Shown here one piece after another: positions 1 through 64,000 of a stretch of DNA of 64,000 bases. The notes under the pieces were generated by a model that worked only from the letters and a program-made list of their open reading frames with translations, was not told the DNA's origin and did no database searches. The stretch is taken from positions 7,072,546-7,136,545 of the forward strand of contig NZ_CP032157.1 of assembly GCF_003555545.1 (NCBI RefSeq). Reading direction: 5' to 3'. The position numbers were made by a program, and so were the translations under genes. The stretch comes from Paraflavitalea soli (lineage in GTDB: Bacteria > Bacteroidota > Bacteroidia > Chitinophagales > Chitinophagaceae). Every line of letters begins with the position of its first letter. Position 1 is the stretch's first letter.

Positions 1-141
1 GGCCTGCAATGCATCCTTTGCTTTCAGTTCCTTCAACTCTTTTGACAGCCGGTCATTGTCCTTTTGCAGCACCTGGTATTGCTGCAGCACCTGCTGCAGT
101 TTCTCATTGACGCGTTTCCATGGTTGCTGAGTATCTGACAT
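1..141 (-). CDS. Coiled-coil protein, N-terminal 47 residues only
   Basis: The gene runs off the left edge. The visible part begins at an ATG at 141 and is hydrophilic, rich in Gln, Leu, Lys and Glu with heptad spacing (for example KLQQVLQQYQVLQKD), as expected for a coiled coil. It follows pheT on the same strand after a gap of about 70 bases. From general knowledge of Bacteroidota gene order, a small coiled-coil gene and zapA often follow pheT, so a ZapB-like division role is possible. The function is inferred from context only. Confidence 0.7.
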   Translation of the reverse strand, partial: MSDTQQPWKRVNEKLQQVLQQYQVLQKDNDRLSKELKELKAKDALQA

Positions 142-159
142 GCCTATTAATTTCGAATG

Positions 160-180
160 TAGGATTCCGGGTTTAGGATT
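160..180. repeat. Short heptamer repeat between pheT and the coiled-coil gene
   Basis: The 7-base word TAGGATT occurs at 160-166 and 174-180 with CCGGGTT between them, giving an exact 7-base register over 21 bases. On its own this is weak. It matters because the same period recurs with other words elsewhere in the window. Confidence 0.5.
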
Positions 181-212
181 CTCTTGCTGCGGCAAAGAAG
201 CTCCTTTACCGG

Positions 213-2642
213 TTACTTCCTTATTTCAGCCTGGAGGTCTTTTTCCAGTGCTGTCATGATCTTATTCATCATACCATCAATTTCCTTATCGGTGAGGGTC
301 TTTTCTTCATCGAGGAAAGTAAAGCTGACGGCCAGTGATTTCTTGTCGGCACCAATTTTCCCGCTTTCAAAAATATCGAACAGCTGTACTTCCTGCAGTT
401 TTGCGATCTGTGTTTTTCTTACCGTAGACTCTACCTCTGCAAAGGGTAAGGTTTTAGGTACGATCATGGCAAGGTCGCGGTGAACAGGTAATTGTTTGGG
501 TAAGTCGGTAAATTTCAGTACGCCTTTGGCTACTTTCTTCAGCAATAATTCCCAGTCAATATCGGCAAAGAATACGGGCTGCTTGATGTCAAAACGCTTG
601 AGTTCATGGGGGGCTACGGCGCCTAAAGTGGCGATTACTTCATTATTGATCCTTACTTCCAGACCGTCTGCCAACTTTTGAGTTGTGGTGGCCTGCCAGC
701 TTGATTTAGTAATGCCGGAAAGCTGCAATATTCTTGCCACGATTCCTTTAAGATAGTAAAGATCAACAGTGTATCCCTTTGTTTTCCAGGAATCTTCTTT
801 TACCTGGCCGGTAATGTACAGGCAAACATGTTCCTGCTCATTGTAGTTGCCGGGCGCCAGTTTATGGTATGTTTTACCAAACTCAAAGAATTGCAGGTTG
901 TGGTTCTTTCTGTTGAGGTTGTGGGCAATGGCTTCCAGGCCTGTTTCGAGCATGGAAGGGCGCATGATATTGTGGTCGGCGCTGAGGTTATTCAGCAGCC
1001 GGACGGCTGTATCCAATTCTGCTTCATCGAAATAGGCAGCATTGGTGATGGAGTTGGTAAATATTTCATTGAAGCCCAATCCTACGAGGTAGTTGGCTGA
1101 TTTTTCCTTGTAGGTATGCTTGTAGCTGTCTGTTTCAATAGAAGGGGAGATCATGATGGAGGTCGGGATCTCTACATTGTCGAGGCCATCTATGCGCATG
1201 ATCTCTTCCACTACATCGGCGGGCAGGCTGATATCGGGCTTGCTGTAAGGAGCATTGACCCAGATATTGTCCATGCCTTCTTTGATGATCTCAAATCCGA
1301 GGGTGGTCAGGATCTTTTTTACGGTATCGGGGTGGTAGCTTTTACCGCTCAGTTTGCGGAGGTAGTGGTATTTGAGTACGACGGAGGCCTTTTCGCGTGG
1401 GTCGGGGTACACGTCCACTATGTCGGAGGCTATTTCGCCACCGGCCAGCTCTTTGATCATCATGGTGGCCCTCTTCAATACGTTGACGGTATTGCTGATG
1501 TCTACATTCTTTTCGAAGCGGGTGGCTGCATCGGTACGCAGGCCGTGGCGGAAAGATGTTTTACGGATATCAATGGGGTTGAACCAGGCGCTTTCCAGGA
1601 AGATGTTTTTGGTATCTGCCTTTACTCCGCTATGGAGGCCGCCAAATACGCCGGCAATACACATGGGCTCGCTGTCGCCATTGCAGATGATCAGGTCTTC
1701 GGCATTGAGCTTTCGGGTCTTTTCATCGAGGGATACGAAGGGTGTCCCTTCGGGCAGGTTCTTCACCAGTACTTTGCGGCCTTTGATAGCTTCTGCATTG
1801 AACGCATGCAGGGGCTGGCCGGTTTCGTGGAGTATGAAGTTGGTAATATCTACAATATTATTAATGGGGCGCTGGCCGATAGACCGGAGCCTGTCCTGCA
1901 GCCACTGGGGGCTTTCCTTTACCTGTACGTTGGTGATGCTTACGCCGCTGTAACGCTGGCAGGCATTGGTATTTTCAATTTCTACGGCTACAGGAAGGGT
2001 GGTATTGTCGGTTTTAAAGCTGTTGCTGAAAGGTGACTTTACCCGGTAATCCTTTTTATCGTGGTGAACGAGGTAGGCGGTCACATCCCTGGCCACACCC
2101 AGGTGGCTCATGGCATCCATGCGGTTAGGGGTAAGGCCAATTTCAAATACCCAGTCGGTATAGGGTTTGAAATAAGCGGCCGCAGCGGTACCTACTTTTA
2201 CTTCGGCGGGCAGTACCAGGATACCTTCGTGGTGATCGCTGAGGCCAATTTCATCTTCAGCACAGATCATCCCATAGCTTTCGACTCCCCTGATCTTGGC
2301 CACTTTCATGGTGAGGGGATCGCCATTCTTGGGATAGATGGTGGCGCCTACGGGGGCTACGATCACTTTTTGTCCGGCTGCTACATTGGGAGCGCCACAT
2401 ACAATCTGTAAGGGATCGCCGCTGCCAATATTAACGGTAGTGAGGGAGAGTTTATCAGCATTGGGGTGCTTTTCACGGGTGAGCACTTCTCCAATAACAA
2501 GTCCCTGCAAGCCACCTTTAAGGCTTTCATATCTTTCCAGGTTTTCTACTTCCAGGCCTACCGCTGTTAATATTTTGCTCAGTCGCTCCGGTTCAATGGT
2601 TACCGGTAAATATTCATGTAACCAGTTATACGAGATCGTCAT
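213..2642 (-). CDS. pheT: Phenylalanine--tRNA ligase beta subunit
   Basis: Cytoplasmic beta subunit of the alpha2-beta2 enzyme that charges tRNA-Phe with phenylalanine. The 809 residues match the usual bacterial length. Visible domains in order are an N-terminal segment starting MTISYNWLHEYLP, an EMAP-II-like tRNA-binding domain (about 40-150, with HPNADKLSL and ICAEDEIGL), the B3/B4 editing region (about 210-400, with GQPLHAFNAE), a B5 domain (about 400-475), the catalytic-like core, and a C-terminal FDX-ACB anticodon-binding domain (about 715-808, with PVHRDLAMIV). pheS is not adjacent. A good promoter lies about 100 bases upstream. Identification is secure. Confidence 0.97.
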   Translation of the reverse strand: MTISYNWLHEYLPVTIEPERLSKILTAVGLEVENLERYESLKGGLQGLVIGEVLTREKHPNADKLSLTTVNIGSGDPLQIVCGAPNVAAGQKVIVAPVGATIYPKNGDPLTMKVAKIRGVESYGMICAEDEIGLSDHHEGILVLPAEVKVGTAAAAYFKPYTDWVFEIGLTPNRMDAMSHLGVARDVTAYLVHHDKKDYRVKSPFSNSFKTDNTTLPVAVEIENTNACQRYSGVSITNVQVKESPQWLQDRLRSIGQRPINNIVDITNFILHETGQPLHAFNAEAIKGRKVLVKNLPEGTPFVSLDEKTRKLNAEDLIICNGDSEPMCIAGVFGGLHSGVKADTKNIFLESAWFNPIDIRKTSFRHGLRTDAATRFEKNVDISNTVNVLKRATMMIKELAGGEIASDIVDVYPDPREKASVVLKYHYLRKLSGKSYHPDTVKKILTTLGFEIIKEGMDNIWVNAPYSKPDISLPADVVEEIMRIDGLDNVEIPTSIMISPSIETDSYKHTYKEKSANYLVGLGFNEIFTNSITNAAYFDEAELDTAVRLLNNLSADHNIMRPSMLETGLEAIAHNLNRKNHNLQFFEFGKTYHKLAPGNYNEQEHVCLYITGQVKEDSWKTKGYTVDLYYLKGIVARILQLSGITKSSWQATTTQKLADGLEVRINNEVIATLGAVAPHELKRFDIKQPVFFADIDWELLLKKVAKGVLKFTDLPKQLPVHRDLAMIVPKTLPFAEVESTVRKTQIAKLQEVQLFDIFESGKIGADKKSLAVSFTFLDEEKTLTDKEIDGMMNKIMTALEKDLQAEIRK

Positions 2643-2742
2643 TACTTAGTTTGATCTTTTGATGTTGATTTACTTGCTTTGCTCCTGCTGGTCCAATCTG
2701 CGCAGCCTTTTTGGGGCTTACCAGTGGTATTCAGGCGAGGTG

Positions 2743-2750
2743 CAAAGATA
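2743..2750 (-). promoter_or_regulatory. Putative -7 promoter element for pheT
   Basis: On the minus strand this reads TATCTTTG followed by CACC, an exact fit to the Bacteroidota -7 consensus TAnnTTTG. It lies about 100 bases upstream of the pheT start and points toward it. The -33 element is weak: a TTG lies only 12 bases upstream, closer than the usual 19-20. Confidence 0.6.
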
Positions 2751-2801
2751 AGGATATGACGGCAAGGATGAGAGGGCCAGACGGGGAAGTATCTCAGTCA
2801 G

Positions 2802-3131
2802 TTACAACAAATTCCAGCCTATTGCTTTATTGACAGCGGTGCTGATAACACCGATGGCTGCATTCAAGGCGCCTTCCACGGCAATGAGGCCCAGTCCTTC
2901 TACTGCCAGGAGCACGGTGCGGTAGGAGTTTTTTTGTATTTGAATGTGTAAGAGGGCTTCTTCTTTGGTGATCTTGCCTTCGATCTTCAGTTTGGCGATC
3001 ATGGCCAGGTTTTGTACAAAGGCTTTGCTTTCCTTTTCTACATAGGGTTTTGCTTCTTTCCAGAAGTTCTGTAAAACAGGTTTGGCTGCATTGAGCATGT
3101 CTTTGGCGAGTGCAGAAACGTTGAGTGCCAT
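2802..3131 (-). CDS. Small helical protein with hydrophobic C-terminal half, unknown function
   Basis: A 109-residue protein, last of four closely spaced minus-strand genes. The N-terminal half is charged and helical (for example KPYVEKESKAFVQNLAMIAK). From about residue 72 the chain becomes hydrophobic and Gly/Ala-rich (VEGLGLIAVEGALNAAIGVI), like an amphipathic or membrane-inserting helix pair. There is no signal peptide. I do not recognise a family. Being downstream of a leaderless amidase makes a membrane-active (holin-like) role conceivable, but that is speculation. Confidence 0.7.
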   Translation of the reverse strand: MALNVSALAKDMLNAAKPVLQNFWKEAKPYVEKESKAFVQNLAMIAKLKIEGKITKEEALLHIQIQKNSYRTVLLAVEGLGLIAVEGALNAAIGVISTAVNKAIGWNLL

Positions 3132-3160
3132 ATAAATTATTTTAAATAGTGAATGGTTGA

Positions 3161-3625
3161 TTATTGTGCTTTGGCTCTTGCTTTGAGTGCCATGATGAAT
3201 TTAAACATAGCTGTGTACTGGGTTTCGAAAGCACTCTTCAGGAGAGTGACATCGGATTTGGAGAGCAGGCCATTGGGTTTCTGTTTGTGCAGGGAGTCCA
3301 TGAGTGTAATATTCTCGTCGAGGAGATCGAGCATATTGATCATGATCTTGTTTTTTTCAATGGCATTGTTGCGGATGCGTACCGTGCGTGATTTTACGCG
3401 CAGTCCTTCATAGAAGGGAAGGGAGTTGGTGTAAGAGAGGTCCTGGGAGCCGGGATTGGTCTCATGCTTCACGAAAAATGTGGTGGTGCTTTGCTGCATT
3501 TCGCTCAGGGTCTTGTCTGTTACCTCATCATAGGCAGATAGCAGGGTCACCTTGCAGGCAGTAAACAGGAAGATGCTTACAAGCAGAAATCCGGCGATCT
3601 TCTTTACTGTTGGTAGTGCTGTCAT
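3161..3625 (-). CDS. Small lipoprotein, unknown function
   Basis: A 154-residue protein with a typical lipoprotein signal: charged start, hydrophobic stretch IAGFLLVSIFLF, and lipobox FTAC with Cys at residue 24. The mature part is mostly helical and polar, with no recognised domain. It lies 29 bases before the small helical gene and 47 bases after the amidase gene, which implies co-transcription. It should be anchored to a membrane facing the periplasm or cell surface. Next to an amidase, an immunity or spanin-like role can be imagined but is not shown by the sequence. Confidence 0.75.
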   Translation of the reverse strand: MTALPTVKKIAGFLLVSIFLFTACKVTLLSAYDEVTDKTLSEMQQSTTTFFVKHETNPGSQDLSYTNSLPFYEGLRVKSRTVRIRNNAIEKNKIMINMLDLLDENITLMDSLHKQKPNGLLSKSDVTLLKSAFETQYTAMFKFIMALKARAKAQ

Positions 3626-3672
3626 AATTGTAGATTAGAGTGATTAATAGCGTATGTTCTCCAGGTTCGGGT

Positions 3673-4482
3673 TTATTTGACCCCTCCGCTCCAGAAATAA
3701 TTACCATGGGTATCCTGGTACCAGAGTGGGTTGTTATTGACGGGTTCACCATCGGGGATGGTGGCGGTAAACTGTAGTACGGTACCGGCCGGCACTACCT
3801 GTACGATGGCGGCCCGGGTATTGGGAGCCTTGCGCAGGTTGAGCTTTACGGTAACGGTAACACTGCCTGTTTGTGCCGTGGTAGTAGGTCCGGCTGGTGC
3901 ATTGCCGGTGCAGGTCTCGAACTCTGCGGCTACATCACGCAACAATTGTTCGTAGGTACGGCGGCTGCGAGCCAATCCTGTAACGGGATCGGTTTTGCGG
4001 GCAGGGTCCAGGAAAAAGTGACCTACGATGTCTTTGGCGGGGTTGAGGTTGTATACAAAACAGAGTTTGGCCAGGGTCCATACAAATTTCTCATAGGCTT
4101 TGTCGGCATTGATGGCCCCGCCGTAACAATACTCCACACCAATGGCCCCGTCGTTGGCATTAATGCCATAGAGTTCGTTGTCTTTGGTAACCTTCTTTAG
4201 TACATGGAAGGCTTTTTCTGCGGATGCTGTTAATGCGGGCACGCACTCGAGTATTTCCTTATCATCTACAAACAAATGGGCGGAGGCTGTTTTGGCAGGT
4301 TCCACGGTTTTGGCGGTATTGATGTAGAACTGTATGTTGTTGGCAGCGGTGGAACCGGGGTTGCCGGTATCGTGTGCTACGAGGAAGCGTACTTTTTGAA
4401 TGGGTGTGCCTGCTCTCCGGCGTGAGGGTACAGGCAGGTAACGGGGTATGACGATGAATTTTTCGTTGAATGTACCGGGCAT
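3673..4482 (-). CDS. N-acetylmuramoyl-L-alanine amidase (Amidase_2/PGRP type) with C-terminal SH3-like domain
   Basis: Predicted zinc amidase that cuts the bond between MurNAc and the stem peptide of peptidoglycan. Candidate zinc ligands are His37 (in VAHDTGNPG), His69 (in ASAHLFVDD) and a third site near GHFFLDPARKTDP (His155, Asp165), with Lys163 in the usual catalytic position; IGVEYCYGG (about 114-122) is the conserved core strand. After a Pro/Thr linker (about 195-205), residues 206-269 resemble a bacterial SH3 wall-binding domain (VKLNLRKAPNTRAAIVQVV). There is no signal peptide, so it looks like an endolysin or a device-delivered effector rather than a housekeeping autolysin. It is second in a four-gene operon. 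Confidence 0.85.
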   Translation of the reverse strand: MPGTFNEKFIVIPRYLPVPSRRRAGTPIQKVRFLVAHDTGNPGSTAANNIQFYINTAKTVEPAKTASAHLFVDDKEILECVPALTASAEKAFHVLKKVTKDNELYGINANDGAIGVEYCYGGAINADKAYEKFVWTLAKLCFVYNLNPAKDIVGHFFLDPARKTDPVTGLARSRRTYEQLLRDVAAEFETCTGNAPAGPTTTAQTGSVTVTVKLNLRKAPNTRAAIVQVVPAGTVLQFTATIPDGEPVNNNPLWYQDTHGNYFWSGGVK

Positions 4483-4500
4483 AACTAGTGCATTTAAAGG

Positions 4501-5550
4501 TTAACCAACTGCTTTTTCTTCTGCGTCTTCTGTGCCTTCGGCAGGGGGTGGGGCTGCGTTCTCTGTTACTGCCAACATCTTCTTGTGTAAAATGGTATTG
4601 CCTTCCGCATCGGTGATGAGGAGCATCAGTTCGGTCTTGTCTTTGGCTTCCTCCGGAATGGTATAGGTAAAGGTGATCTCCTGGTCGGTGATCTGGGTAT
4701 CAACGATGGGTTGATCATCTATTTTGATGATCAGTTTTTGGCTGGTGAGCTTGCTGCCTTTGATGACGATATGGTTGTCACCTTCTTTGGCGAGTTCATC
4801 GGGTGAGGTGCTGGTGATGCTGATGGTGGGGTCGTTGAGTTTATTGGGCCGGTTGTCCTTGGGACTAAAGAGTACATCGAATACTTCTTTGAGTTTTTGG
4901 GTAGCAATATCGGTGAAGAGGCCGGAAAGGATGGCCAGGGTAAGGATGCGATCGATGTCGGCATTGGCGGGATCGTTGGTAGCGCCAAAAGCGAAATATA
5001 AAGCGAGGGCGAGGGCCGAGGCGGTGAAAGGGCGTACAAAATACCACAGTATCCAGCTTTGCTGGAATTTACCAGCGCCTACAAAGGTGGTAAAGGAGGT
5101 GGCGACATGGATCATATTGCCCAGGAAGCCTCCTGTGGCGACCAGCAGGAGCAGGATTATGTTGAGGTTAATATAAGCATGGGTGACCGGGGAGGCGGCA
5201 GCTTTTGCCGGTGTGGCCACCAGGGATGAATCGGTTTTGGCCAGGGATGGCTGCTGAACACTGGTATCGGTGGCGGTATCTGTTTTTGTTATCGTGACTG
5301 TCTTTGTGAGGAGGGTATCGGCTGCCGGGATGGCGGACGCATGCTGGAGATTACAGGCATTGGTATCGAGGGTCATTGCAAACCAGTGGTATCTGTAGAG
5401 GGCGCATTTTTTACCGGGTTCCGGTAATCTGTCGGGCCAGAAAGCGATAATGATGATGATGGAGAATACGGTGAAGAGGATCAGCAGGATGCCGGCGGCG
5501 ATCTTTCCTCCTTTCGTGATCTGTGGATCTGCGATGTCGTTGTCTGCCAT
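4501..5550 (-). CDS. Polytopic membrane protein with C-terminal IPT/TIG-like domain
   Basis: I chose the ATG at 5550 (MADNDIADPQ) over the longer TTG-initiated frame; the protein is 349 residues. A first membrane helix lies at about 16-38. A Ser/Thr/Ala-rich linker (about 70-120) leads to three more hydrophobic segments (about 130-150, 165-185, 200-215). The C-terminal half holds a beta-rich segment resembling an IPT/TIG fold (PTISITSTSPDELAKEGDN then HIVIKGSKL, about 235-320), and the tail is acidic. It is first in the operon with the amidase, 18 bases away. The family is not recognised; it may be a membrane platform for the downstream enzyme. Confidence 0.75.
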   Translation of the reverse strand: MADNDIADPQITKGGKIAAGILLILFTVFSIIIIIAFWPDRLPEPGKKCALYRYHWFAMTLDTNACNLQHASAIPAADTLLTKTVTITKTDTATDTSVQQPSLAKTDSSLVATPAKAAASPVTHAYINLNIILLLLVATGGFLGNMIHVATSFTTFVGAGKFQQSWILWYFVRPFTASALALALYFAFGATNDPANADIDRILTLAILSGLFTDIATQKLKEVFDVLFSPKDNRPNKLNDPTISITSTSPDELAKEGDNHIVIKGSKLTSQKLIIKIDDQPIVDTQITDQEITFTYTIPEEAKDKTELMLLITDAEGNTILHKKMLAVTENAAPPPAEGTEDAEEKAVG

Positions 5551-5855
5551 GTAGGTTATTTGAAAGGTTAGCAATCTTGCATTACAAGGTAAGTGTGATC
5601 ATGGGGTAGTATGTGAAACTACTGGTGTGTCCGGATTAATGCTATTGGTTGGGCAGGACGGGCAAAGCTGGTAAGAATATTTGTTATAATCAATACCACA
5701 AACTGGGTAGATGCGGATACCGAAGGGAGGGGCTAAGAAGGAGGAAAGGGGGGGGTGGAGGGGTATGGGACTATCAGGGTACTATAGCCTACGGATCTCG
5801 TACCTGACTGGAGCGGGACAGGGTCTCGATAAAGTCTCTACAAGGTAGGGGAAAG
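5551..5855. other. Intergenic region with a G-rich tract
   Basis: No gene is seen. The plus strand is strongly purine-rich around 5720-5770. At 5748-5769 there is a run of eight G, then TGGA, four G, TAT and three G, enough guanine runs for a possible G-quadruplex. It lies 200 bases upstream of the amidase operon, on the strand opposite to its coding strand. No consensus promoter was found. Confidence 0.4.
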
Positions 5856-6101
5856 CTAGTTTTTGTTGATCAAAAAGCTAAATGGGGGGATGGTTTCTGA
5901 CAAGATGCGGTGAATGCGGGTGGCACGGCGTTCCATGCGGTAGTGGCGGATCCTGGCAATTTCGACGGTGTTGGAGAAAGCGAGGGCTTTGGTGGTCAAT
6001 AAGCGGCTGCACAACTTTTCGTACTGTATGAGTAGCTCCAGTTCTTCTCCCTGCTGATCGTTCAGCAATACCTCATAGTGCCTTAGTTGATATACCCGCA
6101 T
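5856..6101 (-). CDS. Small basic protein, unknown function
   Basis: An 81-residue frame starting at an ATG at 6101. It is helical, charged and Arg-rich (RIRHYRMERRATRIHRIL), with no signal peptide or membrane segment. It is separated from the amidase operon by about 300 bases. No family is recognised. Codon use looks normal, so it is probably real, but a spurious frame cannot be excluded. Confidence 0.5.
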   Translation of the reverse strand: MRVYQLRHYEVLLNDQQGEELELLIQYEKLCSRLLTTKALAFSNTVEIARIRHYRMERRATRIHRILSETIPPFSFLINKN

Positions 6102-6403
6102 GAGACTTAAAATTGATGCTACTACTAATATCGGTCATAAAACAATACCAGTAAAGCTTTGTTCATTTTTTATGCCTAAAGTTAATGATTTAATACCGGT
6201 TTCAGCATCATGGAAGCGTTAAAACCCACGCTCTATAAGTGTTTTCTGCTAGCCGGAAAGGGTAAACCCTTAGCCCTGCTGTATCTCACCGGGCGAACCT
6301 GTTTACCAAATTTTTGGGGTATAATATCTTCGCACAGGGTGTGTGGATTTCCTTTGGGAAAGGGTGGTAAACTTTTGTAAATTGGGAATATCCTGCACAT
6401 CTA

Positions 6404-6412
6404 TGTGGATAA
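6404..6412 (-). promoter_or_regulatory. DnaA-box-like site upstream of dnaB
   Basis: The plus strand reads TGTGGATAA, the exact complement of the DnaA box TTATCCACA. A second site, TGTGGATTT at 6342-6350, has two mismatches. With only one perfect box this is more likely a regulatory site for dnaB, or chance, than an origin. Confidence 0.4.
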
Positions 6413-6586
6413 CCCCATAAAAGGTGTGAATCGGTTCGTGAATTGCGGGTGATTAAATATAGGTTCCAGTTTTTTTTTTCCGGGACGTTGGGGGGTTATA
6501 TATTCGCCGTCCTGACTAGAGCGGTAACATTCAGGTAACCCTGGATTAACAATTTCGTAACACAAGACTGGAATACTAACCCGCAA

Positions 6587-6621
6587 GTCATTAGTGCCGT
6601 TTTCGGACGGCATTGAGTGAC
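6587..6621 (+). promoter_or_regulatory. Hairpin in the presumed dnaB leader
   Basis: TGCCGT (6595-6600) and ACGGCA (6607-6612) pair around a six-base loop, and outer arms GTCA and TGAC can extend the stem across a small internal loop. It ends about 90 bases before the dnaB ATG and has no T tract, so it is not a standard terminator. Confidence 0.4.
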
Positions 6622-6708
6622 CAGGAAATTCCGTCCCCCTAAAGCAGAAACCAGCGTTCAGTGGATTGTATTGCCAACGTTTCATTTACTTACTGACCAA
6701 TTGAACCC

Positions 6709-8283
6709 ATGGAGTTAACGAATTTCAATAAAGATCGCAAGCAGCGCCGGAAGCCATCCATCGATATGAGTACGATGGTGTATGGAAAAGTACCTCCGCA
6801 GGCCAAGGACCTGGAAGAAGCTGTACTGGGTGCTATCATGCTGGAAAAGAGCGCCTTCGATACGGTGATAGAGATACTTAAACCGGAATGTTTTTATGTG
6901 GATGCGAACCAGCGCATTTACCGGGCTATGCTTAGCCTGCAGCAAAAGAACCAGCCTATCGATATCCTGACGGTGGTGGAAGAGCTGAGAAGCAAGGATG
7001 AGCTGGAAATGGTAGGTGGTCCTTACTATGTAACGAGGCTTACGAATGCGGTGGTTTCATCGGCCAATATTGACGCACACTCCCGGATCATCCTGCAAAA
7101 GTTTATCCAGCGTGAGCTGATCCGCATCAGCGGCGAGATCATCAGTGAATCTTATGAGGACAGCACGGATGTGTTTGACCTGCTGGATGAAGCAGAAAGC
7201 AAATTGTTTGAGATCACGAATAATCACCTGCGTAAGAATTTTGACAGTATCGACAGTGTGTTGGTGAAAACGGTGCAGCGTATTGAAGACATGCGGGCCC
7301 GTACGGAAGATATTACGGGGGTCCCGAGTGGATTTGTATCGCTGGACAAGGTAACGTATGGCTGGCAACCTTCTGACCTGGTGATCCTGGCGGCCCGTCC
7401 TGCGGTAGGTAAAACAGCCTTCGCCCTCAATCTGGTTCGGAATGCAGCTTTGGATCCGCGGAAGCCCACGCCGGTGGCTTTCTTCAGCCTTGAAATGAGC
7501 TCGGCGCAGCTGGTACAACGTATCCTCTCGGCCGAAAGTGAGATCTGGCTGGAAAAGATCTCGCGTGGTAAAATGGAAGAACATGAGATGAAGCAATTGT
7601 ATGCCAAGGGTATTCAAAAGCTGGCACAAGCGCCCATCTTCATCGATGATACAGCGGCTCTCAACGTATTTGAGCTGCGTGCGAAAGCGCGCCGTTTGAA
7701 GAACAAGCACAATATCGGCCTGATCATCATTGACTACCTGCAGCTGATGAGTGGTGGCGGTGGTAAGAACCAAAACCGTGAGCAGGAGATCAGTACGATC
7801 TCGCGTAACCTGAAAACGCTGGCGAAGGAGTTGATGGTGCCCATTATTGCGCTGTCGCAGTTAAGCCGGGCGGTGGAAACGCGTAAAGAGGGTAACAAGA
7901 TGCCGCAGTTGAGTGACCTTCGGGAATCGGGAGCGATCGAGCAGGATGCGGACATGGTAATGTTCATTTACCGCCCTGAGTACTATGATATCACCTCCAA
8001 TGAAATGGGGGAAAGCAATAAAGGGGAAACGCATATCCGGATAGCCAAACACCGTAACGGTTCGCTGGAAACGATCAAGCTGCGCGCCTTGCTGCATATC
8101 CAGAAATTTGAAGAGATGGAGCAGGATGACTTTGGCGGTATTGGCGGCGCCCCCGGCGGCGGTAGTTGGAAGCCGGTGCCTACTGAAGGAGGAGCTGATG
8201 GCGGTGGCGCCAAGCTGTTCATACAGGCCGGCAGCAAGATGAACGATATGCCTTTTGGCGATGATGATGACGCTCCTTTTTAG
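6709..8283 (+). CDS. dnaB: Replicative DNA helicase DnaB
   Basis: Hexameric helicase that unwinds DNA ahead of the replication fork and recruits primase. The N-terminal DnaB domain spans about 28-130 (PPQAKDLEEAVLGAIMLEKS). The RecA-like ATPase domain spans about 200-470, with Walker A ARPAVGKTAFALN (about 229-241), Walker B IIIDYLQLMSGG (about 338-349) and the arginine-finger region RESGAIEQDADMV. A Gly-rich, then Asp-rich tail (about 480-524, ending DDDDAPF) is typical of Bacteroidota homologues. At 524 residues it is of normal length and contains no intein. The ATG at 6709 is preceded by a long non-coding leader. Confidence 0.97.
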   Translation: MELTNFNKDRKQRRKPSIDMSTMVYGKVPPQAKDLEEAVLGAIMLEKSAFDTVIEILKPECFYVDANQRIYRAMLSLQQKNQPIDILTVVEELRSKDELEMVGGPYYVTRLTNAVVSSANIDAHSRIILQKFIQRELIRISGEIISESYEDSTDVFDLLDEAESKLFEITNNHLRKNFDSIDSVLVKTVQRIEDMRARTEDITGVPSGFVSLDKVTYGWQPSDLVILAARPAVGKTAFALNLVRNAALDPRKPTPVAFFSLEMSSAQLVQRILSAESEIWLEKISRGKMEEHEMKQLYAKGIQKLAQAPIFIDDTAALNVFELRAKARRLKNKHNIGLIIIDYLQLMSGGGGKNQNREQEISTISRNLKTLAKELMVPIIALSQLSRAVETRKEGNKMPQLSDLRESGAIEQDADMVMFIYRPEYYDITSNEMGESNKGETHIRIAKHRNGSLETIKLRALLHIQKFEEMEQDDFGGIGGAPGGGSWKPVPTEGGADGGGAKLFIQAGSKMNDMPFGDDDDAPF

Positions 8284-8344
8284 GCAACGAGGAAAAAAAG
8301 CAACCAGGCAGCGAGGCAAAAAGGGAACGAGGCAACGAAGGAAG
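8283..8344 (+). repeat. Purine-rich tandem repeat after dnaB, period about 24
   Basis: GGCAACGAGG-like units start at 8283, 8307 and 8331, exactly 24 bases apart. The first two units match at about 19 of 24 positions and the third is partial. The array begins right at the dnaB stop codon and lies entirely in the 3-prime untranslated region before the terminator. Confidence 0.5.
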
Positions 8345-8408
8345 GCTATTTCGTGTCAGGTAAGCAGACTATAAAAATAATATTATAAACTTCTGAGGTT
8401 TCTATCCT

Positions 8409-8445
8409 AAGCCCTCCCAAACATGCAACGGGGAGGGCTTTTTTA
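8409..8445 (+). terminator. Rho-independent terminator of dnaB
   Basis: A perfect 10-bp stem (AAGCCCTCCC at 8409-8418 with GGGAGGGCTT at 8431-8440), a 12-base loop and a following T-rich run. It marks the left edge of the AT-rich island. Confidence 0.85.
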
Positions 8446-8533
8446 TTTATTTAATAAAATGCCTATAAAGCATTGAAAAACAAATAATTCGAATTCGCCT
8501 ATGTAAAAAATATTAACCCTAAAAAGAACAGTT

Positions 8534-8610
8534 CGTCATAGAAAATGAGTCGAGGCGTCATAGCAAAAGAGTCGATACGTCACTGAAAATGTGTCGATGC
8601 GTCACTAAAA
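8534..8610. repeat. Iterated 22-bp sites upstream of the toxin-antitoxin pair
   Basis: CGTCA starts at 8534, 8556, 8578 and 8600, and GTCGA at 8549, 8571 and 8593, so both blocks recur at exactly 22 bases. This gives three full units and part of a fourth, with an A-rich middle between the blocks. Twenty-two bases is about two helical turns, so sites would lie on one face of the DNA. The array ends about 80 bases before the putative promoter of the antitoxin gene, consistent with an operator. Confidence 0.65.
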
Positions 8611-8688
8611 AAGGCAAAGTGTACTTTAAAAAAGATATTTTTGAAACAAATTAGTATACAAAATATTCTTTTTGGCTAAAAAAATTAG

Positions 8689-8696
8689 TAATTTTG
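8689..8696 (+). promoter_or_regulatory. Putative -7 element of the toxin-antitoxin operon
   Basis: TAATTTTG matches TAnnTTTG exactly and lies 16 bases before the antitoxin ATG. The -33 box is poor: TTTG at 8671-8674 is closer than the usual spacing. Confidence 0.5.
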
Positions 8697-8712
8697 TCTT
8701 GATCTCATATAA

Positions 8713-9318
8713 ATGAATACTCACAAAAATAAAATCTTCACTAAAGATCAAATTGATAAGATAGGTAATACAATCATTTACTTGTCTCATGGCCTCACTG
8801 ATCTAAATAAAACTAAGATTTTAAAGCTCCTATTTATATTGGAAGAGGCTTCCATCAAAAAGTATGGGTATCCTTTTTTTAATATAGATTTTCAGCTCTG
8901 GAAGCATGGCCCTGTTGTGAAGGACATTTATATAGATTTGTGCGAAGAGACTCCCAATTTGTTAAAGGATTATATTCTGAGGGATTCGCAAACTACATCA
9001 AACTTTGTTGCAAAGAAACCCTTTTGTGATGATGAATTTAGCGATAATGATATTGAGATATTGGATAGAATTGTATCATTTGCAAAACAAAAGAATGCAA
9101 AATATTTGGTGAATCACACACACGATCAAAATTCACTTTGGAGGAAATCTGCCATTAAATATGGTATTCTTGAATCATTGGAGAATGAATTAATAAATAG
9201 CACAGATTTTGAAATTGATTTCAATTTACTTTTTGAAAATGCTGAATCAAATTACTTCAAGGAAAGATACGAAGAGGCTAAGGACAATAGAGAGTTTGTG
9301 CGGCAATTAAAAAACTGA
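8713..9318 (+). CDS. Panacea-domain (DUF4065/SocA-like) antitoxin
   Basis: A 201-residue cytoplasmic protein. Residues about 20-150 show the Panacea/DUF4065 pattern: a helical start (TIIYLSHGLTDLNKTKILK), KLLFILEEA, FQLWKHGPVVKDIYIDL, and a later region with LVNHTHDQNSLWRKS. Proteins of this family neutralise diverse toxins, and SocA acts as a proteolysis adaptor. The gene is AT-rich compared with its neighbours, is followed one base later by a small gene on the same strand, and is preceded by iterated sites, all of which fits a two-gene toxin-antitoxin operon. The acidic C-terminal part (about 155-201) may contact the toxin. Confidence 0.75.
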   Translation: MNTHKNKIFTKDQIDKIGNTIIYLSHGLTDLNKTKILKLLFILEEASIKKYGYPFFNIDFQLWKHGPVVKDIYIDLCEETPNLLKDYILRDSQTTSNFVAKKPFCDDEFSDNDIEILDRIVSFAKQKNAKYLVNHTHDQNSLWRKSAIKYGILESLENELINSTDFEIDFNLLFENAESNYFKERYEEAKDNREFVRQLKN

Positions 9319-9319
9319 C

Positions 9320-9775
9320 GTGTTCTCACCTAGACAAATAATCTATATTACACCTTTTTATTTCAAAAACGGCAACACTCCAAAACCTAAATATTTAGTC
9401 GTTCTGGCAAATGAAAGTAATAAAACGATAGTAGCTTCTCTGACAACCAGGACAAACCATGTCCCATCATTTGTAAATAAATCTCATGGGTGTATAAATA
9501 TTGATGATAGATGTTATAATGCATATGTCTTCGACCCAGGCAAAATAATTGGTGATGCTGGTTTCTTTTTCCCTGATCCACGACCGACCTTTATTTACGG
9601 AAACGAAGTAGACGATTTCGATGTGACAACCCTAGAAAGTGTCTATCCCATCGAAGGGGTGGATTATGAAATTAAGGATACTTTAAAACAAGATGAGTAT
9701 GAATCCTTAATTAAATGCCTTCAGGCTAGTAGAAGCGTGAAGAGGAAGATAAAAAAGTTGCTTTCCAATCTTTAG
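9320..9775 (+). CDS. Putative toxin partner of the Panacea antitoxin, possibly PemK/MazF-like
   Basis: A 151-residue protein that appears to start at GTG one base after the antitoxin stop codon, which implies translational coupling. The N-terminal part (IIYITPFYFKNGNTPKPKY then LVVLANESNKTIVASLTTR) has the strand-rich look of a PemK/MazF-type small beta-barrel RNase, but I cannot confirm catalytic residues. The C-terminal tail is basic (SVKRKIKKLLSNL). It is as AT-rich as the antitoxin gene, suggesting joint acquisition. If not an RNase toxin it could be an unrelated effector; toxins paired with Panacea domains are very diverse. Confidence 0.55.
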   Translation: MFSPRQIIYITPFYFKNGNTPKPKYLVVLANESNKTIVASLTTRTNHVPSFVNKSHGCINIDDRCYNAYVFDPGKIIGDAGFFFPDPRPTFIYGNEVDDFDVTTLESVYPIEGVDYEIKDTLKQDEYESLIKCLQASRSVKRKIKKLLSNL

Positions 9776-9842
9776 TCAATAGACGATTACCGGATTAAAG
9801 TATACGCGCTTATAATATTTTTTCTTTGGCTTAACTTGCAGT

Positions 9843-10559
9843 ATGAGCTTACCGATCTTCTATATTGAATCTGCCGCCTCGGTCAATGATATCCTTACGT
9901 TGCCGGAAGAAGCTTCCAAACATATTATACAGGTATTGCGCAAACAGGTTGGTGAGCAGGTACAGCTAACAGATGGCAAGGGCAATCTGCTGACGGCGGA
10001 GATCATCAACGATCACAAAAAGAAATGCGGGGTTCGTATCACGCAATTGCAGCATACACCGGCGCCTGAGCGCTCTATTACTATAGCTATCTCGCTGCTG
10101 AAGAATGCCAGCCGCTTTGAATGGTTCCTGGAAAAAGCAACGGAGATAGGCATACAAACGATTATTCCCTTGTTGTGTGAGCGTACGGAGCGGGAGCATT
10201 TCCGGTACGATAGAATGGTAAGTATTCTCACGAGCGCCATGCTGCAAAGTCAGCAAAGCTGGTTGCCGGTGCTGCACCAGCCGGTAGGCTATGAACAGTT
10301 GTTCCGGCAGGAAGAAATAATGGGTACAGCTCAAAAGTTTATAGCGCATTGTCTGGAAGATGACCGCCTTGATTTACGCCAGGCGGTACAAGGAACGCAG
10401 CCTTCACAGATCATCCTCATAGGCCCCGAAGGAGATTTTACTCCTGATGAGATTGCCCTGGCCCTGCAGCACCAGTTTGTACCGGTAACGTTGGGCATCA
10501 ATCGCCTGCGTACAGAAACAGCGGGGGTAGTAGCGGCTACCTTATTGAAGATCGTTTAG
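9843..10559 (+). CDS. rsmE: 16S rRNA (uracil-1498-N3)-methyltransferase
   Basis: SPOUT-class enzyme that methylates N3 of U1498 in 16S rRNA using SAM. The 238 residues comprise a PUA-like N-terminal domain (about 1-70, with ASKHIIQVLRKQVGE) and the knotted methyltransferase domain (about 75-238), with the SAM loop IGPEGDFTPDEI and a knot region LGINRLRTETAGVVA. Its TAG stop (10557-10559) overlaps the TAA stop of the converging terC-like gene. Confidence 0.93.
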   Translation: MSLPIFYIESAASVNDILTLPEEASKHIIQVLRKQVGEQVQLTDGKGNLLTAEIINDHKKKCGVRITQLQHTPAPERSITIAISLLKNASRFEWFLEKATEIGIQTIIPLLCERTEREHFRYDRMVSILTSAMLQSQQSWLPVLHQPVGYEQLFRQEEIMGTAQKFIAHCLEDDRLDLRQAVQGTQPSQIILIGPEGDFTPDEIALALQHQFVPVTLGINRLRTETAGVVAATLLKIV

Positions 10560-11368
10560 TGCGCCATATCGTCTTTGTTGACGGTTGGTTCATCCAGCTT
10601 GGGTGCATTCAGCTGTACCACATGCTTTTTTTGCTGGCGTTTGCGCATGGTCATATTGAGGAGTTCCACACCAAAAGAGAAGGCCATACCGAAGTAGATA
10701 TAGTTCTTCAGGTGAAGTTCATGGGCTTTTTCCGAATCCCAGCCTTCTATCAGGAGGCTTAACCCGATCATCACGAGGAATGAAAGGGCCAGCATTTTGA
10801 TGGTGGGGTGCTCTTGTATAAAGCTGGATATTTTGGGGCTGAACAGGAACATTACGATCATAGCAATCACTACGGCAGCGATCATGATCTCCACATGCTT
10901 GGCTGTACCACCGGCGGTAATAATGCTGTCGAATGAGAATACAGCATCAATGAGCATGATCTGGCCCAGGGCCTGTCCGAGGCTCAATGGTTTCTTATTT
11001 TTTGTAGATGCATTGGGATCTTCGCCTTCCAGTTTATGGTGTATTTCCATCACTGTTTTATAGATCAGGAAGAGGCCACCGGCTAACATTACGAGACTGG
11101 CGAGGTCGAAGCCTTTACCAAACCAGCTTTCGGGGATCACATACTTACCTTTTTGGGATAACAGCCAGCCAAGGCCCATCAGTAATAAACTACGTACGAT
11201 AATACCACTGATCATCCAGAAGCGCCGGGCCTTCTTTACCTCTTTTTCGGTATGCAGGCGGTTCATGATAATACTTACAAAGATCACGTTGTCGATACCC
11301 AACACAATTTCCAGGATAACCAGTATCACAAAACTGATGATACTATCCGTCGTAAAAAGATGTTCCAT
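10556..11368 (-). CDS. TerC-family integral membrane protein
   Basis: I chose the ATG at 11368 (MEHLFTTDSIISF), giving 270 residues, because upstream codons are TTG-initiated and non-conserved in look. It has seven or so hydrophobic segments with the hallmark LEIVLGIDNVIFVSI near the N-terminus and a second acidic membrane motif MLIDAVFSFDSIITA. TerC proteins act in tellurite resistance and have been linked to metal (Mn) handling at the membrane. It overlaps the rsmE stop by four bases. The substrate cannot be assigned. Confidence 0.9.
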   Translation of the reverse strand: MEHLFTTDSIISFVILVILEIVLGIDNVIFVSIIMNRLHTEKEVKKARRFWMISGIIVRSLLLMGLGWLLSQKGKYVIPESWFGKGFDLASLVMLAGGLFLIYKTVMEIHHKLEGEDPNASTKNKKPLSLGQALGQIMLIDAVFSFDSIITAGGTAKHVEIMIAAVVIAMIVMFLFSPKISSFIQEHPTIKMLALSFLVMIGLSLLIEGWDSEKAHELHLKNYIYFGMAFSFGVELLNMTMRKRQQKKHVVQLNAPKLDEPTVNKDDMAH

Positions 11369-11400
11369 TTGTATATATAAGTTGAATAAGCAGCTAATTG

Positions 11401-12477
11401 TTACACTAATTCCTGACATATATTCTGTACAATAGCAGGGCCTTCATAAATAAAGCCTGTCCATACCTGTACCAGTGCTGCCCCTGCCTGTAATTTTTCC
11501 TTTGCATCGGCGCCGGTAAAGATGCCGCCGGAAGCAATGACAGGTATTGCTCCATGGGTCTTTTGGGTAATGTATTGAACGATCTCGGTAGATCGTTGCG
11601 TGAGGGGTTTGCCGCTTAATCCTCCGGCGCCAATGGCTTCCAGCTCAGCTGTGGGAGACTGAAGGCCGGCGCGGTTGATGGTTGTATTGGTGGCTACCAG
11701 GCCGTCCAGTTTAATTTCAAGGGCCAGGTCAATGACATCGTCAATCTGTTCCTGTGTGAGGTCGGGCGCAATTTTCAGCAATAAAGGTTTGGGCTCCTGT
11801 TTGGTGCCGGCCAGGGTTTGGTTGATGGTCTGAAGATGGGATAAGATCTTTCTCAGGGCATCTTTTTCCTGTAATTCCCGCAAACCGGGGGTGTTGGGCG
11901 AACTTACATTGACCACGAAATAATCTACCCAATTGAACAGTTCGCGGAAGCATATTTCATAATCCTTCCAGGCATCTTCATTGGGCGTGACTTTGTTTTT
12001 GCCGATGTTGCCACCGATGATGAGGGGTAAGGGGCGAGTAGCGAGTGACGAGCGGTCTGCTTCTTTCTTCACTCTCCAGTCCTTTAAACGCCTGGCCACC
12101 ACTTTCACACCTTCATTATTGAAGCCCATGCGGTTGACCAGGGCTTTGTCCTTTGGTAAGCGGAAGAGGCGGGGTTGATCGTTACCTGCCTGTGGCTGGG
12201 GGGTAACGGTACCAATCTCTACATAGCCAAAACCCAGGGCTTCGAGTTCATTGAGGTAAAGGGCATTTTTGTCGAACCCTGCGGCCAACCCTACCGGGTT
12301 TTTAAAATGCAGACCAAACAGCTCATGCTCCAGGCTTTTGCTGGCAGGGGTGTTTTTCTTACTGATGATGCGCTTTAAGAAACCAACCTTACAGGCCAGT
12401 TTTAAAGCATTCATGGAAAAATGGTGTACTCCTTCCGTGGGGAACAGGAACAATAGTTGTCGGATGAACGTATACAT
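11401..12477 (-). CDS. pyrD: Dihydroorotate dehydrogenase (quinone), class 2
   Basis: Membrane-associated FMN enzyme that oxidises dihydroorotate to orotate with quinone in pyrimidine synthesis. The ATG at 12477 (MYTFIRQLLFLF) gives 358 residues with the class 2 N-terminal membrane-binding helices (about 1-45). The FMN barrel follows, with GLAAGFDKN (64-71), GTVTPQPQAGNDQPRLFRL, the catalytic Ser motif NVSSPNTPGLR, and phosphate-binding loops GAGGLSGKPL and ASGGIFTG. Residues about 136-149, between ARRLKDWR and PLIIGGNIG, look like an extra insertion, and DNA for 142-148 is a heptamer repeat. pyrC lies elsewhere in the window. Confidence 0.95.
   Translation of the reverse strand: MYTFIRQLLFLFPTEGVHHFSMNALKLACKVGFLKRIISKKNTPASKSLEHELFGLHFKNPVGLAAGFDKNALYLNELEALGFGYVEIGTVTPQPQAGNDQPRLFRLPKDKALVNRMGFNNEGVKVVARRLKDWRVKKEADRSSLATRPLPLIIGGNIGKNKVTPNEDAWKDYEICFRELFNWVDYFVVNVSSPNTPGLRELQEKDALRKILSHLQTINQTLAGTKQEPKPLLLKIAPDLTQEQIDDVIDLALEIKLDGLVATNTTINRAGLQSPTAELEAIGAGGLSGKPLTQRSTEIVQYITQKTHGAIPVIASGGIFTGADAKEKLQAGAALVQVWTGFIYEGPAIVQNICQELV
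12034..12054. repeat. Heptamer repeat inside pyrD
   Basis: Plus-strand GCGAGTA, GCGAGTG and ACGAGCG follow one another at 12034-12054 in exact 7-base register. Twenty-one bases keep the reading frame and encode pyrD residues 142-148 (RSSLATR). Confidence 0.6.
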
Positions 12478-12650
12478 AGACGGCTGCGAAGATATTTCTT
12501 TATCAAACGTTTGCCGTCGCAAAGTGGCAATATTTTACCGCTGTGCTTCCGGGAAGGGTAAAGCCGGTTAAAATTACCCTGGCAGCTTGATGACCATGTA
12601 ATCAGTATAAGGCGCTGATTATGAATACAGCATTATGCTGCTGGCGGGCG

Positions 12651-12682
12651 TTTTGAAAACTTCTTCCTTCTTGTTACCTTTG
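12651..12682 (+). promoter_or_regulatory. Consensus Bacteroidota promoter for the thiolase gene
   Basis: TTTTG at 12651-12655 and TACCTTTG at 12675-12682 are separated by exactly 19 bases, matching the -33/-7 consensus. A palindrome CAGCAT-T-ATGCTG at 12628-12640 ends ten bases upstream and could be an operator. The leader would be about 50 bases. Confidence 0.75.
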
Positions 12683-12736
12683 GTATACAAAGTTGCATAA
12701 ACAACTAACTTATTTAGAAACAATAAACTTCTTTAT

Positions 12737-13915
12737 ATGCAAGAGGCTTACATCGTAGCAGGATTTCGTACTGCTGTAGGTAAATCAAAGCGGGGTGTGT
12801 TCAGGTTTTACCGGCCTGATGACCTGGCTGTCGATGTGATCAAGGGGCTGATGGCATCGGTGCCGCAGCTGGACGCTAAAAGAGTGGATGATCTGATTGT
12901 GGGCAATGCGGTACCGGAAGCGGAGCAGGGATTGCAGGTAGGCCGTATCATTGCGGCCCGGGCATTGGGATTTGATATTCCGGGTATGACGGTGAACCGC
13001 TATTGCGCTTCGGGACTGGAGACAATTGCGATCGCTACTGCCAAGATCAGGAGCGGACAGGCAGAATGTATAGTGGCAGGTGGTACGGAGAGCATGAGCC
13101 TGGTACCTACCGCAGGATGGAAAACGGTACCTGCTTATTCGATTGCCAAAGATGAGCCGGATTATTACCTCAGTATGGGACTTACGGCAGAAGCAGTGGC
13201 AAAAGAATACAATGTGAACCGCGAGGATCAGGATGCTTTTTCCTACAACTCTCACAAGAAAGCGATCAACGCCATACAACAGGGTTATTTCAAGAGCGGC
13301 ATTTTGCCAATCACGGTTGAGCAGGTATATGTGGATGAAAAAGGAAAGAAGAAAACCAAGAGTTATGTGGTAGATACGGATGAAGGGCCGCGCCAGGATA
13401 CGAGTGTGGAAGCATTGGCTAAGTTGAAGCCGGTGTTTGCGCTGAATGGCTCGGTAACAGCAGGTAATTCTTCCCAAACATCAGACGGTGCAGCTTTTGT
13501 GATCGTGATGGGTGAAAGAATGGTGAATGAGCTGGGATTGAAACCCATTGCACGTTTGGTGAACTGTGCTTCGGCCGGTGTACATCCACGTATTATGGGT
13601 ATTGGCCCGGTGGAAGCAGTACCCAAGGTACTGCGGCAGGCCAATATGAACCTGGGACAGATAGACCTGGTAGAACTGAATGAAGCTTTTGCTTCACAGG
13701 CACTGGCCGTGATACGTAAACTGGAGATCAATCCTGATATTGTAAATATCAATGGGGGCGCCATTGCACTGGGTCACCCGCTGGGCTGTACTGGTACCAA
13801 ACTTACCATCCAGATCACCAATGATATGAAAAGGCTCAATAAGAAATATGGTATTGTGACAGCCTGCGTAGGTGGTGGCCAGGGAATAGCCGGAATTATT
13901 GAGAATATTAATTAG
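12737..13915 (+). CDS. Acetyl-CoA acyltransferase (thiolase)
   Basis: Thiolase that cleaves 3-ketoacyl-CoA or condenses acetyl-CoA units, acting in fatty-acid degradation or acetoacetyl-CoA formation. The 392 residues show the nucleophile Cys90 in VNRYCASGLETIA, the ELNEAFASQ motif, GGAIALGHPLGCTG with the catalytic His, and C-terminal CVGGGQG with the second active Cys. There is no partner FadB gene beside it, so beta-oxidation versus biosynthetic use is not settled. It is monocistronic, with a consensus promoter upstream and inverted repeat arms downstream. Confidence 0.93.
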   Translation: MQEAYIVAGFRTAVGKSKRGVFRFYRPDDLAVDVIKGLMASVPQLDAKRVDDLIVGNAVPEAEQGLQVGRIIAARALGFDIPGMTVNRYCASGLETIAIATAKIRSGQAECIVAGGTESMSLVPTAGWKTVPAYSIAKDEPDYYLSMGLTAEAVAKEYNVNREDQDAFSYNSHKKAINAIQQGYFKSGILPITVEQVYVDEKGKKKTKSYVVDTDEGPRQDTSVEALAKLKPVFALNGSVTAGNSSQTSDGAAFVIVMGERMVNELGLKPIARLVNCASAGVHPRIMGIGPVEAVPKVLRQANMNLGQIDLVELNEAFASQALAVIRKLEINPDIVNINGGAIALGHPLGCTGTKLTIQITNDMKRLNKKYGIVTACVGGGQGIAGIIENIN

Positions 13916-13920
13916 GGGAA

Positions 13921-14134
13921 GAATACAGCATTTAGAATACAGAATACAGAAGGAATACAGGAGTCGGATAATAAGCGTATTGAATGCTATGTTTGGACAA
14001 TATGATCCGGACATAGCATTTTGTTTTAATGCATAGGGCGGTTGTTTTAGTCCAGGAATTGGCTATTGATGCAATATATTGACTGTTGGTTCCTATATTC
14101 TGTATTCTGTCTCCTGTATTCTATATTCTTTCCT
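13921..14134. repeat. Inverted heptamer arms between the thiolase and DUF1800 genes
   Basis: The left arm (13921-13963) contains four GAATACAG copies. The right arm (14093-14134) reads CTATATT, CTGTATT, CTGTCTC, CTGTATT and CTATATT in exact 7-base steps, the complementary word. About 130 bases lie between the arms. A transcript through the region could fold back on itself. The remainder of the 369-base gap (13916-14284) shows no gene and no clear promoter. Confidence 0.6.
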
Positions 14135-14284
14135 ACGTGTTCTTACGAAAAATGCAGGGAAATGTACTCGTTGGGGTGATTTCTGGTCAAATGGCAGCAT
14201 TTTTGTTTATACCATGCCAGAGAAAATGTCGTTTCTACCAGGAGCAATTGTCCTGATAGAAGTGAACACCCCAAAATCAAACCT

Positions 14285-15958
14285 ATGGATAGAAGATCAT
14301 TCTTCCTGCTTAATAAGAAGACGAATCCGTCTGCCGAACAATCCTATGCCGGACTACGATTCATTACTTCCGGATTGGCTCCCTACGCCGGGCCGTGGAC
14401 ATCGGCCGAAGTAGCCCACCTGCTCAAGCGCACGATGTTCGGTTCTACCAAATCAGATATAGACTATTTTAAATCAATGTCGGTATCGAATGCAGTAGAT
14501 GCTTTATTAACGATCTCTGCTGCCCCGGCCCCTCCTGTAAAGACTTATGACAATACAGGCATTGCAGGCGGCGATCCTGAATTAGCGATAGCCGCAGGTA
14601 CTACCTGGGTCAATACACCTACTATTGATGAGGAAGCCAATGATAAAAGGATCGTATCCTGGAAAAGCTGGTGGACGGGTTTGCTGATCAACCAGAATCG
14701 CAGCATTACGGAAAAAATGATCCTGTTCTGGCACCATCACTTTGCTACAGAAGCCAGCATGTATAGAAATGGCATTGCTGCTTACCAGCACTATGTATTG
14801 CTGCACCAAATGGCACTGGGTAACTTCAAAACGCTGGTACGGGGTGTTACGCTCGACCTGGCCATGCTGCGCTACCTGAATGGCTACCTGAATATCAAGG
14901 ATGCTCCTGATGAAAACTACGGACGTGAATTGCAGGAGTTGTTTACGCTTGGGAAGGAGAATAACCCTAATTATACAGAAGCGGATGTGCTGGCTGCGGC
15001 CCGTGTGCTGACGGGCTGGACAATTGACAAGGCTACTGAAACAGTGAAGTTTGATCCTGCCAAACACGATACTACCAGCAAAACGTTTTCTTCTTTTTAC
15101 GGCACCACCATCGCCGGTCGCAGTGATGCCACAGCCGGGGATGCTGAACTGGATGATATGCTCACGATGATCTTCAATAAGAAGGTAGAAGTATCCGAGT
15201 TCATTGTGCGCAAGCTATACCGCTGGTTTTGTTATTATATTATTGATGCCAATACTGAAACAAATGTGATCAAACCATTGGCACTGCTTTTCCGCAATGG
15301 CAATTGGGAGATCAAGCCGGTACTGGCTACCTTGTTTAAAAGTGAGCATTTCTTTGATGCATTGAACCAGGGCTGCCTGATCAAGAGCCCGGTAGACCTG
15401 ACTGTGGGCCTTTGCCGCGAATTCAATGTGGTGTTTCCTGCCGCTACGGATTATACGCATGTCTATAATATGTGGGGATTTGTGCAGGACCAGGGCGGCA
15501 ATATGCAGCAGAATATTGGTGATCCTCCCGGGGTATCGGGCTGGCCTGCTTATTATCAGCTGCCCCAGTTTCATGAAATGTGGATCAACTCAGATACCTT
15601 GCCCAAGCGGAATATATTTAGCGATATCCTGATCACTATTGGTTATATGCGTGATGGCCTGACGCTTAAAATAGACCCGGTAGCATTTGCTAAAACGCTG
15701 CCCAATCCAGGGGATCCGAATGCCTTGATCAACGATTCGCTGGCGATTCTCTACAGGGTGCCCTTGTCGGACGCTTCGAAGCTAACGATTAAGAAGCAGA
15801 TACTGCTCACTAACCAGGATCAGGATCATTACTGGACGAATGCCTGGACTGCGCATATTACGAATCCGACCAATGATACCGCTTACCAGGTGGTGAACAT
15901 GCGCTTGCAGTCGATGTACAAATATTTCATGAACCTGGCCGAATACCAATTATCCTGA
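14285..15958 (+). CDS. DUF1800 family protein
   Basis: A 557-residue protein of the DUF1800 family, typically encoded next to a DUF1501 gene, as here. Features include the N-terminal WTSAEVAHLLKRTMFGSTK, the central NRSITEKMILFWHHHFATE, ENYGRELQELFTLG, and DPPGVSGWPAY near the C-terminus, all usual for the family. A start at ATG 14285 (MDRRSFFLLNKK) gives a short basic N-terminus without a clear signal peptide. It is 19 bases from the DUF1501 gene, so the two are probably translated from one mRNA. The biochemical role of the family is not established. Confidence 0.88.
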   Translation: MDRRSFFLLNKKTNPSAEQSYAGLRFITSGLAPYAGPWTSAEVAHLLKRTMFGSTKSDIDYFKSMSVSNAVDALLTISAAPAPPVKTYDNTGIAGGDPELAIAAGTTWVNTPTIDEEANDKRIVSWKSWWTGLLINQNRSITEKMILFWHHHFATEASMYRNGIAAYQHYVLLHQMALGNFKTLVRGVTLDLAMLRYLNGYLNIKDAPDENYGRELQELFTLGKENNPNYTEADVLAAARVLTGWTIDKATETVKFDPAKHDTTSKTFSSFYGTTIAGRSDATAGDAELDDMLTMIFNKKVEVSEFIVRKLYRWFCYYIIDANTETNVIKPLALLFRNGNWEIKPVLATLFKSEHFFDALNQGCLIKSPVDLTVGLCREFNVVFPAATDYTHVYNMWGFVQDQGGNMQQNIGDPPGVSGWPAYYQLPQFHEMWINSDTLPKRNIFSDILITIGYMRDGLTLKIDPVAFAKTLPNPGDPNALINDSLAILYRVPLSDASKLTIKKQILLTNQDQDHYWTNAWTAHITNPTNDTAYQVVNMRLQSMYKYFMNLAEYQLS

Positions 15959-15977
15959 AAGCCCCAACCCAATAGCT

Positions 15978-17570
15978 ATGAAACGCAGAGATTTTGTCAA
16001 ACAAAGTTTACCGGCAGCAGTCACCCTGCCCGCGCTGATCAACGGCTTTTCTGTAAAAGCCTACACGGGTGCTTCACCCATCGTACAGGCTTTACTGGGC
16101 GCTCCTCCAACGGATACGGACAAAGTGCTGGTATTGATTCAGCTCAATGGAGGTAATGACGGGCTGAACATGGTGATCCCGGTTGAGTTTTATGGTAACT
16201 ATTATAATGCCCGTAAGAATATTGCTATACCCCAAAATAAAGTACTTACGCTGAATGGCACCACCAAAACGGCCCTTCATCCGGGCATGGTGGGGATGCA
16301 AACCTTGTTCAATGAAGGCAAATTATCCATTGTGCAATCTGTGGGTATCCCGGCCCCCAGCTTTTCGCATTTCAGGGCTACGGATATCTGGATGAGTGCT
16401 TCCGATCCGGAAGAGGTGCTGAATTCGGGTTGGGCTGGCAGGTACCTGGGTACCCAGTTTCCGAATTATCCCAATGGATATCCCAATACACAGGTGCCCG
16501 ATCCGCTGGCCATCCAGATCGGTGCTATTCCCTCACTGGCCTTGCAGGGGCCGGTGATGAATATGGCCATGAATATCTTTGATCCCAACAGTTTTTATGA
16601 TTTCCTGGATGGGGTACAGGATACAGTGCCTGATACGCCCTGGGGTAAGGAATTGAAATACATACGGCTGATTGCCGGGCAAACGGAACAATACTCCAAT
16701 GTGATCAGGGCGGCTGCAGCCAAGGTGACATCGCAGGGTAGTTATCCTGGCAACAACTATTTGGCGCAGCAATTAAAGATCGTGGCCAGGCTGGTAAAAG
16801 GAGGATTGAAGACCCGTGTGTACATGGTGACCACCGGTGGTTTTGATACGCATTCGGACCAGGTGAATTCGCTGGATACCACCATCGGTTCGCATAATAA
16901 TCTGCTGGCTGGCCTGTCCAATGCCATCAAGTCGTTCATGGATGACCTGGAAGGGCTGGGTGTAGCAGACAGGGTGATCGGGTTGACCTTTTCGGAGTTT
17001 GGCCGCCGCATCAAGTCCAACGGTAGTTTGGGTACCGATCACGGCTCCGCGGCGCCCATGTTTGTGTTTGGTAAAAATGTGCGGCCGGGTATCGTGGGGA
17101 ATAGTCCTTTTATTCCTGCTTCGGTCTCTGTCAATGACAATATTCCCTTCCAATATGATTTCCGGAGTATCTATGCCTCCTTGCTGCAGCAATGGTTTTG
17201 TGTAAATGCCACCGATCTGGAAACGATCATGCTGCGCAATTTCCAGCAAATACCCCTGGCGGTCAATGCGGCCTGCGGTACTACCGGGCTGGATGATATT
17301 ATCCGGGGGGCTGGCGAAGAGCTGATCACGAATTATCCCAATCCATTTGTGGAGAGTACCTCCATTACCTTCCGCACAAAAGGCGGGCATACCCTGGTGC
17401 AGGTGATGGATGGGCTGGGCAGGGTGGTGAAAACGCTTACAGACAAAGTGTATACCCCCGGCGTGTATACCCTGTCTTTTAACAGCTATGGACTGCCCAC
17501 CGGCGTTTACTATGCCCGCTTCCAGAATGGAGCGATACAGCAGGTGCGGTCAATGCTGAAAACGCGGTAA
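15978..17570 (+). CDS. DUF1501 family protein with C-terminal T9SS-type sorting domain
   Basis: A 530-residue exported protein. The N-terminus MKRRDFVKQSLPAAVTLPAL looks like a Tat-like or Sec signal. The DUF1501 (sulfatase/phosphatase-fold-like) body includes VLIQLNGGNDGLNMVIPV, FSHFRATDIW, TTGGFDTHSDQV and LTFSEFGRRIKSNGSLGTDHG. From about 455 the chain resembles a type A T9SS sorting domain (NYPNPFVESTSITF, TPGVYTLSFNSYGLPTGVYYA), so it should cross the outer membrane by that system. It is partnered with the DUF1800 gene upstream and followed by a strong terminator. The enzymatic role is unknown. Confidence 0.9.
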   Translation: MKRRDFVKQSLPAAVTLPALINGFSVKAYTGASPIVQALLGAPPTDTDKVLVLIQLNGGNDGLNMVIPVEFYGNYYNARKNIAIPQNKVLTLNGTTKTALHPGMVGMQTLFNEGKLSIVQSVGIPAPSFSHFRATDIWMSASDPEEVLNSGWAGRYLGTQFPNYPNGYPNTQVPDPLAIQIGAIPSLALQGPVMNMAMNIFDPNSFYDFLDGVQDTVPDTPWGKELKYIRLIAGQTEQYSNVIRAAAAKVTSQGSYPGNNYLAQQLKIVARLVKGGLKTRVYMVTTGGFDTHSDQVNSLDTTIGSHNNLLAGLSNAIKSFMDDLEGLGVADRVIGLTFSEFGRRIKSNGSLGTDHGSAAPMFVFGKNVRPGIVGNSPFIPASVSVNDNIPFQYDFRSIYASLLQQWFCVNATDLETIMLRNFQQIPLAVNAACGTTGLDDIIRGAGEELITNYPNPFVESTSITFRTKGGHTLVQVMDGLGRVVKTLTDKVYTPGVYTLSFNSYGLPTGVYYARFQNGAIQQVRSMLKTR

Positions 17571-17644
17571 AGCGGCGAACTATGGATGAATCGTCTGTTT
17601 TTAACCCACGGAATGCGGTATTCCACTTCCGAAATACGAAATTT

Positions 17645-17672
17645 AAGCCCCATTAGGGGCTTTTTTCTTTTC
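17645..17672 (+). terminator. Rho-independent terminator of the DUF1800-DUF1501 operon
   Basis: Stem AAGCCCC (17645-17651) with GGGGCTT (17656-17662), a four-base loop, then a T-rich run. It separates the operon from the response regulator. Confidence 0.88.
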
Positions 17673-17759
17673 ATATAGTAAATAGTTCTAAATTGCTGAT
17701 GATTGGGAATCCATACAATTCGATAGCTTTACTGAAAGCAAACTGATTCGAAACCTACT

Positions 17760-18404
17760 ATGTTGAAATTGTTTATCACTGACGACCACGAGTTATACCT
17801 TGAAGGGCTGACATTATTATTGAATAAGCAGGAGGGTATCCGGGTAGTAGGGTCGGCATTGACAGGGGAAAGCCTGTTACAAAAACTGCCTGACCTGGAT
17901 ATAGATGTCCTGTTATTGGATGTACACCTGCCTGATATTGAAGAAGAAGACCTGCTGAAGAAGATCAGGTCATTAAAACCGCAGCTGAAGATACTTTACC
18001 TTACTATTATGCGTGGTACCCGCTATATCCACAAGCTGGTAAAATATGATATTCAGGGGTATTTGCTCAAGAATTCCAGTATAGATGAGTTGAAGCAGGC
18101 CCTGCATACGATTGCCGGGGGACAGAAATATTTCAGCAAGGAAATTAATATCCTGGACACGGAGCAGGACTTCCGCCATACGATCACGATCGAGGATAAA
18201 AAAGTGGATGAGATCCTATCCCGGCGTGAAATAGAAATACTGACCCTCATTTGCAAAGAATACAGCAATTCCGAAATAGCCGAGAAGCTGTTTCTCAGCG
18301 TAAGCACGGTCGAAACCCATCGTAAGAACCTCATTGCCAAGCTGGGTGTCAACAATACAGTAGGGCTGGTAAAGTTTGCCCTCAAGAACAGGCTGATCGA
18401 TTAA
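17760..18404 (+). CDS. NarL/FixJ-type response regulator
   Basis: A 214-residue transcription factor. The receiver domain (about 1-120) has acidic residues DD at 8-9, the phospho-acceptor Asp54 in VLLLDVHLPD, and a conserved Lys in YLLKNSS. The LuxR-type helix-turn-helix (about 150-214) reads LSRREIEILTLICKEYSNSE then IAEKLFLSVSTVETHRKNL. It is followed 70 bases later by a histidine kinase on the same strand, its probable partner. Target genes cannot be read from the sequence; the nearby TonB receptor operon is one candidate. Confidence 0.93.
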   Translation: MLKLFITDDHELYLEGLTLLLNKQEGIRVVGSALTGESLLQKLPDLDIDVLLLDVHLPDIEEEDLLKKIRSLKPQLKILYLTIMRGTRYIHKLVKYDIQGYLLKNSSIDELKQALHTIAGGQKYFSKEINILDTEQDFRHTITIEDKKVDEILSRREIEILTLICKEYSNSEIAEKLFLSVSTVETHRKNLIAKLGVNNTVGLVKFALKNRLID

Positions 18405-18474
18405 TACAGGTTTATTGAATTAAAACTACCCAAACACCAGAAATCGCTATCTTGCCGCAGTAATCTGTTAATCA

Positions 18475-20310
18475 GTGAAATATTGGTTACTGGTCCTTTC
18501 CTTATTCAGTGTGTCTCTTCATGCCCCCGCCCAGGTTGATACGAATTACCTGAAGGCGCTGTATGACCGCTGCCTTGATTTCTCAGAAGATAAGGCCGAC
18601 TCGATCCTCCATTACGCTACGCTGATCAAAAAAGAATCAGACCAGCTGCATTTTAACAAAGGTGATGTTTTATCCCTCCGGCTCAAAGGCATCTTTGAAG
18701 AAATGAGCAGCAATTATTCAGGTGCTATTGAATATTACCTGCAATCGCTGGATGCTTCCAGGAAGCTGACGGATGTAGCCTATGAGAAAGCTGCTTTGAG
18801 TGATCTGGCCATTGCCTACGCCAATATTAAAGAACCACTAAAGGCCAAGGATTTTTACCTGCAGGCAGCGAAAATATCAAAAGGAACGGGTGATGTATAT
18901 GACCTGGTGAATACCTATAATAACCTGGCTGTTATTTATACACAGCTCAAGCAATTAGACAGCGCGAAGTTACTGTTGAATGATGCCATTCGATACGGAA
19001 AGCCTTATGAAAAAGAGATCGATCTTTCGAGTTCTTACAACAATATGGGCAACCTGTATTGCCAGGAAAAAAAATATGATGAGGCATTGACCTATTTCCG
19101 GCGTAATTATGAGCAGCATATAAAAGGAGATAATCCCGGTGATCTGTGGGTAGACCTGCTGAACCTGGCAGATGTATACAGTGAGAAGAAACAGTTTGAT
19201 TCTGCCAATAAATATGTACAACTGGCCATGAAGCTGGCGCTGGAACTGGAGTCGAAAGGAAAAGAGGCAGATACCTATGGCATTCTGGCCAAGCTGGCTG
19301 AATACAAAGGTGATTATCGCACAGCCTATGACAACCTGAAGAAATGGTACAAACTGGATACTGCCATCATCAATGGCGATACCTATAAAACGATTGCAGA
19401 ATTGCAGGAACGGTTTCATGCCAAGGACCGGGAAGCGGCCAATAAACTGTTGAAAGAGCAGGTAGAGAAAGAGTCCCTTAGAACCAAGATAGTAACCATT
19501 GTAGCCATCGCCATGGCGGCGATCATTATATTGGTTGCCATTGCATTCATCACAAAACGAAACGCCAACCGCCGGTTGAAGAATATCAATGAGCTGATCG
19601 TTCAGCAAAATGAAAAGCTGGAAGAGCTGAATTATGAAAAGAACTCCCTGATCAGTATCGTGTCACATGACCTGAGTACCCCTTTTACTACGATACAGGT
19701 ATGGGGGCATGTACTGCAGGCTGAAACGGGCACTTTAACAGCCGATCAGCAAAAGGCATTGGGTAAGATCATGCAAGCCAGCAATAATGGTGAAGAGCTG
19801 ATCCGCCGTGTGCTGGATGTCGAGAAAAAAGACATCGGGCAGCACCGGATGCAACTGGAAAATTTTGATCTTACCATATTTGCAGAAGAGGTTATTGACA
19901 GCTTCAGGCCCATGGCTGCCAAAAAAGATATACGGCTGCATGCTGAAATGCCAGGCAAAAATCTGTACCTGCTGAGTGATAAGCAACTGGTATCGCGTAT
20001 CTGTGAAAACCTGCTATCGAACGCCATCAAGTATACTCCCCACGGTAAAAATGTATGGATCAGCATCAGCGATGAGCTGGATGCCGTGAGTATTAAGATC
20101 AGGGATGAAGGGGTAGGGATCGAAAAAGAAGAACTGCCTTACCTGTTTTCCAAGTATAGTAAAATATCCTCTCAACCTACAGATGGTGAAGCATCTACAG
20201 GACTGGGACTTTCCATCGTAAAGCGTATCGTACAGGAGATCAATGGGAAGATCTTTTGCGAGAGCGAACCCGGTAAAGGGTCCTTATTTACAGTCGTACT
20301 CAGAAAATAG
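18475..20310 (+). CDS. TPR-containing sensor histidine kinase
   Basis: A 611-residue membrane kinase with a GTG start. A signal peptide (1-19, ending APAQ) leads to a periplasmic sensor of several TPR units (about 65-300) and a short coiled coil. One membrane helix spans about 339-360. The cytoplasmic part holds a HisKA domain with His398 in SIVSHDLSTPF and an HATPase domain (N box ENLLSNAIKY, G1 DEGVGIEKEE, G2 STGLGLSIVKRI). It lacks a receiver domain, so the LuxR-type regulator just upstream probably receives the phosphate. The TPR sensor is common in Bacteroidota; its ligand is unknown. Confidence 0.92.
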   Translation: MKYWLLVLSLFSVSLHAPAQVDTNYLKALYDRCLDFSEDKADSILHYATLIKKESDQLHFNKGDVLSLRLKGIFEEMSSNYSGAIEYYLQSLDASRKLTDVAYEKAALSDLAIAYANIKEPLKAKDFYLQAAKISKGTGDVYDLVNTYNNLAVIYTQLKQLDSAKLLLNDAIRYGKPYEKEIDLSSSYNNMGNLYCQEKKYDEALTYFRRNYEQHIKGDNPGDLWVDLLNLADVYSEKKQFDSANKYVQLAMKLALELESKGKEADTYGILAKLAEYKGDYRTAYDNLKKWYKLDTAIINGDTYKTIAELQERFHAKDREAANKLLKEQVEKESLRTKIVTIVAIAMAAIIILVAIAFITKRNANRRLKNINELIVQQNEKLEELNYEKNSLISIVSHDLSTPFTTIQVWGHVLQAETGTLTADQQKALGKIMQASNNGEELIRRVLDVEKKDIGQHRMQLENFDLTIFAEEVIDSFRPMAAKKDIRLHAEMPGKNLYLLSDKQLVSRICENLLSNAIKYTPHGKNVWISISDELDAVSIKIRDEGVGIEKEELPYLFSKYSKISSQPTDGEASTGLGLSIVKRIVQEINGKIFCESEPGKGSLFTVVLRK

Positions 20311-20430
20311 TCTTTTGCCTGTATAACAATTTGTTTGGTAGCTGGTTAGCTTGATAATAACCATTCATTAGGAAATTAATGTGCTAGTTTTATCCTAATT
20401 GCTTTAATTTGCAACGCAGTAGCAATAAGG

Positions 20431-20769
20431 TTGAGCCTACAACATCCCATATTAAGACGTTCGCTGGCTGGTATTTTACTGGTGCTTTTTGCATTCAGTA
20501 TTATGCCAAAGAAGGTGCTGCATGACCTGATCGTAAGTCATACAGACGGCGTTAATACTACAAAATCTGTCACACCGCAGATTGGCAAAGCGGGGTTTAA
20601 TTGTGATTGTCAGAACCTGGTTACTGAATCGCCGTTCACGGCCGATAGCCAACAAATTACCTTAAGTTTTCCTCCACATTATAGTACGGAGCCTTGCACA
20701 TTTTCAAGTCAGGTTTATACTACCGCTTTCTTTTCGCATTCCTTACGGGGGCCTCCCGCTATCAGTTAA
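20431..20769 (+). CDS. Small exported protein upstream of a TonB receptor
   Basis: A 112-residue protein, apparently starting at TTG (no in-frame ATG precedes the hydrophobic segment). The N-terminus has a membrane or signal segment (LAGILLVLFAFSIM), followed by KKVLHDLIVSHTDG and a Cys-rich FNCDCQN near residue 60. From memory, small proteins of this general form often precede TonB receptors for metals or haem in Bacteroidota; this is family-level recall rather than proof. The gap to the receptor gene is about 96 bases on the same strand. The start codon is uncertain. Confidence 0.55.
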   Translation: MSLQHPILRRSLAGILLVLFAFSIMPKKVLHDLIVSHTDGVNTTKSVTPQIGKAGFNCDCQNLVTESPFTADSQQITLSFPPHYSTEPCTFSSQVYTTAFFSHSLRGPPAIS

Positions 20770-20865
20770 TAAGATAAAACTCTTCCGGTATTAACAGCCG
20801 GGGAGCAATTTCCATTTACCGGTAACCGGTGATTATGATCTCAATATTGACTGATAATACAAATC

Positions 20866-23301
20866 ATGAAACAGCTTTCTATTTATTTAGTGCTGCTTGT
20901 AGCAGCCAGCCTGCGTACCCAGGCGCAATCGACTTCTTTGCATACCACGCCAACCGATAAAAATATTGTACTGAATGTATCTTTCACGGGAAAAGTAACT
21001 GACGCCAAAACAGGAGAGGTGTTGGCTGGCGCTTCGATACAATTCCCCGATCTTAAAGTAGGCAGCACTACCAACCAGCAAGGTGTATACAGGCTGCAGA
21101 ATATTCCTTCCGGCAAGTACCTGGTGGAGGTGAGCTTTACTGGTTATGCTTCTATAGTTGAATCAATTGTTTTAAATGGTAATACCGAAAGGGATTTTGC
21201 ACTTTCGCGGTCATATGCAGAGAATGAAGCAGTAACGGTTACCGGGGTATCATCTGCCACTTCTGTGAAAAGGACACCGGTGCCGGTGAATATCCTGAAA
21301 AAGGAAGAGTTGATGCGGGGGGTGTCTACGAACCTGATAGATGCCCTGAGCAAAACACCCGGCGTAACTCAAATATCCACCGGACCAGCTATCTCCAAGC
21401 CCTCCATTCGCGGATTGGGTTACAACCGCGTAGTGGTGGTCAATGATGGCATCAGGCAGGAAGGACAACAATGGGGTGATGAACATGGCATCGAGATCGA
21501 TGAATACAATGTAACGAAAGCAGAAATACTGAAAGGGCCGGCTTCCCTGATGTATGGCAGTGATGCACTGGCGGGGGTGGTGAATTTTATTTCTATTTTA
21601 CCAGCTCCGGAAGGAACAGTTAAAGGAAATGTATTTGGCACCTACCAAACCAATAACCGGCAGCGTGGCATGCATGCTGATATTGGGGGCAATCAACATG
21701 GTTTTATCTGGGGAGCCTACGGATCGTATAAAGCAGCAGCTGATTATAAGAATAAGTATGATGGGTACGTATTCAACTCGAAGTTCAACGAACGTGACTT
21801 TGGGGGCTATATTGGTTTGAACAAACAATGGGGGTTCAGCCACCTGTATGTAAGCAACTTTGACCAGCGGGTAGGGCTGGTTGAAGGCGACCGGGATGAT
21901 GTGACGGGGCAGTTCCTGAAACCTATTGATAACAATGGTACGGCGGAAGAAGCGATCGCCAGCGGAAAGGATTTCACTTCTACTGATCCTTCTATTCCCC
22001 GGCAGCGGATACAACATTTTAAAGTAGCTACGGACAACAGTTTTAATATTGGTCAGGACCGGTTAACGGTGCTGGTAGGTTATCAGCGCAACCAGCGGCA
22101 GGAGTTTGGCAATATACTGGACCCCGGGGAAAAGGAATTGTACTTTGACCTCAATACGGTGAACTATAATGTTCAATACCACTTTGCCGAGAAAAAAGAC
22201 TGGAAGACAACGATCGGGGTGAATGGTATGCAGCAAAGCAATAAGAATAAAGGCGCCGAAGTGTTGATACCGGAGTATTCCCTGTTTGATATCGGAGGTT
22301 TTGTGTACACGCAAAAGAGGATCAATAAACTGACCCTGAGCGGTGGGGTGCGTTTTGATAACCGCTCTATTGATTCCAAAGAGCTGGAAGATGGTGGAGA
22401 TATTAAGTTCCAGGGATTTACAAAAAGCTTCTCCAATGTATCGGGAAGCGTGGGGCTGAGTTATGAGGCCAGCAAAGCAGTTACTTTCAAACTCAATGTG
22501 GCACGTGGTTTCCGGGCGCCCAGTATTCCTGAGCTGGCCAGTAACGGGGCGCATGAAGGAACGAACCGTTATGAGTATGGTGAGCAGGACCTGAAGTCGG
22601 AGACGAGCTTCCAGGTAGATGGAGGTATAGAGGTGAATACAGAGCACATATCGCTGGCGGCTAACGTATTTTATAATGCCGTAAGCAATTTCATTTATTA
22701 CCGTAAGCTGCAGGGCGCCAATGGCGGCGACTCGATCCTGGTAGATGGTTCGGATGAATTCTTTGCTTTCCGGTTTGACCAGCACAATGCCCGTTTGTAT
22801 GGAGCAGAGATAAACCTGGATATTCACCCGCATCCATTGGACTGGCTGCATATTGAAAACTCGTTTTCCATTGTGCGGGGCACGTTGAGCGAGGAGCAGG
22901 ATGGCAGCAAGAACCTGCCTTTCATTCCTGCGGCCCGGTTGATCAATGATGTAAAGGCAGAGTTTGGCGCCAAAGGAAAAGTGATCCGCCATTTATATGT
23001 AAAGGCCGAACTGGATAATACTTTTGCGCAGAATGATCCTTTTACAGGTTATAATACAGAGACTAAAACATCGGGTTACAGCCTGTTGAATGCCGGGCTG
23101 GGCGGGGATATCGTCAGTAAGGGAAAAACTTTGTTCAGCTTGTACATAGCGGCTAACAATATCGGCGATGTGGCTTACCAGAACCATTTGAGCCGGTTAA
23201 AATATACCGCTGTGAACAATGTAACGGGGAGGACAGGGGTCTACAATATGGGCAGGAACTTCAGTATTAAGCTGAATGTACCGTTATCTTTTAACCTGTA
23301 A
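20866..23301 (+). CDS. TonB-dependent outer-membrane receptor
   Basis: An 811-residue receptor. A signal peptide (1-20, cut near TQAQ) is followed by a carboxypeptidase-like regulatory beta domain (about 35-115: GKVTDAKTGEVLAGASI), a plug domain (about 135-245: LSKTPGVTQISTGPAISKPS then IRGLGYNRVVVV) and a beta-barrel ending in FSIKLNVPLSFNL. The segment EGQQWGDEHGIEIDE in the plug resembles receptors for metals or haem-like ligands. No SusD gene follows, so a glycan substrate is unlikely. It is transcribed with the small upstream gene and ends before a bidirectional terminator. Confidence 0.92.
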   Translation: MKQLSIYLVLLVAASLRTQAQSTSLHTTPTDKNIVLNVSFTGKVTDAKTGEVLAGASIQFPDLKVGSTTNQQGVYRLQNIPSGKYLVEVSFTGYASIVESIVLNGNTERDFALSRSYAENEAVTVTGVSSATSVKRTPVPVNILKKEELMRGVSTNLIDALSKTPGVTQISTGPAISKPSIRGLGYNRVVVVNDGIRQEGQQWGDEHGIEIDEYNVTKAEILKGPASLMYGSDALAGVVNFISILPAPEGTVKGNVFGTYQTNNRQRGMHADIGGNQHGFIWGAYGSYKAAADYKNKYDGYVFNSKFNERDFGGYIGLNKQWGFSHLYVSNFDQRVGLVEGDRDDVTGQFLKPIDNNGTAEEAIASGKDFTSTDPSIPRQRIQHFKVATDNSFNIGQDRLTVLVGYQRNQRQEFGNILDPGEKELYFDLNTVNYNVQYHFAEKKDWKTTIGVNGMQQSNKNKGAEVLIPEYSLFDIGGFVYTQKRINKLTLSGGVRFDNRSIDSKELEDGGDIKFQGFTKSFSNVSGSVGLSYEASKAVTFKLNVARGFRAPSIPELASNGAHEGTNRYEYGEQDLKSETSFQVDGGIEVNTEHISLAANVFYNAVSNFIYYRKLQGANGGDSILVDGSDEFFAFRFDQHNARLYGAEINLDIHPHPLDWLHIENSFSIVRGTLSEEQDGSKNLPFIPAARLINDVKAEFGAKGKVIRHLYVKAELDNTFAQNDPFTGYNTETKTSGYSLLNAGLGGDIVSKGKTLFSLYIAANNIGDVAYQNHLSRLKYTAVNNVTGRTGVYNMGRNFSIKLNVPLSFNL

Positions 23302-23362
23302 GCCCGGATACATAATAATATTAAAACAGGAACGTTATAATAGGGTATTTACTAACCCGTTT

Positions 23363-24706
23363 TTATAAAATTGCAGGCCCTTCGCTTCGGCAGAGGGCCT
23401 GCTTCTTTGTATGGTACCAGGTGATCAACAACACCGTATGGAGGGAGGTAGCAATACAGCACCAATAAAAGTACCGGAATTCCGTATCGGCCTGGTAGAT
23501 AAAAAATTGAGGAAGGAGGTAGAGCAGGGAAGAGAGGGCCAGACAAATGCCTGCCTTTTTAAAAATGCTGAAAGGCAGGCGGAGGCTGATGAGGAGTTGC
23601 AGGAACGGCAGCAAAAGCCAAAACCAGGGCTTCATGTAGGGCATGTGTTGGTTGGCCTGGATAATGCCGGACACTACATTACGCACCGGGTTATGTTTGA
23701 GTGCAAAGCCAAATTGGTTGGTATAGATGTAGGGGTAGTAATAATAGAAAGTAGTATCAGGTCTTTGTTTTACCTGCAGGAAGTACAGGAATCCATCAAA
23801 GCGATTCTCCAGATAGGTGAAGGTGTTTTCATGAATACTCTTTTTCCATTCTTTGATGAGCTGCTTCCTGGTTTGCTCATTGAGGGGCGGGAAGATCTGT
23901 TTGTTATCGCCGTTCCACCAGATATTATCCAGGGTAGCCGTGGTGAAATGGGATCTAATGTAATTGCTGTCAAAGCCGGGATGCCGGGTGATAAAGTCCG
24001 GGAAGTAAGACCTGCCCGTGGCCACATAGATCCCGGCCATATCATGCGCCATCAGTTTATATTCAGCATAGGCTTTATGGGGTCTCAGGATAAACTTGTT
24101 AAAGGAAAGATTGGCCATCAGCAAGCCTGTTAATACCAGCGACAGCAAGCCGACCTTCCGGGTGATCGTGCCTGAATAAACATCCTCTACCCAAAGGTAA
24201 TAGAGTGTAATAGCGCCTGGCAGGGCATTGATACGCACCATAGTGCCATAGGTAAGGAGCAAAAAGGTAAGGACGGCTTCCCAGGCACTCATTTTCCGGT
24301 TGTAATAAATAGCCCGGAGCATGATCGTTACGGCCAATAGCCAGCACAAGGCCATTTGCGCATCTTTTACGATCAATCCTGCAAAGTTCTGTACATAGGG
24401 TGCGCCGACGAATACAAATACCAGGCTAAGGAAGGGCAGGAGGCGTTTGCACCAGGTACTGGCTATGATATAAAAGCTGGACCATAAGAGGATCAACTGG
24501 AAGACCAACATTACCTGCGGTCCCTTATGGATGAGGTTGAGCAGGCTCCAAAAGCCAGCCATAATGGGTGGATGCCAGTCGGTATATCGGTGGCTGATGG
24601 CTTGTGTATATTGATCAACTGTATCAATATACATAAAGCCGGGATAAAACGCCAGGAGGTCAATAATGAATCCTACGATCGCAACAACAGGTATGTACTT
24701 CTTCAA
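23363..24706 (-). CDS. Polytopic membrane protein, GT-C glycosyltransferase-like
   Basis: A 447-residue protein with about ten hydrophobic segments. Near the N-terminus YPGFMYIDTVDQYTQAISHR, followed by DWHPPIMAGF, places acidic residues in an early external loop, the usual arrangement in GT-C membrane glycosyltransferases; I recall similar PG-x-Y/D-D and DWHPP motifs in DUF6020-like proteins. A long soluble loop lies at about 225-320. It stands alone on the minus strand, converging with the TonB receptor, and its last codons overlap a terminator hairpin. A 12-base palindrome AGAATTAATTCT (24709-24720) directly precedes the start. The substrate is unknown. Confidence 0.7.
   Translation of the reverse strand: MKKYIPVVAIVGFIIDLLAFYPGFMYIDTVDQYTQAISHRYTDWHPPIMAGFWSLLNLIHKGPQVMLVFQLILLWSSFYIIASTWCKRLLPFLSLVFVFVGAPYVQNFAGLIVKDAQMALCWLLAVTIMLRAIYYNRKMSAWEAVLTFLLLTYGTMVRINALPGAITLYYLWVEDVYSGTITRKVGLLSLVLTGLLMANLSFNKFILRPHKAYAEYKLMAHDMAGIYVATGRSYFPDFITRHPGFDSNYIRSHFTTATLDNIWWNGDNKQIFPPLNEQTRKQLIKEWKKSIHENTFTYLENRFDGFLYFLQVKQRPDTTFYYYYPYIYTNQFGFALKHNPVRNVVSGIIQANQHMPYMKPWFWLLLPFLQLLISLRLPFSIFKKAGICLALSSLLYLLPQFFIYQADTEFRYFYWCCIATSLHTVLLITWYHTKKQALCRSEGPAIL
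23373..23408. terminator. Bidirectional terminator overlapping a coding end
   Basis: A perfect 9-bp stem (GCAGGCCCT at 23373-23381 with AGGGCCTGC at 23394-23402) around a 12-base loop, with T-rich DNA on the plus-strand exit and TTTTAT on the minus-strand exit. It encodes the last residues of the converging membrane-protein gene and lies about 70 bases after the TonB receptor stop. Confidence 0.75.
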
Positions 24707-24838
24707 TGAGAATTAATTCTTATGTAAATTAACTGATCTTCTTTCATTTTGGAGCAGGCAGGATAACGGAGCTATTGGCTCCGGTATTATGGATAACTGC
24801 TATGTTTTGGAAGCAAGATTGTATTTTAGTAGCAAATT

Positions 24839-25297
24839 ATGGACATGGAGCTTTCCATTACGACCCCTGCTTTATTATTTCCTGCTATATCCCTGTTGAT
24901 GCTGGCTTATACCAACCGGTTCCTGGCCCTGGCCAGTTTAATCCGCAACCTGCACGATAAGTACAAAAAAGACCCTGATCAAAAACATATCATTCAACAG
25001 ATACGCAACCTGCGTACACGGATCAGGTTGATCCGCTCCATGCAGGCGCTGGGAGTGATCAGCTTCCTGTTTTGCGTAGTATGCATGTACTGCATTTTCA
25101 GGAATTGGACGGATGCCAGCTATATTATCTTCGCATTGAGCATAGGAGCATTTATGACCTCGCTGGTATTATCGTTACTGGAAATTTCGCTCAGTACCAA
25201 AGCCCTGGAGCTTGAGCTGAGTGATCTGGAAAAAGAAACAAGGGTCAATTTCTTTACCAATATCCTGGGTGTGCGGGATAGCCGGGATCCGGATTAA
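24839..25297 (+). CDS. DUF2721 family membrane protein
   Basis: A 152-residue protein. The N-terminal hydrophobic segment TPALLFPAISLLMLAYTNRF is followed by a helical charged region (LIRNLHDKYKKDP then IRNLRTRIRLIRSMQALGVI) and two further hydrophobic segments (about 73-90 and 98-120), matching the DUF2721 pattern. The function is unknown. Its TAA stop overlaps the TAA stop of the converging DUF983 gene (shared TTAA at 25294-25297). Confidence 0.8.
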   Translation: MDMELSITTPALLFPAISLLMLAYTNRFLALASLIRNLHDKYKKDPDQKHIIQQIRNLRTRIRLIRSMQALGVISFLFCVVCMYCIFRNWTDASYIIFALSIGAFMTSLVLSLLEISLSTKALELELSDLEKETRVNFFTNILGVRDSRDPD

Positions 25298-25722
25298 TCC
25301 TGCTTTACTTCTTCCTGTTTGTTGCTTTTATAATCAGGATCATATTTCACGAAAAAGTAGAGGTATATCACCCTGCTGAGGCGCATAAGCCAGGGCTGCA
25401 GGAATATGAGCAGAAAAACATTAATGCCCAGCCAGAAGAAAAAGCGATTGTCCTGGGTAGACATGCCGATAAGCACATACCAGGCGACGAAAGTGGAGAC
25501 GGACAGGGCCACAGAGAGGGCGTAACTTACATAGGCGGTTCCATACCAAAAACCTGGCTCCAGTTCATAGGGCTGCCTGCATTTGGGGCAGCTTACAGGC
25601 ATATCAAACACCTTCCTGAGCTTCCATGGATTACTGTTCTTGAACATCGGCCCTCTGCGGCAGCGCGGGCATTTCATGGTAAGAATGCTCCAGAAGTAAT
25701 TTGGTTTGGATGTAGCTGGCAT
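25294..25722 (-). CDS. DUF983 family zinc-ribbon membrane protein
   Basis: A 142-residue protein. Two CxxC knuckles, CPRC (about 18-21) and CPKC (about 45-48), form a probable zinc ribbon in the cytosolic N-terminus. Two hydrophobic hairpin segments follow (about 64-85 and 93-112), with a charged tail. DUF983 members occur widely in Bacteroidota and Proteobacteria; the function is not established. The ATG sits only five bases after a perfect -7 promoter element, so its mRNA may be leaderless. Confidence 0.85.
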   Translation of the reverse strand: MPATSKPNYFWSILTMKCPRCRRGPMFKNSNPWKLRKVFDMPVSCPKCRQPYELEPGFWYGTAYVSYALSVALSVSTFVAWYVLIGMSTQDNRFFFWLGINVFLLIFLQPWLMRLSRVIYLYFFVKYDPDYKSNKQEEVKQD

Positions 25723-25727
25723 GGCCG

Positions 25728-25757
25728 CAAAGATAAGCTTTACCGTTTTAGGTGCAA
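25728..25757 (-). promoter_or_regulatory. Consensus promoter abutting the DUF983 start codon
   Basis: On the minus strand TTG (25755-25757), exactly 19 bases, then TATCTTTG (25728-25735), a perfect fit to the Bacteroidota consensus. Only five bases separate the -7 element from the ATG at 25722, so transcription should begin at or very near the start codon. Confidence 0.75.
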
Positions 25758-25820
25758 GGCAAAGAAAACCGGCCTCCTGAAGAGAGAGGCCGGTACAATA
25801 TATAGATCAGTTGAAATGGC

Positions 25821-27620
25821 TTATGCGGCCAGGGTCTTTTTGCGTTCTCCGATCTGTTGGCGCCACATGGCGTAATACAGCCCTTTTTCTTCGATCAACT
25901 CTTCGTGAGAGCCTGTTTCTACGATATCACCTTTTTCCAATACATAGATGCGATCGGCATGCATAATGGTAGAAAGGCGGTGGGCGATCAATACCGTAAT
26001 CTGATTCCTTTGAGAGGATACTTGCTTGATCGTATTAGTGATCTCTTCTTCTGTAAGTGAATCAAGTGAAGAAGTCGCTTCGTCGAATATCAGGAGGTGG
26101 GGTTTGCGTAACAATGCCCTGGCTATGGACAAGCGTTGTTTTTCACCACCAGACAGTTTAAGGCCCCCTTCCCCGATCATGGTATCGATCCCTTTCTCTG
26201 CCCTGGCCAGGAGGTTGGTACAGGCTGCTTTTTGTAAGGCATCCAGCAAGTCTTCATCGCTGGCGCCGGGGTTTACAAAGAGTAAGTTTTCTTTTATGGT
26301 GCCGGAAAATAGCTGGGTATCCTGGGTTACAAATCCTATCTGGCTGCGCAGGTCGTCATACCGGATAGCGGTTTCATCAATGCCATTGTAGAGTATTCTT
26401 CCTTCCTGCGGGCGGTACAAGCCAACCAGCAATTTCATGAGGGTGGTCTTTCCGGAACCTGAGGGACCAACAAAGGCAATGGTTTCGCCGGTTTTTACCG
26501 AGAAGTTGATATTGTCAATGGCCTTTTGCTGAGCAGTCTGGTGTTTGAAACCAACGAACTGGAATTCGAGGGTCTGGATATCGCCCAGGTGCCGGGGTTC
26601 GGCCGGTTCCAACTCGGGCTCCTTTTTCATCAGGTTTTCAAAGTTATTCAAAGAGACTTCTGCTTCACGGTAGGAAAGGATAATACTGCCAATTTCCTGG
26701 AGTGGACCAAAGATGAAGAAGGAAAAGATCTGCATGGTTACGAGCTGACCTGCATCCATTTCCTTTCTAAACACCAGCCACATCATCAGGAACAGAATTA
26801 CCTGGCGCAATGTGTTTACAAAAGTGCCCTGTACAAAGGCCACGCTGCGTATGCGTTTTACCTTCTTTACCTCCAGTCCTAATATTTTATAGGTATTCTG
26901 GTTGAGGCGACCGACTTCCTGCGCTGTAAGGCCAAGACTTTTTACCAGTTCAATATTCCTGAGCGATTCGGTAGTAGCGCCTGCAAGGGCCGTGGTTTCC
27001 TTTACAATGCTTTTCTGTATGGTCTTTACTTTCTTGCTCAACAGGTTGGAAATGAACATCAGCAGGCCAATACCGCCAAAATACACGATCGGCAGGGACC
27101 AGTGGATCCTTACGGCAAAGACAGATACCACACCAATACCCACCACCACGGTGAAGAGGATATTTACAAAATAGCCGATGAATTTTTCTGTATCGGTCCT
27201 TACTTTGGTAAGTACTGATAAGGTTTCACCGCTTCGCTGGTCTTCGAAATCCTGGTAAGGAAGGCGCATGGCTTGTTTAAGGCCGTCTGTAAAAACCTTG
27301 GCCCCAAACTTCTGTACTACTACCGTCATGAAGTAATCCTGGAAGTTTTTGGCAATACGGCTTACCATGGCTACGGAAATAGAGGCCAGCAATAAAGGAA
27401 CAACTCCCCAGGTGGCCCCTTTTTTAAAGGAAAAGAGGAAATCGTGCCAGTTAAATTTGCCGGGGCCAGTCTTATCTGACAGGTGATCGTTTGCCAGGTT
27501 GACCAGGCGCCCAAAAATGATGGGGTCCATCAGCGAAAACCCTATATTAATGGCGGCCAGCAATAATACAAGGAAAACCAGCCATTTATGGGGCTTGAGG
27601 TAGGTCAGTAATATTTTCAT
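25821..27620 (-). CDS. ABC transporter, fused permease and ATPase (exporter half-unit)
   Basis: A 599-residue half-transporter. Six membrane helices lie within about 1-320, with the intracellular coupling region LPYQDFEDQRSGETLS. The ATPase domain (about 350-590) has Walker A GPSGSGKTT (385-393), the Q-loop GFVTQDTQLFSG, signature LSGGEKQ (489-495), Walker B LLIFDEATSSLD and the H-loop LIAHRLST. It should act as a homodimer exporting lipid, drug or peptide. It lies beside the polysaccharide locus on the same strand as the polymerase-like gene, so glycan or lipid export is possible but not shown. Confidence 0.93.
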   Translation of the reverse strand: MKILLTYLKPHKWLVFLVLLLAAINIGFSLMDPIIFGRLVNLANDHLSDKTGPGKFNWHDFLFSFKKGATWGVVPLLLASISVAMVSRIAKNFQDYFMTVVVQKFGAKVFTDGLKQAMRLPYQDFEDQRSGETLSVLTKVRTDTEKFIGYFVNILFTVVVGIGVVSVFAVRIHWSLPIVYFGGIGLLMFISNLLSKKVKTIQKSIVKETTALAGATTESLRNIELVKSLGLTAQEVGRLNQNTYKILGLEVKKVKRIRSVAFVQGTFVNTLRQVILFLMMWLVFRKEMDAGQLVTMQIFSFFIFGPLQEIGSIILSYREAEVSLNNFENLMKKEPELEPAEPRHLGDIQTLEFQFVGFKHQTAQQKAIDNINFSVKTGETIAFVGPSGSGKTTLMKLLVGLYRPQEGRILYNGIDETAIRYDDLRSQIGFVTQDTQLFSGTIKENLLFVNPGASDEDLLDALQKAACTNLLARAEKGIDTMIGEGGLKLSGGEKQRLSIARALLRKPHLLIFDEATSSLDSLTEEEITNTIKQVSSQRNQITVLIAHRLSTIMHADRIYVLEKGDIVETGSHEELIEEKGLYYAMWRQQIGERKKTLAA

Positions 27621-27698
27621 ACAGGAGAAATAACAGATTTAAGGCTAAAATGTTAAAGTTAATAAGATTGCGGATGATTTGGATTGGGCAGGTTTCGA

Positions 27699-29033
27699 CT
27701 ATTGAACAGCAGTTGCTGTGGAGGGGGAATTGGCCGGTTCAGTTCCGTAGTAAATGAAGAGTGGAAGGAAAATGGCAATGAAAATTCCATATTGTGTTTC
27801 CAGGAATGATTCATTGAACGAATACAAAAGAATAAGGGTAATAATGCCCGAGACCTGGTAGTTTTTTCGCTTGATGGCCATCCAGATCATACCATAAGCT
27901 ATTAATCCGAAGGCTAATAGGCCGAAAATACCTGTTTGTAGAATAGATTCGAGGAATTGATTATGGGTATTGTATCCCAGAAACCCGGTAGCTCCTTTGG
28001 CCGGATCCCCAACATACATATTGGTCTCAGCATATTTTTTGTCAAGTAAGGCCTGGGCGTCACCTGGCCCTACGCCGGTAAGCCAGGCGTCGTTTTCGGT
28101 AAGTATTTCACCTGTAAAGCGCCATTCCAGTATCCTGAATTGAAGCCCATTGAAATAATCGCCGGGTTTAAATTTTTCCTGTTTCAGTATGCCTTTAATA
28201 TCACCACTAACGATCTCATCAAAGCGCTGGCTGATGGGGTTATGGGTGAAAAATACAATGCCTATTGCTGCCAGCCCCAGGAGAATAGAGGTATAGATCA
28301 ACTTACGGTTGGTCTTTTTAAAAGCTACACGTAATATGTAAAAAAGCAGGTAAACGATAGAAAAGACGATGATCAGTTTGGAGGAAAGCAATACTATAAA
28401 TGTGAGAAAAAGGAGAGTGATCAATGAATGAACGACATAATTAATAAAGTAATTTTTCTTCCTGAAAGTTTCCAGCACGTAGGTGAGCCCTGCAAAAGTG
28501 AGAATAGAGAAGTGGATGGCATGGAATAGAACGGGACTTACAAGTTGATGGTAAAGAAAGGCTGAAACACCTGCATTATTCCTGTAATAGTTTACGGTGG
28601 CCACAAAAAGACAATACAGCATACACACAATAAGCAGGTAAATGTATGGATGCATTATTTTTTTGTAGGAATAAGCATTCAGGTAATTGCTGCTGCATAG
28701 GGCGACCGGTGTTGCCAGTATTGCAATTTTAAGCCCAATATGTCTCCATCCTTCTTCTGTATTATTGGTGTAGAGAAGTCCGGTGAACTGCATCAGGTAG
28801 AATAATAAGCAACCGGCAAGAATGGGATTTATCAAACGTTTATTGAACAGGGAGCCCGTTTCTATTTTATTGTATACAACAGAGCCCGCTAAGATGCCTG
28901 GCAAAGCGATACTACTTACAGCCCTTAGTGAAAAGATGACGCTTGCAAGGGAAGCAATATAGGATACCTGGATAAATAAGGATACATAAAATATAACATC
29001 CTTTTTAGTCTCCAATGATAGCGTCTTTGGCAA
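27699..29033 (-). CDS. O-antigen polymerase/ligase-like (Wzy/WaaL) membrane protein
   Basis: A 444-residue protein with about ten to twelve membrane segments. The large external loop before the last helices carries the family pattern LTGVGPGDAQALLDKKYAE and, further on, GYNTHNQFLESILQTGIFG, in which the NTHNQFLE stretch is the conserved part of the Wzy_C/O-antigen ligase domain. It either joins repeat units or transfers glycan to a carrier. A start at TTG 29033 is the best available in frame. It is next to the Wzz-like gene on the same strand (47-base gap), so the two are likely an operon. A second polymerase-like gene lies at about 33 kb. Confidence 0.8.
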   Translation of the reverse strand: MPKTLSLETKKDVIFYVSLFIQVSYIASLASVIFSLRAVSSIALPGILAGSVVYNKIETGSLFNKRLINPILAGCLLFYLMQFTGLLYTNNTEEGWRHIGLKIAILATPVALCSSNYLNAYSYKKIMHPYIYLLIVCMLYCLFVATVNYYRNNAGVSAFLYHQLVSPVLFHAIHFSILTFAGLTYVLETFRKKNYFINYVVHSLITLLFLTFIVLLSSKLIIVFSIVYLLFYILRVAFKKTNRKLIYTSILLGLAAIGIVFFTHNPISQRFDEIVSGDIKGILKQEKFKPGDYFNGLQFRILEWRFTGEILTENDAWLTGVGPGDAQALLDKKYAETNMYVGDPAKGATGFLGYNTHNQFLESILQTGIFGLLAFGLIAYGMIWMAIKRKNYQVSGIITLILLYSFNESFLETQYGIFIAIFLPLFIYYGTEPANSPSTATAVQ

Positions 29034-29080
29034 ATTGATGAGTATTAAACCTGTTGAAAATCAATTAGATGTTGAGCCGG

Positions 29081-29914
29081 TTAGAAATAATGGGAATACT
29101 TTTTCATGAATTGTTTATAAGCGGCGATCGAAAAGCCTATGAATGCACCACAAATAAACCCAAGGATCATTAGTGATCTCAGTTTGGGCTGATCAGGTTT
29201 CTCAGGCTTAGAGAAATTTTGTAAGACCTGAACAGCATTGGCAAATTTTAAGTCAGTTTCATACTTTACCTTTTTCTCCAGGAGGGTCACGATCTCACTG
29301 TTGATCCTGGAAATGTCCAGTATAAATGATCTGGAAGTGGTATTGCTGCGAAGGCTTGAATCAAGATTGGCCAGCTTTAAGTTTTCCAGCTTCTGTGTTT
29401 CAATATTTATCTTTTCTATAAGCTGCTTCAGGTGATTTCGCTGGTCGGCGAGTTGTTCCTTTATGTATTCGTTGTTTTCGAATCCGCTTAAAATGGCCTT
29501 TTGTAATGTAGGTATAACCGTTGTATCTAAAATGCTGGCGCTAACTATAAATCCCTTGGCCTGTAAGTTTGTTTTTGGTATTTCCTGGGTAGTAATAGAT
29601 CCGATCTTTTTAAATAAGCTGGGGTCACAATTAAACCTTTGGGCCAGCTCTGCATAGTTATTGGTGCGCTTAAGATCTGCCCAGTTATCTACAATCTGGA
29701 AAAACTCTTGTTTAGTAAGAATGGAAGGCTGAAGAATTGCCTTGGAAGTATAATATTTGGGGATGGTCAGGTAAGTAAAAAAACCTGCTAAAACTCCCGC
29801 CAATGTTACACCCAACAGGATCAACCGATAACTTTTCAGGAAGCGAATAATACTAACCAGTAAGGCTATTAAATCTATGTCATCCGTGCTTACATTCTTT
29901 GATCTTTCTTCCAT
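29081..29914 (-). CDS. Wzz-type polysaccharide chain-length regulator
   Basis: A 277-residue inner-membrane protein. The cytoplasmic N-terminus (DDIDLIALLVSIIRFLKSYR) precedes helix 1 (about 31-50) and the Wzz signature TYLTIPKYYTSKAILQPS. A periplasmic coiled-coil region spans about 150-230 (QLIEKINIETQKLENLKLAN), followed by FSKPEKPDQPKLRS and helix 2 (about 250-267). It controls the modal length of glycans made by the polymerase. There is no fused or adjacent tyrosine-kinase domain, so it is of the short (non-Wzc) class. Confidence 0.85.
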   Translation of the reverse strand: MEERSKNVSTDDIDLIALLVSIIRFLKSYRLILLGVTLAGVLAGFFTYLTIPKYYTSKAILQPSILTKQEFFQIVDNWADLKRTNNYAELAQRFNCDPSLFKKIGSITTQEIPKTNLQAKGFIVSASILDTTVIPTLQKAILSGFENNEYIKEQLADQRNHLKQLIEKINIETQKLENLKLANLDSSLRSNTTSRSFILDISRINSEIVTLLEKKVKYETDLKFANAVQVLQNFSKPEKPDQPKLRSLMILGFICGAFIGFSIAAYKQFMKKYSHYF

Positions 29915-30122
29915 ATATCCGTAGATATTTTTAAGATTCGGGTTATTGGTAGGGAGGTTTAGAGAGGCAAAAAGCTATCCTTTGCCAGCTGGCGCAATAT
30001 ACTTAAAAATATCTATAGGAATACCTTTCCCGGCAGGATATGAAGGCTGGTCCTTCCTTTTCGGCCTTTATGAAATCATTAGGATATCATATATCTGGTC
30101 TTCTCAGTATCTTCGCCACTTT

Positions 30123-31388
30123 ATGGCCATTAACAGCAGGAGGAAAATATTCTCTAATTTTGCAGCCTTAAGTGTTATCCAGGGTACGAACTTTCTAATT
30201 CCTATTATTATTATGCCGTATTTGATACGCAAAATAGGAGCTGATAGCTTTGGTATAGTCTCTGTTGCGCAGGTAGCGATGGTCTATTTAGGTACGATCA
30301 CTGATTATGGGTTCAATCTGACCGCTACCCGAAGAATTGTACGGCATAAAGAAGAGCCGGATACAATTTCCAGGTTGTTCTTCACTGTTCTTGGCTCCAA
30401 GATGCTCATTACGCTTTTCTTGTTTCTCCTGTTATTGTTGTTGGGCTTTGTGGTACCTGCCAGCCCGGCTTTAAAACTCTTGTATTTATTAGGTTTTACC
30501 TACGTTTGGGGGCAATCTGCCACTGTAGGATGGTTTTTTCAAGGGGTAGAGAAGATGCAATATATAACCATTGCAACCCTGATATCCCGGGCCATCTTTG
30601 TAGCCCTCGTATTTATCTTTATCAGGCAAAAGGACGATCATATTTTTTTTCTTTTCTTTTTGGGCATAGGAAATGTAATTGCTGGTCTGTTTAGTATATA
30701 CCTGGCTATTCGCATGTATAAATTAAGATTTGTTCGCCCGTTATGGAGTGATCTGATCTTTGAACTGAAGGATGGTTGGCAAATTATGGCCTCCAACCTT
30801 TCGATCAGTACCTACATGTATATGAATGTTTTTATATTGAGGTTATTTACCAATGACCTGATCGTTGGGTATTATAGCATAGCCGAACGCATATTTTTTG
30901 GGGTTAGGCAAATATTGGGCATTTTTTCGCAAGCCATTTATCCGCGCATATGCCAGTTGGTGCATGATGGGAAAAAGCAAACGAGGTCTTTCTTTAAGGA
31001 TATTTATTTGCCCTTTTTATTGTTAACGATAGCCGGTTGCTGCACCTGTTTCATCTTTGCTCCCCGGATCATCCATTTCATGCTGGGCGATCATTCGGCC
31101 ATTTCTGTATTGTTGTTCCGGATCCTGGCTTTTGTGCCCGCCATAGTGTGCTTAAATATTCCTGCTTATCAGATACTACTGGCTTTTAATAAGAAGCGAA
31201 GCTATTTATTGATCCTGTCCCTGGGCACAGTGCTCAATATCGTCGCCAACGTTTTGTTGGTAAATAGATGGGAAGCTGTGGGTACAACAATCAGTATTAT
31301 CATTACAGAAGTTTTCATTACGGTGGGACTTAATATAGCACTTTTTAAAAATGATTTAGGAGATTTTATCAAGCCAAAATCTATATGA
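30123..31388 (+). CDS. Wzx-type polysaccharide flippase
   Basis: A 421-residue MATE-like inner-membrane transporter with about twelve segments; it should move lipid-linked repeat units across the inner membrane. I chose the ATG at 30123 (MAINSRRKIFSNFAALSVIQ), since the longer frame adds a residue stretch with no conserved look. The N-terminal region LIPIIIMPYLIRKIGADSFG is characteristic of polysaccharide flippases. Its stop overlaps the start of the next methyltransferase gene (ATGA), indicating translational coupling. It is divergent from the Wzz gene. Confidence 0.88.
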   Translation: MAINSRRKIFSNFAALSVIQGTNFLIPIIIMPYLIRKIGADSFGIVSVAQVAMVYLGTITDYGFNLTATRRIVRHKEEPDTISRLFFTVLGSKMLITLFLFLLLLLLGFVVPASPALKLLYLLGFTYVWGQSATVGWFFQGVEKMQYITIATLISRAIFVALVFIFIRQKDDHIFFLFFLGIGNVIAGLFSIYLAIRMYKLRFVRPLWSDLIFELKDGWQIMASNLSISTYMYMNVFILRLFTNDLIVGYYSIAERIFFGVRQILGIFSQAIYPRICQLVHDGKKQTRSFFKDIYLPFLLLTIAGCCTCFIFAPRIIHFMLGDHSAISVLLFRILAFVPAIVCLNIPAYQILLAFNKKRSYLLILSLGTVLNIVANVLLVNRWEAVGTTISIIITEVFITVGLNIALFKNDLGDFIKPKSI

Positions 31389-32062
31389 GTACAATAGGTT
31401 ACAATACAAAAGATCAGGATTATTTTGCCAACCTGAGAATGGATGTAATTAGTTTACTTCCTGCAGATCCAGGTCAGAAGATATTGGAGGTAGGTGCGGC
31501 TGCCGGAAATACGCTGGTATATATCAAGGAGAAAAAGATGGCCAGTGAAGTGATGGGTGTCGAGTTGATGGCAATAGCCAACTCTAACCAACGCCATCCT
31601 TCCATTGATAAGTTTCAGATTGCAAATATTGAGCAGGAGAACATAGAAGCTCCGGAATCTTATTTTGATGTGATCATATGCGCTGATGTATTGGAGCACC
31701 TGGTGGACCCATGGGCTGCGGTAGAAAAGATATCGAAACATTTAAAGAAGGACGGGATACTACTGGTTAGTATGCCCAATATCAGGGAATGGAAAACACT
31801 GTCGAAAATAGTGTTCAAAGGAGACTTTGGTTATCAGCCGCAGGGAGGGATTATGGATAGAACACACCTCAGGTTCTTTTGTAAGAAGAACATCCACCAG
31901 TTATTAAGTACGGATACATTATCTCCGATATACTGTAGCCCCAATTTTAAACTTAAAGTAGTAAAAGAAGGGAAAAGGACCAGATTAATAAACAAGCTTA
32001 CCCTTGGGCTATTTGAGAACCTGCTTACGGTTCAGTACCTGTTTATTGCTAAAAAAAGGTAA
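31385..32062 (+). CDS. Class I SAM-dependent methyltransferase
   Basis: A 225-residue methyltransferase. Motif I is ILEVGAAAGNTLVYIK (about 35-50); YFDVIICADVLEHLVDPWAA is the motif around the substrate pocket; LLVSMPNIREW follows. It lies in an overlapping pair with the flippase gene and is followed four bases later by a glycosyltransferase gene. A likely role is methylation of a sugar or lipid-linked precursor of the polysaccharide. The methyl acceptor cannot be assigned. Confidence 0.85.
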   Translation: MSTIGYNTKDQDYFANLRMDVISLLPADPGQKILEVGAAAGNTLVYIKEKKMASEVMGVELMAIANSNQRHPSIDKFQIANIEQENIEAPESYFDVIICADVLEHLVDPWAAVEKISKHLKKDGILLVSMPNIREWKTLSKIVFKGDFGYQPQGGIMDRTHLRFFCKKNIHQLLSTDTLSPIYCSPNFKLKVVKEGKRTRLINKLTLGLFENLLTVQYLFIAKKR

Positions 32063-32065
32063 GAA

Positions 32066-32980
32066 ATGTTGAAGGTCTTTATCGTAGTGCTGAATTATAA
32101 AAAGTGGCAGGATGTTGTGGAATGTCTTGGAGCGATCTTCCGTTCAACTTATAATAACTATTCCGTAATTGTTGTCGATAATAATTCGGGAAATAACTCC
32201 CTGCAGCATTTAATGGAATGGGTGGATAGATCGGCATTGTCGGAATACCAGTATTTTGAGCGCACTGCATTCCAATCCGTCAATGCAGAGAGCTTATCAA
32301 AACTGGTGTTTGTCCAGAACGACAGTAATAATGGGTTTGCGGCAGGCAACAATGTTGTACTTAATCGCTTGAAAGGACAGGATGCTTATGTTTGGTTGGT
32401 CAACCCGGATATGGTTGTGGCAGAGGGTGCCCTTGCAGCACTTGTTGATTTTGCGCAGCCACGGCCTAAAGAAACAGTAACGGGAGTTGTCATAAAGTAC
32501 CATTCAGAGCCGGATAAGGTTTATTATTTTGGAGGCGGCAGGATCAATTATAATTCTGCTACCGTAACACTTATAGAAAAAAAAGAAATGATCCCCCAAC
32601 TGGAGTTTATATCGGGAGGGGCTTTATTTATCCATGCTGACCTGTTAAGCAGGATAGGGCTATTGCCAGAGGAATATTTTTTATATTGGGAAGAAGCCGA
32701 CTGGTGTTACCGGGCCGGCAATGCGGGGTGCAGGATGGAGGTATGCCTGGATGCCATTTGTTACGATAAAGTAAGCACTACTATAGGACGGGGATTTTTA
32801 GCGGATTATTATTATTCAAGGAACGGACTGATGTTCCTATCCAAATATAAAAGTAATAAGGTATGGATAGCTGTTTTCTTTGCCTCATTGCGTTACCTAA
32901 GGAGGTTGGTAGCTGGTCAAAGAGAACGGGCTAAAGGGGTCTATAAAGGGGTGATGGCATTCATTAAACAACCAAAGTAA
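32066..32980 (+). CDS. Family 2 glycosyltransferase, rhamnosyltransferase-like
   Basis: A 304-residue cytoplasmic GT-A enzyme. The N-terminal nucleotide-binding strand VFIVVLNYKKWQDVVECL is followed by VIVVDNNSGNNS, NGFAAGNNVV, the acidic motif LVNPDMVV (NPD in place of DxD) and EEYFLYWEEADWCYRAG, the usual acceptor-site signature of GT2 rhamnosyltransferases. It transfers one sugar during repeat-unit assembly. Its stop overlaps the next ATG by one base. Confidence 0.9.
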   Translation: MLKVFIVVLNYKKWQDVVECLGAIFRSTYNNYSVIVVDNNSGNNSLQHLMEWVDRSALSEYQYFERTAFQSVNAESLSKLVFVQNDSNNGFAAGNNVVLNRLKGQDAYVWLVNPDMVVAEGALAALVDFAQPRPKETVTGVVIKYHSEPDKVYYFGGGRINYNSATVTLIEKKEMIPQLEFISGGALFIHADLLSRIGLLPEEYFLYWEEADWCYRAGNAGCRMEVCLDAICYDKVSTTIGRGFLADYYYSRNGLMFLSKYKSNKVWIAVFFASLRYLRRLVAGQRERAKGVYKGVMAFIKQPK

Positions 32981-34236
32981 TGAAGTTAAATAAATACACC
33001 TTCTTTGCGTTTATCTATTTCTTCCTGAACTCTGTTGGATTGCCGGCCGGACTTACTTATACCGCCATATTGAGCCCTTTGTTTTATTGGTGGGTACTTA
33101 CTGTACGCAGGCGGGAGATCTTATTGCCATTCTTCTTGCTCTTGTCGCCATTTGTATTATTGCACATAAGTACAGGAGCAGACCCCAAGACCTATATCAT
33201 CTCTCTGTTGAATATCACGATGGTGTATATATTTTGCCAAACTGTATATACATTCCTGAAGATCCAAAAGAACCTTGAGCAAATATTCCGCTCCATATTG
33301 ATCGTCAATTTTATTCTCTGTCTTATTGCGATACCCTTTTATAAAACATCCTATTATGGGCTTTTTTGGATAGAGCAGTTTTTGACCGAGGGAGTTGATA
33401 ATTTCCGCAGGTTAAGGATGTTCACCTACGAGGCATCCTACTATGCCACTTTATTTGTGCCTGTATTTTTCTTCTTTTTTCTGCAAATAATATTCAGGCA
33501 AAATAGGATCAATACCTGGCTGTTGATGTTGATGCTGGCATTGCCCTATATCCTTTCTTTTTCAATGGGGGTGATCGGTGCCATGGTATTTGCTGTATTT
33601 ATTATTTTCTCTCTTTATTTGGGCTCCCTTGCCAGGAAAAGAAGGGTAATTACCCTGGCTATATATTCTATGACCGGGCTGGCAGCCTTGTTGGTCGTAT
33701 TAACTCTTTTTTTTCCCGGTAATGCGCTTTTCTCCCGGATCGAAAATATTTTAGCTGGTCAGGACCTTTCAGGACAGGGAAGAACTACCGATGCGTTTAT
33801 ACTTGCCAAGAGACTGCTCGCATTAAAGAATGAATGCTGGGGAATAGGGTTTGGACAAGTTAAGATGATCGGAGAAGATATCATCAGGGGTTATTATGGA
33901 TACCCGCCGGATTATAACGTGATCTCCATACCCAATGCAACTGCAGAAACCCTGGCTATTTTGGGTTGGATAGGGGTGAGCATCCGGATATTGGCGGAAC
34001 TGGCCCTGTTTTGCTTTACCAGGGTCTGGACAAACTATTACAGGTTGTTATTATTCAGTTTTGTTTTCCTGTATCAGTTTACTGGCAGTTTCGTGACCAA
34101 TATTGCAGAGTACGTTATTTGGATCCTGGCCTTTACCAATTCATTCCCACAGTTTAATGTTGTTAGAAACTTTTCTATTAAACCAGCACCTAAGCAGGTG
34201 CCCTCCCAGGATGCTCTCTCCAACGAACGTTCTTAA
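32980..34236 (+). CDS. Second O-antigen polymerase-like membrane protein
   Basis: A 418-residue protein with about eleven hydrophobic segments. A large external loop at about 265-310 contains GQDLSGQGRTTDAFILAKRL and GIGFGQVKMIG, the pattern of Wzy polymerases (a GxGxG-like stretch before the last helices). The one-base overlap with the GT2 gene places it in the wzx-methyltransferase-GT2 operon, so it is the better candidate for the true Wzy, leaving the 27.7 kb protein as ligase or alternative polymerase. Its TAA overlaps the TAA of the converging FkbM-like gene (shared TTAA, 34233-34236). Confidence 0.75.
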   Translation: MKLNKYTFFAFIYFFLNSVGLPAGLTYTAILSPLFYWWVLTVRRREILLPFFLLLSPFVLLHISTGADPKTYIISLLNITMVYIFCQTVYTFLKIQKNLEQIFRSILIVNFILCLIAIPFYKTSYYGLFWIEQFLTEGVDNFRRLRMFTYEASYYATLFVPVFFFFFLQIIFRQNRINTWLLMLMLALPYILSFSMGVIGAMVFAVFIIFSLYLGSLARKRRVITLAIYSMTGLAALLVVLTLFFPGNALFSRIENILAGQDLSGQGRTTDAFILAKRLLALKNECWGIGFGQVKMIGEDIIRGYYGYPPDYNVISIPNATAETLAILGWIGVSIRILAELALFCFTRVWTNYYRLLLFSFVFLYQFTGSFVTNIAEYVIWILAFTNSFPQFNVVRNFSIKPAPKQVPSQDALSNERS

Positions 34237-35162
34237 ATATGATAAATGTTCCTGATCGTATCGGTATTTCCGGTCGTTACATCAACCACGGGCAGGTCTT
34301 TTATTACAGCTAATCTTTGTTCATGGCGAAGGAAGGAGAGATTCCTTTTTTCATCTCTTGAATCCCGCCCGGCTGATACACGGAATTCTTCTTCAGCCTG
34401 GTATTTCCTGAAGGGGGCTGAAAGGTCCTTACGGACAAAAAAGGCATTCACCCCATAGCCTGCAGTACCGATAAAATCATATCCTTTCTTTTCGGCCAGA
34501 TGGCAAAAAGCAGCAAGGGAAGCGCCAAAATATAGATCGGAGTAATGGGCGCCCGATCTTGTAAAGTCAGCTTTATAAGGAGTAGAGACTTTTTGGGTGG
34601 CCCCGAATGTTGAGTTGTATTCACATACCACGATCCTTGGTTGGATCACGTCAATTGTCTCCCAAACCCAATAATCATTTCCATCGATATCCACACTCAA
34701 TAGGCCGATGTCCTTGCAATTGGTATAGTTGCTGATCAGCGAATTGATATTTTCTTTCGTGATAAAACTATGGACAGCTGTGAGATCATACTTCCAGTAA
34801 ATAAAATCGTCTTTTATGAATTTGATATTTTGATCCGAACCATCAATTACCATCCCCGACCAGTTATTGTTGATCAGCAAATACCTGGTATTCGATTCGG
34901 TGTAATCTTCCACGCCGAATTCAATGAAGATCTTATAGGGGATATCTATTTTGCTAATGATGTATTGAAGAATGCCATCCTCTCCTCGTTGGGAAAAGAC
35001 CTGAAATTCCACTTCTTCCAATGATTGAATATCGTGTTTTGTGCTGTTTTGTGCTGCCAGCAATCTCCCTTGATTTTGGAGTACCTTAAATGTATCGTAA
35101 TGGAATTTTTGATAAAACTTTTTGTATTTGCGCTTTATAAAATTCCGGAGAGAATTGCTCAT
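34233..35162 (-). CDS. FkbM-like SAM-dependent methyltransferase-like protein
   Basis: A 309-residue protein. After a basic N-terminus (NFIKRKYKKFYQKF) comes FQVFSQRGEDGILQYII, a signature often seen in FkbM-like proteins of glycan clusters, then IFIEFGVEDYTESNTRYLL (SAM-site region), GMVIDGSDQNI and LLSVDIDGNDYWVWETI. It probably modifies a glycan or lipid intermediate. It stands alone on the minus strand inside the plus-strand run, with a convergent stop overlap. Confidence 0.75.
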   Translation of the reverse strand: MSNSLRNFIKRKYKKFYQKFHYDTFKVLQNQGRLLAAQNSTKHDIQSLEEVEFQVFSQRGEDGILQYIISKIDIPYKIFIEFGVEDYTESNTRYLLINNNWSGMVIDGSDQNIKFIKDDFIYWKYDLTAVHSFITKENINSLISNYTNCKDIGLLSVDIDGNDYWVWETIDVIQPRIVVCEYNSTFGATQKVSTPYKADFTRSGAHYSDLYFGASLAAFCHLAEKKGYDFIGTAGYGVNAFFVRKDLSAPFRKYQAEEEFRVSAGRDSRDEKRNLSFLRHEQRLAVIKDLPVVDVTTGNTDTIRNIYHI

Positions 35163-35444
35163 AATGAATGATTGGAATTTGCTATTATCAATTGCTGCAA
35201 AATACTAAGGAATCGCCAGAATGGCCAGAAAGGTTTACTTAAGGTCATATTCAGTATGAAACCTGAGCTTTTCGAATAAGAAATAGGCAGTAAGTTTTTT
35301 GTATTATGGTAATGTGGTGTATTATTGTGGCGAGCTATTCAAATTATCATTTTATTAATGTGTTTATGGCCCCTTTTCACCAGTCTGGATCTGCCTATGT
35401 AAGACCTATGGTGCTAGGCCTGATTTAACAATGAAATACCGCTT

Positions 35445-36221
35445 ATGGATCTGAGAGAGCTTAAAGAGGTTTCCCAAATAAACAGGCATCCCTGGGAGTG
35501 GGCAAGATTCGAAGTGGCTTGTAAGCTGTTGCGGAAATACCTTAGCGGTAACAATACCTTTATTGACATTGGCTGTGGGGATGTCTTTTTTACGAAAGAG
35601 TTGTACAAAAGATATCCGCAATCCTCGTTTTTTGCTGTAGATATTGAGTTTACAGATGAACAGATTGCGGGGTTTAAGGAAGAATTTAATGATAAGCCTA
35701 TACAGGTCTATAGAACGTTGGATGATCTGAATGTTCAGTTCAAAGGAAAGGCGACGCAGTTATTTCTGATGGATGTGATTGAGCATATTGAACACGATAT
35801 AGACTTTTTGCAAATGGTAGCCAAGCAGCCATTTGTTGATGACAACACGTTGTTGTTTATTACTGTTCCTGCCTTTCAGAAGCTTTTCTGTACACATGAC
35901 ATTTTTCTTGGACATTACCGGCGGTATCACACGGCTATGCTGAAAGATCATGTACGCCGCGGAGGATGGGAGCCCCTGCAAACAGGCTATTTCTTCTCCT
36001 CATTACTGGTCCCACGGGTTATTCAAAAATTAAAAGAAGGAAATCCGCAGAGTGCCATGGGGAAAGCAACCGGATTGGTAGAATGGAAGGGAAGCAAGAC
36101 CAAGACGGATCTGATCAAGAATGTATTGCTGACAGATTTCACTATCACCAACGGTCTCAAAAAGCTGGGATTAAGCTTGCCCGGGTTATCAAATTACGTA
36201 ATATGCCGAAGATCTCGATAG
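35445..36221 (+). CDS. Class I SAM-dependent methyltransferase
   Basis: A 258-residue methyltransferase. Motif I is NTFIDIGCGDVFFTKELYKR (about 36-55), followed by FFAVDIEF and QLFLMDVIEHIEHDIDFL. A methyltransferase-11-like fold is likely. It overlaps the following glycosyltransferase by 19 bases in another frame. It may act on the same lipid or sugar as that enzyme. The 282-base region upstream (35163-35444) holds no gene and no exact promoter match. Confidence 0.85.
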   Translation: MDLRELKEVSQINRHPWEWARFEVACKLLRKYLSGNNTFIDIGCGDVFFTKELYKRYPQSSFFAVDIEFTDEQIAGFKEEFNDKPIQVYRTLDDLNVQFKGKATQLFLMDVIEHIEHDIDFLQMVAKQPFVDDNTLLFITVPAFQKLFCTHDIFLGHYRRYHTAMLKDHVRRGGWEPLQTGYFFSSLLVPRVIQKLKEGNPQSAMGKATGLVEWKGSKTKTDLIKNVLLTDFTITNGLKKLGLSLPGLSNYVICRRSR

Positions 36222-36931
36222 TAGTTCCTTGTTATAATGAGTTTAATCGTTTGCCAAAAGAGGTATTCCTGGGGTTTATTAAATTGAACCCGGAAATCTT
36301 ATTTTGCTTTGTAAATGATGGAAGCTCTGACAAGACTGCGGATATGCTGAAGGATTTGCAACAGCAGTACCCTGGCTCAATAGAAGTAGTCGATAATCAA
36401 AAAAATCAAGGGAAAGCCGAAGCAGTCCGTTCCGGCGTATTGCACGTGTTAAATACTACTTCCGTAGATTTTGTATCCTATCTTGATGCTGATCTGGCAA
36501 CGCCCATAGAAGAGATCCTGCGCTTGTATGAAACGCTAAATAGCCGGGAAGGCGTTGAAATGGTGCTCGCCTCAAGGATTAAGCGATTGGGAGCAAACAT
36601 CTCCCGGAAGGGATCACGCCACGTACTGGGTCGTATCTTTGCTACTTCCATATCTTTGCTGTTTGAGATCCCCATATATGACAGCCAGTGTGGTGCAAAA
36701 CTTATTAAAAGGGAGTTGGCAACGAAGATCTTTGCCGAACCCTTACTATCAAAATGGCTTTTTGATGTAGAGCTGGTTGTCAGGGCAAAGCAATGCAGGA
36801 ATAACCGTATTGACCATTTATTCGAAATGCCTTTGAATGAATGGATCGAGAAAGGGGATTCACGCATCAAACTAAAAGATGTCCTTGTTTTCCCTTATCA
36901 TTTGGCCAGGATCAAAAGGCATTATAAATAA
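36203..36931 (+). CDS. Family 2 glycosyltransferase, dolichyl-phosphate glucosyltransferase-like
   Basis: I chose the ATG at 36203 (MPKISIVVPCYNEFNRLPKE), giving 242 residues; the longer frame adds an out-of-frame copy of the upstream gene. The GT-A domain shows CFVNDGSSDKTADMLKDLQQ, VDNQKNQGKAEAVRSGVL and the metal-binding SYLDADLATP (DxD), with SQCGAKLIKR later. The closest general resemblance is to Alg5-like polyprenyl-phosphate glycosyltransferases. It would make a lipid-linked sugar donor used by GT-C enzymes, which fits the GT-C-like protein encoded at 39-41 kb. Confidence 0.87.
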   Translation: MPKISIVVPCYNEFNRLPKEVFLGFIKLNPEILFCFVNDGSSDKTADMLKDLQQQYPGSIEVVDNQKNQGKAEAVRSGVLHVLNTTSVDFVSYLDADLATPIEEILRLYETLNSREGVEMVLASRIKRLGANISRKGSRHVLGRIFATSISLLFEIPIYDSQCGAKLIKRELATKIFAEPLLSKWLFDVELVVRAKQCRNNRIDHLFEMPLNEWIEKGDSRIKLKDVLVFPYHLARIKRHYK

Positions 36932-36954
36932 ACAAGGCATCCGGCAAAGCTAAC

Positions 36955-37866
36955 TTAGGCCTTCTTCAGGTATAATCTTATAATTCCCCCCTTACCAAAT
37001 GCTGTTGCCACCAGTTCGAGAATGATAGCTACCGGCAATAGTACCAGTATCTTTAATAGCAAAGAAAAGGTTCTTTTATTCTTCAGTTCAAAAATGAGGT
37101 TACGGCGATAACCGAATAGTTTTAGTAAACTATCCAACATGCCTAAAATACCCAGGTGAAAGGACAGGAAGCTTTTTTTTACCGGTATAAAGTTGAGCTC
37201 CCTTGCAAATGATTCCAGGCGCGCAGGCGTAAAGTGATTTACATGGCGGGGGATATCCAGATGCATCCAGTTTCGTTTTGCTATACCTGACTGCCAGCTT
37301 TTAAAATTGGGAACTTCGAGGATGAAAAGAGCATCTTCTTTTAGATTACCTTTTATTAATTCCTGCAGCAGCGGAGTGGGTACAGAAAGATGTTCAAGTA
37401 CATGAAAAAGGGTTAAAACATCAAAGTTCATATTGAATACATTCCCTGTAGAGTAGAATCCGGAGAAAACATCCAGTTGATAATTCTTCCTGGCATATTC
37501 GGCCCGGTCGGTAGAGGTCTCAATGCATTTTACCATCCATCCGTCTTCTTTGGCAAGGCTTCCAAACTTACCCTTTCCGCTTCCGAAATCAAGAAGGCTG
37601 CCTTTGGTGGGTTTTAATTTGTTTATATTTTTTATAACCCTTTTGTACTCAAAGCTTAGGATCTTATCAAAAATGGAGTTCTTGTTCTCAACCACCTTGT
37701 ACACTTCATCGCTATAAAGTTCGTCCGTATTGACCTCTTTCTTTATAAAGGTATAGTAGTGATCGCAACGGTCGCAGGAAACAAGGTCTGCATCATAGGC
37801 AGGGACTATCTGGTTATAAAGTATGGTATGCTTTTGCTCTCCGCACAGTGGGCATGAAGTGTTCAT
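36955..37866 (-). CDS. Zinc-ribbon class I methyltransferase
   Basis: A 303-residue protein. The N-terminal CPLCGEQKH with CDRCDHY (about residues 5-35) looks like a zinc ribbon. The methyltransferase domain has SLLDFGSGKGKFGSLAKEDG as motif I and DVLTLFHVLEHLSVPTPLLQ. Two hydrophobic segments near the C-terminus (about 245-260 and 270-290) may tether it to the membrane. This architecture is common among sugar methyltransferases of Bacteroidota glycan loci. It is followed on the minus strand by a run of related genes with almost no gaps. Confidence 0.82.
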   Translation of the reverse strand: MNTSCPLCGEQKHTILYNQIVPAYDADLVSCDRCDHYYTFIKKEVNTDELYSDEVYKVVENKNSIFDKILSFEYKRVIKNINKLKPTKGSLLDFGSGKGKFGSLAKEDGWMVKCIETSTDRAEYARKNYQLDVFSGFYSTGNVFNMNFDVLTLFHVLEHLSVPTPLLQELIKGNLKEDALFILEVPNFKSWQSGIAKRNWMHLDIPRHVNHFTPARLESFARELNFIPVKKSFLSFHLGILGMLDSLLKLFGYRRNLIFELKNKRTFSLLLKILVLLPVAIILELVATAFGKGGIIRLYLKKA

Positions 37867-37871
37867 ATATG

Positions 37872-38987
37872 TTAATTTCTTTGAGTAGCTTTAAGGATGC
37901 TGTTCATAAATTGTTGAGCACTTTCCTTCCATTGAAATTCTTTTGCACGAATGATGCCGGATTGCCTTTTTTGGGCGTATAAGACAGGATCATCCAATAA
38001 AGCGTTGATGGCCGATGCAATACTTTTGGGGTCAGAAGGGTCAATATACAGAGCGGCATCTCCACAGACTTCCGGTAATGAAGTACTGTTTGATACTACA
38101 ACCGGGGTACCGGATGCCAATGCCTCAAGCGGAGGAAGGCCGAAGCCTTCTGCAAAAGAAGGAAAGCAGAATAGCTTTGCTTTTGCATAAACCACCTGTA
38201 ATGCCTCATCCGAAATGCCCCCCGTAAATACGATCCTTTCTTTCAGTTGCCGGTCAGCAAGTAATTGAACCAGATCAGGCGCTTTCGAATCTTCTTTACC
38301 CACAATCACAAGGGGTATCTGTTGGTCCTTCAGCAGGTTGAGGGCCCGAAGGAGGTTCTCTATGTTTTTCCTGACATTTAACCGGCCTACATATAGAATA
38401 TAACTATCCGGCAGCCCCAACTGCTTTTGAATATTGGCTACCTGTATTGGATCATGCTGCTCAAGTGGTTTATATCTTTCGTCTACACCTAAAGGAACAA
38501 TGTCGATATTGTCTGCTCTTTTCGTGTATTTATATTTTAGCAAGGTGCTTTTCACGTATAAGGTAGTTGCGATCAGCCGGTCGGCTTTGGGGGCAAGCCA
38601 GGATAAGGGCCAAAAGTACAATCTTTCTTTCCCGGAAAAGAATTGTGGGAAATCCCGGAATAATACATCATGGATGAATGCGATGGAAGGGATGGAAGTT
38701 CTAAAGGAAGGGTAGGTTTGGAATACCATCACCTCTACTTGCTGCTTCCGCATATGGCGGGGCAATACAAATACATTGGATAGTTGGTTAATACCTGCCC
38801 ATACATATTGAACAGTTATGTTTTTCTGTGTGAACGGAAATTCCCTGTCCTTATCCTTTTCATCAAGGAAAATAACCCATTCATGTTCAGGATAAAGCTC
38901 AAAGGCAGCCCGAAGCAGGTTCTGCAATACTGTCCTGGTGCTTACCGGACCATTAAAATACCATTTCGCGTCTATCCCAATTTTCAT
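37872..38987 (-). CDS. Family 4 glycosyltransferase
   Basis: I chose the ATG at 38987 (MKIGIDAKWYFNGPVSTRTV), giving 371 residues. It is a GT-B retaining enzyme: the C-terminal donor domain has YILYVGRLNVRKNIENLLRA, VFTGGISDEAL and the E-x7-E motif in EGFGLPPLEALASGTPVV. It adds one sugar to the growing repeat unit. The start lies five bases from the upstream gene's stop and the end is six bases from the next start, so it belongs to a minus-strand operon of four glycan genes. Confidence 0.92.
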   Translation of the reverse strand: MKIGIDAKWYFNGPVSTRTVLQNLLRAAFELYPEHEWVIFLDEKDKDREFPFTQKNITVQYVWAGINQLSNVFVLPRHMRKQQVEVMVFQTYPSFRTSIPSIAFIHDVLFRDFPQFFSGKERLYFWPLSWLAPKADRLIATTLYVKSTLLKYKYTKRADNIDIVPLGVDERYKPLEQHDPIQVANIQKQLGLPDSYILYVGRLNVRKNIENLLRALNLLKDQQIPLVIVGKEDSKAPDLVQLLADRQLKERIVFTGGISDEALQVVYAKAKLFCFPSFAEGFGLPPLEALASGTPVVVSNSTSLPEVCGDAALYIDPSDPKSIASAINALLDDPVLYAQKRQSGIIRAKEFQWKESAQQFMNSILKATQRN

Positions 38988-38991
38988 GTGT

Positions 38992-41199
38992 TCATTTTTG
39001 GTTTGCCGGTATAGACTGATCAGCCGTACCAACACTGATCGTTTTTTCAACGGGTTGATAATAATACTTGCCGGCTTTATTTTTGATCATAAGTCCCATC
39101 TCATATTTCCCTGCAGGTATGTTATCAAAAAAGGATAATGACTCAAAGCCCGCATCGCTCAGATCCTCTTTCTTAAAATGGCTTGTCACATCCGGCCGTT
39201 GGATAATGTTAGCGGGCGATGTATAAAAGCTGGTATCTGATGAGAGCGCAATAAAAGTGGAATCTCCCTTGTTGTTATTGGTGGCTTCAATAAATGCCCA
39301 GCCATCTGTTGACAGATATTGGGAGCCGTTATTGGCCCTTGTAACGTAATAGGTAATACTTTTTGGGGCGTTTTCAAATGAGGGTTTTATAACCTTCGTA
39401 AAGACTACTCTTTTGGTCATTATTTGCATTACAGAGTCAAGCTTTGCCTTATTCTCAACAGTCAATTGCCCGCTCAAAAGAGATGTTTTTGGGGTTTGTC
39501 CTTTTCTTGAATAGAAATAGAAGTAGTTATTTAACGTGCTTACCTGGCAGGCGCCGGTCTGCACGGCCAATACAAAGTGCTTGAGGTGCGGCGATGTGGA
39601 TATGTATAAGGTCTTTGGATCCAGTTTTCCTTCTTCCAGCCTTGAAGTGAGGGTATCCCTATACCGTTCCATGGATGTATTGTTGGCTCTCGCAACATAA
39701 CCGATATTGATCGGCTTCTTCTTTTTTACAGCGAGGTAACAAAAGTATTGATAGTCCATCGGGGTGAGCTGATGTGATGCAAAAGGAGGATAAAACTCTA
39801 TTTTATCAAACTGGTCAAAAAGAGCGCCCCAGGTCTCATCATCAAGCGGCGTTTTGTATGATCCATAGGATAGATTCCTATAGGTTAAAAGAAATTTGGT
39901 ATCATACAATTGCAGTCCCAATGCTAGCATTAACACCACTACCCTGATCAATAAGGACCAGGTAGTCTTAGCCAATGTAATAATAACTGTAAACAGGATG
40001 AGGTAGTAGGGCAACCAAAAGCACCTGGCGCTTGCACGAAATACTTCTCCCAGTTTAGCTAATTTATCGGGTATGGGTATCTTGAAAAGGACCTTATCAT
40101 TAAAGGAAACAATATGGGTAATTGAAAAGATGCTGATAATCAATACAAGCAGTAGCAAAGGCAACAGCTTTGTATTGGTTGAGCGCAGAAAAAACCTGTT
40201 CTTTAATGGCTGGTCGCTTTTTTTTGTAACGCGTGGTACCAGATAGATCAGTGCAATGGGTAATAAAAGCATTATACCTGCCCCAAGGTACATAAATCCT
40301 TCATACTGGTGCCAGCTTACTTGTTTAAAGGCAGGCAGGAGGGTAGAAAAACCGGTTGCGTTATATAAAGAATTTAAGTTTAAACTATACAGGCCATAAG
40401 CGCCCTGCACTGCAAAGTCTTCCTGATGGGAAAAGGTAACCATGCCGATCAGGTACCAGCAAAAGATAGTGGCTGTAATAGAAGCAGCCGCATATAGGTA
40501 GAAAGATCGCTTTTTTAGGACCTTGTCAAAGAAAGCAAGTTTTAAGGGCAATGCAATATTAAACCCCAATACCATAAACCAGAGGTAGGGATTGATGGAA
40601 GCGGCCAGTAATAACAGTATAAGCTGGTACTTAAGCAGCTGGCGTGGGTTGGTGGACTGGGGGTTGGAGAAATAGAGGTACAAAGAAGCGATGATCAGCC
40701 AATGAGCGCACAATGCCGGATGAAGACCGCGGTAGACAAGGACTGGGTTGGCTGTTAAAAATATAACACCAATAAATATGATATACGGGTGTAGCTTAAA
40801 TAGCTGCAAAAGCCGTATAGTAAAATAAGCTGTAAGCAAGTAGCAGGTAAAAAGCCACAAGCCAAAGTATTGGAAATCGGAAGGCAGTATTGACTTGAAT
40901 AACTTGAAGAAGATCGCAAACAAAGGGATGGAATCGGTAAAACCCACATTAGTCCCTAATGGGTAATAATAACGCGAGATGTTGCCCAGGGGAAATCCCC
41001 AGGGCTCATCCTTGTAAAAGGCCCAGCCGAGATAATGCGTTCCCCAATCATGCATGGCGGTCATTAGCCAACTTATATTCGTAGGTACCAGGGTACCCAG
41101 CCCATAAGTTATATGATGAATAATGATTACAACCAGGAAGGATGCTATCAGCAGCCCTTTCTGGTTCATGAGTGTTGGTCTGGGATTGATTGTATTCAT
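38992..41199 (-). CDS. Large GT-C-like membrane protein (DUF6311-like)
   Basis: A 735-residue protein with about ten membrane segments in the first 450 residues and a soluble C-terminal domain. The external motif HDWGTHYLGWAFYKDEPWGF then YYYPLGTNVGFTDSIPLFAI resembles the DUF6311 group of GT-C-like proteins. The C-terminal part (about 580-730) is beta-rich and looks periplasmic (LSTDGWAFIEATNNN). Such proteins are thought to decorate glycans or lipids at the outer face of the inner membrane, perhaps using a lipid-linked sugar made by the GT2 protein at 36.2 kb. That link is inference. Confidence 0.75.
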   Translation of the reverse strand: MNTINPRPTLMNQKGLLIASFLVVIIIHHITYGLGTLVPTNISWLMTAMHDWGTHYLGWAFYKDEPWGFPLGNISRYYYPLGTNVGFTDSIPLFAIFFKLFKSILPSDFQYFGLWLFTCYLLTAYFTIRLLQLFKLHPYIIFIGVIFLTANPVLVYRGLHPALCAHWLIIASLYLYFSNPQSTNPRQLLKYQLILLLLAASINPYLWFMVLGFNIALPLKLAFFDKVLKKRSFYLYAAASITATIFCWYLIGMVTFSHQEDFAVQGAYGLYSLNLNSLYNATGFSTLLPAFKQVSWHQYEGFMYLGAGIMLLLPIALIYLVPRVTKKSDQPLKNRFFLRSTNTKLLPLLLLVLIISIFSITHIVSFNDKVLFKIPIPDKLAKLGEVFRASARCFWLPYYLILFTVIITLAKTTWSLLIRVVVLMLALGLQLYDTKFLLTYRNLSYGSYKTPLDDETWGALFDQFDKIEFYPPFASHQLTPMDYQYFCYLAVKKKKPINIGYVARANNTSMERYRDTLTSRLEEGKLDPKTLYISTSPHLKHFVLAVQTGACQVSTLNNYFYFYSRKGQTPKTSLLSGQLTVENKAKLDSVMQIMTKRVVFTKVIKPSFENAPKSITYYVTRANNGSQYLSTDGWAFIEATNNNKGDSTFIALSSDTSFYTSPANIIQRPDVTSHFKKEDLSDAGFESLSFFDNIPAGKYEMGLMIKNKAGKYYYQPVEKTISVGTADQSIPANQK

Positions 41200-41236
41200 G
41201 TACTTTTTAAAAGGGGAGTATTACAAGAACTTTATA

Positions 41237-42343
41237 TTACCTGGGCGCGGCAGTAGTTTGCAGGGCTTTGAAAAACACCTGCTCATAATCATCAATTATC
41301 TTCTTCCAGTTATAGCTGGTTTTGATCTTTTCTACATTGCGCTGTTTGTGCTGAGCTAATATTCCGGGATCTGTTTTAATGGTAATGATATGAGCCACTT
41401 GCTCCGGATCAGAAAAATATTGGGCGTCCTTCTGTAAGATAGCCTTGTTAAAAGTATTGTCATGAGCGGCAATATTGCATTCGCAGGCCATCGCTTCCAG
41501 CAGGGATGGGTTTGTGCCTCCTACCGAATGTCCATGAAAGTAAAGGTGCGCATAATGGCGCAGGTTATTGATGATATTGGTATCGTATATGGCGCCGGCA
41601 AACCTTACCTGTGGGTTGCCGTAATTGTCCTTTAGATACTGACCAAATTTATTACCTGGATTGCCTACAACGATCAATGGGTAAGAGTGTTTGGATAGCA
41701 GATACCCTTTGATAATTGTTTCGATGTTGTTCTCAGGCTCCATCCGCGCTATGAGCAGAAAATATTTATTTACATCCACATGGTATTGTTCAATGACTGA
41801 AGGGGAGTAGCTGCCAGGGATCTCAGCGCCATAGGGAATAAATACAGAAGACTTTTGGTATTTGGCTGTTAGGTAGTCCTGTATACCAACAGAATCAGCG
41901 ATCAACAGATCGGCATGTTGGGCTGCCCAATGCTCTGCCCTTTGCAGGAAATGTTGTGTTGGCTTGTTATACTTACTTCGCTTCCATTCGAGCCCATCCA
42001 TATTAACTATGTTAATGCTTTGTTTAGGCCAAAGCCAATGCCAGATGGAGTTGCTGGTATATCCTAATTGCAGGAGAATGTCAAAGTTCCTTTTCCGGGC
42101 ATCACGGATGCAGTTATAATCGTAGATAAACTGACCTGCAGTGCCTATCTTACCTTCCCAGTCTTTGCAGTGAATGATATTGACCTTGCCCCATTGCTTT
42201 TCCTGGTAGGGGTGTTCGCTGGAGTTATAAACAAATACTTCATGGCCTTTTTCAGCCAGTCCGTATGATAAATATTGGGCAAATTGCTCAAACCCTCCGT
42301 ATGCATTGGGAACCCCTCTTGTACCAAGAATACCTACTTTCAT
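41237..42343 (-). CDS. Family 4 glycosyltransferase with DUF1972 N-terminus
   Basis: A 368-residue GT-B enzyme. The N-terminal GILGTRGVPNAYGGFEQFAQ, with the later WHWLWP, is typical of DUF1972 rhamnosyl- or galactosyltransferases that act early in repeat-unit assembly. The donor-site region shows LLIARMEPENNIETIIKGYL and GHSVGGTNPSLLEAMACEC (E-x-E-like site). It starts the minus-strand glycan operon and is divergent from the initiating sugar transferase. Confidence 0.9.
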   Translation of the reverse strand: MKVGILGTRGVPNAYGGFEQFAQYLSYGLAEKGHEVFVYNSSEHPYQEKQWGKVNIIHCKDWEGKIGTAGQFIYDYNCIRDARKRNFDILLQLGYTSNSIWHWLWPKQSINIVNMDGLEWKRSKYNKPTQHFLQRAEHWAAQHADLLIADSVGIQDYLTAKYQKSSVFIPYGAEIPGSYSPSVIEQYHVDVNKYFLLIARMEPENNIETIIKGYLLSKHSYPLIVVGNPGNKFGQYLKDNYGNPQVRFAGAIYDTNIINNLRHYAHLYFHGHSVGGTNPSLLEAMACECNIAAHDNTFNKAILQKDAQYFSDPEQVAHIITIKTDPGILAQHKQRNVEKIKTSYNWKKIIDDYEQVFFKALQTTAAPR

Positions 42344-42798
42344 AATTATTGGAATGACGTTTGACTATAAACTGCGGAAGCTTTGAAAATGAAATGGAAT
42401 GAACCCGAATGATAAATATCTGTTAAATAGAATTGGACGGACAGATACTGCTGGTTGGTATAAGTTTTGCATTTTAAGGTTTAGAATCAAGAATTTGAAG
42501 ACGCGAATGTAGAGAAATGTCTTTGTTTAGCCTTCAACATCCAGTAAATAAGAATATTTGATCAATGGCCAAGGGGCTGAAAAATAAATAAGGGTAAGCA
42601 ACGTTTATTTCTCGCTCAATGTCAGGTAACATGAACATTAATGGTTATTCGATCAGAGGGTCAGAATTTTAACAAATTTGAATGCTGATTGATATTGAGT
42701 ATTGGTAAAATTTGCTTTCTTTGCACCCAGAAAGGCGTAAGTAGAAACAAATTATTATTGAATGGCCTTCCCTCTGGGAAGGAAAAGTACTATTAACG
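42344..42798. other. Divergent intergenic region of the polysaccharide locus
   Basis: About 455 bases, AT-rich, no gene. It contains a promoter for the sugar transferase: TTG at 42695-42697, 18 bases, TTTCTTTG at 42716-42723 followed by CACC. The first base pair differs from the TAnnTTTG consensus. A leader of about 70 bases carries the hairpin listed separately. No clear minus-strand promoter for the DUF1972 gene was seen. Confidence 0.5.
42766..42782 (+). promoter_or_regulatory. Leader hairpin before the initiating sugar transferase
   Basis: A perfect 7-bp stem CCTTCCC/GGGAAGG with a three-base loop ends 16 bases before the ATG. It has no following T run, so it is a candidate translational or mRNA-stability element rather than a terminator. 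Confidence 0.5.
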
Positions 42799-43563
42799 AT
42801 GATGATAACGACCTTTTCCAAAGTCCAGACCTTTGAAAAAAGAGCTGGAATACCTATTGATTCTACCGCCTTAAGAACCTATCTTATTGAGAAGCGTAAC
42901 TACTTCTTCTTCAAGAGATTGTTTGATATTGTACTCTCTTCCCTCATTATAGTTTTCCTCTTAAGCTGGTTATTCCCAATTATAGCATTGCTCATAAAGC
43001 TCGACACTTCAGGGCCTGTATTCTTTATCCAACGCAGGGTAGGCCGTTGGGGAAAAAGCTTTAAATGCCTGAAATTCAGGACCATGGTGGTGAATGACCA
43101 GGCTAATGTAAAGCAAGCTACGGAAAATGATAAGCGTATCACCCGTGTTGGAAATTTCCTGCGTAAATCCAACCTGGATGAGTTTCCCCAGTTCTTCAAT
43201 GTCCTCATGGGGCAAATGAGCATTGTAGGCCCCAGGCCACATATGCATTCCGATTGCAATACCTTTTCGTCTGTTGTTCATAACTATAAGTTCAGAAATA
43301 CAGTTAAACCAGGTATTACGGGCCTGGCACAGGTAAAAGGTTACCGTGGTCCTACCAAGAACTTTGAAAGCATTTTTCATCGTTACCAGTTTGACGCCTT
43401 TTATATCCGCAATGCTAATTTCTGGCTGGATATGAGGATTGTACGTAAGACTGCTGGACAAACCTTCAAAATGATCTTCTCTAAATTCTTCCCTGGTGAC
43501 TTGCAGAACGAAGAAGAAACTACACCCAAAAGGTGGACTGCTTCTTTTAGAAGCTTAAACTGA
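42799..43563 (+). CDS. Initiating undecaprenyl-phosphate sugar transferase
   Basis: A 254-residue bacterial sugar transferase that attaches the first sugar phosphate to undecaprenyl phosphate. It has one membrane segment (about 42-62) and lacks the N-terminal four-helix/CoA-binding-like part of long homologues. The catalytic domain is complete: GPVFFIQRRVGRWGKSFKCL then KFRTM, NLDEFPQFFNVLMGQMSIVG then PRPHM, and KPGITGLAQVKGYRGPT. It is a single gene, divergent from the GT4 operon, with a structured leader. It is the logical first step for the locus. Confidence 0.93.
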   Translation: MMITTFSKVQTFEKRAGIPIDSTALRTYLIEKRNYFFFKRLFDIVLSSLIIVFLLSWLFPIIALLIKLDTSGPVFFIQRRVGRWGKSFKCLKFRTMVVNDQANVKQATENDKRITRVGNFLRKSNLDEFPQFFNVLMGQMSIVGPRPHMHSDCNTFSSVVHNYKFRNTVKPGITGLAQVKGYRGPTKNFESIFHRYQFDAFYIRNANFWLDMRIVRKTAGQTFKMIFSKFFPGDLQNEEETTPKRWTASFRSLN

Positions 43564-43593
43564 TCCGGTTGTTTACCAAGGCCTTATTGGTAC

Positions 43594-45135
43594 TTATTTT
43601 CCCCAGTTATCCCTGTCTAAGCTCCTGTATTGAATGGCTTCGGCAATATGCTCAGGCTTAATGGCATCGCTGTCTGAAAGATCGGCGATGGTACGGCTTA
43701 CTTTAAGTATACGATCATAAGCCCGGGCTGAAAGATTGAGCTTCTCCATGGCTGTTTTGAGCAAATGCTGTCCTACTGTGTTTATAGTACATATTTGTTT
43801 GAGCTGCTTGCTGGTCATTTGTGCATTGCAATAAATAGAGGGATAGGCAGCATAACGGACTGCCTGTATTTCCCTGGCCCTGATAACACGCTCCCTGATA
43901 ACAGAAGAGGTTTCCCCACTTTTTTGCGTGCTAAGTTCTGAGAAAGAAACCGGCGTAACTTCTACATGCAAATCGATCCTGTCCAATAAAGGCCCGGATA
44001 TTTTACTCAAATACTTTTGTACATGGCCCGGCGGACAGCTGCAAGCCTTGGTTGGATGGTTATAAAATCCACATAAGCATGGGTTCATCGCTGCTATCAA
44101 AATAAAGCTGGCCGGAAAGTCAACAACCATCTTCGACCGGGAAATAGTCACCCGCCGTTCTTCTATAGGCTGGCGCATTACTTCCAATACTGTTCTTTTG
44201 AATTCCGGCAGCTCATCCAGGAATAATACTCCATTATGTGCCAGTGATATTTCTCCCGGCTGCGGCGTCCCTCCACCTCCTACCAGGGCTACATCACTCA
44301 CTGTATGGTGTGGAGAACGAAAAGGGCGCCTGGCTATTAACATAGAATTATCGGGCAGTTTCCCGGCCACTGAATGGATCTTGGTAGTTTCCAGCGCTTC
44401 CTGTAATGAAAGAGGCGGTAATATCGTAGGCAACCTTTTTGCCAGCATGGTTTTGCCTGCACCCGGCGGACCTACCAGTATGGCATTATGCCCGCCGGCA
44501 GCGGCTATTTCCAATGCCCGCTTGATGTTTTCCTGACCTTTCACTTCTGCAAAGTCAAAATCAAAATGATGCTGTGCAGTCAGAAACTCATCTCTGGTAT
44601 CTACAGTTACCGGCTGTAAGGATTCCTCTTCCCTGAAAAATTGGATCACCTCATTGATATGGCTAACGCCATATACAGCCAGGTTATTGACAATGGCCGC
44701 TTCCCTGGAATTTTGTTTGGGCAATATCAGGCCTTTGAAGCCTTCCTTCCGGGTGGTAATGGCAATAGGCAGGGCGCCTTTGATGGGTTGGATAGTACCA
44801 TCAAGATTCAACTCACCCATGATCACATAGTCTTTTAATTTTTCGGGATTAAGTAATTGCTCTGAAGCTGCCAGGGTCCCTACTGCTATCGCGAGATCAA
44901 AAGCTGATCCGGTCTTTTTAATATCTGCCGGCGCCAGGTTCACCACCAGTTTGCGCCGGGGCATGAAATAATTGTTGGTTTTAAGGGCGCTCTCTACCCG
45001 CTGCAGGCTTTCTTTAACAGCGCTGTCGGGCAGGCCTACTATATAATAGTCGGCCCCGCTCATTTCATTGACTTCAATAGTTATAGTAATGGCTTCAACA
45101 CCGTATACGGCACTTCCAAAGGTCTTTACAAGCAT
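43594..45135 (-). CDS. comM: YifB/ComM-family Mg-chelatase-like AAA ATPase
   Basis: A 513-residue hexameric AAA+ protein. The N-terminal Lon/ChlI-like domain (about 1-165) leads into the ATPase domain with Walker A GPPGAGKT (222-229), Walker B region GVLFLDELPEF and a Cys-rich insert (NPCLCGFYNHPTKACSCPPG). ComM promotes branch migration during natural transformation in other bacteria. It is the last of the pyrC, MutS-like, M1 peptidase, yifB run on the minus strand. A near-consensus -7 element (TATCTTTC on the minus strand, 45169-45176) could give it its own promoter. Confidence 0.93.
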   Translation of the reverse strand: MLVKTFGSAVYGVEAITITIEVNEMSGADYYIVGLPDSAVKESLQRVESALKTNNYFMPRRKLVVNLAPADIKKTGSAFDLAIAVGTLAASEQLLNPEKLKDYVIMGELNLDGTIQPIKGALPIAITTRKEGFKGLILPKQNSREAAIVNNLAVYGVSHINEVIQFFREEESLQPVTVDTRDEFLTAQHHFDFDFAEVKGQENIKRALEIAAAGGHNAILVGPPGAGKTMLAKRLPTILPPLSLQEALETTKIHSVAGKLPDNSMLIARRPFRSPHHTVSDVALVGGGGTPQPGEISLAHNGVLFLDELPEFKRTVLEVMRQPIEERRVTISRSKMVVDFPASFILIAAMNPCLCGFYNHPTKACSCPPGHVQKYLSKISGPLLDRIDLHVEVTPVSFSELSTQKSGETSSVIRERVIRAREIQAVRYAAYPSIYCNAQMTSKQLKQICTINTVGQHLLKTAMEKLNLSARAYDRILKVSRTIADLSDSDAIKPEHIAEAIQYRSLDRDNWGK

Positions 45136-45240
45136 GGATATTGGCTATTTATCTTACTGGTTGGAGCAGAAAGATAAATAAAATATATAATACATCGGTC
45201 AGCCATCAGCTTGAGAGACCAGGAATCTGTTCGGACAGAC

Positions 45241-46836
45241 CTATAAACCTTTTACAGATCCTTCAAATAGTAGTTTGGTAGCCGGGTCGGCCACTACTTT
45301 TTCCACCGGTTTGGTAACGGGTACCACCAGCGTGGTTTGCTTAGATTTTACAGCTACTGTTTTATTGAAGAGGAAGCTACGGTCTTGCCCATAAAAAGAT
45401 AATTCCAACTGAAACTCAAAAGGTATATCCTGTTGTTGGTTGATGGTGAGTGATACACCCTTTTTATCCTTATCGTATAGCCAGGTGATATCCAATACGG
45501 GATGGCCTGCGGTATACAGCCATTGCAGGAAAAACTGCCGCAGGTGCTGACCTGAAACTTCTTCCATGCGCTTACGCAGGTCGTCGGTAGAAGCATTTTT
45601 ACCACTATAGGCTGCATAATAGGAACGGATGCCTTTCCAGAAAATAGAATCACCCAGTTGATTGCGTAACATATGTAATACCCAGCCGCCTTTCTGGTAG
45701 GAGTTGGGATTGAGCAAAGCCATATAATCTTTAACAGAAGAATCTACTATTGGCTTCTTTGATCGTTTGGTGTAGCCAATTACCTGGCTGCGGTCCTCCA
45801 GCAACATTTTCCGGGCTGTATCCTGTCCGTACTTATGCTCAAAGTAAAGGATGGTCATATAGGTGGCAAATCCTTCGCTTAACCAGATATGTGCCCACTC
45901 TGTTTCTGTAGCCATATCACCAAACCACTGATGGGCTATCTCGTGGGTGAGCAGGGATTCTGATTTACGGGTACCTGTTACTGAATTCTCGGAATAAAAG
46001 ATAGCGCCTGCATTCTCCAATCCGCCAAACATGGTCTTCGATTGTACATTCGCCAGTTTCTTATAGCCATAAGGGCCTACATTTTTGATAAAGAAAGGGA
46101 GTATCTCTGTAGCCTGTGCGTAATCATAAAAGCCCTTGTCCTTATTCTCCGGGTATACCCAACTGTACACGGGAATACATTGTACATCTCCGGCATACTG
46201 TACTGCAAAATCGGCTACCCCGATCACCATCACTTTCATGGGAAGGGGCGTAGTTTCTTTATAATGGGTGAGCTTGAGGTTATTGGCCAGCGAGGTCTCT
46301 TCTACCTGCACACCATTGGCTACTACCTGGTAATGGTTGGGGGCCGTAACCAGGAAATCGACCGGCGCTTTATCCGCCGGGTGATCTATGCAGGGAAGCC
46401 AGTTGCGTGCACGGTTGGGCCAGTTGTCGGCAAAGAACCCACGGTGCTTGTATTTATTCTTGTCGATCACCAGGCCGTCGGCAGGGATACCTTCATAGGT
46501 GATCTCTATCTCTCTTTTTTCTCCTGCTTTGGCGGGAAGGTCAATATGGAGCGAATCGGCCGATTGCTGAAAAGTGACGGGTTTATCCTTTTCTGTTACC
46601 TGCAGCACCGTCATGCCTTTCCCGTCATTGCGTTTGGATACCAGTTCAAAGGTGAGCTGGCGGGTATCTTTAAGCAATAAAACTTCAATGGTAGCCTTTC
46701 CCTGAATGTTATTGTTGTCATCATTCAGTGTGAGTGCAAAACGATAGTGCTGTACATCTATCACAGCACCGGGTTGTTGACCGATGGAATGTTTGATCAC
46801 AGAAAGTAAGAGTACCAGGAAGACAATTTTCTTCAT
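45241..46836 (-). CDS. M1 family zinc aminopeptidase
   Basis: A 531-residue exported metallopeptidase. A signal peptide (about 1-19) precedes the N-terminal beta domain. The catalytic domain has the substrate-binding GGLENAGAIFYSE and the zinc site HEIAHQWFG, with His298, His302 and Glu321, and Glu299 as the catalytic base. The protein ends at about 530, shorter than typical full M1 enzymes, having a small C-terminal domain and lacking the long HEAT-like domain. It trims N-terminal residues from peptides in the periplasm or outside the cell. Confidence 0.92.
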   Translation of the reverse strand: MKKIVFLVLLLSVIKHSIGQQPGAVIDVQHYRFALTLNDDNNNIQGKATIEVLLLKDTRQLTFELVSKRNDGKGMTVLQVTEKDKPVTFQQSADSLHIDLPAKAGEKREIEITYEGIPADGLVIDKNKYKHRGFFADNWPNRARNWLPCIDHPADKAPVDFLVTAPNHYQVVANGVQVEETSLANNLKLTHYKETTPLPMKVMVIGVADFAVQYAGDVQCIPVYSWVYPENKDKGFYDYAQATEILPFFIKNVGPYGYKKLANVQSKTMFGGLENAGAIFYSENSVTGTRKSESLLTHEIAHQWFGDMATETEWAHIWLSEGFATYMTILYFEHKYGQDTARKMLLEDRSQVIGYTKRSKKPIVDSSVKDYMALLNPNSYQKGGWVLHMLRNQLGDSIFWKGIRSYYAAYSGKNASTDDLRKRMEEVSGQHLRQFFLQWLYTAGHPVLDITWLYDKDKKGVSLTINQQQDIPFEFQLELSFYGQDRSFLFNKTVAVKSKQTTLVVPVTKPVEKVVADPATKLLFEGSVKGL

Positions 46837-46901
46837 GCCGGGGGATTTGCTGATGAAGATAGGGCAAAACCAGTAAAAGGCCCCGGGATATGGAAGAGCG
46901 G

Positions 46902-48215
46902 TTACAATCGTTCCAGCAGCTCCACTACTTTTTCCCGCTTCAGGATCAGGTAGCCCAGCCTGTCATTGCTGATGCCTTCCTTCAACTGGTAACTGAAATG
47001 CAGTTGGTCTCCATTTACCGTCGTTTCAAAAAAGCGGAAGGAGATATTGGAATATTTCCTGAGGTCTTCCCCTATCTCATACAAGTGGGTTGACAGGATA
47101 AAGAGGGCAGACTTTATTTTGATCAATCCCTGGATAACGGTGTAAGAACATTTCATGGCATCCTGTACATTGGTGCCTTTGAATAGTTCATCAATCAGCA
47201 CCAGCCATTTGCGCCCGTCATTGATCTTTACAATGGTATTGCGGATGCGTTGTACTTCATTGAAGAAATAGCTTTCCCCCTTTACAATATTGTCTACCAC
47301 ATTGATATTACTCAGCAGGCCATCAAAGGTGGTTAAGCGCATGGCGGCAGCTGGTACGCCCATGCCCAGGTGGGCCAGGAATACGGAGGTGCCCACAGCC
47401 TTGATAAAGGTGCTTTTGCCCGCCATATTGGCCCCTGTGAGAAAAACGAAGTTGCTTTCCTTGCTCATCTGCACATCATACGGCACGGGGGTAGGCAAGA
47501 GGATATGGTATAATTGTTTGGCGTCGATCAATGGCTGGTCCTGTACGATGAATTCCGGGAAACTAAGCTGGAAACGTTGCATGGCCACTGCCATGGAATA
47601 CCAGGCATCAAAGCGGCCGTAGATATTGATCAACTCAAAAAGCGGCGCTTTAAAGTGATCCCTTACATAGGCGCCATAGTAGATGGTCTGTGTAAGGCTG
47701 AACTTGGCGCCTGCGGGTAACTGGCGCAGGTCCTGTATCTCCTTTCTGTTCAGCAGGTCTTTGGCCCGGTGCAGGTAAGAGCGGATCAATACAGGGGCAT
47801 CATTATTTTCAAACAACTCGATCAGCTGGTGCATGCCCCGTACAAAATCGGCAAAGTGCGACAGGGAATACCTGACCAGTGAAAAGTCGGCCGCATGAAG
47901 TACCCTATAGCTGAGCGCATTGACAAAATTGGCCGCACCCATGTAGTCGATGTTGCTGTCGTAAAACCGCTCAATGACCATCACGGTACCATTGGTAATG
48001 GTGAGTGGCCAGTCATTGATGTTGTTGTAAATGGTGCGGATGATGTGCTGCGTTTCCTTTATCTGGCGCAGGTCGCTAAATGGATTATGGAAGAATTTTA
48101 ACAGCCACTCACGTCCTTCTACCGTACGGGTAAAGTTTAGCTTATGAAAAATGGAGAATTCTTCTTCATGCTGAAAAATGGAAAGGTCGTTGTAGGTGGT
48201 GATGTCTAATTCCAT
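46902..48215 (-). CDS. MutS-related ATPase without mismatch-recognition domain
   Basis: A 437-residue protein with the MutS core domain (about 1-240) and ATPase domain: Walker A GANMAGKST (261-269), the GMGVPA loop (ordered nucleotide site), SYFFNEVQRI and LVLIDELFKGTN. The N-terminal mismatch-binding and connector domains of MutS, and the Smr domain of MutS2, are absent. Short MutS-like proteins of this kind are common in Bacteroidota and their role is unsettled. It lies 24 bases after pyrC and 65 bases before the M1 gene. Confidence 0.85.
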   Translation of the reverse strand: MELDITTYNDLSIFQHEEEFSIFHKLNFTRTVEGREWLLKFFHNPFSDLRQIKETQHIIRTIYNNINDWPLTITNGTVMVIERFYDSNIDYMGAANFVNALSYRVLHAADFSLVRYSLSHFADFVRGMHQLIELFENNDAPVLIRSYLHRAKDLLNRKEIQDLRQLPAGAKFSLTQTIYYGAYVRDHFKAPLFELINIYGRFDAWYSMAVAMQRFQLSFPEFIVQDQPLIDAKQLYHILLPTPVPYDVQMSKESNFVFLTGANMAGKSTFIKAVGTSVFLAHLGMGVPAAAMRLTTFDGLLSNINVVDNIVKGESYFFNEVQRIRNTIVKINDGRKWLVLIDELFKGTNVQDAMKCSYTVIQGLIKIKSALFILSTHLYEIGEDLRKYSNISFRFFETTVNGDQLHFSYQLKEGISNDRLGYLILKREKVVELLERL

Positions 48216-48239
48216 AGTGCTGGGATAAGTTAATAATAA

Positions 48240-49625
48240 TTATCGCTCAAAAGATAATCGTTGTCCCTTTTGAGATTCATCCCATACCCCATTTCCATAA
48301 ACCATATGGCCATTTACAAAAGTATTAGTTACGGTAGCCGGAAAGGTAAAGCCCTCCAGCGGGCTCCAGCCGCATTTATAGAGGATATTTCCGGGGGTAA
48401 TGGTATAAGGCTTCTGCAGGTCTACGATCACCAGATCGGCCCGGTAACCTTCCCGTATGAATCCCCTGTCGGCAATCTGAAAGCAGGTAGCCACGGCATG
48501 ACTCATTTTTTCTACTACTTTTTCCAGGGAAATGGCGCCTTGTTGCACATAATGCAGCATCAGCAATAGGGAATGCTGTACCAGGGGTAAGCCGGCATGG
48601 GATTTTTCGTAGCCCCCGTTGCCAGACGTCAGTTGCAAACTGCCATCTGCGGCGCGTTCATATCCTTTTTCTTCCAGGGTATGGGGCGCATGATCGGTGG
48701 CAATTACATCCAGCCGGTCGTCGAGTAAGGCCTGCCACAGGGCTGTGCGGTTGTGAGGGGCTTTGATGGCCGGATTACATTTTATGCGGTTGCCCAAGGT
48801 AGCGTAATCATCGCTGGTAAAATGCAAATGGTGCACACATACTTCTGCCGTAATATTCTTTTGGTCGAGGGGCACCATATTGGAGAACAGCTGCAATTCC
48901 TTTTCTGTGCTGATATGGAGTATGTGCAGACGGCTATTGTGCTTTTTGGCAAACTGGATAGCGGTTAAGGAAGATTCAAAGCAGCCATTTTCGTCGCGGA
49001 TAAGTGGATGGTCTGCCGCTTCCAGCGTCCCTTTTTCCTTTTTGATACGTTCCAGGTTGGCTTTGATGATCTTTTCATCCTCGCAGTGGGTAGCGATCAG
49101 TACTTCGCTGCCGCCAAATATCTTATCCAGTGTGAGGTAATTGTCTACCAGCAGCCCTCCGGTAGAGGAGCCCATGAATATTTTTACCCCACAGATATCT
49201 TTTTTCCGGTCATTTGTTCTCAGCACCTCATCGATGTTATCATTGCTGGTTCCCATAAAAAAGGAGTAGTTGGCCAGTGCAGTGCTGGCACCAATCTTGT
49301 ACTTATCCTCCAGCAGCTGCTGTGTAAATACGGGGGGTACAGTGTTGGGCATTTCCATAAAGGAGGTAACGCCGCCGGCCACTGCTGCTTTGGATTCTGT
49401 ATAAATACTGGCCTTATGGGTAAGGCCGGGTTCCCGGAAATGAACCTGGTCATCAATGGCCCCGGGTAATAAATGTTTTCCCTCGCCGTTTATTTCTACA
49501 ACAGCAATGCCGGGCTGAATAGAGGGGCCGATCTTTTCAATACGCCCATCTTTTATGAGCACATCATTGACTACAGACTTGCCCTCGTTGACCACCGTTA
49601 TATTCTTAATCAGGTAATTTTGCAT
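48240..49625 (-). CDS. pyrC: Dihydroorotase, Bacteroidota type
   Basis: A 461-residue amidohydrolase that cyclises carbamoyl aspartate to dihydroorotate. The first metal motif reads AIDDQVHFREPGLTHK: the usual HxH is Q60-V-H62, so one histidine ligand is replaced, as I recall for other Bacteroidota dihydroorotases. The carbamylated-lysine region CGVKIFMGSSTGG, later ligands in THCEDE and LHILHIST, and IATDHAPHT are intact. pyrD lies at 11-12 kb, so pyrimidine genes are scattered. It heads the minus-strand run that ends with yifB. Confidence 0.92.
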   Translation of the reverse strand: MQNYLIKNITVVNEGKSVVNDVLIKDGRIEKIGPSIQPGIAVVEINGEGKHLLPGAIDDQVHFREPGLTHKASIYTESKAAVAGGVTSFMEMPNTVPPVFTQQLLEDKYKIGASTALANYSFFMGTSNDNIDEVLRTNDRKKDICGVKIFMGSSTGGLLVDNYLTLDKIFGGSEVLIATHCEDEKIIKANLERIKKEKGTLEAADHPLIRDENGCFESSLTAIQFAKKHNSRLHILHISTEKELQLFSNMVPLDQKNITAEVCVHHLHFTSDDYATLGNRIKCNPAIKAPHNRTALWQALLDDRLDVIATDHAPHTLEEKGYERAADGSLQLTSGNGGYEKSHAGLPLVQHSLLLMLHYVQQGAISLEKVVEKMSHAVATCFQIADRGFIREGYRADLVIVDLQKPYTITPGNILYKCGWSPLEGFTFPATVTNTFVNGHMVYGNGVWDESQKGQRLSFER

Positions 49626-49723
49626 ATCTTGAATTCTGAATAGTATGTTTTTTGCTAATTTATAGTTCCGTGAATTGCTTTTATAAGCACGGCTCTGCTA
49701 GTACCTATTTTAAACAATCGAAC

Positions 49724-51412
49724 ATGCAATTTATCGCAAAATCCATTCTCCGGCTGTCCGTTTTATTGTTTCCTGCTGTTTCACTGGCCCAGTCTTCTTA
49801 CCTGCCCCAGGGCAATAAGCACCAGGTGCTATTGGACCGGTTGGAAATCAAATTGCAGAACAATACCGACCTGAATGTTTCCACCCTCAAACCCCTCAGC
49901 CGCCGCATAGCTGTAAGGGCAGGGGAATATGCCGATTCTGTGCAAAAGGCAGGTGGCAACCTCCTTTCTGTCGTGGACCAATATAACCTGAAGAGCCTGT
50001 TTATGAATAATTCAGAATGGGCAACGGCTGATACCTCGGGTTTTGCCAGTAAAAGGCCCCTCTGGAATACCTTCTATAAGACCAAGGCCAATTTCCTGGA
50101 GGTAAATGAAAAAGATTTCTTCCTGGCGGTCAACCCGGTTATTCAACAACAGCAGTCCATAGAAAGTGATAATACCGATGAAAGGATATTTTTAAATACC
50201 AAGGGTGTTGCCCTGCGGGGGATGATCGCCAAGCGCCTGGGTTTTTCGGCTTATTTCACCGATAACCAGGAAAGAGGCCCATTGTTTGTTCAACAGCGCA
50301 TCATTGCCAATGATGCCGTGCCCGGCGTTGGCTTTTATAAGGATTTTAAGACTACGGCCACGGATTATATCGATGCCCGGGGCTCGATCAACTTCACGGC
50401 GGCCAAATACCTCGACTTCCAGTTTGGCTATGATAAGAACTTCATTGGTAATGGCTACCGGAGCTTATTCCTAAGTGATTTTGGCAATAGTTACCTGTTC
50501 CTGAAGATCAACACCCGTATCTGGAAACTGGATTACATGAACCTCTTCATGGAACTGGTGCCGCAAACCATCAATATCAATGCAGGTAACAAATTGCTGG
50601 ACCGCAAGTATACTGCCATCCACCACCTGAGCATGCAAATGACACGGTGGTTGAATATAGGCATATTTGAGGCGGTGACCTTTGGCCGGAGGAACCATTT
50701 CGACTTTACCTACCTCAATCCCATTATTTTTCTCAGAGCTTCCGAACAACAGGCTGGCAGCGCTGATAATGCCATTATTGGTCTCGATATAAAAGCCAAT
50801 GTGGCCAAACGATTCCAGTTTTACGGCCAGTTCATGATGGATGAGTTTAAGCTGAAGGAAGTACGGGATGGCAAGGGATGGTGGGCCAATAAGTTTGGCT
50901 TACAGGCCGGCGCCAAATACATTGATGCCTTTGGAGCGAAGAACCTCGACCTGCAGGGTGAGGTAAACTTTCTTCGTCCGTTCAGCTATTCACACTATGA
51001 TTCTTTGGCCAACTATACCCATTACAACCAGCCCCTGGCGCACCCGCTGGGCGCCAATTTTATAGAAGCTATTGGTATTGTACGGTACCAGCCCCATCCT
51101 AAATGGACCACCTCTGCGCGGGTGATACTCTGGCAGCAGGGTACGGATACAGCCAATAGCAATGTGGGTAGCAATATCTTTATGGTCAATACTACGCGGA
51201 ATGGCGACTATGGTTACAACCTGCCCAATGGACCTAAATCTACCGGCATCAATGCCCAGTTGCTGGCCAGCTATGAAGTGAAGGAAAACCTGTTTCTCGA
51301 TGCTTCCGTACTTATCCGTCGCTTGTCTTCAGATGTAGTACCCGACCGCAATACCTCTTTATTTACCCTGGCGGTGCGCATGAACATGTTCCGGCGGGAA
51401 TATGATTATTAA
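49724..51412 (+). CDS. Outer-membrane beta-barrel protein, Wzi/RemB-like
   Basis: I chose the ATG at 49724 (MQFIAKSILRLSVLLFPAVS), which gives a clean signal peptide and 562 residues. The barrel body has alternating strands and the stretch FGYDKNFIGNGYRSLFLSDF, matching the pattern shared by capsule-assembly Wzi proteins and the gliding protein RemB of Flavobacterium. It could anchor surface polysaccharide made by the locus at 28-43 kb or take part in gliding. The choice between the two roles is open. Confidence 0.7.
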   Translation: MQFIAKSILRLSVLLFPAVSLAQSSYLPQGNKHQVLLDRLEIKLQNNTDLNVSTLKPLSRRIAVRAGEYADSVQKAGGNLLSVVDQYNLKSLFMNNSEWATADTSGFASKRPLWNTFYKTKANFLEVNEKDFFLAVNPVIQQQQSIESDNTDERIFLNTKGVALRGMIAKRLGFSAYFTDNQERGPLFVQQRIIANDAVPGVGFYKDFKTTATDYIDARGSINFTAAKYLDFQFGYDKNFIGNGYRSLFLSDFGNSYLFLKINTRIWKLDYMNLFMELVPQTININAGNKLLDRKYTAIHHLSMQMTRWLNIGIFEAVTFGRRNHFDFTYLNPIIFLRASEQQAGSADNAIIGLDIKANVAKRFQFYGQFMMDEFKLKEVRDGKGWWANKFGLQAGAKYIDAFGAKNLDLQGEVNFLRPFSYSHYDSLANYTHYNQPLAHPLGANFIEAIGIVRYQPHPKWTTSARVILWQQGTDTANSNVGSNIFMVNTTRNGDYGYNLPNGPKSTGINAQLLASYEVKENLFLDASVLIRRLSSDVVPDRNTSLFTLAVRMNMFRREYDY

Positions 51413-51769
51413 AACTACAAAAGCAGGGGGCACTGCTGCCGTCCTGCTTAATGTAATAGATATTGCCCCGACCTGGGTCTAAGGGTAATACCTGTAAGGA
51501 AACCACCCTGTTAGGATTGACTAGATCCCGAACTGCTAAAATACAGGACGACTTACAATGTTGTCATCAACTGGGGTGAATGACAATACTATGTATGTGA
51601 AATGAAGAAGTTAGGGTGTAAACAGTTCCGTGTTTAGGGTTTGGGGTTTCGCGTTCTTTGAGTGGAGGCTGCTGATTAAACTTAAAAGATTAAAGGTGCC
51701 AGGGTTTGGTACGCAACCCAATATGCGGCAGCAACCCGAAACCAGCAACCCACAACGAGAAACAATTCC
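51413..51769. other. Intergenic region with hairpin and inverted heptamer arrays
   Basis: No gene is seen. A 7-bp stem AAGCAGG/CCTGCTT (51421-51449) follows the Wzi-like gene but lacks a strong T run, so it is a weak terminator. At 51633-51653 TTTAGGG, TTTGGGG and TTTCGCG lie in 7-base steps; at 51733-51760 AACCCGA, AACCAGC, AACCCAC and AACGAGA lie in the same period with the complementary word. The arms are inverted and about 80 bases apart. Confidence 0.55.
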
Positions 51770-52561
51770 TTACCTGAAGTCGAAATTTTTCAGAAACTCT
51801 TCTTTATAGTTACGGCCAATGGGCAATTCGATCTTATTGATCTGCACTTCCTGGTCATTAAAGGATTGAATGGCGTTGATGTTAACAGCGTAGGACCGGT
51901 GTATGCGCACCAGGGGTTTAAAATTGATCTTCTCCAATAACTGGCTAAGGGATAAACGTAGTACGAATTTCTTTTCCTGGGTAATGACGTTGACGTAATT
52001 GTTGTCGGCTTCGATGTAGAGCAGGTCGGGCAGTTTGATCTTTACAAATACATAATTGTTCTTCACAAAAATGTAATCATTCATCTGGAGCACTGTTTCC
52101 TTATCGGCTGTGTCGGGTACCGGGCGTTCTGCATTTTTTTCCAGGGGGATCACTTTACCGGCAGACTCCTGGCGGCGGGCCATCGCAAAATTATTAATAG
52201 CCAGCTCAATGGCAATCCGCACATTGGTTACGTTATAGGGTTTGGTAAGAAAAGCAGCTGCCTGAATGTTTTTTACCCGGCCTACCGTTACAGGATCGGT
52301 GAAAGCCGTCAGGAAAATGACAGGCACAGTCCTTTGTTGCAACAGTTCGATGGCGGTGTCGATACCATCTTTGTCGCCGATAATGTTTACATCCATCAAC
52401 AGGATATCTACCTTATGTTGGCTAAATAATTCTTTGGCTTCTGTGGCATTGTCTGCGATACCGGCTACCTCGTAGCCGTCATTTTCCAGCCCGGCGGCAA
52501 GGTCCATTGCTACAATGGATTCATCTTCTACGATCAGTACACTTATCTTGTCAGTTGCCAT
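51770..52561 (-). CDS. LytTR-family response regulator
   Basis: A 263-residue transcription factor. The receiver domain (about 5-120) has Asp57 in DILLMDVNI and a conserved Lys in FLTKPYN. The LytTR DNA-binding domain (about 165-260) contains DLLYIEADNNYVNVITQEKK, FKPLVRIHRSYAVNINAIQ and IELPIGRNYKEEFL. It follows its cognate kinase by 33 bases on the minus strand. A hairpin CACCC/GGGTG (52579-52593) and a palindrome TGTAATTACA (52561-52570) lie between the two genes. Confidence 0.93.
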   Translation of the reverse strand: MATDKISVLIVEDESIVAMDLAAGLENDGYEVAGIADNATEAKELFSQHKVDILLMDVNIIGDKDGIDTAIELLQQRTVPVIFLTAFTDPVTVGRVKNIQAAAFLTKPYNVTNVRIAIELAINNFAMARRQESAGKVIPLEKNAERPVPDTADKETVLQMNDYIFVKNNYVFVKIKLPDLLYIEADNNYVNVITQEKKFVLRLSLSQLLEKINFKPLVRIHRSYAVNINAIQSFNDQEVQINKIELPIGRNYKEEFLKNFDFR

Positions 52562-52594
52562 GTAATTACATTTTTTAGCACCCTTTTCGGGTGG

Positions 52595-54460
52595 TTATGC
52601 CGCCTGCCGGGGTATCGTAATGGTAAACTCTGTCCCCTCATTGATCACTAATGTTTGTTTTGCCCGCATTTGTTTGCACAAAGCGCCGATCAACTGCTTG
52701 CCAAAGGAGTTGCCTTTTTGCTTCCAGGCCTCCTCGTTGATGCCAATGCCATTGTCTTTGATCACAAAGATCATATGGTGGCTGTCTTCTGTAACACGGA
52801 TCAATAAGGAGGGGTGTTGAATATCCCGGTAGGCATATTTCAGGGAATTGGTGATCATTTCATTTATGATAAGCCCGATGGGCAGCGCCTTATCAATGTC
52901 CATCATTTCCCGGTCTATTTTTATTTGCAGGTCAAAACCATCCCGGTCAAAGCCATAGGACGACAGGAGCGATTCGGCCAGGTCGGTCAGGTATTCTTTC
53001 ATGTTTACCGCTGTAAGCTCTTCTTTCTTATAGAGCCGCTGGTGAATAAAGCTCATAGCCTGTACACGCTGCTGGCTTTCCCGCAATACCGATACGGCGC
53101 CCTCATCCTGTACTTTATAGGTTTGCAGGCTCAGCAGGCTGCTCACGATCTGCAGGTTGTTCTTTACCCGGTGATGCAGCTCCTTCATCATCATTTCCAG
53201 GTTTTTCGACTGGATGGCTATCTGCTGGCGTTGTTTTTTTACCCGGCGGTACAGCCATATCATACAGGCGGCCAGGCCCGCAAAGACGATCACACCGATC
53301 ACCAGGAAGGTAATACGCCGGTTGTTGGCATTGCTTTCCAGCTGAAGCATTTGTATCTGTGATTCCTTTTTGGCCGTTTCGTATTTGGTTTGCAGGTCTA
53401 CTACCTGGTTGGTTTTGGTTACGTTGTTCAATGAGTCATCCATCTTATCGGCCAACACATAATAGAACAAGGCCGAATCGGGTTTACCACCTGCCTTGAA
53501 CGATTCATGCAATTGCCTGTAAGCATTTACCAAACGTTCCGGCCGGTTCAACTGTATAGCCGATTCCTGCATTTTGCGGGCATACAATAATGCCTGTCCA
53601 GCATTATGCATCTTTACATAGGCATTGGAAATATTGCCATAGTTGAAGGAAAGGCTGGCAAGGTTGTGCCGGCTTTTATTATACTCCACTGCCTTGAAAA
53701 GGTATTCCAGTGCTTTGGGATAGTCTTTCCTGTATTCCAGGTACACCTGGCTCATATTATTGTACAACTTACCGGCATGTTCTGTTCCCTTGCCGGAAAC
53801 ACTGATCAACTGCAGGGCCTGGTCATAGGCGCCCCAGGCGGTATCATAATAATGTTCAGTACCCTTTAATTTGCCAATATCGCGGTAAAGAATGCCCAGC
53901 ATATTCAGGGCATTGACCATGCCGGCCGTGTCGGGTACAGATTGGTATAAATTATAAGATTGCCGGCTGTAGAGAATGCTTTTGTCCAGGTATTCTTTGG
54001 TGAGGCTGGATCCCGACATATCCTTGTACACCTGGGCCATATGGAGGTGGGCGCCCGCCTGGGGGATGGTAGCTTTTAATTGTTCATAGCTGCTGATTGC
54101 CTGGTGAAACTCTTCCAATGCCGTAGTGTAATTGCCTTTATTGCGATTGGCAATAGCTATCTGAACAGTAGCGTCTGCAATGCCCCTGGCATATTTCAAC
54201 TGCGCTGCCAGCGATTTGGCCTGCCGGGCCATGCTGAACATACTATCCAGGTTAGTCTGAATATAACTGGCAGCCAGTTTGTTCTGGAGATTCACTTTGG
54301 CTGTGTCGGCTACATGCGCGGGTAATGCCTTCTGAAGGCTGTCCTGCCAGGCAGCACGGTCTTGTGCTATAGCTGACAAACAGGCAAAAACAAGCATCGT
54401 AATACAGATGCTTGTTGCATATGGTGTTTTTTTAGGCAGGGATAGTCGGTTTCCTGCCAC
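52595..54460 (-). CDS. TPR-containing HisKA_2-type sensor kinase
   Basis: A 621-residue membrane kinase that appears to start at GTG 54460, giving a signal peptide of about 33 residues. Periplasmic TPR-like repeats cover about 55-345, a short coiled coil precedes one membrane helix (about 383-404), and the kinase core follows with ELHHRVKNNLQIVSSLLSLQ (phospho-acceptor His430) and an HATPase domain (NEMITNSLKYAY, IKDNGIGINEE). This type of kinase usually pairs with a LytTR regulator, as here. The signal it senses is unknown. Confidence 0.9.
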   Translation of the reverse strand: MAGNRLSLPKKTPYATSICITMLVFACLSAIAQDRAAWQDSLQKALPAHVADTAKVNLQNKLAASYIQTNLDSMFSMARQAKSLAAQLKYARGIADATVQIAIANRNKGNYTTALEEFHQAISSYEQLKATIPQAGAHLHMAQVYKDMSGSSLTKEYLDKSILYSRQSYNLYQSVPDTAGMVNALNMLGILYRDIGKLKGTEHYYDTAWGAYDQALQLISVSGKGTEHAGKLYNNMSQVYLEYRKDYPKALEYLFKAVEYNKSRHNLASLSFNYGNISNAYVKMHNAGQALLYARKMQESAIQLNRPERLVNAYRQLHESFKAGGKPDSALFYYVLADKMDDSLNNVTKTNQVVDLQTKYETAKKESQIQMLQLESNANNRRITFLVIGVIVFAGLAACMIWLYRRVKKQRQQIAIQSKNLEMMMKELHHRVKNNLQIVSSLLSLQTYKVQDEGAVSVLRESQQRVQAMSFIHQRLYKKEELTAVNMKEYLTDLAESLLSSYGFDRDGFDLQIKIDREMMDIDKALPIGLIINEMITNSLKYAYRDIQHPSLLIRVTEDSHHMIFVIKDNGIGINEEAWKQKGNSFGKQLIGALCKQMRAKQTLVINEGTEFTITIPRQAA

Positions 54461-54522
54461 GAAGTTAATAGAGAAAGCAGCTATTACATAATCCCTTTAG
54501 TAAGCGATATATGACCAATTTT

Positions 54523-55491
54523 TCATTTTCGTTCTGCCTTCTTTTTCTCCTTGTTTTGTAAAGCAGGTGCTGTCTGGCTGGCCTTCTCTTGTTTTTTATT
54601 GGTGAGCGGATATTTTAAGATAGCAGATCCCATCATTTCCGGAACAATCAGCTCACCCTGGGGTGTGAGGGTAAAGTCTGCAGGCCCTGCAATAGGCTCC
54701 TGGTTGATGGTCACCACTTGTTGGGTGGTGGGGTACACAGCAAGCAGCAATCCCTTTTTTTCAAAAGCCACCCAATCCGATACCACTACCATAGAATCGT
54801 TTGCAATGGCTATGCCATCATAATGTCCACGACGGTCAATGATCCGGGTAAACTGCCTGGGAGAGGCCTTTAAATCAATGAAACCCAATTCGCCGGCAGG
54901 AGTATCTCCAAAGACAAAGCTACAGGCATAGAGCCTGTTTTGCCGGACATCCCAGGCCAGTCCGTTAGGGCCTTTAATGGGGTTGGTTAACACCAGTTCC
55001 TCCACCTGGGGTTTGGCGGTGAGGTGGATGATGAATATCTTATTAATATCCATGGCCGATACAAACAGGGTCTGTTTGTCTTTAACAGCCAGGTCATTGA
55101 GCAATAAGCAGCCTGCTGCACTGCAGCAATCAATCTCATATTTTCTTTGTCCCGTGCGGAGATCAAACCCCAACACCCGGTCTATGTCTGTTACAAACAA
55201 TATTCCGTTGTTGATAACAGCTCCTTTAGGGGCATGTAATCCATTTACAAAAGCACTGTCGCCCACCTGCCTGCCTGCTTTATCCATTTTCCAGATCACC
55301 CCATCGCCATCCTTTTCCGTAGGGGTAAGTTGCCGGCCAATATCTGCTATATAGTAATACTGGCCATCTGTAACTACACTTTCTGGATAACGCACAAAGG
55401 TGCCTGTATTGATCTTTTGCCGGGCAAGGGAAGTAGTAGAAAGAATAAGCGTTCCAATGATGAATAAGCCTGATGATAGCATGGATCTCAT
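54523..55491 (-). CDS. Exported beta-propeller protein, SMP-30/gluconolactonase-like
   Basis: A 322-residue protein with a signal peptide (about 1-23). Repeated strand motifs are spaced as in six-bladed propellers: YYYIADIGRQ, GLHAPKGAVINNGILFVTDI, LFVSAMDINKIFIIH, GPNGLAWDVRQNRLYACSFV, GPADFTLTPQGELIVPEMMG. A CCSAAGC cluster near residue 135 is unusual. The C-terminal tail is Lys-rich. No clear catalytic metal residues can be assigned, so lactonase activity is not certain. It lies 55 bases downstream of the AraC-type gene on the same strand. Confidence 0.75.
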   Translation of the reverse strand: MRSMLSSGLFIIGTLILSTTSLARQKINTGTFVRYPESVVTDGQYYYIADIGRQLTPTEKDGDGVIWKMDKAGRQVGDSAFVNGLHAPKGAVINNGILFVTDIDRVLGFDLRTGQRKYEIDCCSAAGCLLLNDLAVKDKQTLFVSAMDINKIFIIHLTAKPQVEELVLTNPIKGPNGLAWDVRQNRLYACSFVFGDTPAGELGFIDLKASPRQFTRIIDRRGHYDGIAIANDSMVVVSDWVAFEKKGLLLAVYPTTQQVVTINQEPIAGPADFTLTPQGELIVPEMMGSAILKYPLTNKKQEKASQTAPALQNKEKKKAERK

Positions 55492-55546
55492 AAATAATTT
55501 TTACAAAACTATTCAGGAGAGCCCCGGTCGTGATAGCAAAATCAGG

Positions 55547-56422
55547 TCAAATAGTAGCAGTTTTAGACCTGGTAGCTTCTTTGGGTGTGTAGCCAAACCT
55601 GGCTTTGTAGCATTTGATAAAATAGGATACATTTTCGAATCCACATTCGAAGGCTACTTCGTTTACATTCTTAGGAGTAGTTTCCAATAGTCGGTTGGCA
55701 TGTAGGAGACGTTCATTGTTGATCCATTCTTTGGGGGCTGTTTTAAATATACGGGCAAACTCACGTTTAAAGGAGGAGAGGCTCAGTCCGCACAGTTTAG
55801 CATAGTCCTGCAGGGCAAAGGGCTTCAGCAGGTTGGCCTTGATCGTTATTTCCAGGGCATCATCGCTTTTATCAAACAACTGCTGCAGGAAATGCAGGAA
55901 AGGTATTTTGTATTCTCCGGCCAGTAGTAGCAGGAATAGCTCTTCCAGTTTCAGCTGCAATAGTTTGGAGGTGTTCTCATGCGGGTGCTGTATATACTGC
56001 AATACACTGTCACGCACCGTGAGGATCTCACGGGAGCAGGATACCAGCATACGGGCATGGTCAGCAGAAGAGGTGACCGACCGGAGATCAGTATGTTCGG
56101 CCACAAAGGATTTCAGGAACTGATCATCCAGGCAAAGCATGAGGGCCGAAAAGCCATCTTTTTCGGCTAAAAAGGTAGACATGAAGTAGGCGCCCCTTTT
56201 AAGCAGGATCAGCTCATTGGCCTTGGCTGCAATCACCTGGTCGCCCAGGTGGATCGTTTTGGAACCCCGTATGATAAAGACCAGTGTATGCTCTGTTAGG
56301 AAGCCTTCCGTTTTAGGCACCATTTGCATGATCTTGTAGAAGGCCAGCACCGACTTGCCCGAATGATAGGTCACTACATTGGCAGGCGCATTTTCAAACT
56401 CCCTGGGAAATCTTGGATACAC
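55547..56422 (-). CDS. AraC-family transcriptional regulator
   Basis: A 291-residue regulator that probably starts at GTG 56422. The N-terminal cupin-like domain (about 20-120, with IHLGDQVIAAKANELILLKR) is followed by a C-terminal double helix-turn-helix (about 190-288), FALQDYAKLCGLSLSSFKRE and NVNEVAFECGFENVSYFIKC then YKARFGYTPKEA. It may control the propeller gene downstream on the same strand. No operator could be recognised. Confidence 0.88.
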   Translation of the reverse strand: MYPRFPREFENAPANVVTYHSGKSVLAFYKIMQMVPKTEGFLTEHTLVFIIRGSKTIHLGDQVIAAKANELILLKRGAYFMSTFLAEKDGFSALMLCLDDQFLKSFVAEHTDLRSVTSSADHARMLVSCSREILTVRDSVLQYIQHPHENTSKLLQLKLEELFLLLLAGEYKIPFLHFLQQLFDKSDDALEITIKANLLKPFALQDYAKLCGLSLSSFKREFARIFKTAPKEWINNERLLHANRLLETTPKNVNEVAFECGFENVSYFIKCYKARFGYTPKEATRSKTATI

Positions 56423-56477
56423 AGTATAAAAAATTGAAGGCTAAAGGTAGCTAAAAGAGCAGGCTAATAGAAGGCAC

Positions 56478-56505
56478 AAAAAAACCTCCCGTTTTAGCGG
56501 GAGGT
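56478..56505 (-). terminator. Rho-independent terminator reading from the porT side
   Basis: A perfect 7-bp stem CCTCCCG/CGGGAGG (56485-56491 and 56498-56504); on the minus strand it is followed by seven T. It lies about 190 bases after the porT stop and ends transcripts entering the AraC gene from upstream. Confidence 0.8.
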
Positions 56506-56541
56506 GCACTAATCAAAATACATTAACCATTAAACCTTATC

Positions 56542-56657
56542 CTATGATGATATAAAGATATATAATTTATTATCCATAACAAAGCTTTGTGCATAATATG
56601 TGCTTATTTTCACATTTATGTGGATAGCCTAATTTCAGCGAATTCCGATTATCCTCA
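56542..56657. promoter_or_regulatory. AT-rich segment with a cluster of DnaA-box-like sites
   Basis: After an AT-rich stretch (56542-56572) come TTATCCATA (56570-56578, one mismatch to TTATCCACA), the complement of TTATGCACA (56588-56596, exact to TTATNCACA), TGTGGATAG (56619-56627, one mismatch on the other strand) and TTATCCTCA (56649-56657, one mismatch). Four sites within about 90 bases next to an AT-rich tract resemble a replication origin or a DnaA-controlled region. dnaA is not in the window. Confidence 0.4.
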
Positions 56658-56697
56658 TAGCGTTTTGCTGACCTAACGGCCAACGATAGCTTTTTGT

Positions 56698-57444
56698 TTA
56701 CCCTTCGAAAATTAAAGAGAATAGGATCATCTTCGAATTGAGCTTGTCGATGGTGTTGGAAAATTTGAGGTTCTGATCACGGGAATGGGTATTCATAAGC
56801 CCGTTGCTGAATTTGATCTCCGGGGAGAGAATAAATACGGGGAAGTAAAAGCTAAAACCGATGCCTGCTTCTACGCCAAAGTCATACTTCGACAATTTCA
56901 CCAGCCCCTCTGCGCGGCGGGCAGTAGAATTGGAAGCGAGGTCATATTCAAACTTAGCCCCACCAAACATATATACGCGGAAGTTACCGATCCTGTCGGA
57001 CCTGAACTTAAGGTGAATGGGCACTCCCACCAGGATCGATTCCACCCTTTTGGTCATCACTTTAGCCTCTTCTTTGGCGAGATCGGGCGTTTTTAAGGTA
57101 TAAGTGAGGTTTTTATACGAAAACAGTAATTGCGGGAAAATAGCCCTTACTTCAAAACGGGGGGAGAGCCGGTACGTGTGCATACCTGCCAGTCCGAAGC
57201 CACCCGCTCCTTGCGATTCAATAGACTGTATACTGTCCTGCTGTAAAAAGCTGGGGTGGTGGGTAACATTGAAGCGGGAAGTATTATAAATCAGGGCAAT
57301 GCCTAAAAAGTACTTCTTATCGTCGTGATTGGGAAGATTTAACTCAATTTCCTGCGCCCAGCTGCGGGAGCAGGCCGTCAATAAAGTGAGCACATATGCC
57401 AGGCGTATCAACTGGCTCTTTTTCTGCCGCAGTAAATAGTACAT
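56698..57444 (-). CDS. porT: PorT-family T9SS protein
   Basis: A 248-residue outer-membrane beta-barrel-like protein with a signal peptide (about 1-30, ending SRSWAQ). The body matches PorT/SprT in length and pattern: KKYFLGIALIYNTSRFNVTH, YRLSPRFEVRAIFPQLLFSY, VESILVGVPIHLKFRSDRIG, GVEAGIGFSFYFPVFILSPE. PorT is required for type IX secretion in Porphyromonas and Flavobacterium. It overlaps ubiE by 37 bases, and ubiE-porT adjacency is recurrent in Bacteroidota. The DUF1501 protein at 16-17.6 kb is a likely client of the system. Confidence 0.85.
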   Translation of the reverse strand: MYYLLRQKKSQLIRLAYVLTLLTACSRSWAQEIELNLPNHDDKKYFLGIALIYNTSRFNVTHHPSFLQQDSIQSIESQGAGGFGLAGMHTYRLSPRFEVRAIFPQLLFSYKNLTYTLKTPDLAKEEAKVMTKRVESILVGVPIHLKFRSDRIGNFRVYMFGGAKFEYDLASNSTARRAEGLVKLSKYDFGVEAGIGFSFYFPVFILSPEIKFSNGLMNTHSRDQNLKFSNTIDKLNSKMILFSLIFEG

Positions 57445-58160
57445 ATTCCTAAACTCAACCTTTTTAGTGAAGTGTCCGAAAACCCAACTTGTTGTAAAAT
57501 GTGTAAAAATGTTTCGCCTTCAGGAAATGCTTTAACTGATTTATTTAAATATTGATACGCGTCTTTATTCTTGGTCAGCCAGCGCCCCGCCTGGGGTGCT
57601 ACGATGTTCATGTACAAATTATAAAGCCCTTTAAACCAGATCTTTCGGGGTTTTGAGAACTCCAGTATCACCAGTTTCCCACCGGGTTTTAACACCCTGT
57701 ACATCTCACTTAGTCCTTTCTCCAGGTTTTGAAAATTGCGGACCCCGAAAGCGGCCGTAATGGCATCAAACGAATTGTCCTGGAAATTTATTGCTTCGCT
57801 ATCGCCCTTCTCTAATTCTATATGATTATTTAACAACAGCTTGGCAATCTTTTGCCTGCCCAGCTGGAGCATACCCTCAGAAATATCTATGCCAATTATT
57901 TTCCGGGGTTGCAGGTATTTCCAGGTGGTGATCGCCAGATCGGCCGTTCCCGTAGCCACATCCAGTACCTCCTGCGGCTTCAAATCTACCAATTCTTTGA
58001 TAGCCCGCTTGCGCCAGTACACATCGATGCCGCCGGAAAGAAAGCGGTTCATGAAATCGTACCGGAACGCAATCTGGTCAAACATACTGGCCACCTGCTC
58101 TTTCTTGCTTTGCTCAGATCCCTCGAAGGGCACTATGGTATCATGTGAATGATTGGACAT
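57408..58160 (-). CDS. ubiE: Demethylmenaquinone/ubiquinone C-methyltransferase
   Basis: I chose the ATG at 58160 (MSNHSHDTIVPFEGSEQSKK), giving 250 residues, the usual length. Family motifs are AFRYDFMNRFLSGGIDVYWR-like (IAFRYDFMNRFLSGGIDVYW), the SAM site LDVATGTADLAI, GIDISEGML, FGVRNFQNLEKGL and YRVLKPGGKLVILEFSKP. It adds the methyl group to demethylmenaquinol in the cytoplasm or at the membrane. The short overlap with porT suggests coupled translation. The upstream region holds the 11-bp array that separates it from the polyketide cluster. Confidence 0.95.
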   Translation of the reverse strand: MSNHSHDTIVPFEGSEQSKKEQVASMFDQIAFRYDFMNRFLSGGIDVYWRKRAIKELVDLKPQEVLDVATGTADLAITTWKYLQPRKIIGIDISEGMLQLGRQKIAKLLLNNHIELEKGDSEAINFQDNSFDAITAAFGVRNFQNLEKGLSEMYRVLKPGGKLVILEFSKPRKIWFKGLYNLYMNIVAPQAGRWLTKNKDAYQYLNKSVKAFPEGETFLHILQQVGFSDTSLKRLSLGICTIYCGRKRAS

Positions 58161-58273
58161 GGAGCGCAAAGTTAGGGGAAAGCAGCTGGTTTTCAGTATA
58201 GCGCGCGAGGGCTGGTCAAAAGGTTCAGGGTATTTGGATCGGGATTTATTCGCTTCATATTTACAGCTCATTT

Positions 58274-58394
58274 GGTATTAACCTGCTATTAACCTGAACA
58301 CTAGCCTTTGATAAACCGTAGATAAGCCGTCTCTTTAAAGGACAGCTTATCTACGGCTTATATACAGCTTATATACGGCTTATCTACAGGTTAT
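58274..58394. repeat. 121-bp inverted array in 11-bp register
   Basis: From 58274 the sequence divides into eleven 11-base units. The first five share an (A)TAACC/ATAAGCC core (for example GGTATTAACCT, GCTATTAACCT, GTAGATAAGCC). The last five carry the reverse complement core GCTTAT or GGTTAT (CTACGGCTTAT, ATACGGCTTAT, CTACAGGTTAT). The centre, CTTTAAAG (58333-58340), is itself palindromic. Segments 58311-58331 and 58341-58361 pair with only two mismatches. It lies between divergent ubiE and the UbiA-type gene and has no T run. Confidence 0.7.
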
Positions 58395-58516
58395 CCCAAA
58401 ACGAGAAGCGAATATGGAGGCTACCAGCGGCGGCGCGGACAGGGACCTGATCCAAAGCGGCCAGCCAGCGGGTAAGCCAGTTTTATCCAATCCGAATCGG
58501 TATATTTAATGCACAA

Positions 58517-59395
58517 ATGAGTTCCCACAGCTTGCTACAACGTTCTACTATACAATTACTTCGCTTTCATTTTTCCTTTTTCCTGCTGCCCGTATACCTT
58601 TTTGCCCTGGGGCAGGTGCCCGCTATACAGGCTTCCCATGCCTTGCTCATCTTTTTCATCCTGCATGTATTGGTCTATCCCGCCAGCAATGGCTATAATT
58701 CCTATATGGACCGGGATGAAGGGAGCATCGGGGGCATCAAAAATCCCCTGCAGCCCACCCGGCAATTATTCCTGGTAAGTGTGGTCATGGATGTTGTGGC
58801 GATGTTGTTGAGCCTGTTCATTGGCTATTTATTCACTGCCTGCATTATTGCCTATATACTGGCTTCCCGGGCTTATAGTTACCGGGGCATACGGTTGAAG
58901 CAGTATCCGCTGGCGGGTTATCTTACGGTGATCATTTTCCAGGGAGCCGTTACTTTTTTTATGGTTTATCATGGTTGCAGCGTAAACAAAACGACCGATG
59001 TGCCGTTAACCGGAATGATAGCGGCCAGTTTACTCATCGGGGGATTTTATCCGCTTACCCAGGTTTACCAGCATGAAGCCGATAAGAAGGATGGGGTGCT
59101 CACCATCAGTGCAGCATTGGGATACCGGGGTACTTTTATTTTTACAGCCATCATCTACAGCCTGGCCATGGGATTACTGGCTTACCTGTTCTATAGTACA
59201 GGGGAATTTGTAAAATTCCTGGTATTGGCAACTTGTATGCTGCCCATTCTCGTATATTTTTTTAAATGGGCAGGCGGCGTATGGAAAGATGAAAACGTAG
59301 CCGATTTTACCCACACCATGCGTATGAACCTGTTGGCATCGGTTTGTACCAATATTGCTTTCCTTATTTTATTAACCTGGAAATTATTTGAGTAA
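58517..59395 (+). CDS. UbiA-family prenyltransferase
   Basis: A 292-residue protein with about eight membrane segments. The first Asp-rich motif reads NGYNSYMDRDEGSIGG (Asn58, Asp65, Asp67) and the second HEADKKDGVLTIS (about 183-195), the pair that binds the prenyl diphosphate through Mg in UbiA enzymes. It should attach an isoprenoid to an aromatic acceptor in the membrane. The stop overlaps the start of the type III polyketide synthase gene by eight bases, which ties its substrate to that enzyme. MenA is the alternative, but the context argues for secondary metabolism. Confidence 0.85.
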   Translation: MSSHSLLQRSTIQLLRFHFSFFLLPVYLFALGQVPAIQASHALLIFFILHVLVYPASNGYNSYMDRDEGSIGGIKNPLQPTRQLFLVSVVMDVVAMLLSLFIGYLFTACIIAYILASRAYSYRGIRLKQYPLAGYLTVIIFQGAVTFFMVYHGCSVNKTTDVPLTGMIAASLLIGGFYPLTQVYQHEADKKDGVLTISAALGYRGTFIFTAIIYSLAMGLLAYLFYSTGEFVKFLVLATCMLPILVYFFKWAGGVWKDENVADFTHTMRMNLLASVCTNIAFLILLTWKLFE

Positions 59396-60488
59396 GATCA
59401 TCTCCATTGGCACAGCTGTACCGGCGTTCAAACACCGTCAGCAGGATATCATGCAATTTATGCAAGCCGTTTATGCCCTTACAGAAGCTGATAAGCGTAA
59501 GATCCGGTTCCTGTACCACCAGAGTGCTATAGATACCCGCTATTCCGTTGTTCCCGATTATAGCCGGTCAGCGGCTGAATGGAAATTCTACCCTGCTACG
59601 GAGAACCTGGAGCCCTTTCCTTCCCTGGAACAGCGAATGACCTGGTACCATAAATATGCTGCTCCTTTATCCATCCATGCGGTACGGGATTGCCTGGACG
59701 GAAAAGTAAAACAGGAGGAGATCACCCACCTGATCACGGTGAGTTGTACAGGCATGAGTGCACCAGGGCTCGACCTTCAATTGATCGAGCTGCTGGAGCT
59801 TCCCAGGAATGCCTGGCGCAGTTCCGTCAATTTCATGGGTTGTTATGCGGCTGTTCATGCCCTCAAAATAGCCGATGCCCTTTGCCAGGCCGATAAGCGG
59901 GCTAAAGTATTAATTGTATGTACGGAGCTTTGTACCCTGCATTTTCAACGGGAGTCTTCGGTGGATAATATTGCTTCCAGCCTTTTGTTTGGCGATGGAA
60001 GTGCGGCCGTATTGGTAACACACAACGATGATGCCCATAAAGGATTACAGATCGATCATTTTTATTCAGAAATAATTCCAAAAGGGAAAGGGGATATGTC
60101 GTGGGAGTTGTCTTCTTCCGGATTCCTGATGACATTGAGCAGTTATATTCCCGAGCTGGTAGGAGAGGATTTTGGTGCTTTGACCGGCAGGGCCTTGCAA
60201 CAGGCCGGTCTTTCACAGGAAGCAATAACGCATTGGTGCATCCACCCCGGTGGTAAAAAGATACTGGAAGCGGTATCGGCAAGTCTGCACCTGAAAAATG
60301 ATGAGCTGCAAATCTGTGCCGATGTGTTGAGAAATTACGGGAATATGTCTTCTCCTACCATACTGTTTGTATTGAAAAAGCTGATGCTGCAAATGACCGC
60401 TGTTCCGCAAAAAGAAACGACACAACGGGTATTCGGAGCGGCTTTTGGACCGGGATTAACGATGGAAACCTTTGTGGCGAGTATGTGA
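59388..60488 (+). CDS. Type III polyketide synthase
   Basis: A 366-residue homodimeric ketosynthase of the chalcone-synthase superfamily, starting at TTG 59388 inside the end of the UbiA-type gene. The catalytic triad is visible: Cys152 in NFMGCYAAVHALK, His286 in HWCIHPGGKKIL and Asn319 in NYGNMSSPT. Other family marks are VSCTGMSAPGLDLQLI and LLFGDGSAAV. It condenses an acyl starter with malonyl-CoA units into a pyrone or resorcinol. The neighbouring prenyltransferase, methyltransferase and flavoprotein point to a modified aromatic lipid or quinone. Confidence 0.93.
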   Translation: MSKIISIGTAVPAFKHRQQDIMQFMQAVYALTEADKRKIRFLYHQSAIDTRYSVVPDYSRSAAEWKFYPATENLEPFPSLEQRMTWYHKYAAPLSIHAVRDCLDGKVKQEEITHLITVSCTGMSAPGLDLQLIELLELPRNAWRSSVNFMGCYAAVHALKIADALCQADKRAKVLIVCTELCTLHFQRESSVDNIASSLLFGDGSAAVLVTHNDDAHKGLQIDHFYSEIIPKGKGDMSWELSSSGFLMTLSSYIPELVGEDFGALTGRALQQAGLSQEAITHWCIHPGGKKILEAVSASLHLKNDELQICADVLRNYGNMSSPTILFVLKKLMLQMTAVPQKETTQRVFGAAFGPGLTMETFVASM

Positions 60489-60490
60489 AC

Positions 60491-60518
60491 CGGCAATCGT
60501 CAATCGGCAATCGTGAAT
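60491..60518. repeat. Left copy of a 28-bp heptamer repeat flanking the methyltransferase
   Basis: Four consecutive heptamers CGGCAAT, CGTCAAT, CGGCAAT, CGTGAAT start two bases after the polyketide synthase stop. The copy at 61269-61296 differs at only one of 28 bases and has the same orientation. Confidence 0.75.
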
Positions 60519-60587
60519 AGGTCTCGCTGATCATTGAAGTGCGTACGCAGAAGTAATAGGGCCTTTTTAAATAATACATTCAAGTTT

Positions 60588-61337
60588 GTGAATTTTCGCC
60601 ATCGATCATACCAGCAGGAATTGCTGGACCGGGATGATATTCCGTTTGCGGATATCCGGAGGAATATGCAGGAACTTGATTTTATCAATACCTGGCTGGG
60701 GGGCCATGCTATTACCCTGGCAGGGTTGAAGCAACTGGCCGGGGGCCGGCAAAGCATTTCCGTGTGCGAGGTAGGTTGTGGTGGCGGCGATAACCTGGTA
60801 GCCATCCGGCAGTGGTGTGAAAAAAAAGGGATGGCTGCATCTTTCATTGGTATCGATAAAAATCCTGATTGTATAAAAGTGGCGCAGGAAAGAAAGCTGC
60901 GCGGTTGCACGTGGATAACGGCCGATTATAAGGATGTGGAGCTGGAGCACAAGCCGGATATTATCTTTTCTTCTTTGTTCTGTCATCATTTCCCGGAACG
61001 GGAATTGATAACGCAATTGCAATGGATGTACAGGCATGCACAACGGGGATTTTTTATCAATGACCTGCACCGGCATCCGCTGGCCTATTATTCTATTCAG
61101 TGGCTTACGCGGTTATTCTCTAAAAGTTACCTCGTAAAAAATGATGCCCCCTTGTCTGTTGCCAGAGGATTTGTTAAAAATGACTGGGAACAACTTTTTG
61201 ATAGCGCAGGAATCACTACCTTTTCCGTTGAATGGAAATGGGCGTTCAGATGGTTGGTAGTAGTGGAACGGCAATCGGCAATCGGCAATCGTGAATCGCT
61301 TGCTTCGAAGGGGCGGCGAGCCCGTAGCTCCCAATAG
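60588..61337 (+). CDS. Class I SAM-dependent methyltransferase of the polyketide cluster
   Basis: I favour GTG 60588 (reading NFRHRSYQQELLDRDDIPFA) over the longer TTG frame; this gives 249 residues. Motif I is VCEVGCGGGDNLVAIR, followed by FIGIDKNPDCIKVA, DIIFSSLFCHHF and GFFINDLHRHPLAYYSI. It probably methylates the polyketide or its phenolic oxygen. The final 25 or so residues (ERQSAIGNRESLASKGRRA) come from a heptamer repeat, so the natural C-terminus is likely shorter. The gene is flanked by direct repeats. Confidence 0.83.
   Translation: MNFRHRSYQQELLDRDDIPFADIRRNMQELDFINTWLGGHAITLAGLKQLAGGRQSISVCEVGCGGGDNLVAIRQWCEKKGMAASFIGIDKNPDCIKVAQERKLRGCTWITADYKDVELEHKPDIIFSSLFCHHFPERELITQLQWMYRHAQRGFFINDLHRHPLAYYSIQWLTRLFSKSYLVKNDAPLSVARGFVKNDWEQLFDSAGITTFSVEWKWAFRWLVVVERQSAIGNRESLASKGRRARSSQ
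61269..61296. repeat. Right copy of the 28-bp heptamer repeat, in the methyltransferase 3-prime end
   Basis: Three CGGCAAT copies and CGTGAAT in exact 7-base steps. It is translated as part of the methyltransferase C-terminus (about QSAIGNRE). It matches the left copy at 27 of 28 positions. Confidence 0.75.
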
Positions 61338-61377
61338 CAGTTCATCTGAAAAAATAACACATCATCAATAGCGCTGG

Positions 61378-62517
61378 TTGAGTCTTGATCCCAAATACGA
61401 TATTGCCATCATAGGAGGTGGATTGGCAGGGTTAGCCCTGTCTGTTCAGTGCGTGCGGGCCGGCTATCGTACCATCGTATTTGAGCGGGAAAAATACCCT
61501 TTTCATAAGGTTTGCGGCGAATACATCAGCCTGGAGAGCTGGAACTTCCTGGAAGAGCTGGGCGTGCCCCTGAGTGATATGCAGCTGCCGGTCATCAACC
61601 GCTTGCAGGTGAGTGCACCCAATGGGAAATATATTGAAACTGCCCTGCCTCTGGGGGGATTTGGCATTAGCCGCTATACACTCGATCAACTGCTGGCCAA
61701 TATCGCACGCAGGGAAGGGGTGGTGCTGATGGAGGAAACGAAAGTGGTCAATGTGGTTTACCGGAATAATGCTTTTGTTATCTTTTCTTCCCGGGGAGAA
61801 ACAGAAGTGACCATTGCCGCCGGCACTTATGGAAAAAGGGGCAACCTGGATGCCAAGTGGAAGCGGCCTTTTACCCAGGTAAAACCCAATAAGCTCAACC
61901 ATTTTGTAGGGGTAAAGTACCACATTGAAACCTTTTTTCCGGAAGATCTCATTGCATTACATAATTTTGAGAATGGTTATTGTGGTATATCGCGCATAGA
62001 GAACAATAAATATTGCCTCTGCTATCTGACCACCGCCAGGAATCTGCGCAAAAGCCACAATGATATCCAGGCGATGGAGAAAAATATCCTTCAAAAGAAT
62101 CCATTCCTGGAAAAGATATTTTCCAATGCGCGGTTCCTGTATACAGAACCGCTCACTATTTCCCGGATATCCTTTAATAGAAAAAACCAGGTAGAGAACC
62201 ATGTATTGATGATTGGTGATGCGGCTGGTATGATCACCCCGCTTTGTGGCAATGGCATGAGCATGGCTTTACATGGCAGTAAGCTGGCCTTTGAGGAGAT
62301 CAGCCAGTTTATGAAAGGCCAGATTACACGCTATGAAATGGAGCTGCAATACACCCAGCAGTGGGAAAAGCAATTTGGCCGCCGCTTACAGACAGGACGA
62401 TTGATCCAACGTTTTTTTGGTAGTGCATCTTTATCCAATTTCCTGATAACCGCCGTAAAACCTTTTCCGAAGTTCGTTGCCTTTTTGATAAGGCAAACGC
62501 ACGGTAAACCTTTTTAG
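61378..62517 (+). CDS. FAD-dependent oxidoreductase, geranylgeranyl-reductase/monooxygenase-like
   Basis: A 379-residue flavoprotein, probably starting at TTG 61378. The N-terminal dinucleotide fold IAIIGGGLAGLALSVQ (about 9-24) is followed by FEREKYPFHKVCGEYISLES and the second FAD motif MIGDAAGMITPLCGNGMSMA (about 278-297), both usual in aromatic hydroxylases and geranylgeranyl reductases. It may hydroxylate or oxidise the polyketide ring to a quinone, or reduce the prenyl chain. It is in the same run as the polyketide synthase and methyltransferase, 40 bases after the latter. Confidence 0.87.
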   Translation: MSLDPKYDIAIIGGGLAGLALSVQCVRAGYRTIVFEREKYPFHKVCGEYISLESWNFLEELGVPLSDMQLPVINRLQVSAPNGKYIETALPLGGFGISRYTLDQLLANIARREGVVLMEETKVVNVVYRNNAFVIFSSRGETEVTIAAGTYGKRGNLDAKWKRPFTQVKPNKLNHFVGVKYHIETFFPEDLIALHNFENGYCGISRIENNKYCLCYLTTARNLRKSHNDIQAMEKNILQKNPFLEKIFSNARFLYTEPLTISRISFNRKNQVENHVLMIGDAAGMITPLCGNGMSMALHGSKLAFEEISQFMKGQITRYEMELQYTQQWEKQFGRRLQTGRLIQRFFGSASLSNFLITAVKPFPKFVAFLIRQTHGKPF

Positions 62518-62538
62518 TAGCAACCTTTTTTTAGTAGC

Positions 62539-63984
62539 ATGTTCAAGACCTTACCTTTTTTGGCTGGGCTGTTAATGGTCCAGTTGGCCCTCGTTGCACA
62601 GAATTATCATGCTGTGAACGGATCCTCCTTTGCAGGCAGTTTAGGCGTAGGTAATAATCCTGCTTCTATTGTGAATACGCCTTTTGCCTGGGATATAGAT
62701 ATACTTTCTGTACAGGTAAAGCCGGCTACCAATGCGGTGACGCTTCATAATTATTCCCTTCTGTCTTTTGGTGGTACAGCAGAATACCAGTTTGATAAAG
62801 GCTATTATGCCCGCTTTATGCAGGCCAATGCCAATGTGAACCTGCTCAATACGCGCATTGCGCTCAGCCGCCGGGCAGCCATTGCCGGAGGCATTAATAT
62901 CCGGAGTTATTCAAATATCAAAACCAGCCCCTATGCTTTTGTGGATACGATGAAAAGCGCCCGGTCTTTCTTTCTCATGAACGGGGGCAATACCAATTAT
63001 AGTGCTGACCTGACAAGCAGCAGCTGGCTGGAATTGTTTGGCACCTATGCCCAAACTATTGTGGACAATGAACGCAGCCGCCTCAATGCAGGGATCACCG
63101 TACGGGTGTCCCGCGGCCTGTCGGGCGCACATGCCAAACTGGTGAGTGGGGAGGTGGAAAGGATCATAGAGAACGGACAGGAAAAATATGTACTGAAAGA
63201 TGCGGCCGCACGCTATGGCTATTCTGCCAATTTAGACGGTTGGAAGAAGGAGAAGGGATCGAATCAAAACCTGCAGGATTTTGTGCGGAATAGCGAAGGC
63301 GGGGCTTCTTTTGATGTGGGCGTGGAATACCTGATCAAACCTATGGTGATTGCCGATTTCAATGATCCTGCCGAACGCTACTACGATTACGACTGGAAGA
63401 TCGGTATTGCTATCTTGGATATCGGCTTCAATCAATACAAGTATAGCAACAACAGCCGCACCGTGCGGGGATTCAGGGGTGAGGTAACGGATATGGACCT
63501 CGATAAAAAATTCAACAACATCCACGGCATTGCCGGGTTTAATGATAGCCTGGCTACCATCGTGAACAGCATGGGCCGGTTGGCGGGCAATTTCAATGTG
63601 ATCAATCCTATGCGGGTGGTGGTCAATGTAGACAGGTATTTATTTGATGCTTTTTATATCAATGCGGATCTGTCCATCAACCTTTCTCCCCTGGCGGGCG
63701 ACCAACGCCTGTACGTAAAGGAAACCAACCTGCTGGCGGTGACACCCCGTTGGGAAACGCGCAACTGGGGATTTTATATGCCGGTATTGTACAATACGGA
63801 AAAGCAACTTCGGATAGGCGGGGCTGTAAAAGCAGGACCGCTGTTGCTGGGCATCCACAACTGGGCCACCCTGTTTGCCAAAAATCGTATGCAGAACGGA
63901 GGCGGCTACCTGGCTTTGGTGATCCGGGCCGGCCGCGACAGTCAGCACAAACGGGACCGCAAATACGATTGTCCGCCTTATTGA
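62539..63984 (+). CDS. DUF5723 family outer-membrane protein
   Basis: A 481-residue exported protein with a signal peptide (about 1-20, ending ALVAQ). The start NYHAVNGSSFAGSLGVGNNP then ASIVNTPF and the strand-rich body, including NWGFYMPVLYNTEKQLRIGG, fit the DUF5723 group of predicted outer-membrane beta-barrels of Bacteroidota. It follows the flavoprotein gene by 21 bases and may be co-transcribed, but no functional link to the polyketide cluster is visible. The protein is complete; only 16 bases remain after its stop. Confidence 0.8.
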   Translation: MFKTLPFLAGLLMVQLALVAQNYHAVNGSSFAGSLGVGNNPASIVNTPFAWDIDILSVQVKPATNAVTLHNYSLLSFGGTAEYQFDKGYYARFMQANANVNLLNTRIALSRRAAIAGGINIRSYSNIKTSPYAFVDTMKSARSFFLMNGGNTNYSADLTSSSWLELFGTYAQTIVDNERSRLNAGITVRVSRGLSGAHAKLVSGEVERIIENGQEKYVLKDAAARYGYSANLDGWKKEKGSNQNLQDFVRNSEGGASFDVGVEYLIKPMVIADFNDPAERYYDYDWKIGIAILDIGFNQYKYSNNSRTVRGFRGEVTDMDLDKKFNNIHGIAGFNDSLATIVNSMGRLAGNFNVINPMRVVVNVDRYLFDAFYINADLSINLSPLAGDQRLYVKETNLLAVTPRWETRNWGFYMPVLYNTEKQLRIGGAVKAGPLLLGIHNWATLFAKNRMQNGGGYLALVIRAGRDSQHKRDRKYDCPPY

Positions 63985-64000
63985 CGATTCCCCCTTATTA

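Follow-up and report, generated by a model that had tools for sequence, protein, structure and literature searches.

Introduction

RAYTs are REP-associated tyrosine transposases of the Y1/HUH type. In the parts of PMC8049555 cited here, they are described as single-copy, vertically inherited genes accompanied by dispersed, non-autonomous REPINs, each composed of two REP sequences, with 69-235 REPINs in E. coli. Other repeats carry protein oligomers. CarH, a B12-dependent regulator, binds three or four tandem 11-bp direct repeats (nnnnTnnACAn) on one face of the DNA, overlapping the promoter (PMC9304148, in extract). BldC, a MerR-like protein of 68 residues, oligomerizes head to tail on direct repeats with 9-bp sites, AATTnnnn(C), whose number varies (PMC5859096, in extract). 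In parC of plasmid R1, two sets of five direct 11-bp repeats placed around the promoter are bound by ParR, which oligomerizes on the DNA, and specificity differs between such systems (PMC4949242; PMC9426499, both in extract).

Here, we describe an array that shares something with each of these. It resembles REPINs as a dispersed intergenic inverted element with one cognate gene, parC as ten 11-bp units in two fives on which a protein would oligomerize, and CarH operators as tandem 11-bp repeats that would be bound on one face. Unlike REPINs, it has ten 11-bp sites rather than two REP sequences and occurs in 8, 14 or 17 copies; the partner protein shows no transposase relationship, and its gene carries an array upstream in every close member examined. 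Unlike parC, it is chromosomal and multicopy, with inverted arms around a 13- or 14-bp centre. CarH operators differ from it in being direct repeats with TnnACA that overlap the promoter, whereas the arrays described here are 5+5 inverted, have another core and mostly lie upstream of promoter-like motifs where such motifs are found. BldC differs in site, spacing and size, the core here being YGGSWTAT at 11-bp steps and the partner protein having 264 residues. Oligomers on 9-11-bp repeats thus exist, but none of the three (BldC, CarH, ParR) has this 5+5 inverted layout in the extracts cited, and among open-licence papers we found no description of the 5+5 array or of the partner protein.

The window is the whole stretch of 64,000 nucleotides analysed, positions 7,072,546-7,136,545 of the Paraflavitalea soli genome (G000; 8.44 Mb, single contig). 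Other genomes and loci carry G and L numbers.

Results

An inverted array of ten 11-bp units

The array has a 55 + 13 + 55 bp layout (Table 1). We scored it with a free 5+5 inverted template, whose sole requirement is that each arm carry five 8-bp cores at 11-bp steps and that all ten be alike. It reached 66 of 80 at 58343 with a gap of 13; when the whole window was shuffled 100 times with dinucleotides preserved, the highest score was 51. Against the family consensus, unit parsing gave 69 of 80, and the 11-bp self-match of the array is the highest among all 121-bp stretches of the window. The array is genuine, and chance falls far short of it. Its two arms differ, with regular units on the right and increasingly degenerate ones toward the left end. 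Strong conservation across the eight copies in the genome extends over the right arm and the inner left units L1 and L2 (about 58311-58397); the outer left units L3-L5 (58275-58307) are degenerate, and it is mainly their 11-bp phase that is kept. We call an array '+' when its regular, or strong, arm lies on the right.

Table 1. Features of the array and its neighbours in the window.
Feature	Position	Strand	Basis or remark
Whole array: five left units, 13-bp centre, five right units	58275..58397	+	Unit parsing, free-template score
Weak arm: L5 58275-58285, L4 58286-58296, L3 58297-58307, L2 58308-58318, L1 58319-58329	58275..58329	-	Faces menG
Centre TCTCTTTAAAGGA, 13 bp, near-palindromic	58330..58342	.	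Innermost unit cores 21 bp apart
Strong arm: R1 58343-58353, R2 58354-58364, R3 58365-58375, R4 58376-58386, R5 58387-58397	58343..58397	+	
Core, 91-100% identity at eight intergenic places including that of the window	58311..58398	+	88-bp query; also 181-bp query
menG/ubiE methyltransferase frame (named by eye), weak-arm side	57408..58271	-	ORF list
UbiA-like prenyltransferase gene (named by eye), strong-arm side, reads away from the array	58517..59395	+	

The original prediction had described eleven units in 11-bp register. Its ATAA-type core units, near-palindromic centre, reverse-complement units and 11-bp steps all hold, but the centre is a 13-bp spacer rather than an eleventh unit, and the array accordingly spans 58275-58397. 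A 21-base pairing with two mismatches also exists (58310-58330 with 58375-58395), though it had been assigned to the innermost arms and in fact joins left units to outer right units. The proposed geometry of one unit per turn on one face of the DNA holds because the innermost cores lie 21 bp apart, two helical turns, and the array looks made for protein binding.

That the inverted arms serve instead as an RNA structure or a terminator seems to us hardly credible. The inner arms are indeed inverted repeats, with 14 to 27 of 27 positions paired across 58 arrays (the lowest being mis-centred). However, the window array has no terminator-like site, in agreement with the original prediction, and no Rfam family was found in nine array loci, the window region giving sub-threshold matches only. 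Inner-arm mismatches show no wobble bias toward either strand (83 G-T, 102 C-A, 189 other), and the arm linkers differ in G414 and G341. Extrusion, which had been suggested from the symmetry, likewise gains no special support from arms that lack a wobble bias and in some cases have different linkers.

On the weak-arm side, the true start of menG likely lies near 58160 (ATGTCCAATCATTCACATG), about 115 bp from the array. TAnnTTTG-type sequences are Bacteroidota promoter motifs, and one (TAACTTTG, minus strand) stands just before this likely start. Gene order around the UbiA-like gene is the same in G001 and G003 as in the window.

Copies are dispersed and their places are inherited

The 88-bp core query found eight places in G000 at 91-100% identity, all eight between genes; within these places, one arm also matched the other in part. 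A wider query of G000 (E up to 10) gave nothing further except short matches. By DNA similarity, the element is present in four of 99 genomes, G000 included, all of the same genus; it was not found in G002, a fifth member of the genus. Several places are shared. An array occupies the orthologous menG place, with the same neighbours, in G000, G001 and G003; the kdtA place is common to G000 and G003, the marR place to G000 and G004, and the partner-gene place (see below) to G000, G001 and G003. Within a second genus, G368 and G392 share five of five places compared. Among 80 menG loci in named contigs, only two are clear, both Paraflavitalea (P. pollutisoli H1-2-19X and Paraflavitalea sp. CAU 1676; scores 70 and 62). 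The third-best scored 52, in AT-rich sequence. A Niastella MAG, the closest relative by menG, reached only 48, with what by eye is a decayed half array at the right place.

Both the genome search and the look at relatives that had been proposed thus succeeded, with eight copies in G000 and the array in front of menG in G001 and G003. The idea was to fall if neither relatives nor the rest of the genome had such an array, and the eight copies and orthologous places clearly speak otherwise. Control of this divergent pair in particular does not hold up, as the seven other copies stand beside unrelated genes.

The same dispersal bears on an iteron-type replication or partition site, also suggested originally, which we consider extremely unlikely. 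The parallel lies in R1 parC, whose two sets of five repeats are bound by ParR (PMC4949242, in extract). The parC repeats are direct and the arms here inverted, and copies number 8 in G000, 14 in G368 and 17 in G392. These are scattered, with no constant position relative to dnaA and no clustering around it that holds in G000, G368 and G391 alike, and neither the array nor the partner protein has a match on plasmids. Clustering around dnaA was suggestive in G368 and G391, not in G000, and was dropped as a candidate feature; GC skew, taken over the window and twenty 20-kb samples, was uninformative.

Viral contigs gave two exact three-unit matches, neither a full array. One viral contig has a short 11-bp-spaced run of ATAAAC/ATAACC-type units without a second arm (L269:13690-13730). 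Elsewhere in G000, at 2.89 and 6.40 Mb, very similar stretches lie beside two 427-residue frames (L256, L258), perhaps a recent duplication.

One design, many spellings

A pattern search matched 38 of 394 Chitinophagaceae genomes, several with many arrays. Since the reversed control pattern matched 10 of 394 genomes (11 matches), chance probably accounts for many of those among the 38 that had a single match. Outside the family, a general four-unit pattern was found in three of 242 genomes of the class; only G572 exceeded the shuffle maximum, and it has direct units with no inverted arm.

We parsed 57 arrays, that of the window included. One 5+5 design fits them all; the centre measures 13 bp in 23 arrays and 14 bp in 34, although the fit permitted 12 and 15 bp too. 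The unit core is YGGSWTAT followed by three bases. In phase, units 1-5 of the right arm had mean scores of 7.4-7.5 out of 8, and those of the left arm 5.1-7.6. At unit 6 the mean fell to 2.9-3.5 on both sides, against 2.4-2.7 off phase; the template presupposes five units, and this drop is the test of that number. A few arrays have a sixth right unit (e.g. L155, L213, L216). Innermost cores lie 21 or 22 bp apart, and the ten sites are therefore on nearly one face of the helix. Four arrays of G414 and G341 (L241, L242, L251, L252) have arms that differ in their linkers, GGGC-type on one side and CTAC-type on the other, with a CGG(C/G)TTAT core common to both.

Some loci were left out of particular comparisons: L249 (no array seen) from that of places; L161 (contig edge) from unit parsing, the promoter-motif scan and the flank comparison; L161 and L244 from that of arm conservation; and L215 from that of G368/G392 flanks.

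Arrays tend to lie upstream of genes, and the neighbours scanned share no theme

The weak arm faces the start of an outward-reading gene in 43 of 57 arrays, by the weak-side gene call. Tandem contexts favour the weak arm facing the gene start by 25 to 7 (p 0.002), or 21 to 7 with orthologues removed by hand (p 0.013); 18 contexts are divergent and 6 of 58 convergent. Orientation here is the strand of the pattern match, which is arbitrary in L241, L242, L251 and L252, where both arms are regular. At L232, the array coincides in part with a probably spurious frame of 108 residues. On the weak side, the interval separating array and gene contains the TAnnTTTG motif on the gene strand in 12 of 43 cases and on the opposite strand in 2 of 43; for the strong side, the corresponding counts are 8 of 25 and 0 of 25. 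This gene-strand excess suggests that arrays tend to sit upstream of promoters.

A regulon theme was sought and dropped: the 24 neighbours scanned, of about 114, share no common pathway. They include malic enzyme, Kdo8P synthase, MarR, MnmG, photolyase and NIF3, as well as M3 peptidase, GNAT, ribosomal S6, SucC, a tail-specific protease and others. Two Kdo genes near G000 arrays may be a coincidence. The lack of a shared theme argues against an ordinary regulon.

These contexts bear on a further reading, that the array serves some unrelated transcription factor as an ordinary operator, a B12-dependent MerR regulator of the CarH/LitR type being one example. CarH does bind tandem 11-bp direct repeats (PMC9304148, in extract), the L229 array (G391) lies between a MerR-B12 gene and a gene that by eye resembles an ECF sigma factor, and the promoter-like motifs counted above fit an operator. 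However, TnnACA occurs in none of the five units in 33 of 57 strong arms and never in more than three, the MerR-B12 gene is the only one among the 24 themeless neighbours, and arrays track the partner gene family in 29 of 29 cases (see below). We regard this reading as very unlikely.

A partner gene family carries its own arrays

One neighbour did recur across genera. This gene, whose product has about 264 residues, lies directly downstream of an array in G000, G001, G003, G204, G355 and G368, and in these six genomes the weak arm always faces it. The G000 gene (G000:C1:4733120-4733911, 264 residues) has its array, of unit CGGCTTATCTA, about 130 bp upstream, and the window array shares this spelling. 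Adjacency to the partner gene was seen three times where 0.1 was expected by chance, the expectation being computed with about 6,700 genes, a guess.

A protein search of 24 genomes, a chosen selection, placed the family in 12 (E <= 1e-25): seven of the eight pattern-positive and five of the 16 pattern-negative genomes (Fisher p 0.027). Of 37 family matches, the 30 retrieved as loci were the ones examined. All 29 testable family genes have a 5+5 array upstream, its centre 80-353 bp away and its score 49-69, while 58 control stretches (29 downstream, 29 in-gene) reached at most 45. For 28 of these genes, the protein search had found them irrespective of arrays. The gene-distal arm is the more regular in 26 of the 29 linked arrays. 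Left out of the 29 were L290, with 84 bp upstream, and L309, with 191 bp (score 44). The downstream control of L290, a locus outside the 29, scored 49, which equals the weakest linked array (L302, 49).

The five genomes that had seemed array-free have differently spelled arrays, as the upstream regions of their family genes show 5+5 arrays. Spellings upstream of family genes include GGTAGCTTATA, CGGCTTAAGGG and GGGTAAGACAT in G414, GGCTAGATATA in G341, GGGACATCTAT and CCGTTACATAG in G146, and GCTGTATCTAT in G004. Paralogues within a genome have a unit similarity of at most 0.64 in 12 of 17 pairs and of 0.73-0.91 in the other five, against 0.46 at random. Protein identity and unit similarity correlate (Spearman 0.345; 24 of the 29 genes, giving 276 pairs; 0 of 2000 permutations as high), a correlation that could arise from physical linkage alone. 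It leaves out L295, L297, L302, L318 and L319, the last two probably mis-centred by the template. G205 has arrays and no family member at E <= 1e-25.

Were every family gene to have an array type of its own, a second spelling would be expected at scattered places as well. In line with this prediction, the spelling GGTAGCTTATA, taken from a G414 paralogue, recurred at ten G414 places. The eight of these that were fetched all hold full 5+5 arrays (scores 64-70), one of them gene-linked. A profile search (E <= 1e-5) of frames of at least 60 residues in the fetched loci found no gene remnant at the solo G414 arrays. The upstream arrays of 29 of 29 genes, together with the dispersed second spelling, indicate that the array of the window belongs to a gene-linked type and is one of its dispersed solo copies.

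We also scored eight weaker G000 homologues that are not among the 29. Six had upstream scores of 47-52; L255 (41) and L260 (42) were not above controls, with no array within 450 bp upstream. Distant homologues of the partner (21-24% identity) lie at L254 (1489-2244), L255 (1492-2250) and L257 (1477-2361), at 7.97, 5.41 and 5.68 Mb of G000, and further 11-bp-periodic stretches occur near them. About 500 bp upstream at L255 are four CTTCAGTATGC-type units in 11-bp period, and L257 has five GTTTACTTCAA-type units opposite GGCTATACCAC-type units, again in 11-bp period. Such periodic stretches suggest more array types of a less regular design. After the homologue, a second frame with a similar KTDPAF..TR motif follows at L254:2322-3056 and L255:2610-3338, and some family members may come as tandem pairs.

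Array sequence follows the genome rather than the place

The G000 cores are on average 92.5% alike (28 pairs). Eight comparisons of orthologous arrays between species gave 76-86% identity, about equal to the means of 79-82% for non-orthologous pairs from the same genomes, and the orthologue ranked first in only two of the eight. The comparison of G368 with G392 is similar: five orthologous pairs have a core identity of 0.917 and the 61 others one of 0.902, but the outer flanks are clearly orthologous (0.60 vs 0.30 left, 0.72 vs 0.47 right). That cores are about as alike between non-orthologous as between orthologous places, with flanks orthologous, indicates that places are inherited and that array sequence follows the genome. 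Such concerted evolution could reflect coevolution with a single reader protein, gene conversion or the two together.

In G368 and G392, a tail extends 40-45 bp past the strong arm, reading about CCGGGAA-GCACTATAGTAGC--CTTTACAAAGATTGTAT. The tail, some 40 bp in the comparison of the two genomes, tracks the core (0.71 vs 0.68), and sequence outside array and tail is locus-specific. The G392 tails are 77% alike over their first 20 bp; G355 arrays have a different tail, and other genomes little. At L222 (about 3240-3480, G392), a second, unrelated dispersed repeat adjoins the array, and it is also present in G368 (G368:C1:5180726-5181144, 3496076, 5558999, 2429151).

The partner protein has no recognized relatives

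Searches with 36 members of the family gave no Pfam match below E 0.04 (four models, one member each, best E 0.042, none a transposase), no PADLOC match and no relative among PDB sequences. NCBIfam and PHROGs gave no match for four members, and no match was found on plasmids or phages. Net charge in the 36 members is +5 to +15 over the first 105 residues and -9 to +3 over the remainder.

An AlphaFold model from the 36-member alignment (pLDDT 91.6, pTM 0.82) combines a C-terminal beta sandwich with short strands and a basic, helical region. The sandwich bears a weak likeness to C2 domains and the model shows no recognized DNA-binding fold. Foldseek against the PDB and a search of a viral structure library each gave nothing at E <= 0.001. 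The best VIA match was to C2 domains (Z 7.4, rmsd 3.2, 105 aligned) and covers residues 123-264 only, the N-terminal part being barely compared. An earlier six-sequence model was weaker (pLDDT 72), and its fold search gave none at E <= 0.001.

Discussion

The main rival to our reading is a mobile pair like REPIN and RAYT, in which a domesticated mobile-element gene copies the array to intergenic places, solo arrays are its non-autonomous offspring and any host role is secondary. Much of the distribution would suit it. In G000 and G414, one gene-linked array goes with several solo intergenic arrays of the same spelling (eight in G000 and eight fetched in G414, one linked in each); arrays are homogeneous genome-wide, 92.5% in G000 against 76-86% between orthologues; their presence within genera is patchy, as far as one pattern shows; and the G392 arrays have a common tail of about 40 bp. 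Against it, the partner protein has no transposase signature in Pfam, PADLOC, PHROG, NCBIfam, PDB or structure (E <= 0.001) and no match on plasmids or phages. No fresh insertion and no empty site was found, all five places compared being common to G368 and G392, and sequence past the array and tail is locus-specific. We judge the mobile-pair reading unlikely, if still worth serious attention.

We favour, as somewhat the better bet, a reading in which arrays both beside the partner gene and elsewhere in the genome serve as assembly sites for the partner protein, the window array being a solo copy of the gene-linked recognition array. The architecture of the arrays, their dispersal, the conservation of their places, their gene linkage and their differing spellings are observed; we infer that the partner protein is the reader of the array, that it oligomerizes there and that it affects the neighbours. 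Binding would be cooperative and mediated by the basic N-terminal part of the protein. Each 11-bp unit, and so each helical turn, would take up one protomer, all on the same face of the DNA, with assembly spreading from the centre outwards both ways, such that two head-on rows of five protomers would form on an array. The complex would control its own gene, and at solo arrays it would act on neighbouring promoters or on local chromosome structure.

More tentatively, and with rather less than even confidence, we propose that this is a two-part system, a protein with no recognized relatives and a private ten-unit address, which has been duplicated into many independent and largely orthogonal pairs per genome, each with dispersed addresses that are kept uniform genome-wide. 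If so, it would be a self-contained, diversifying DNA-addressing system that is neither a classical regulon nor a transposon.

The array and the gene family look like an undescribed DNA-recognition system. An uncharacterized protein family gains a concrete, testable candidate DNA partner. Because most paralogues carry their own spelling beside the gene, the natural gene-array pairs could serve as a ready table for deciphering a recognition code. The arrays would also be dispersed bacterial intergenic repeats whose sequence is uniform within a genome, whose places are inherited and whose partner protein shows no relation to REP transposases.
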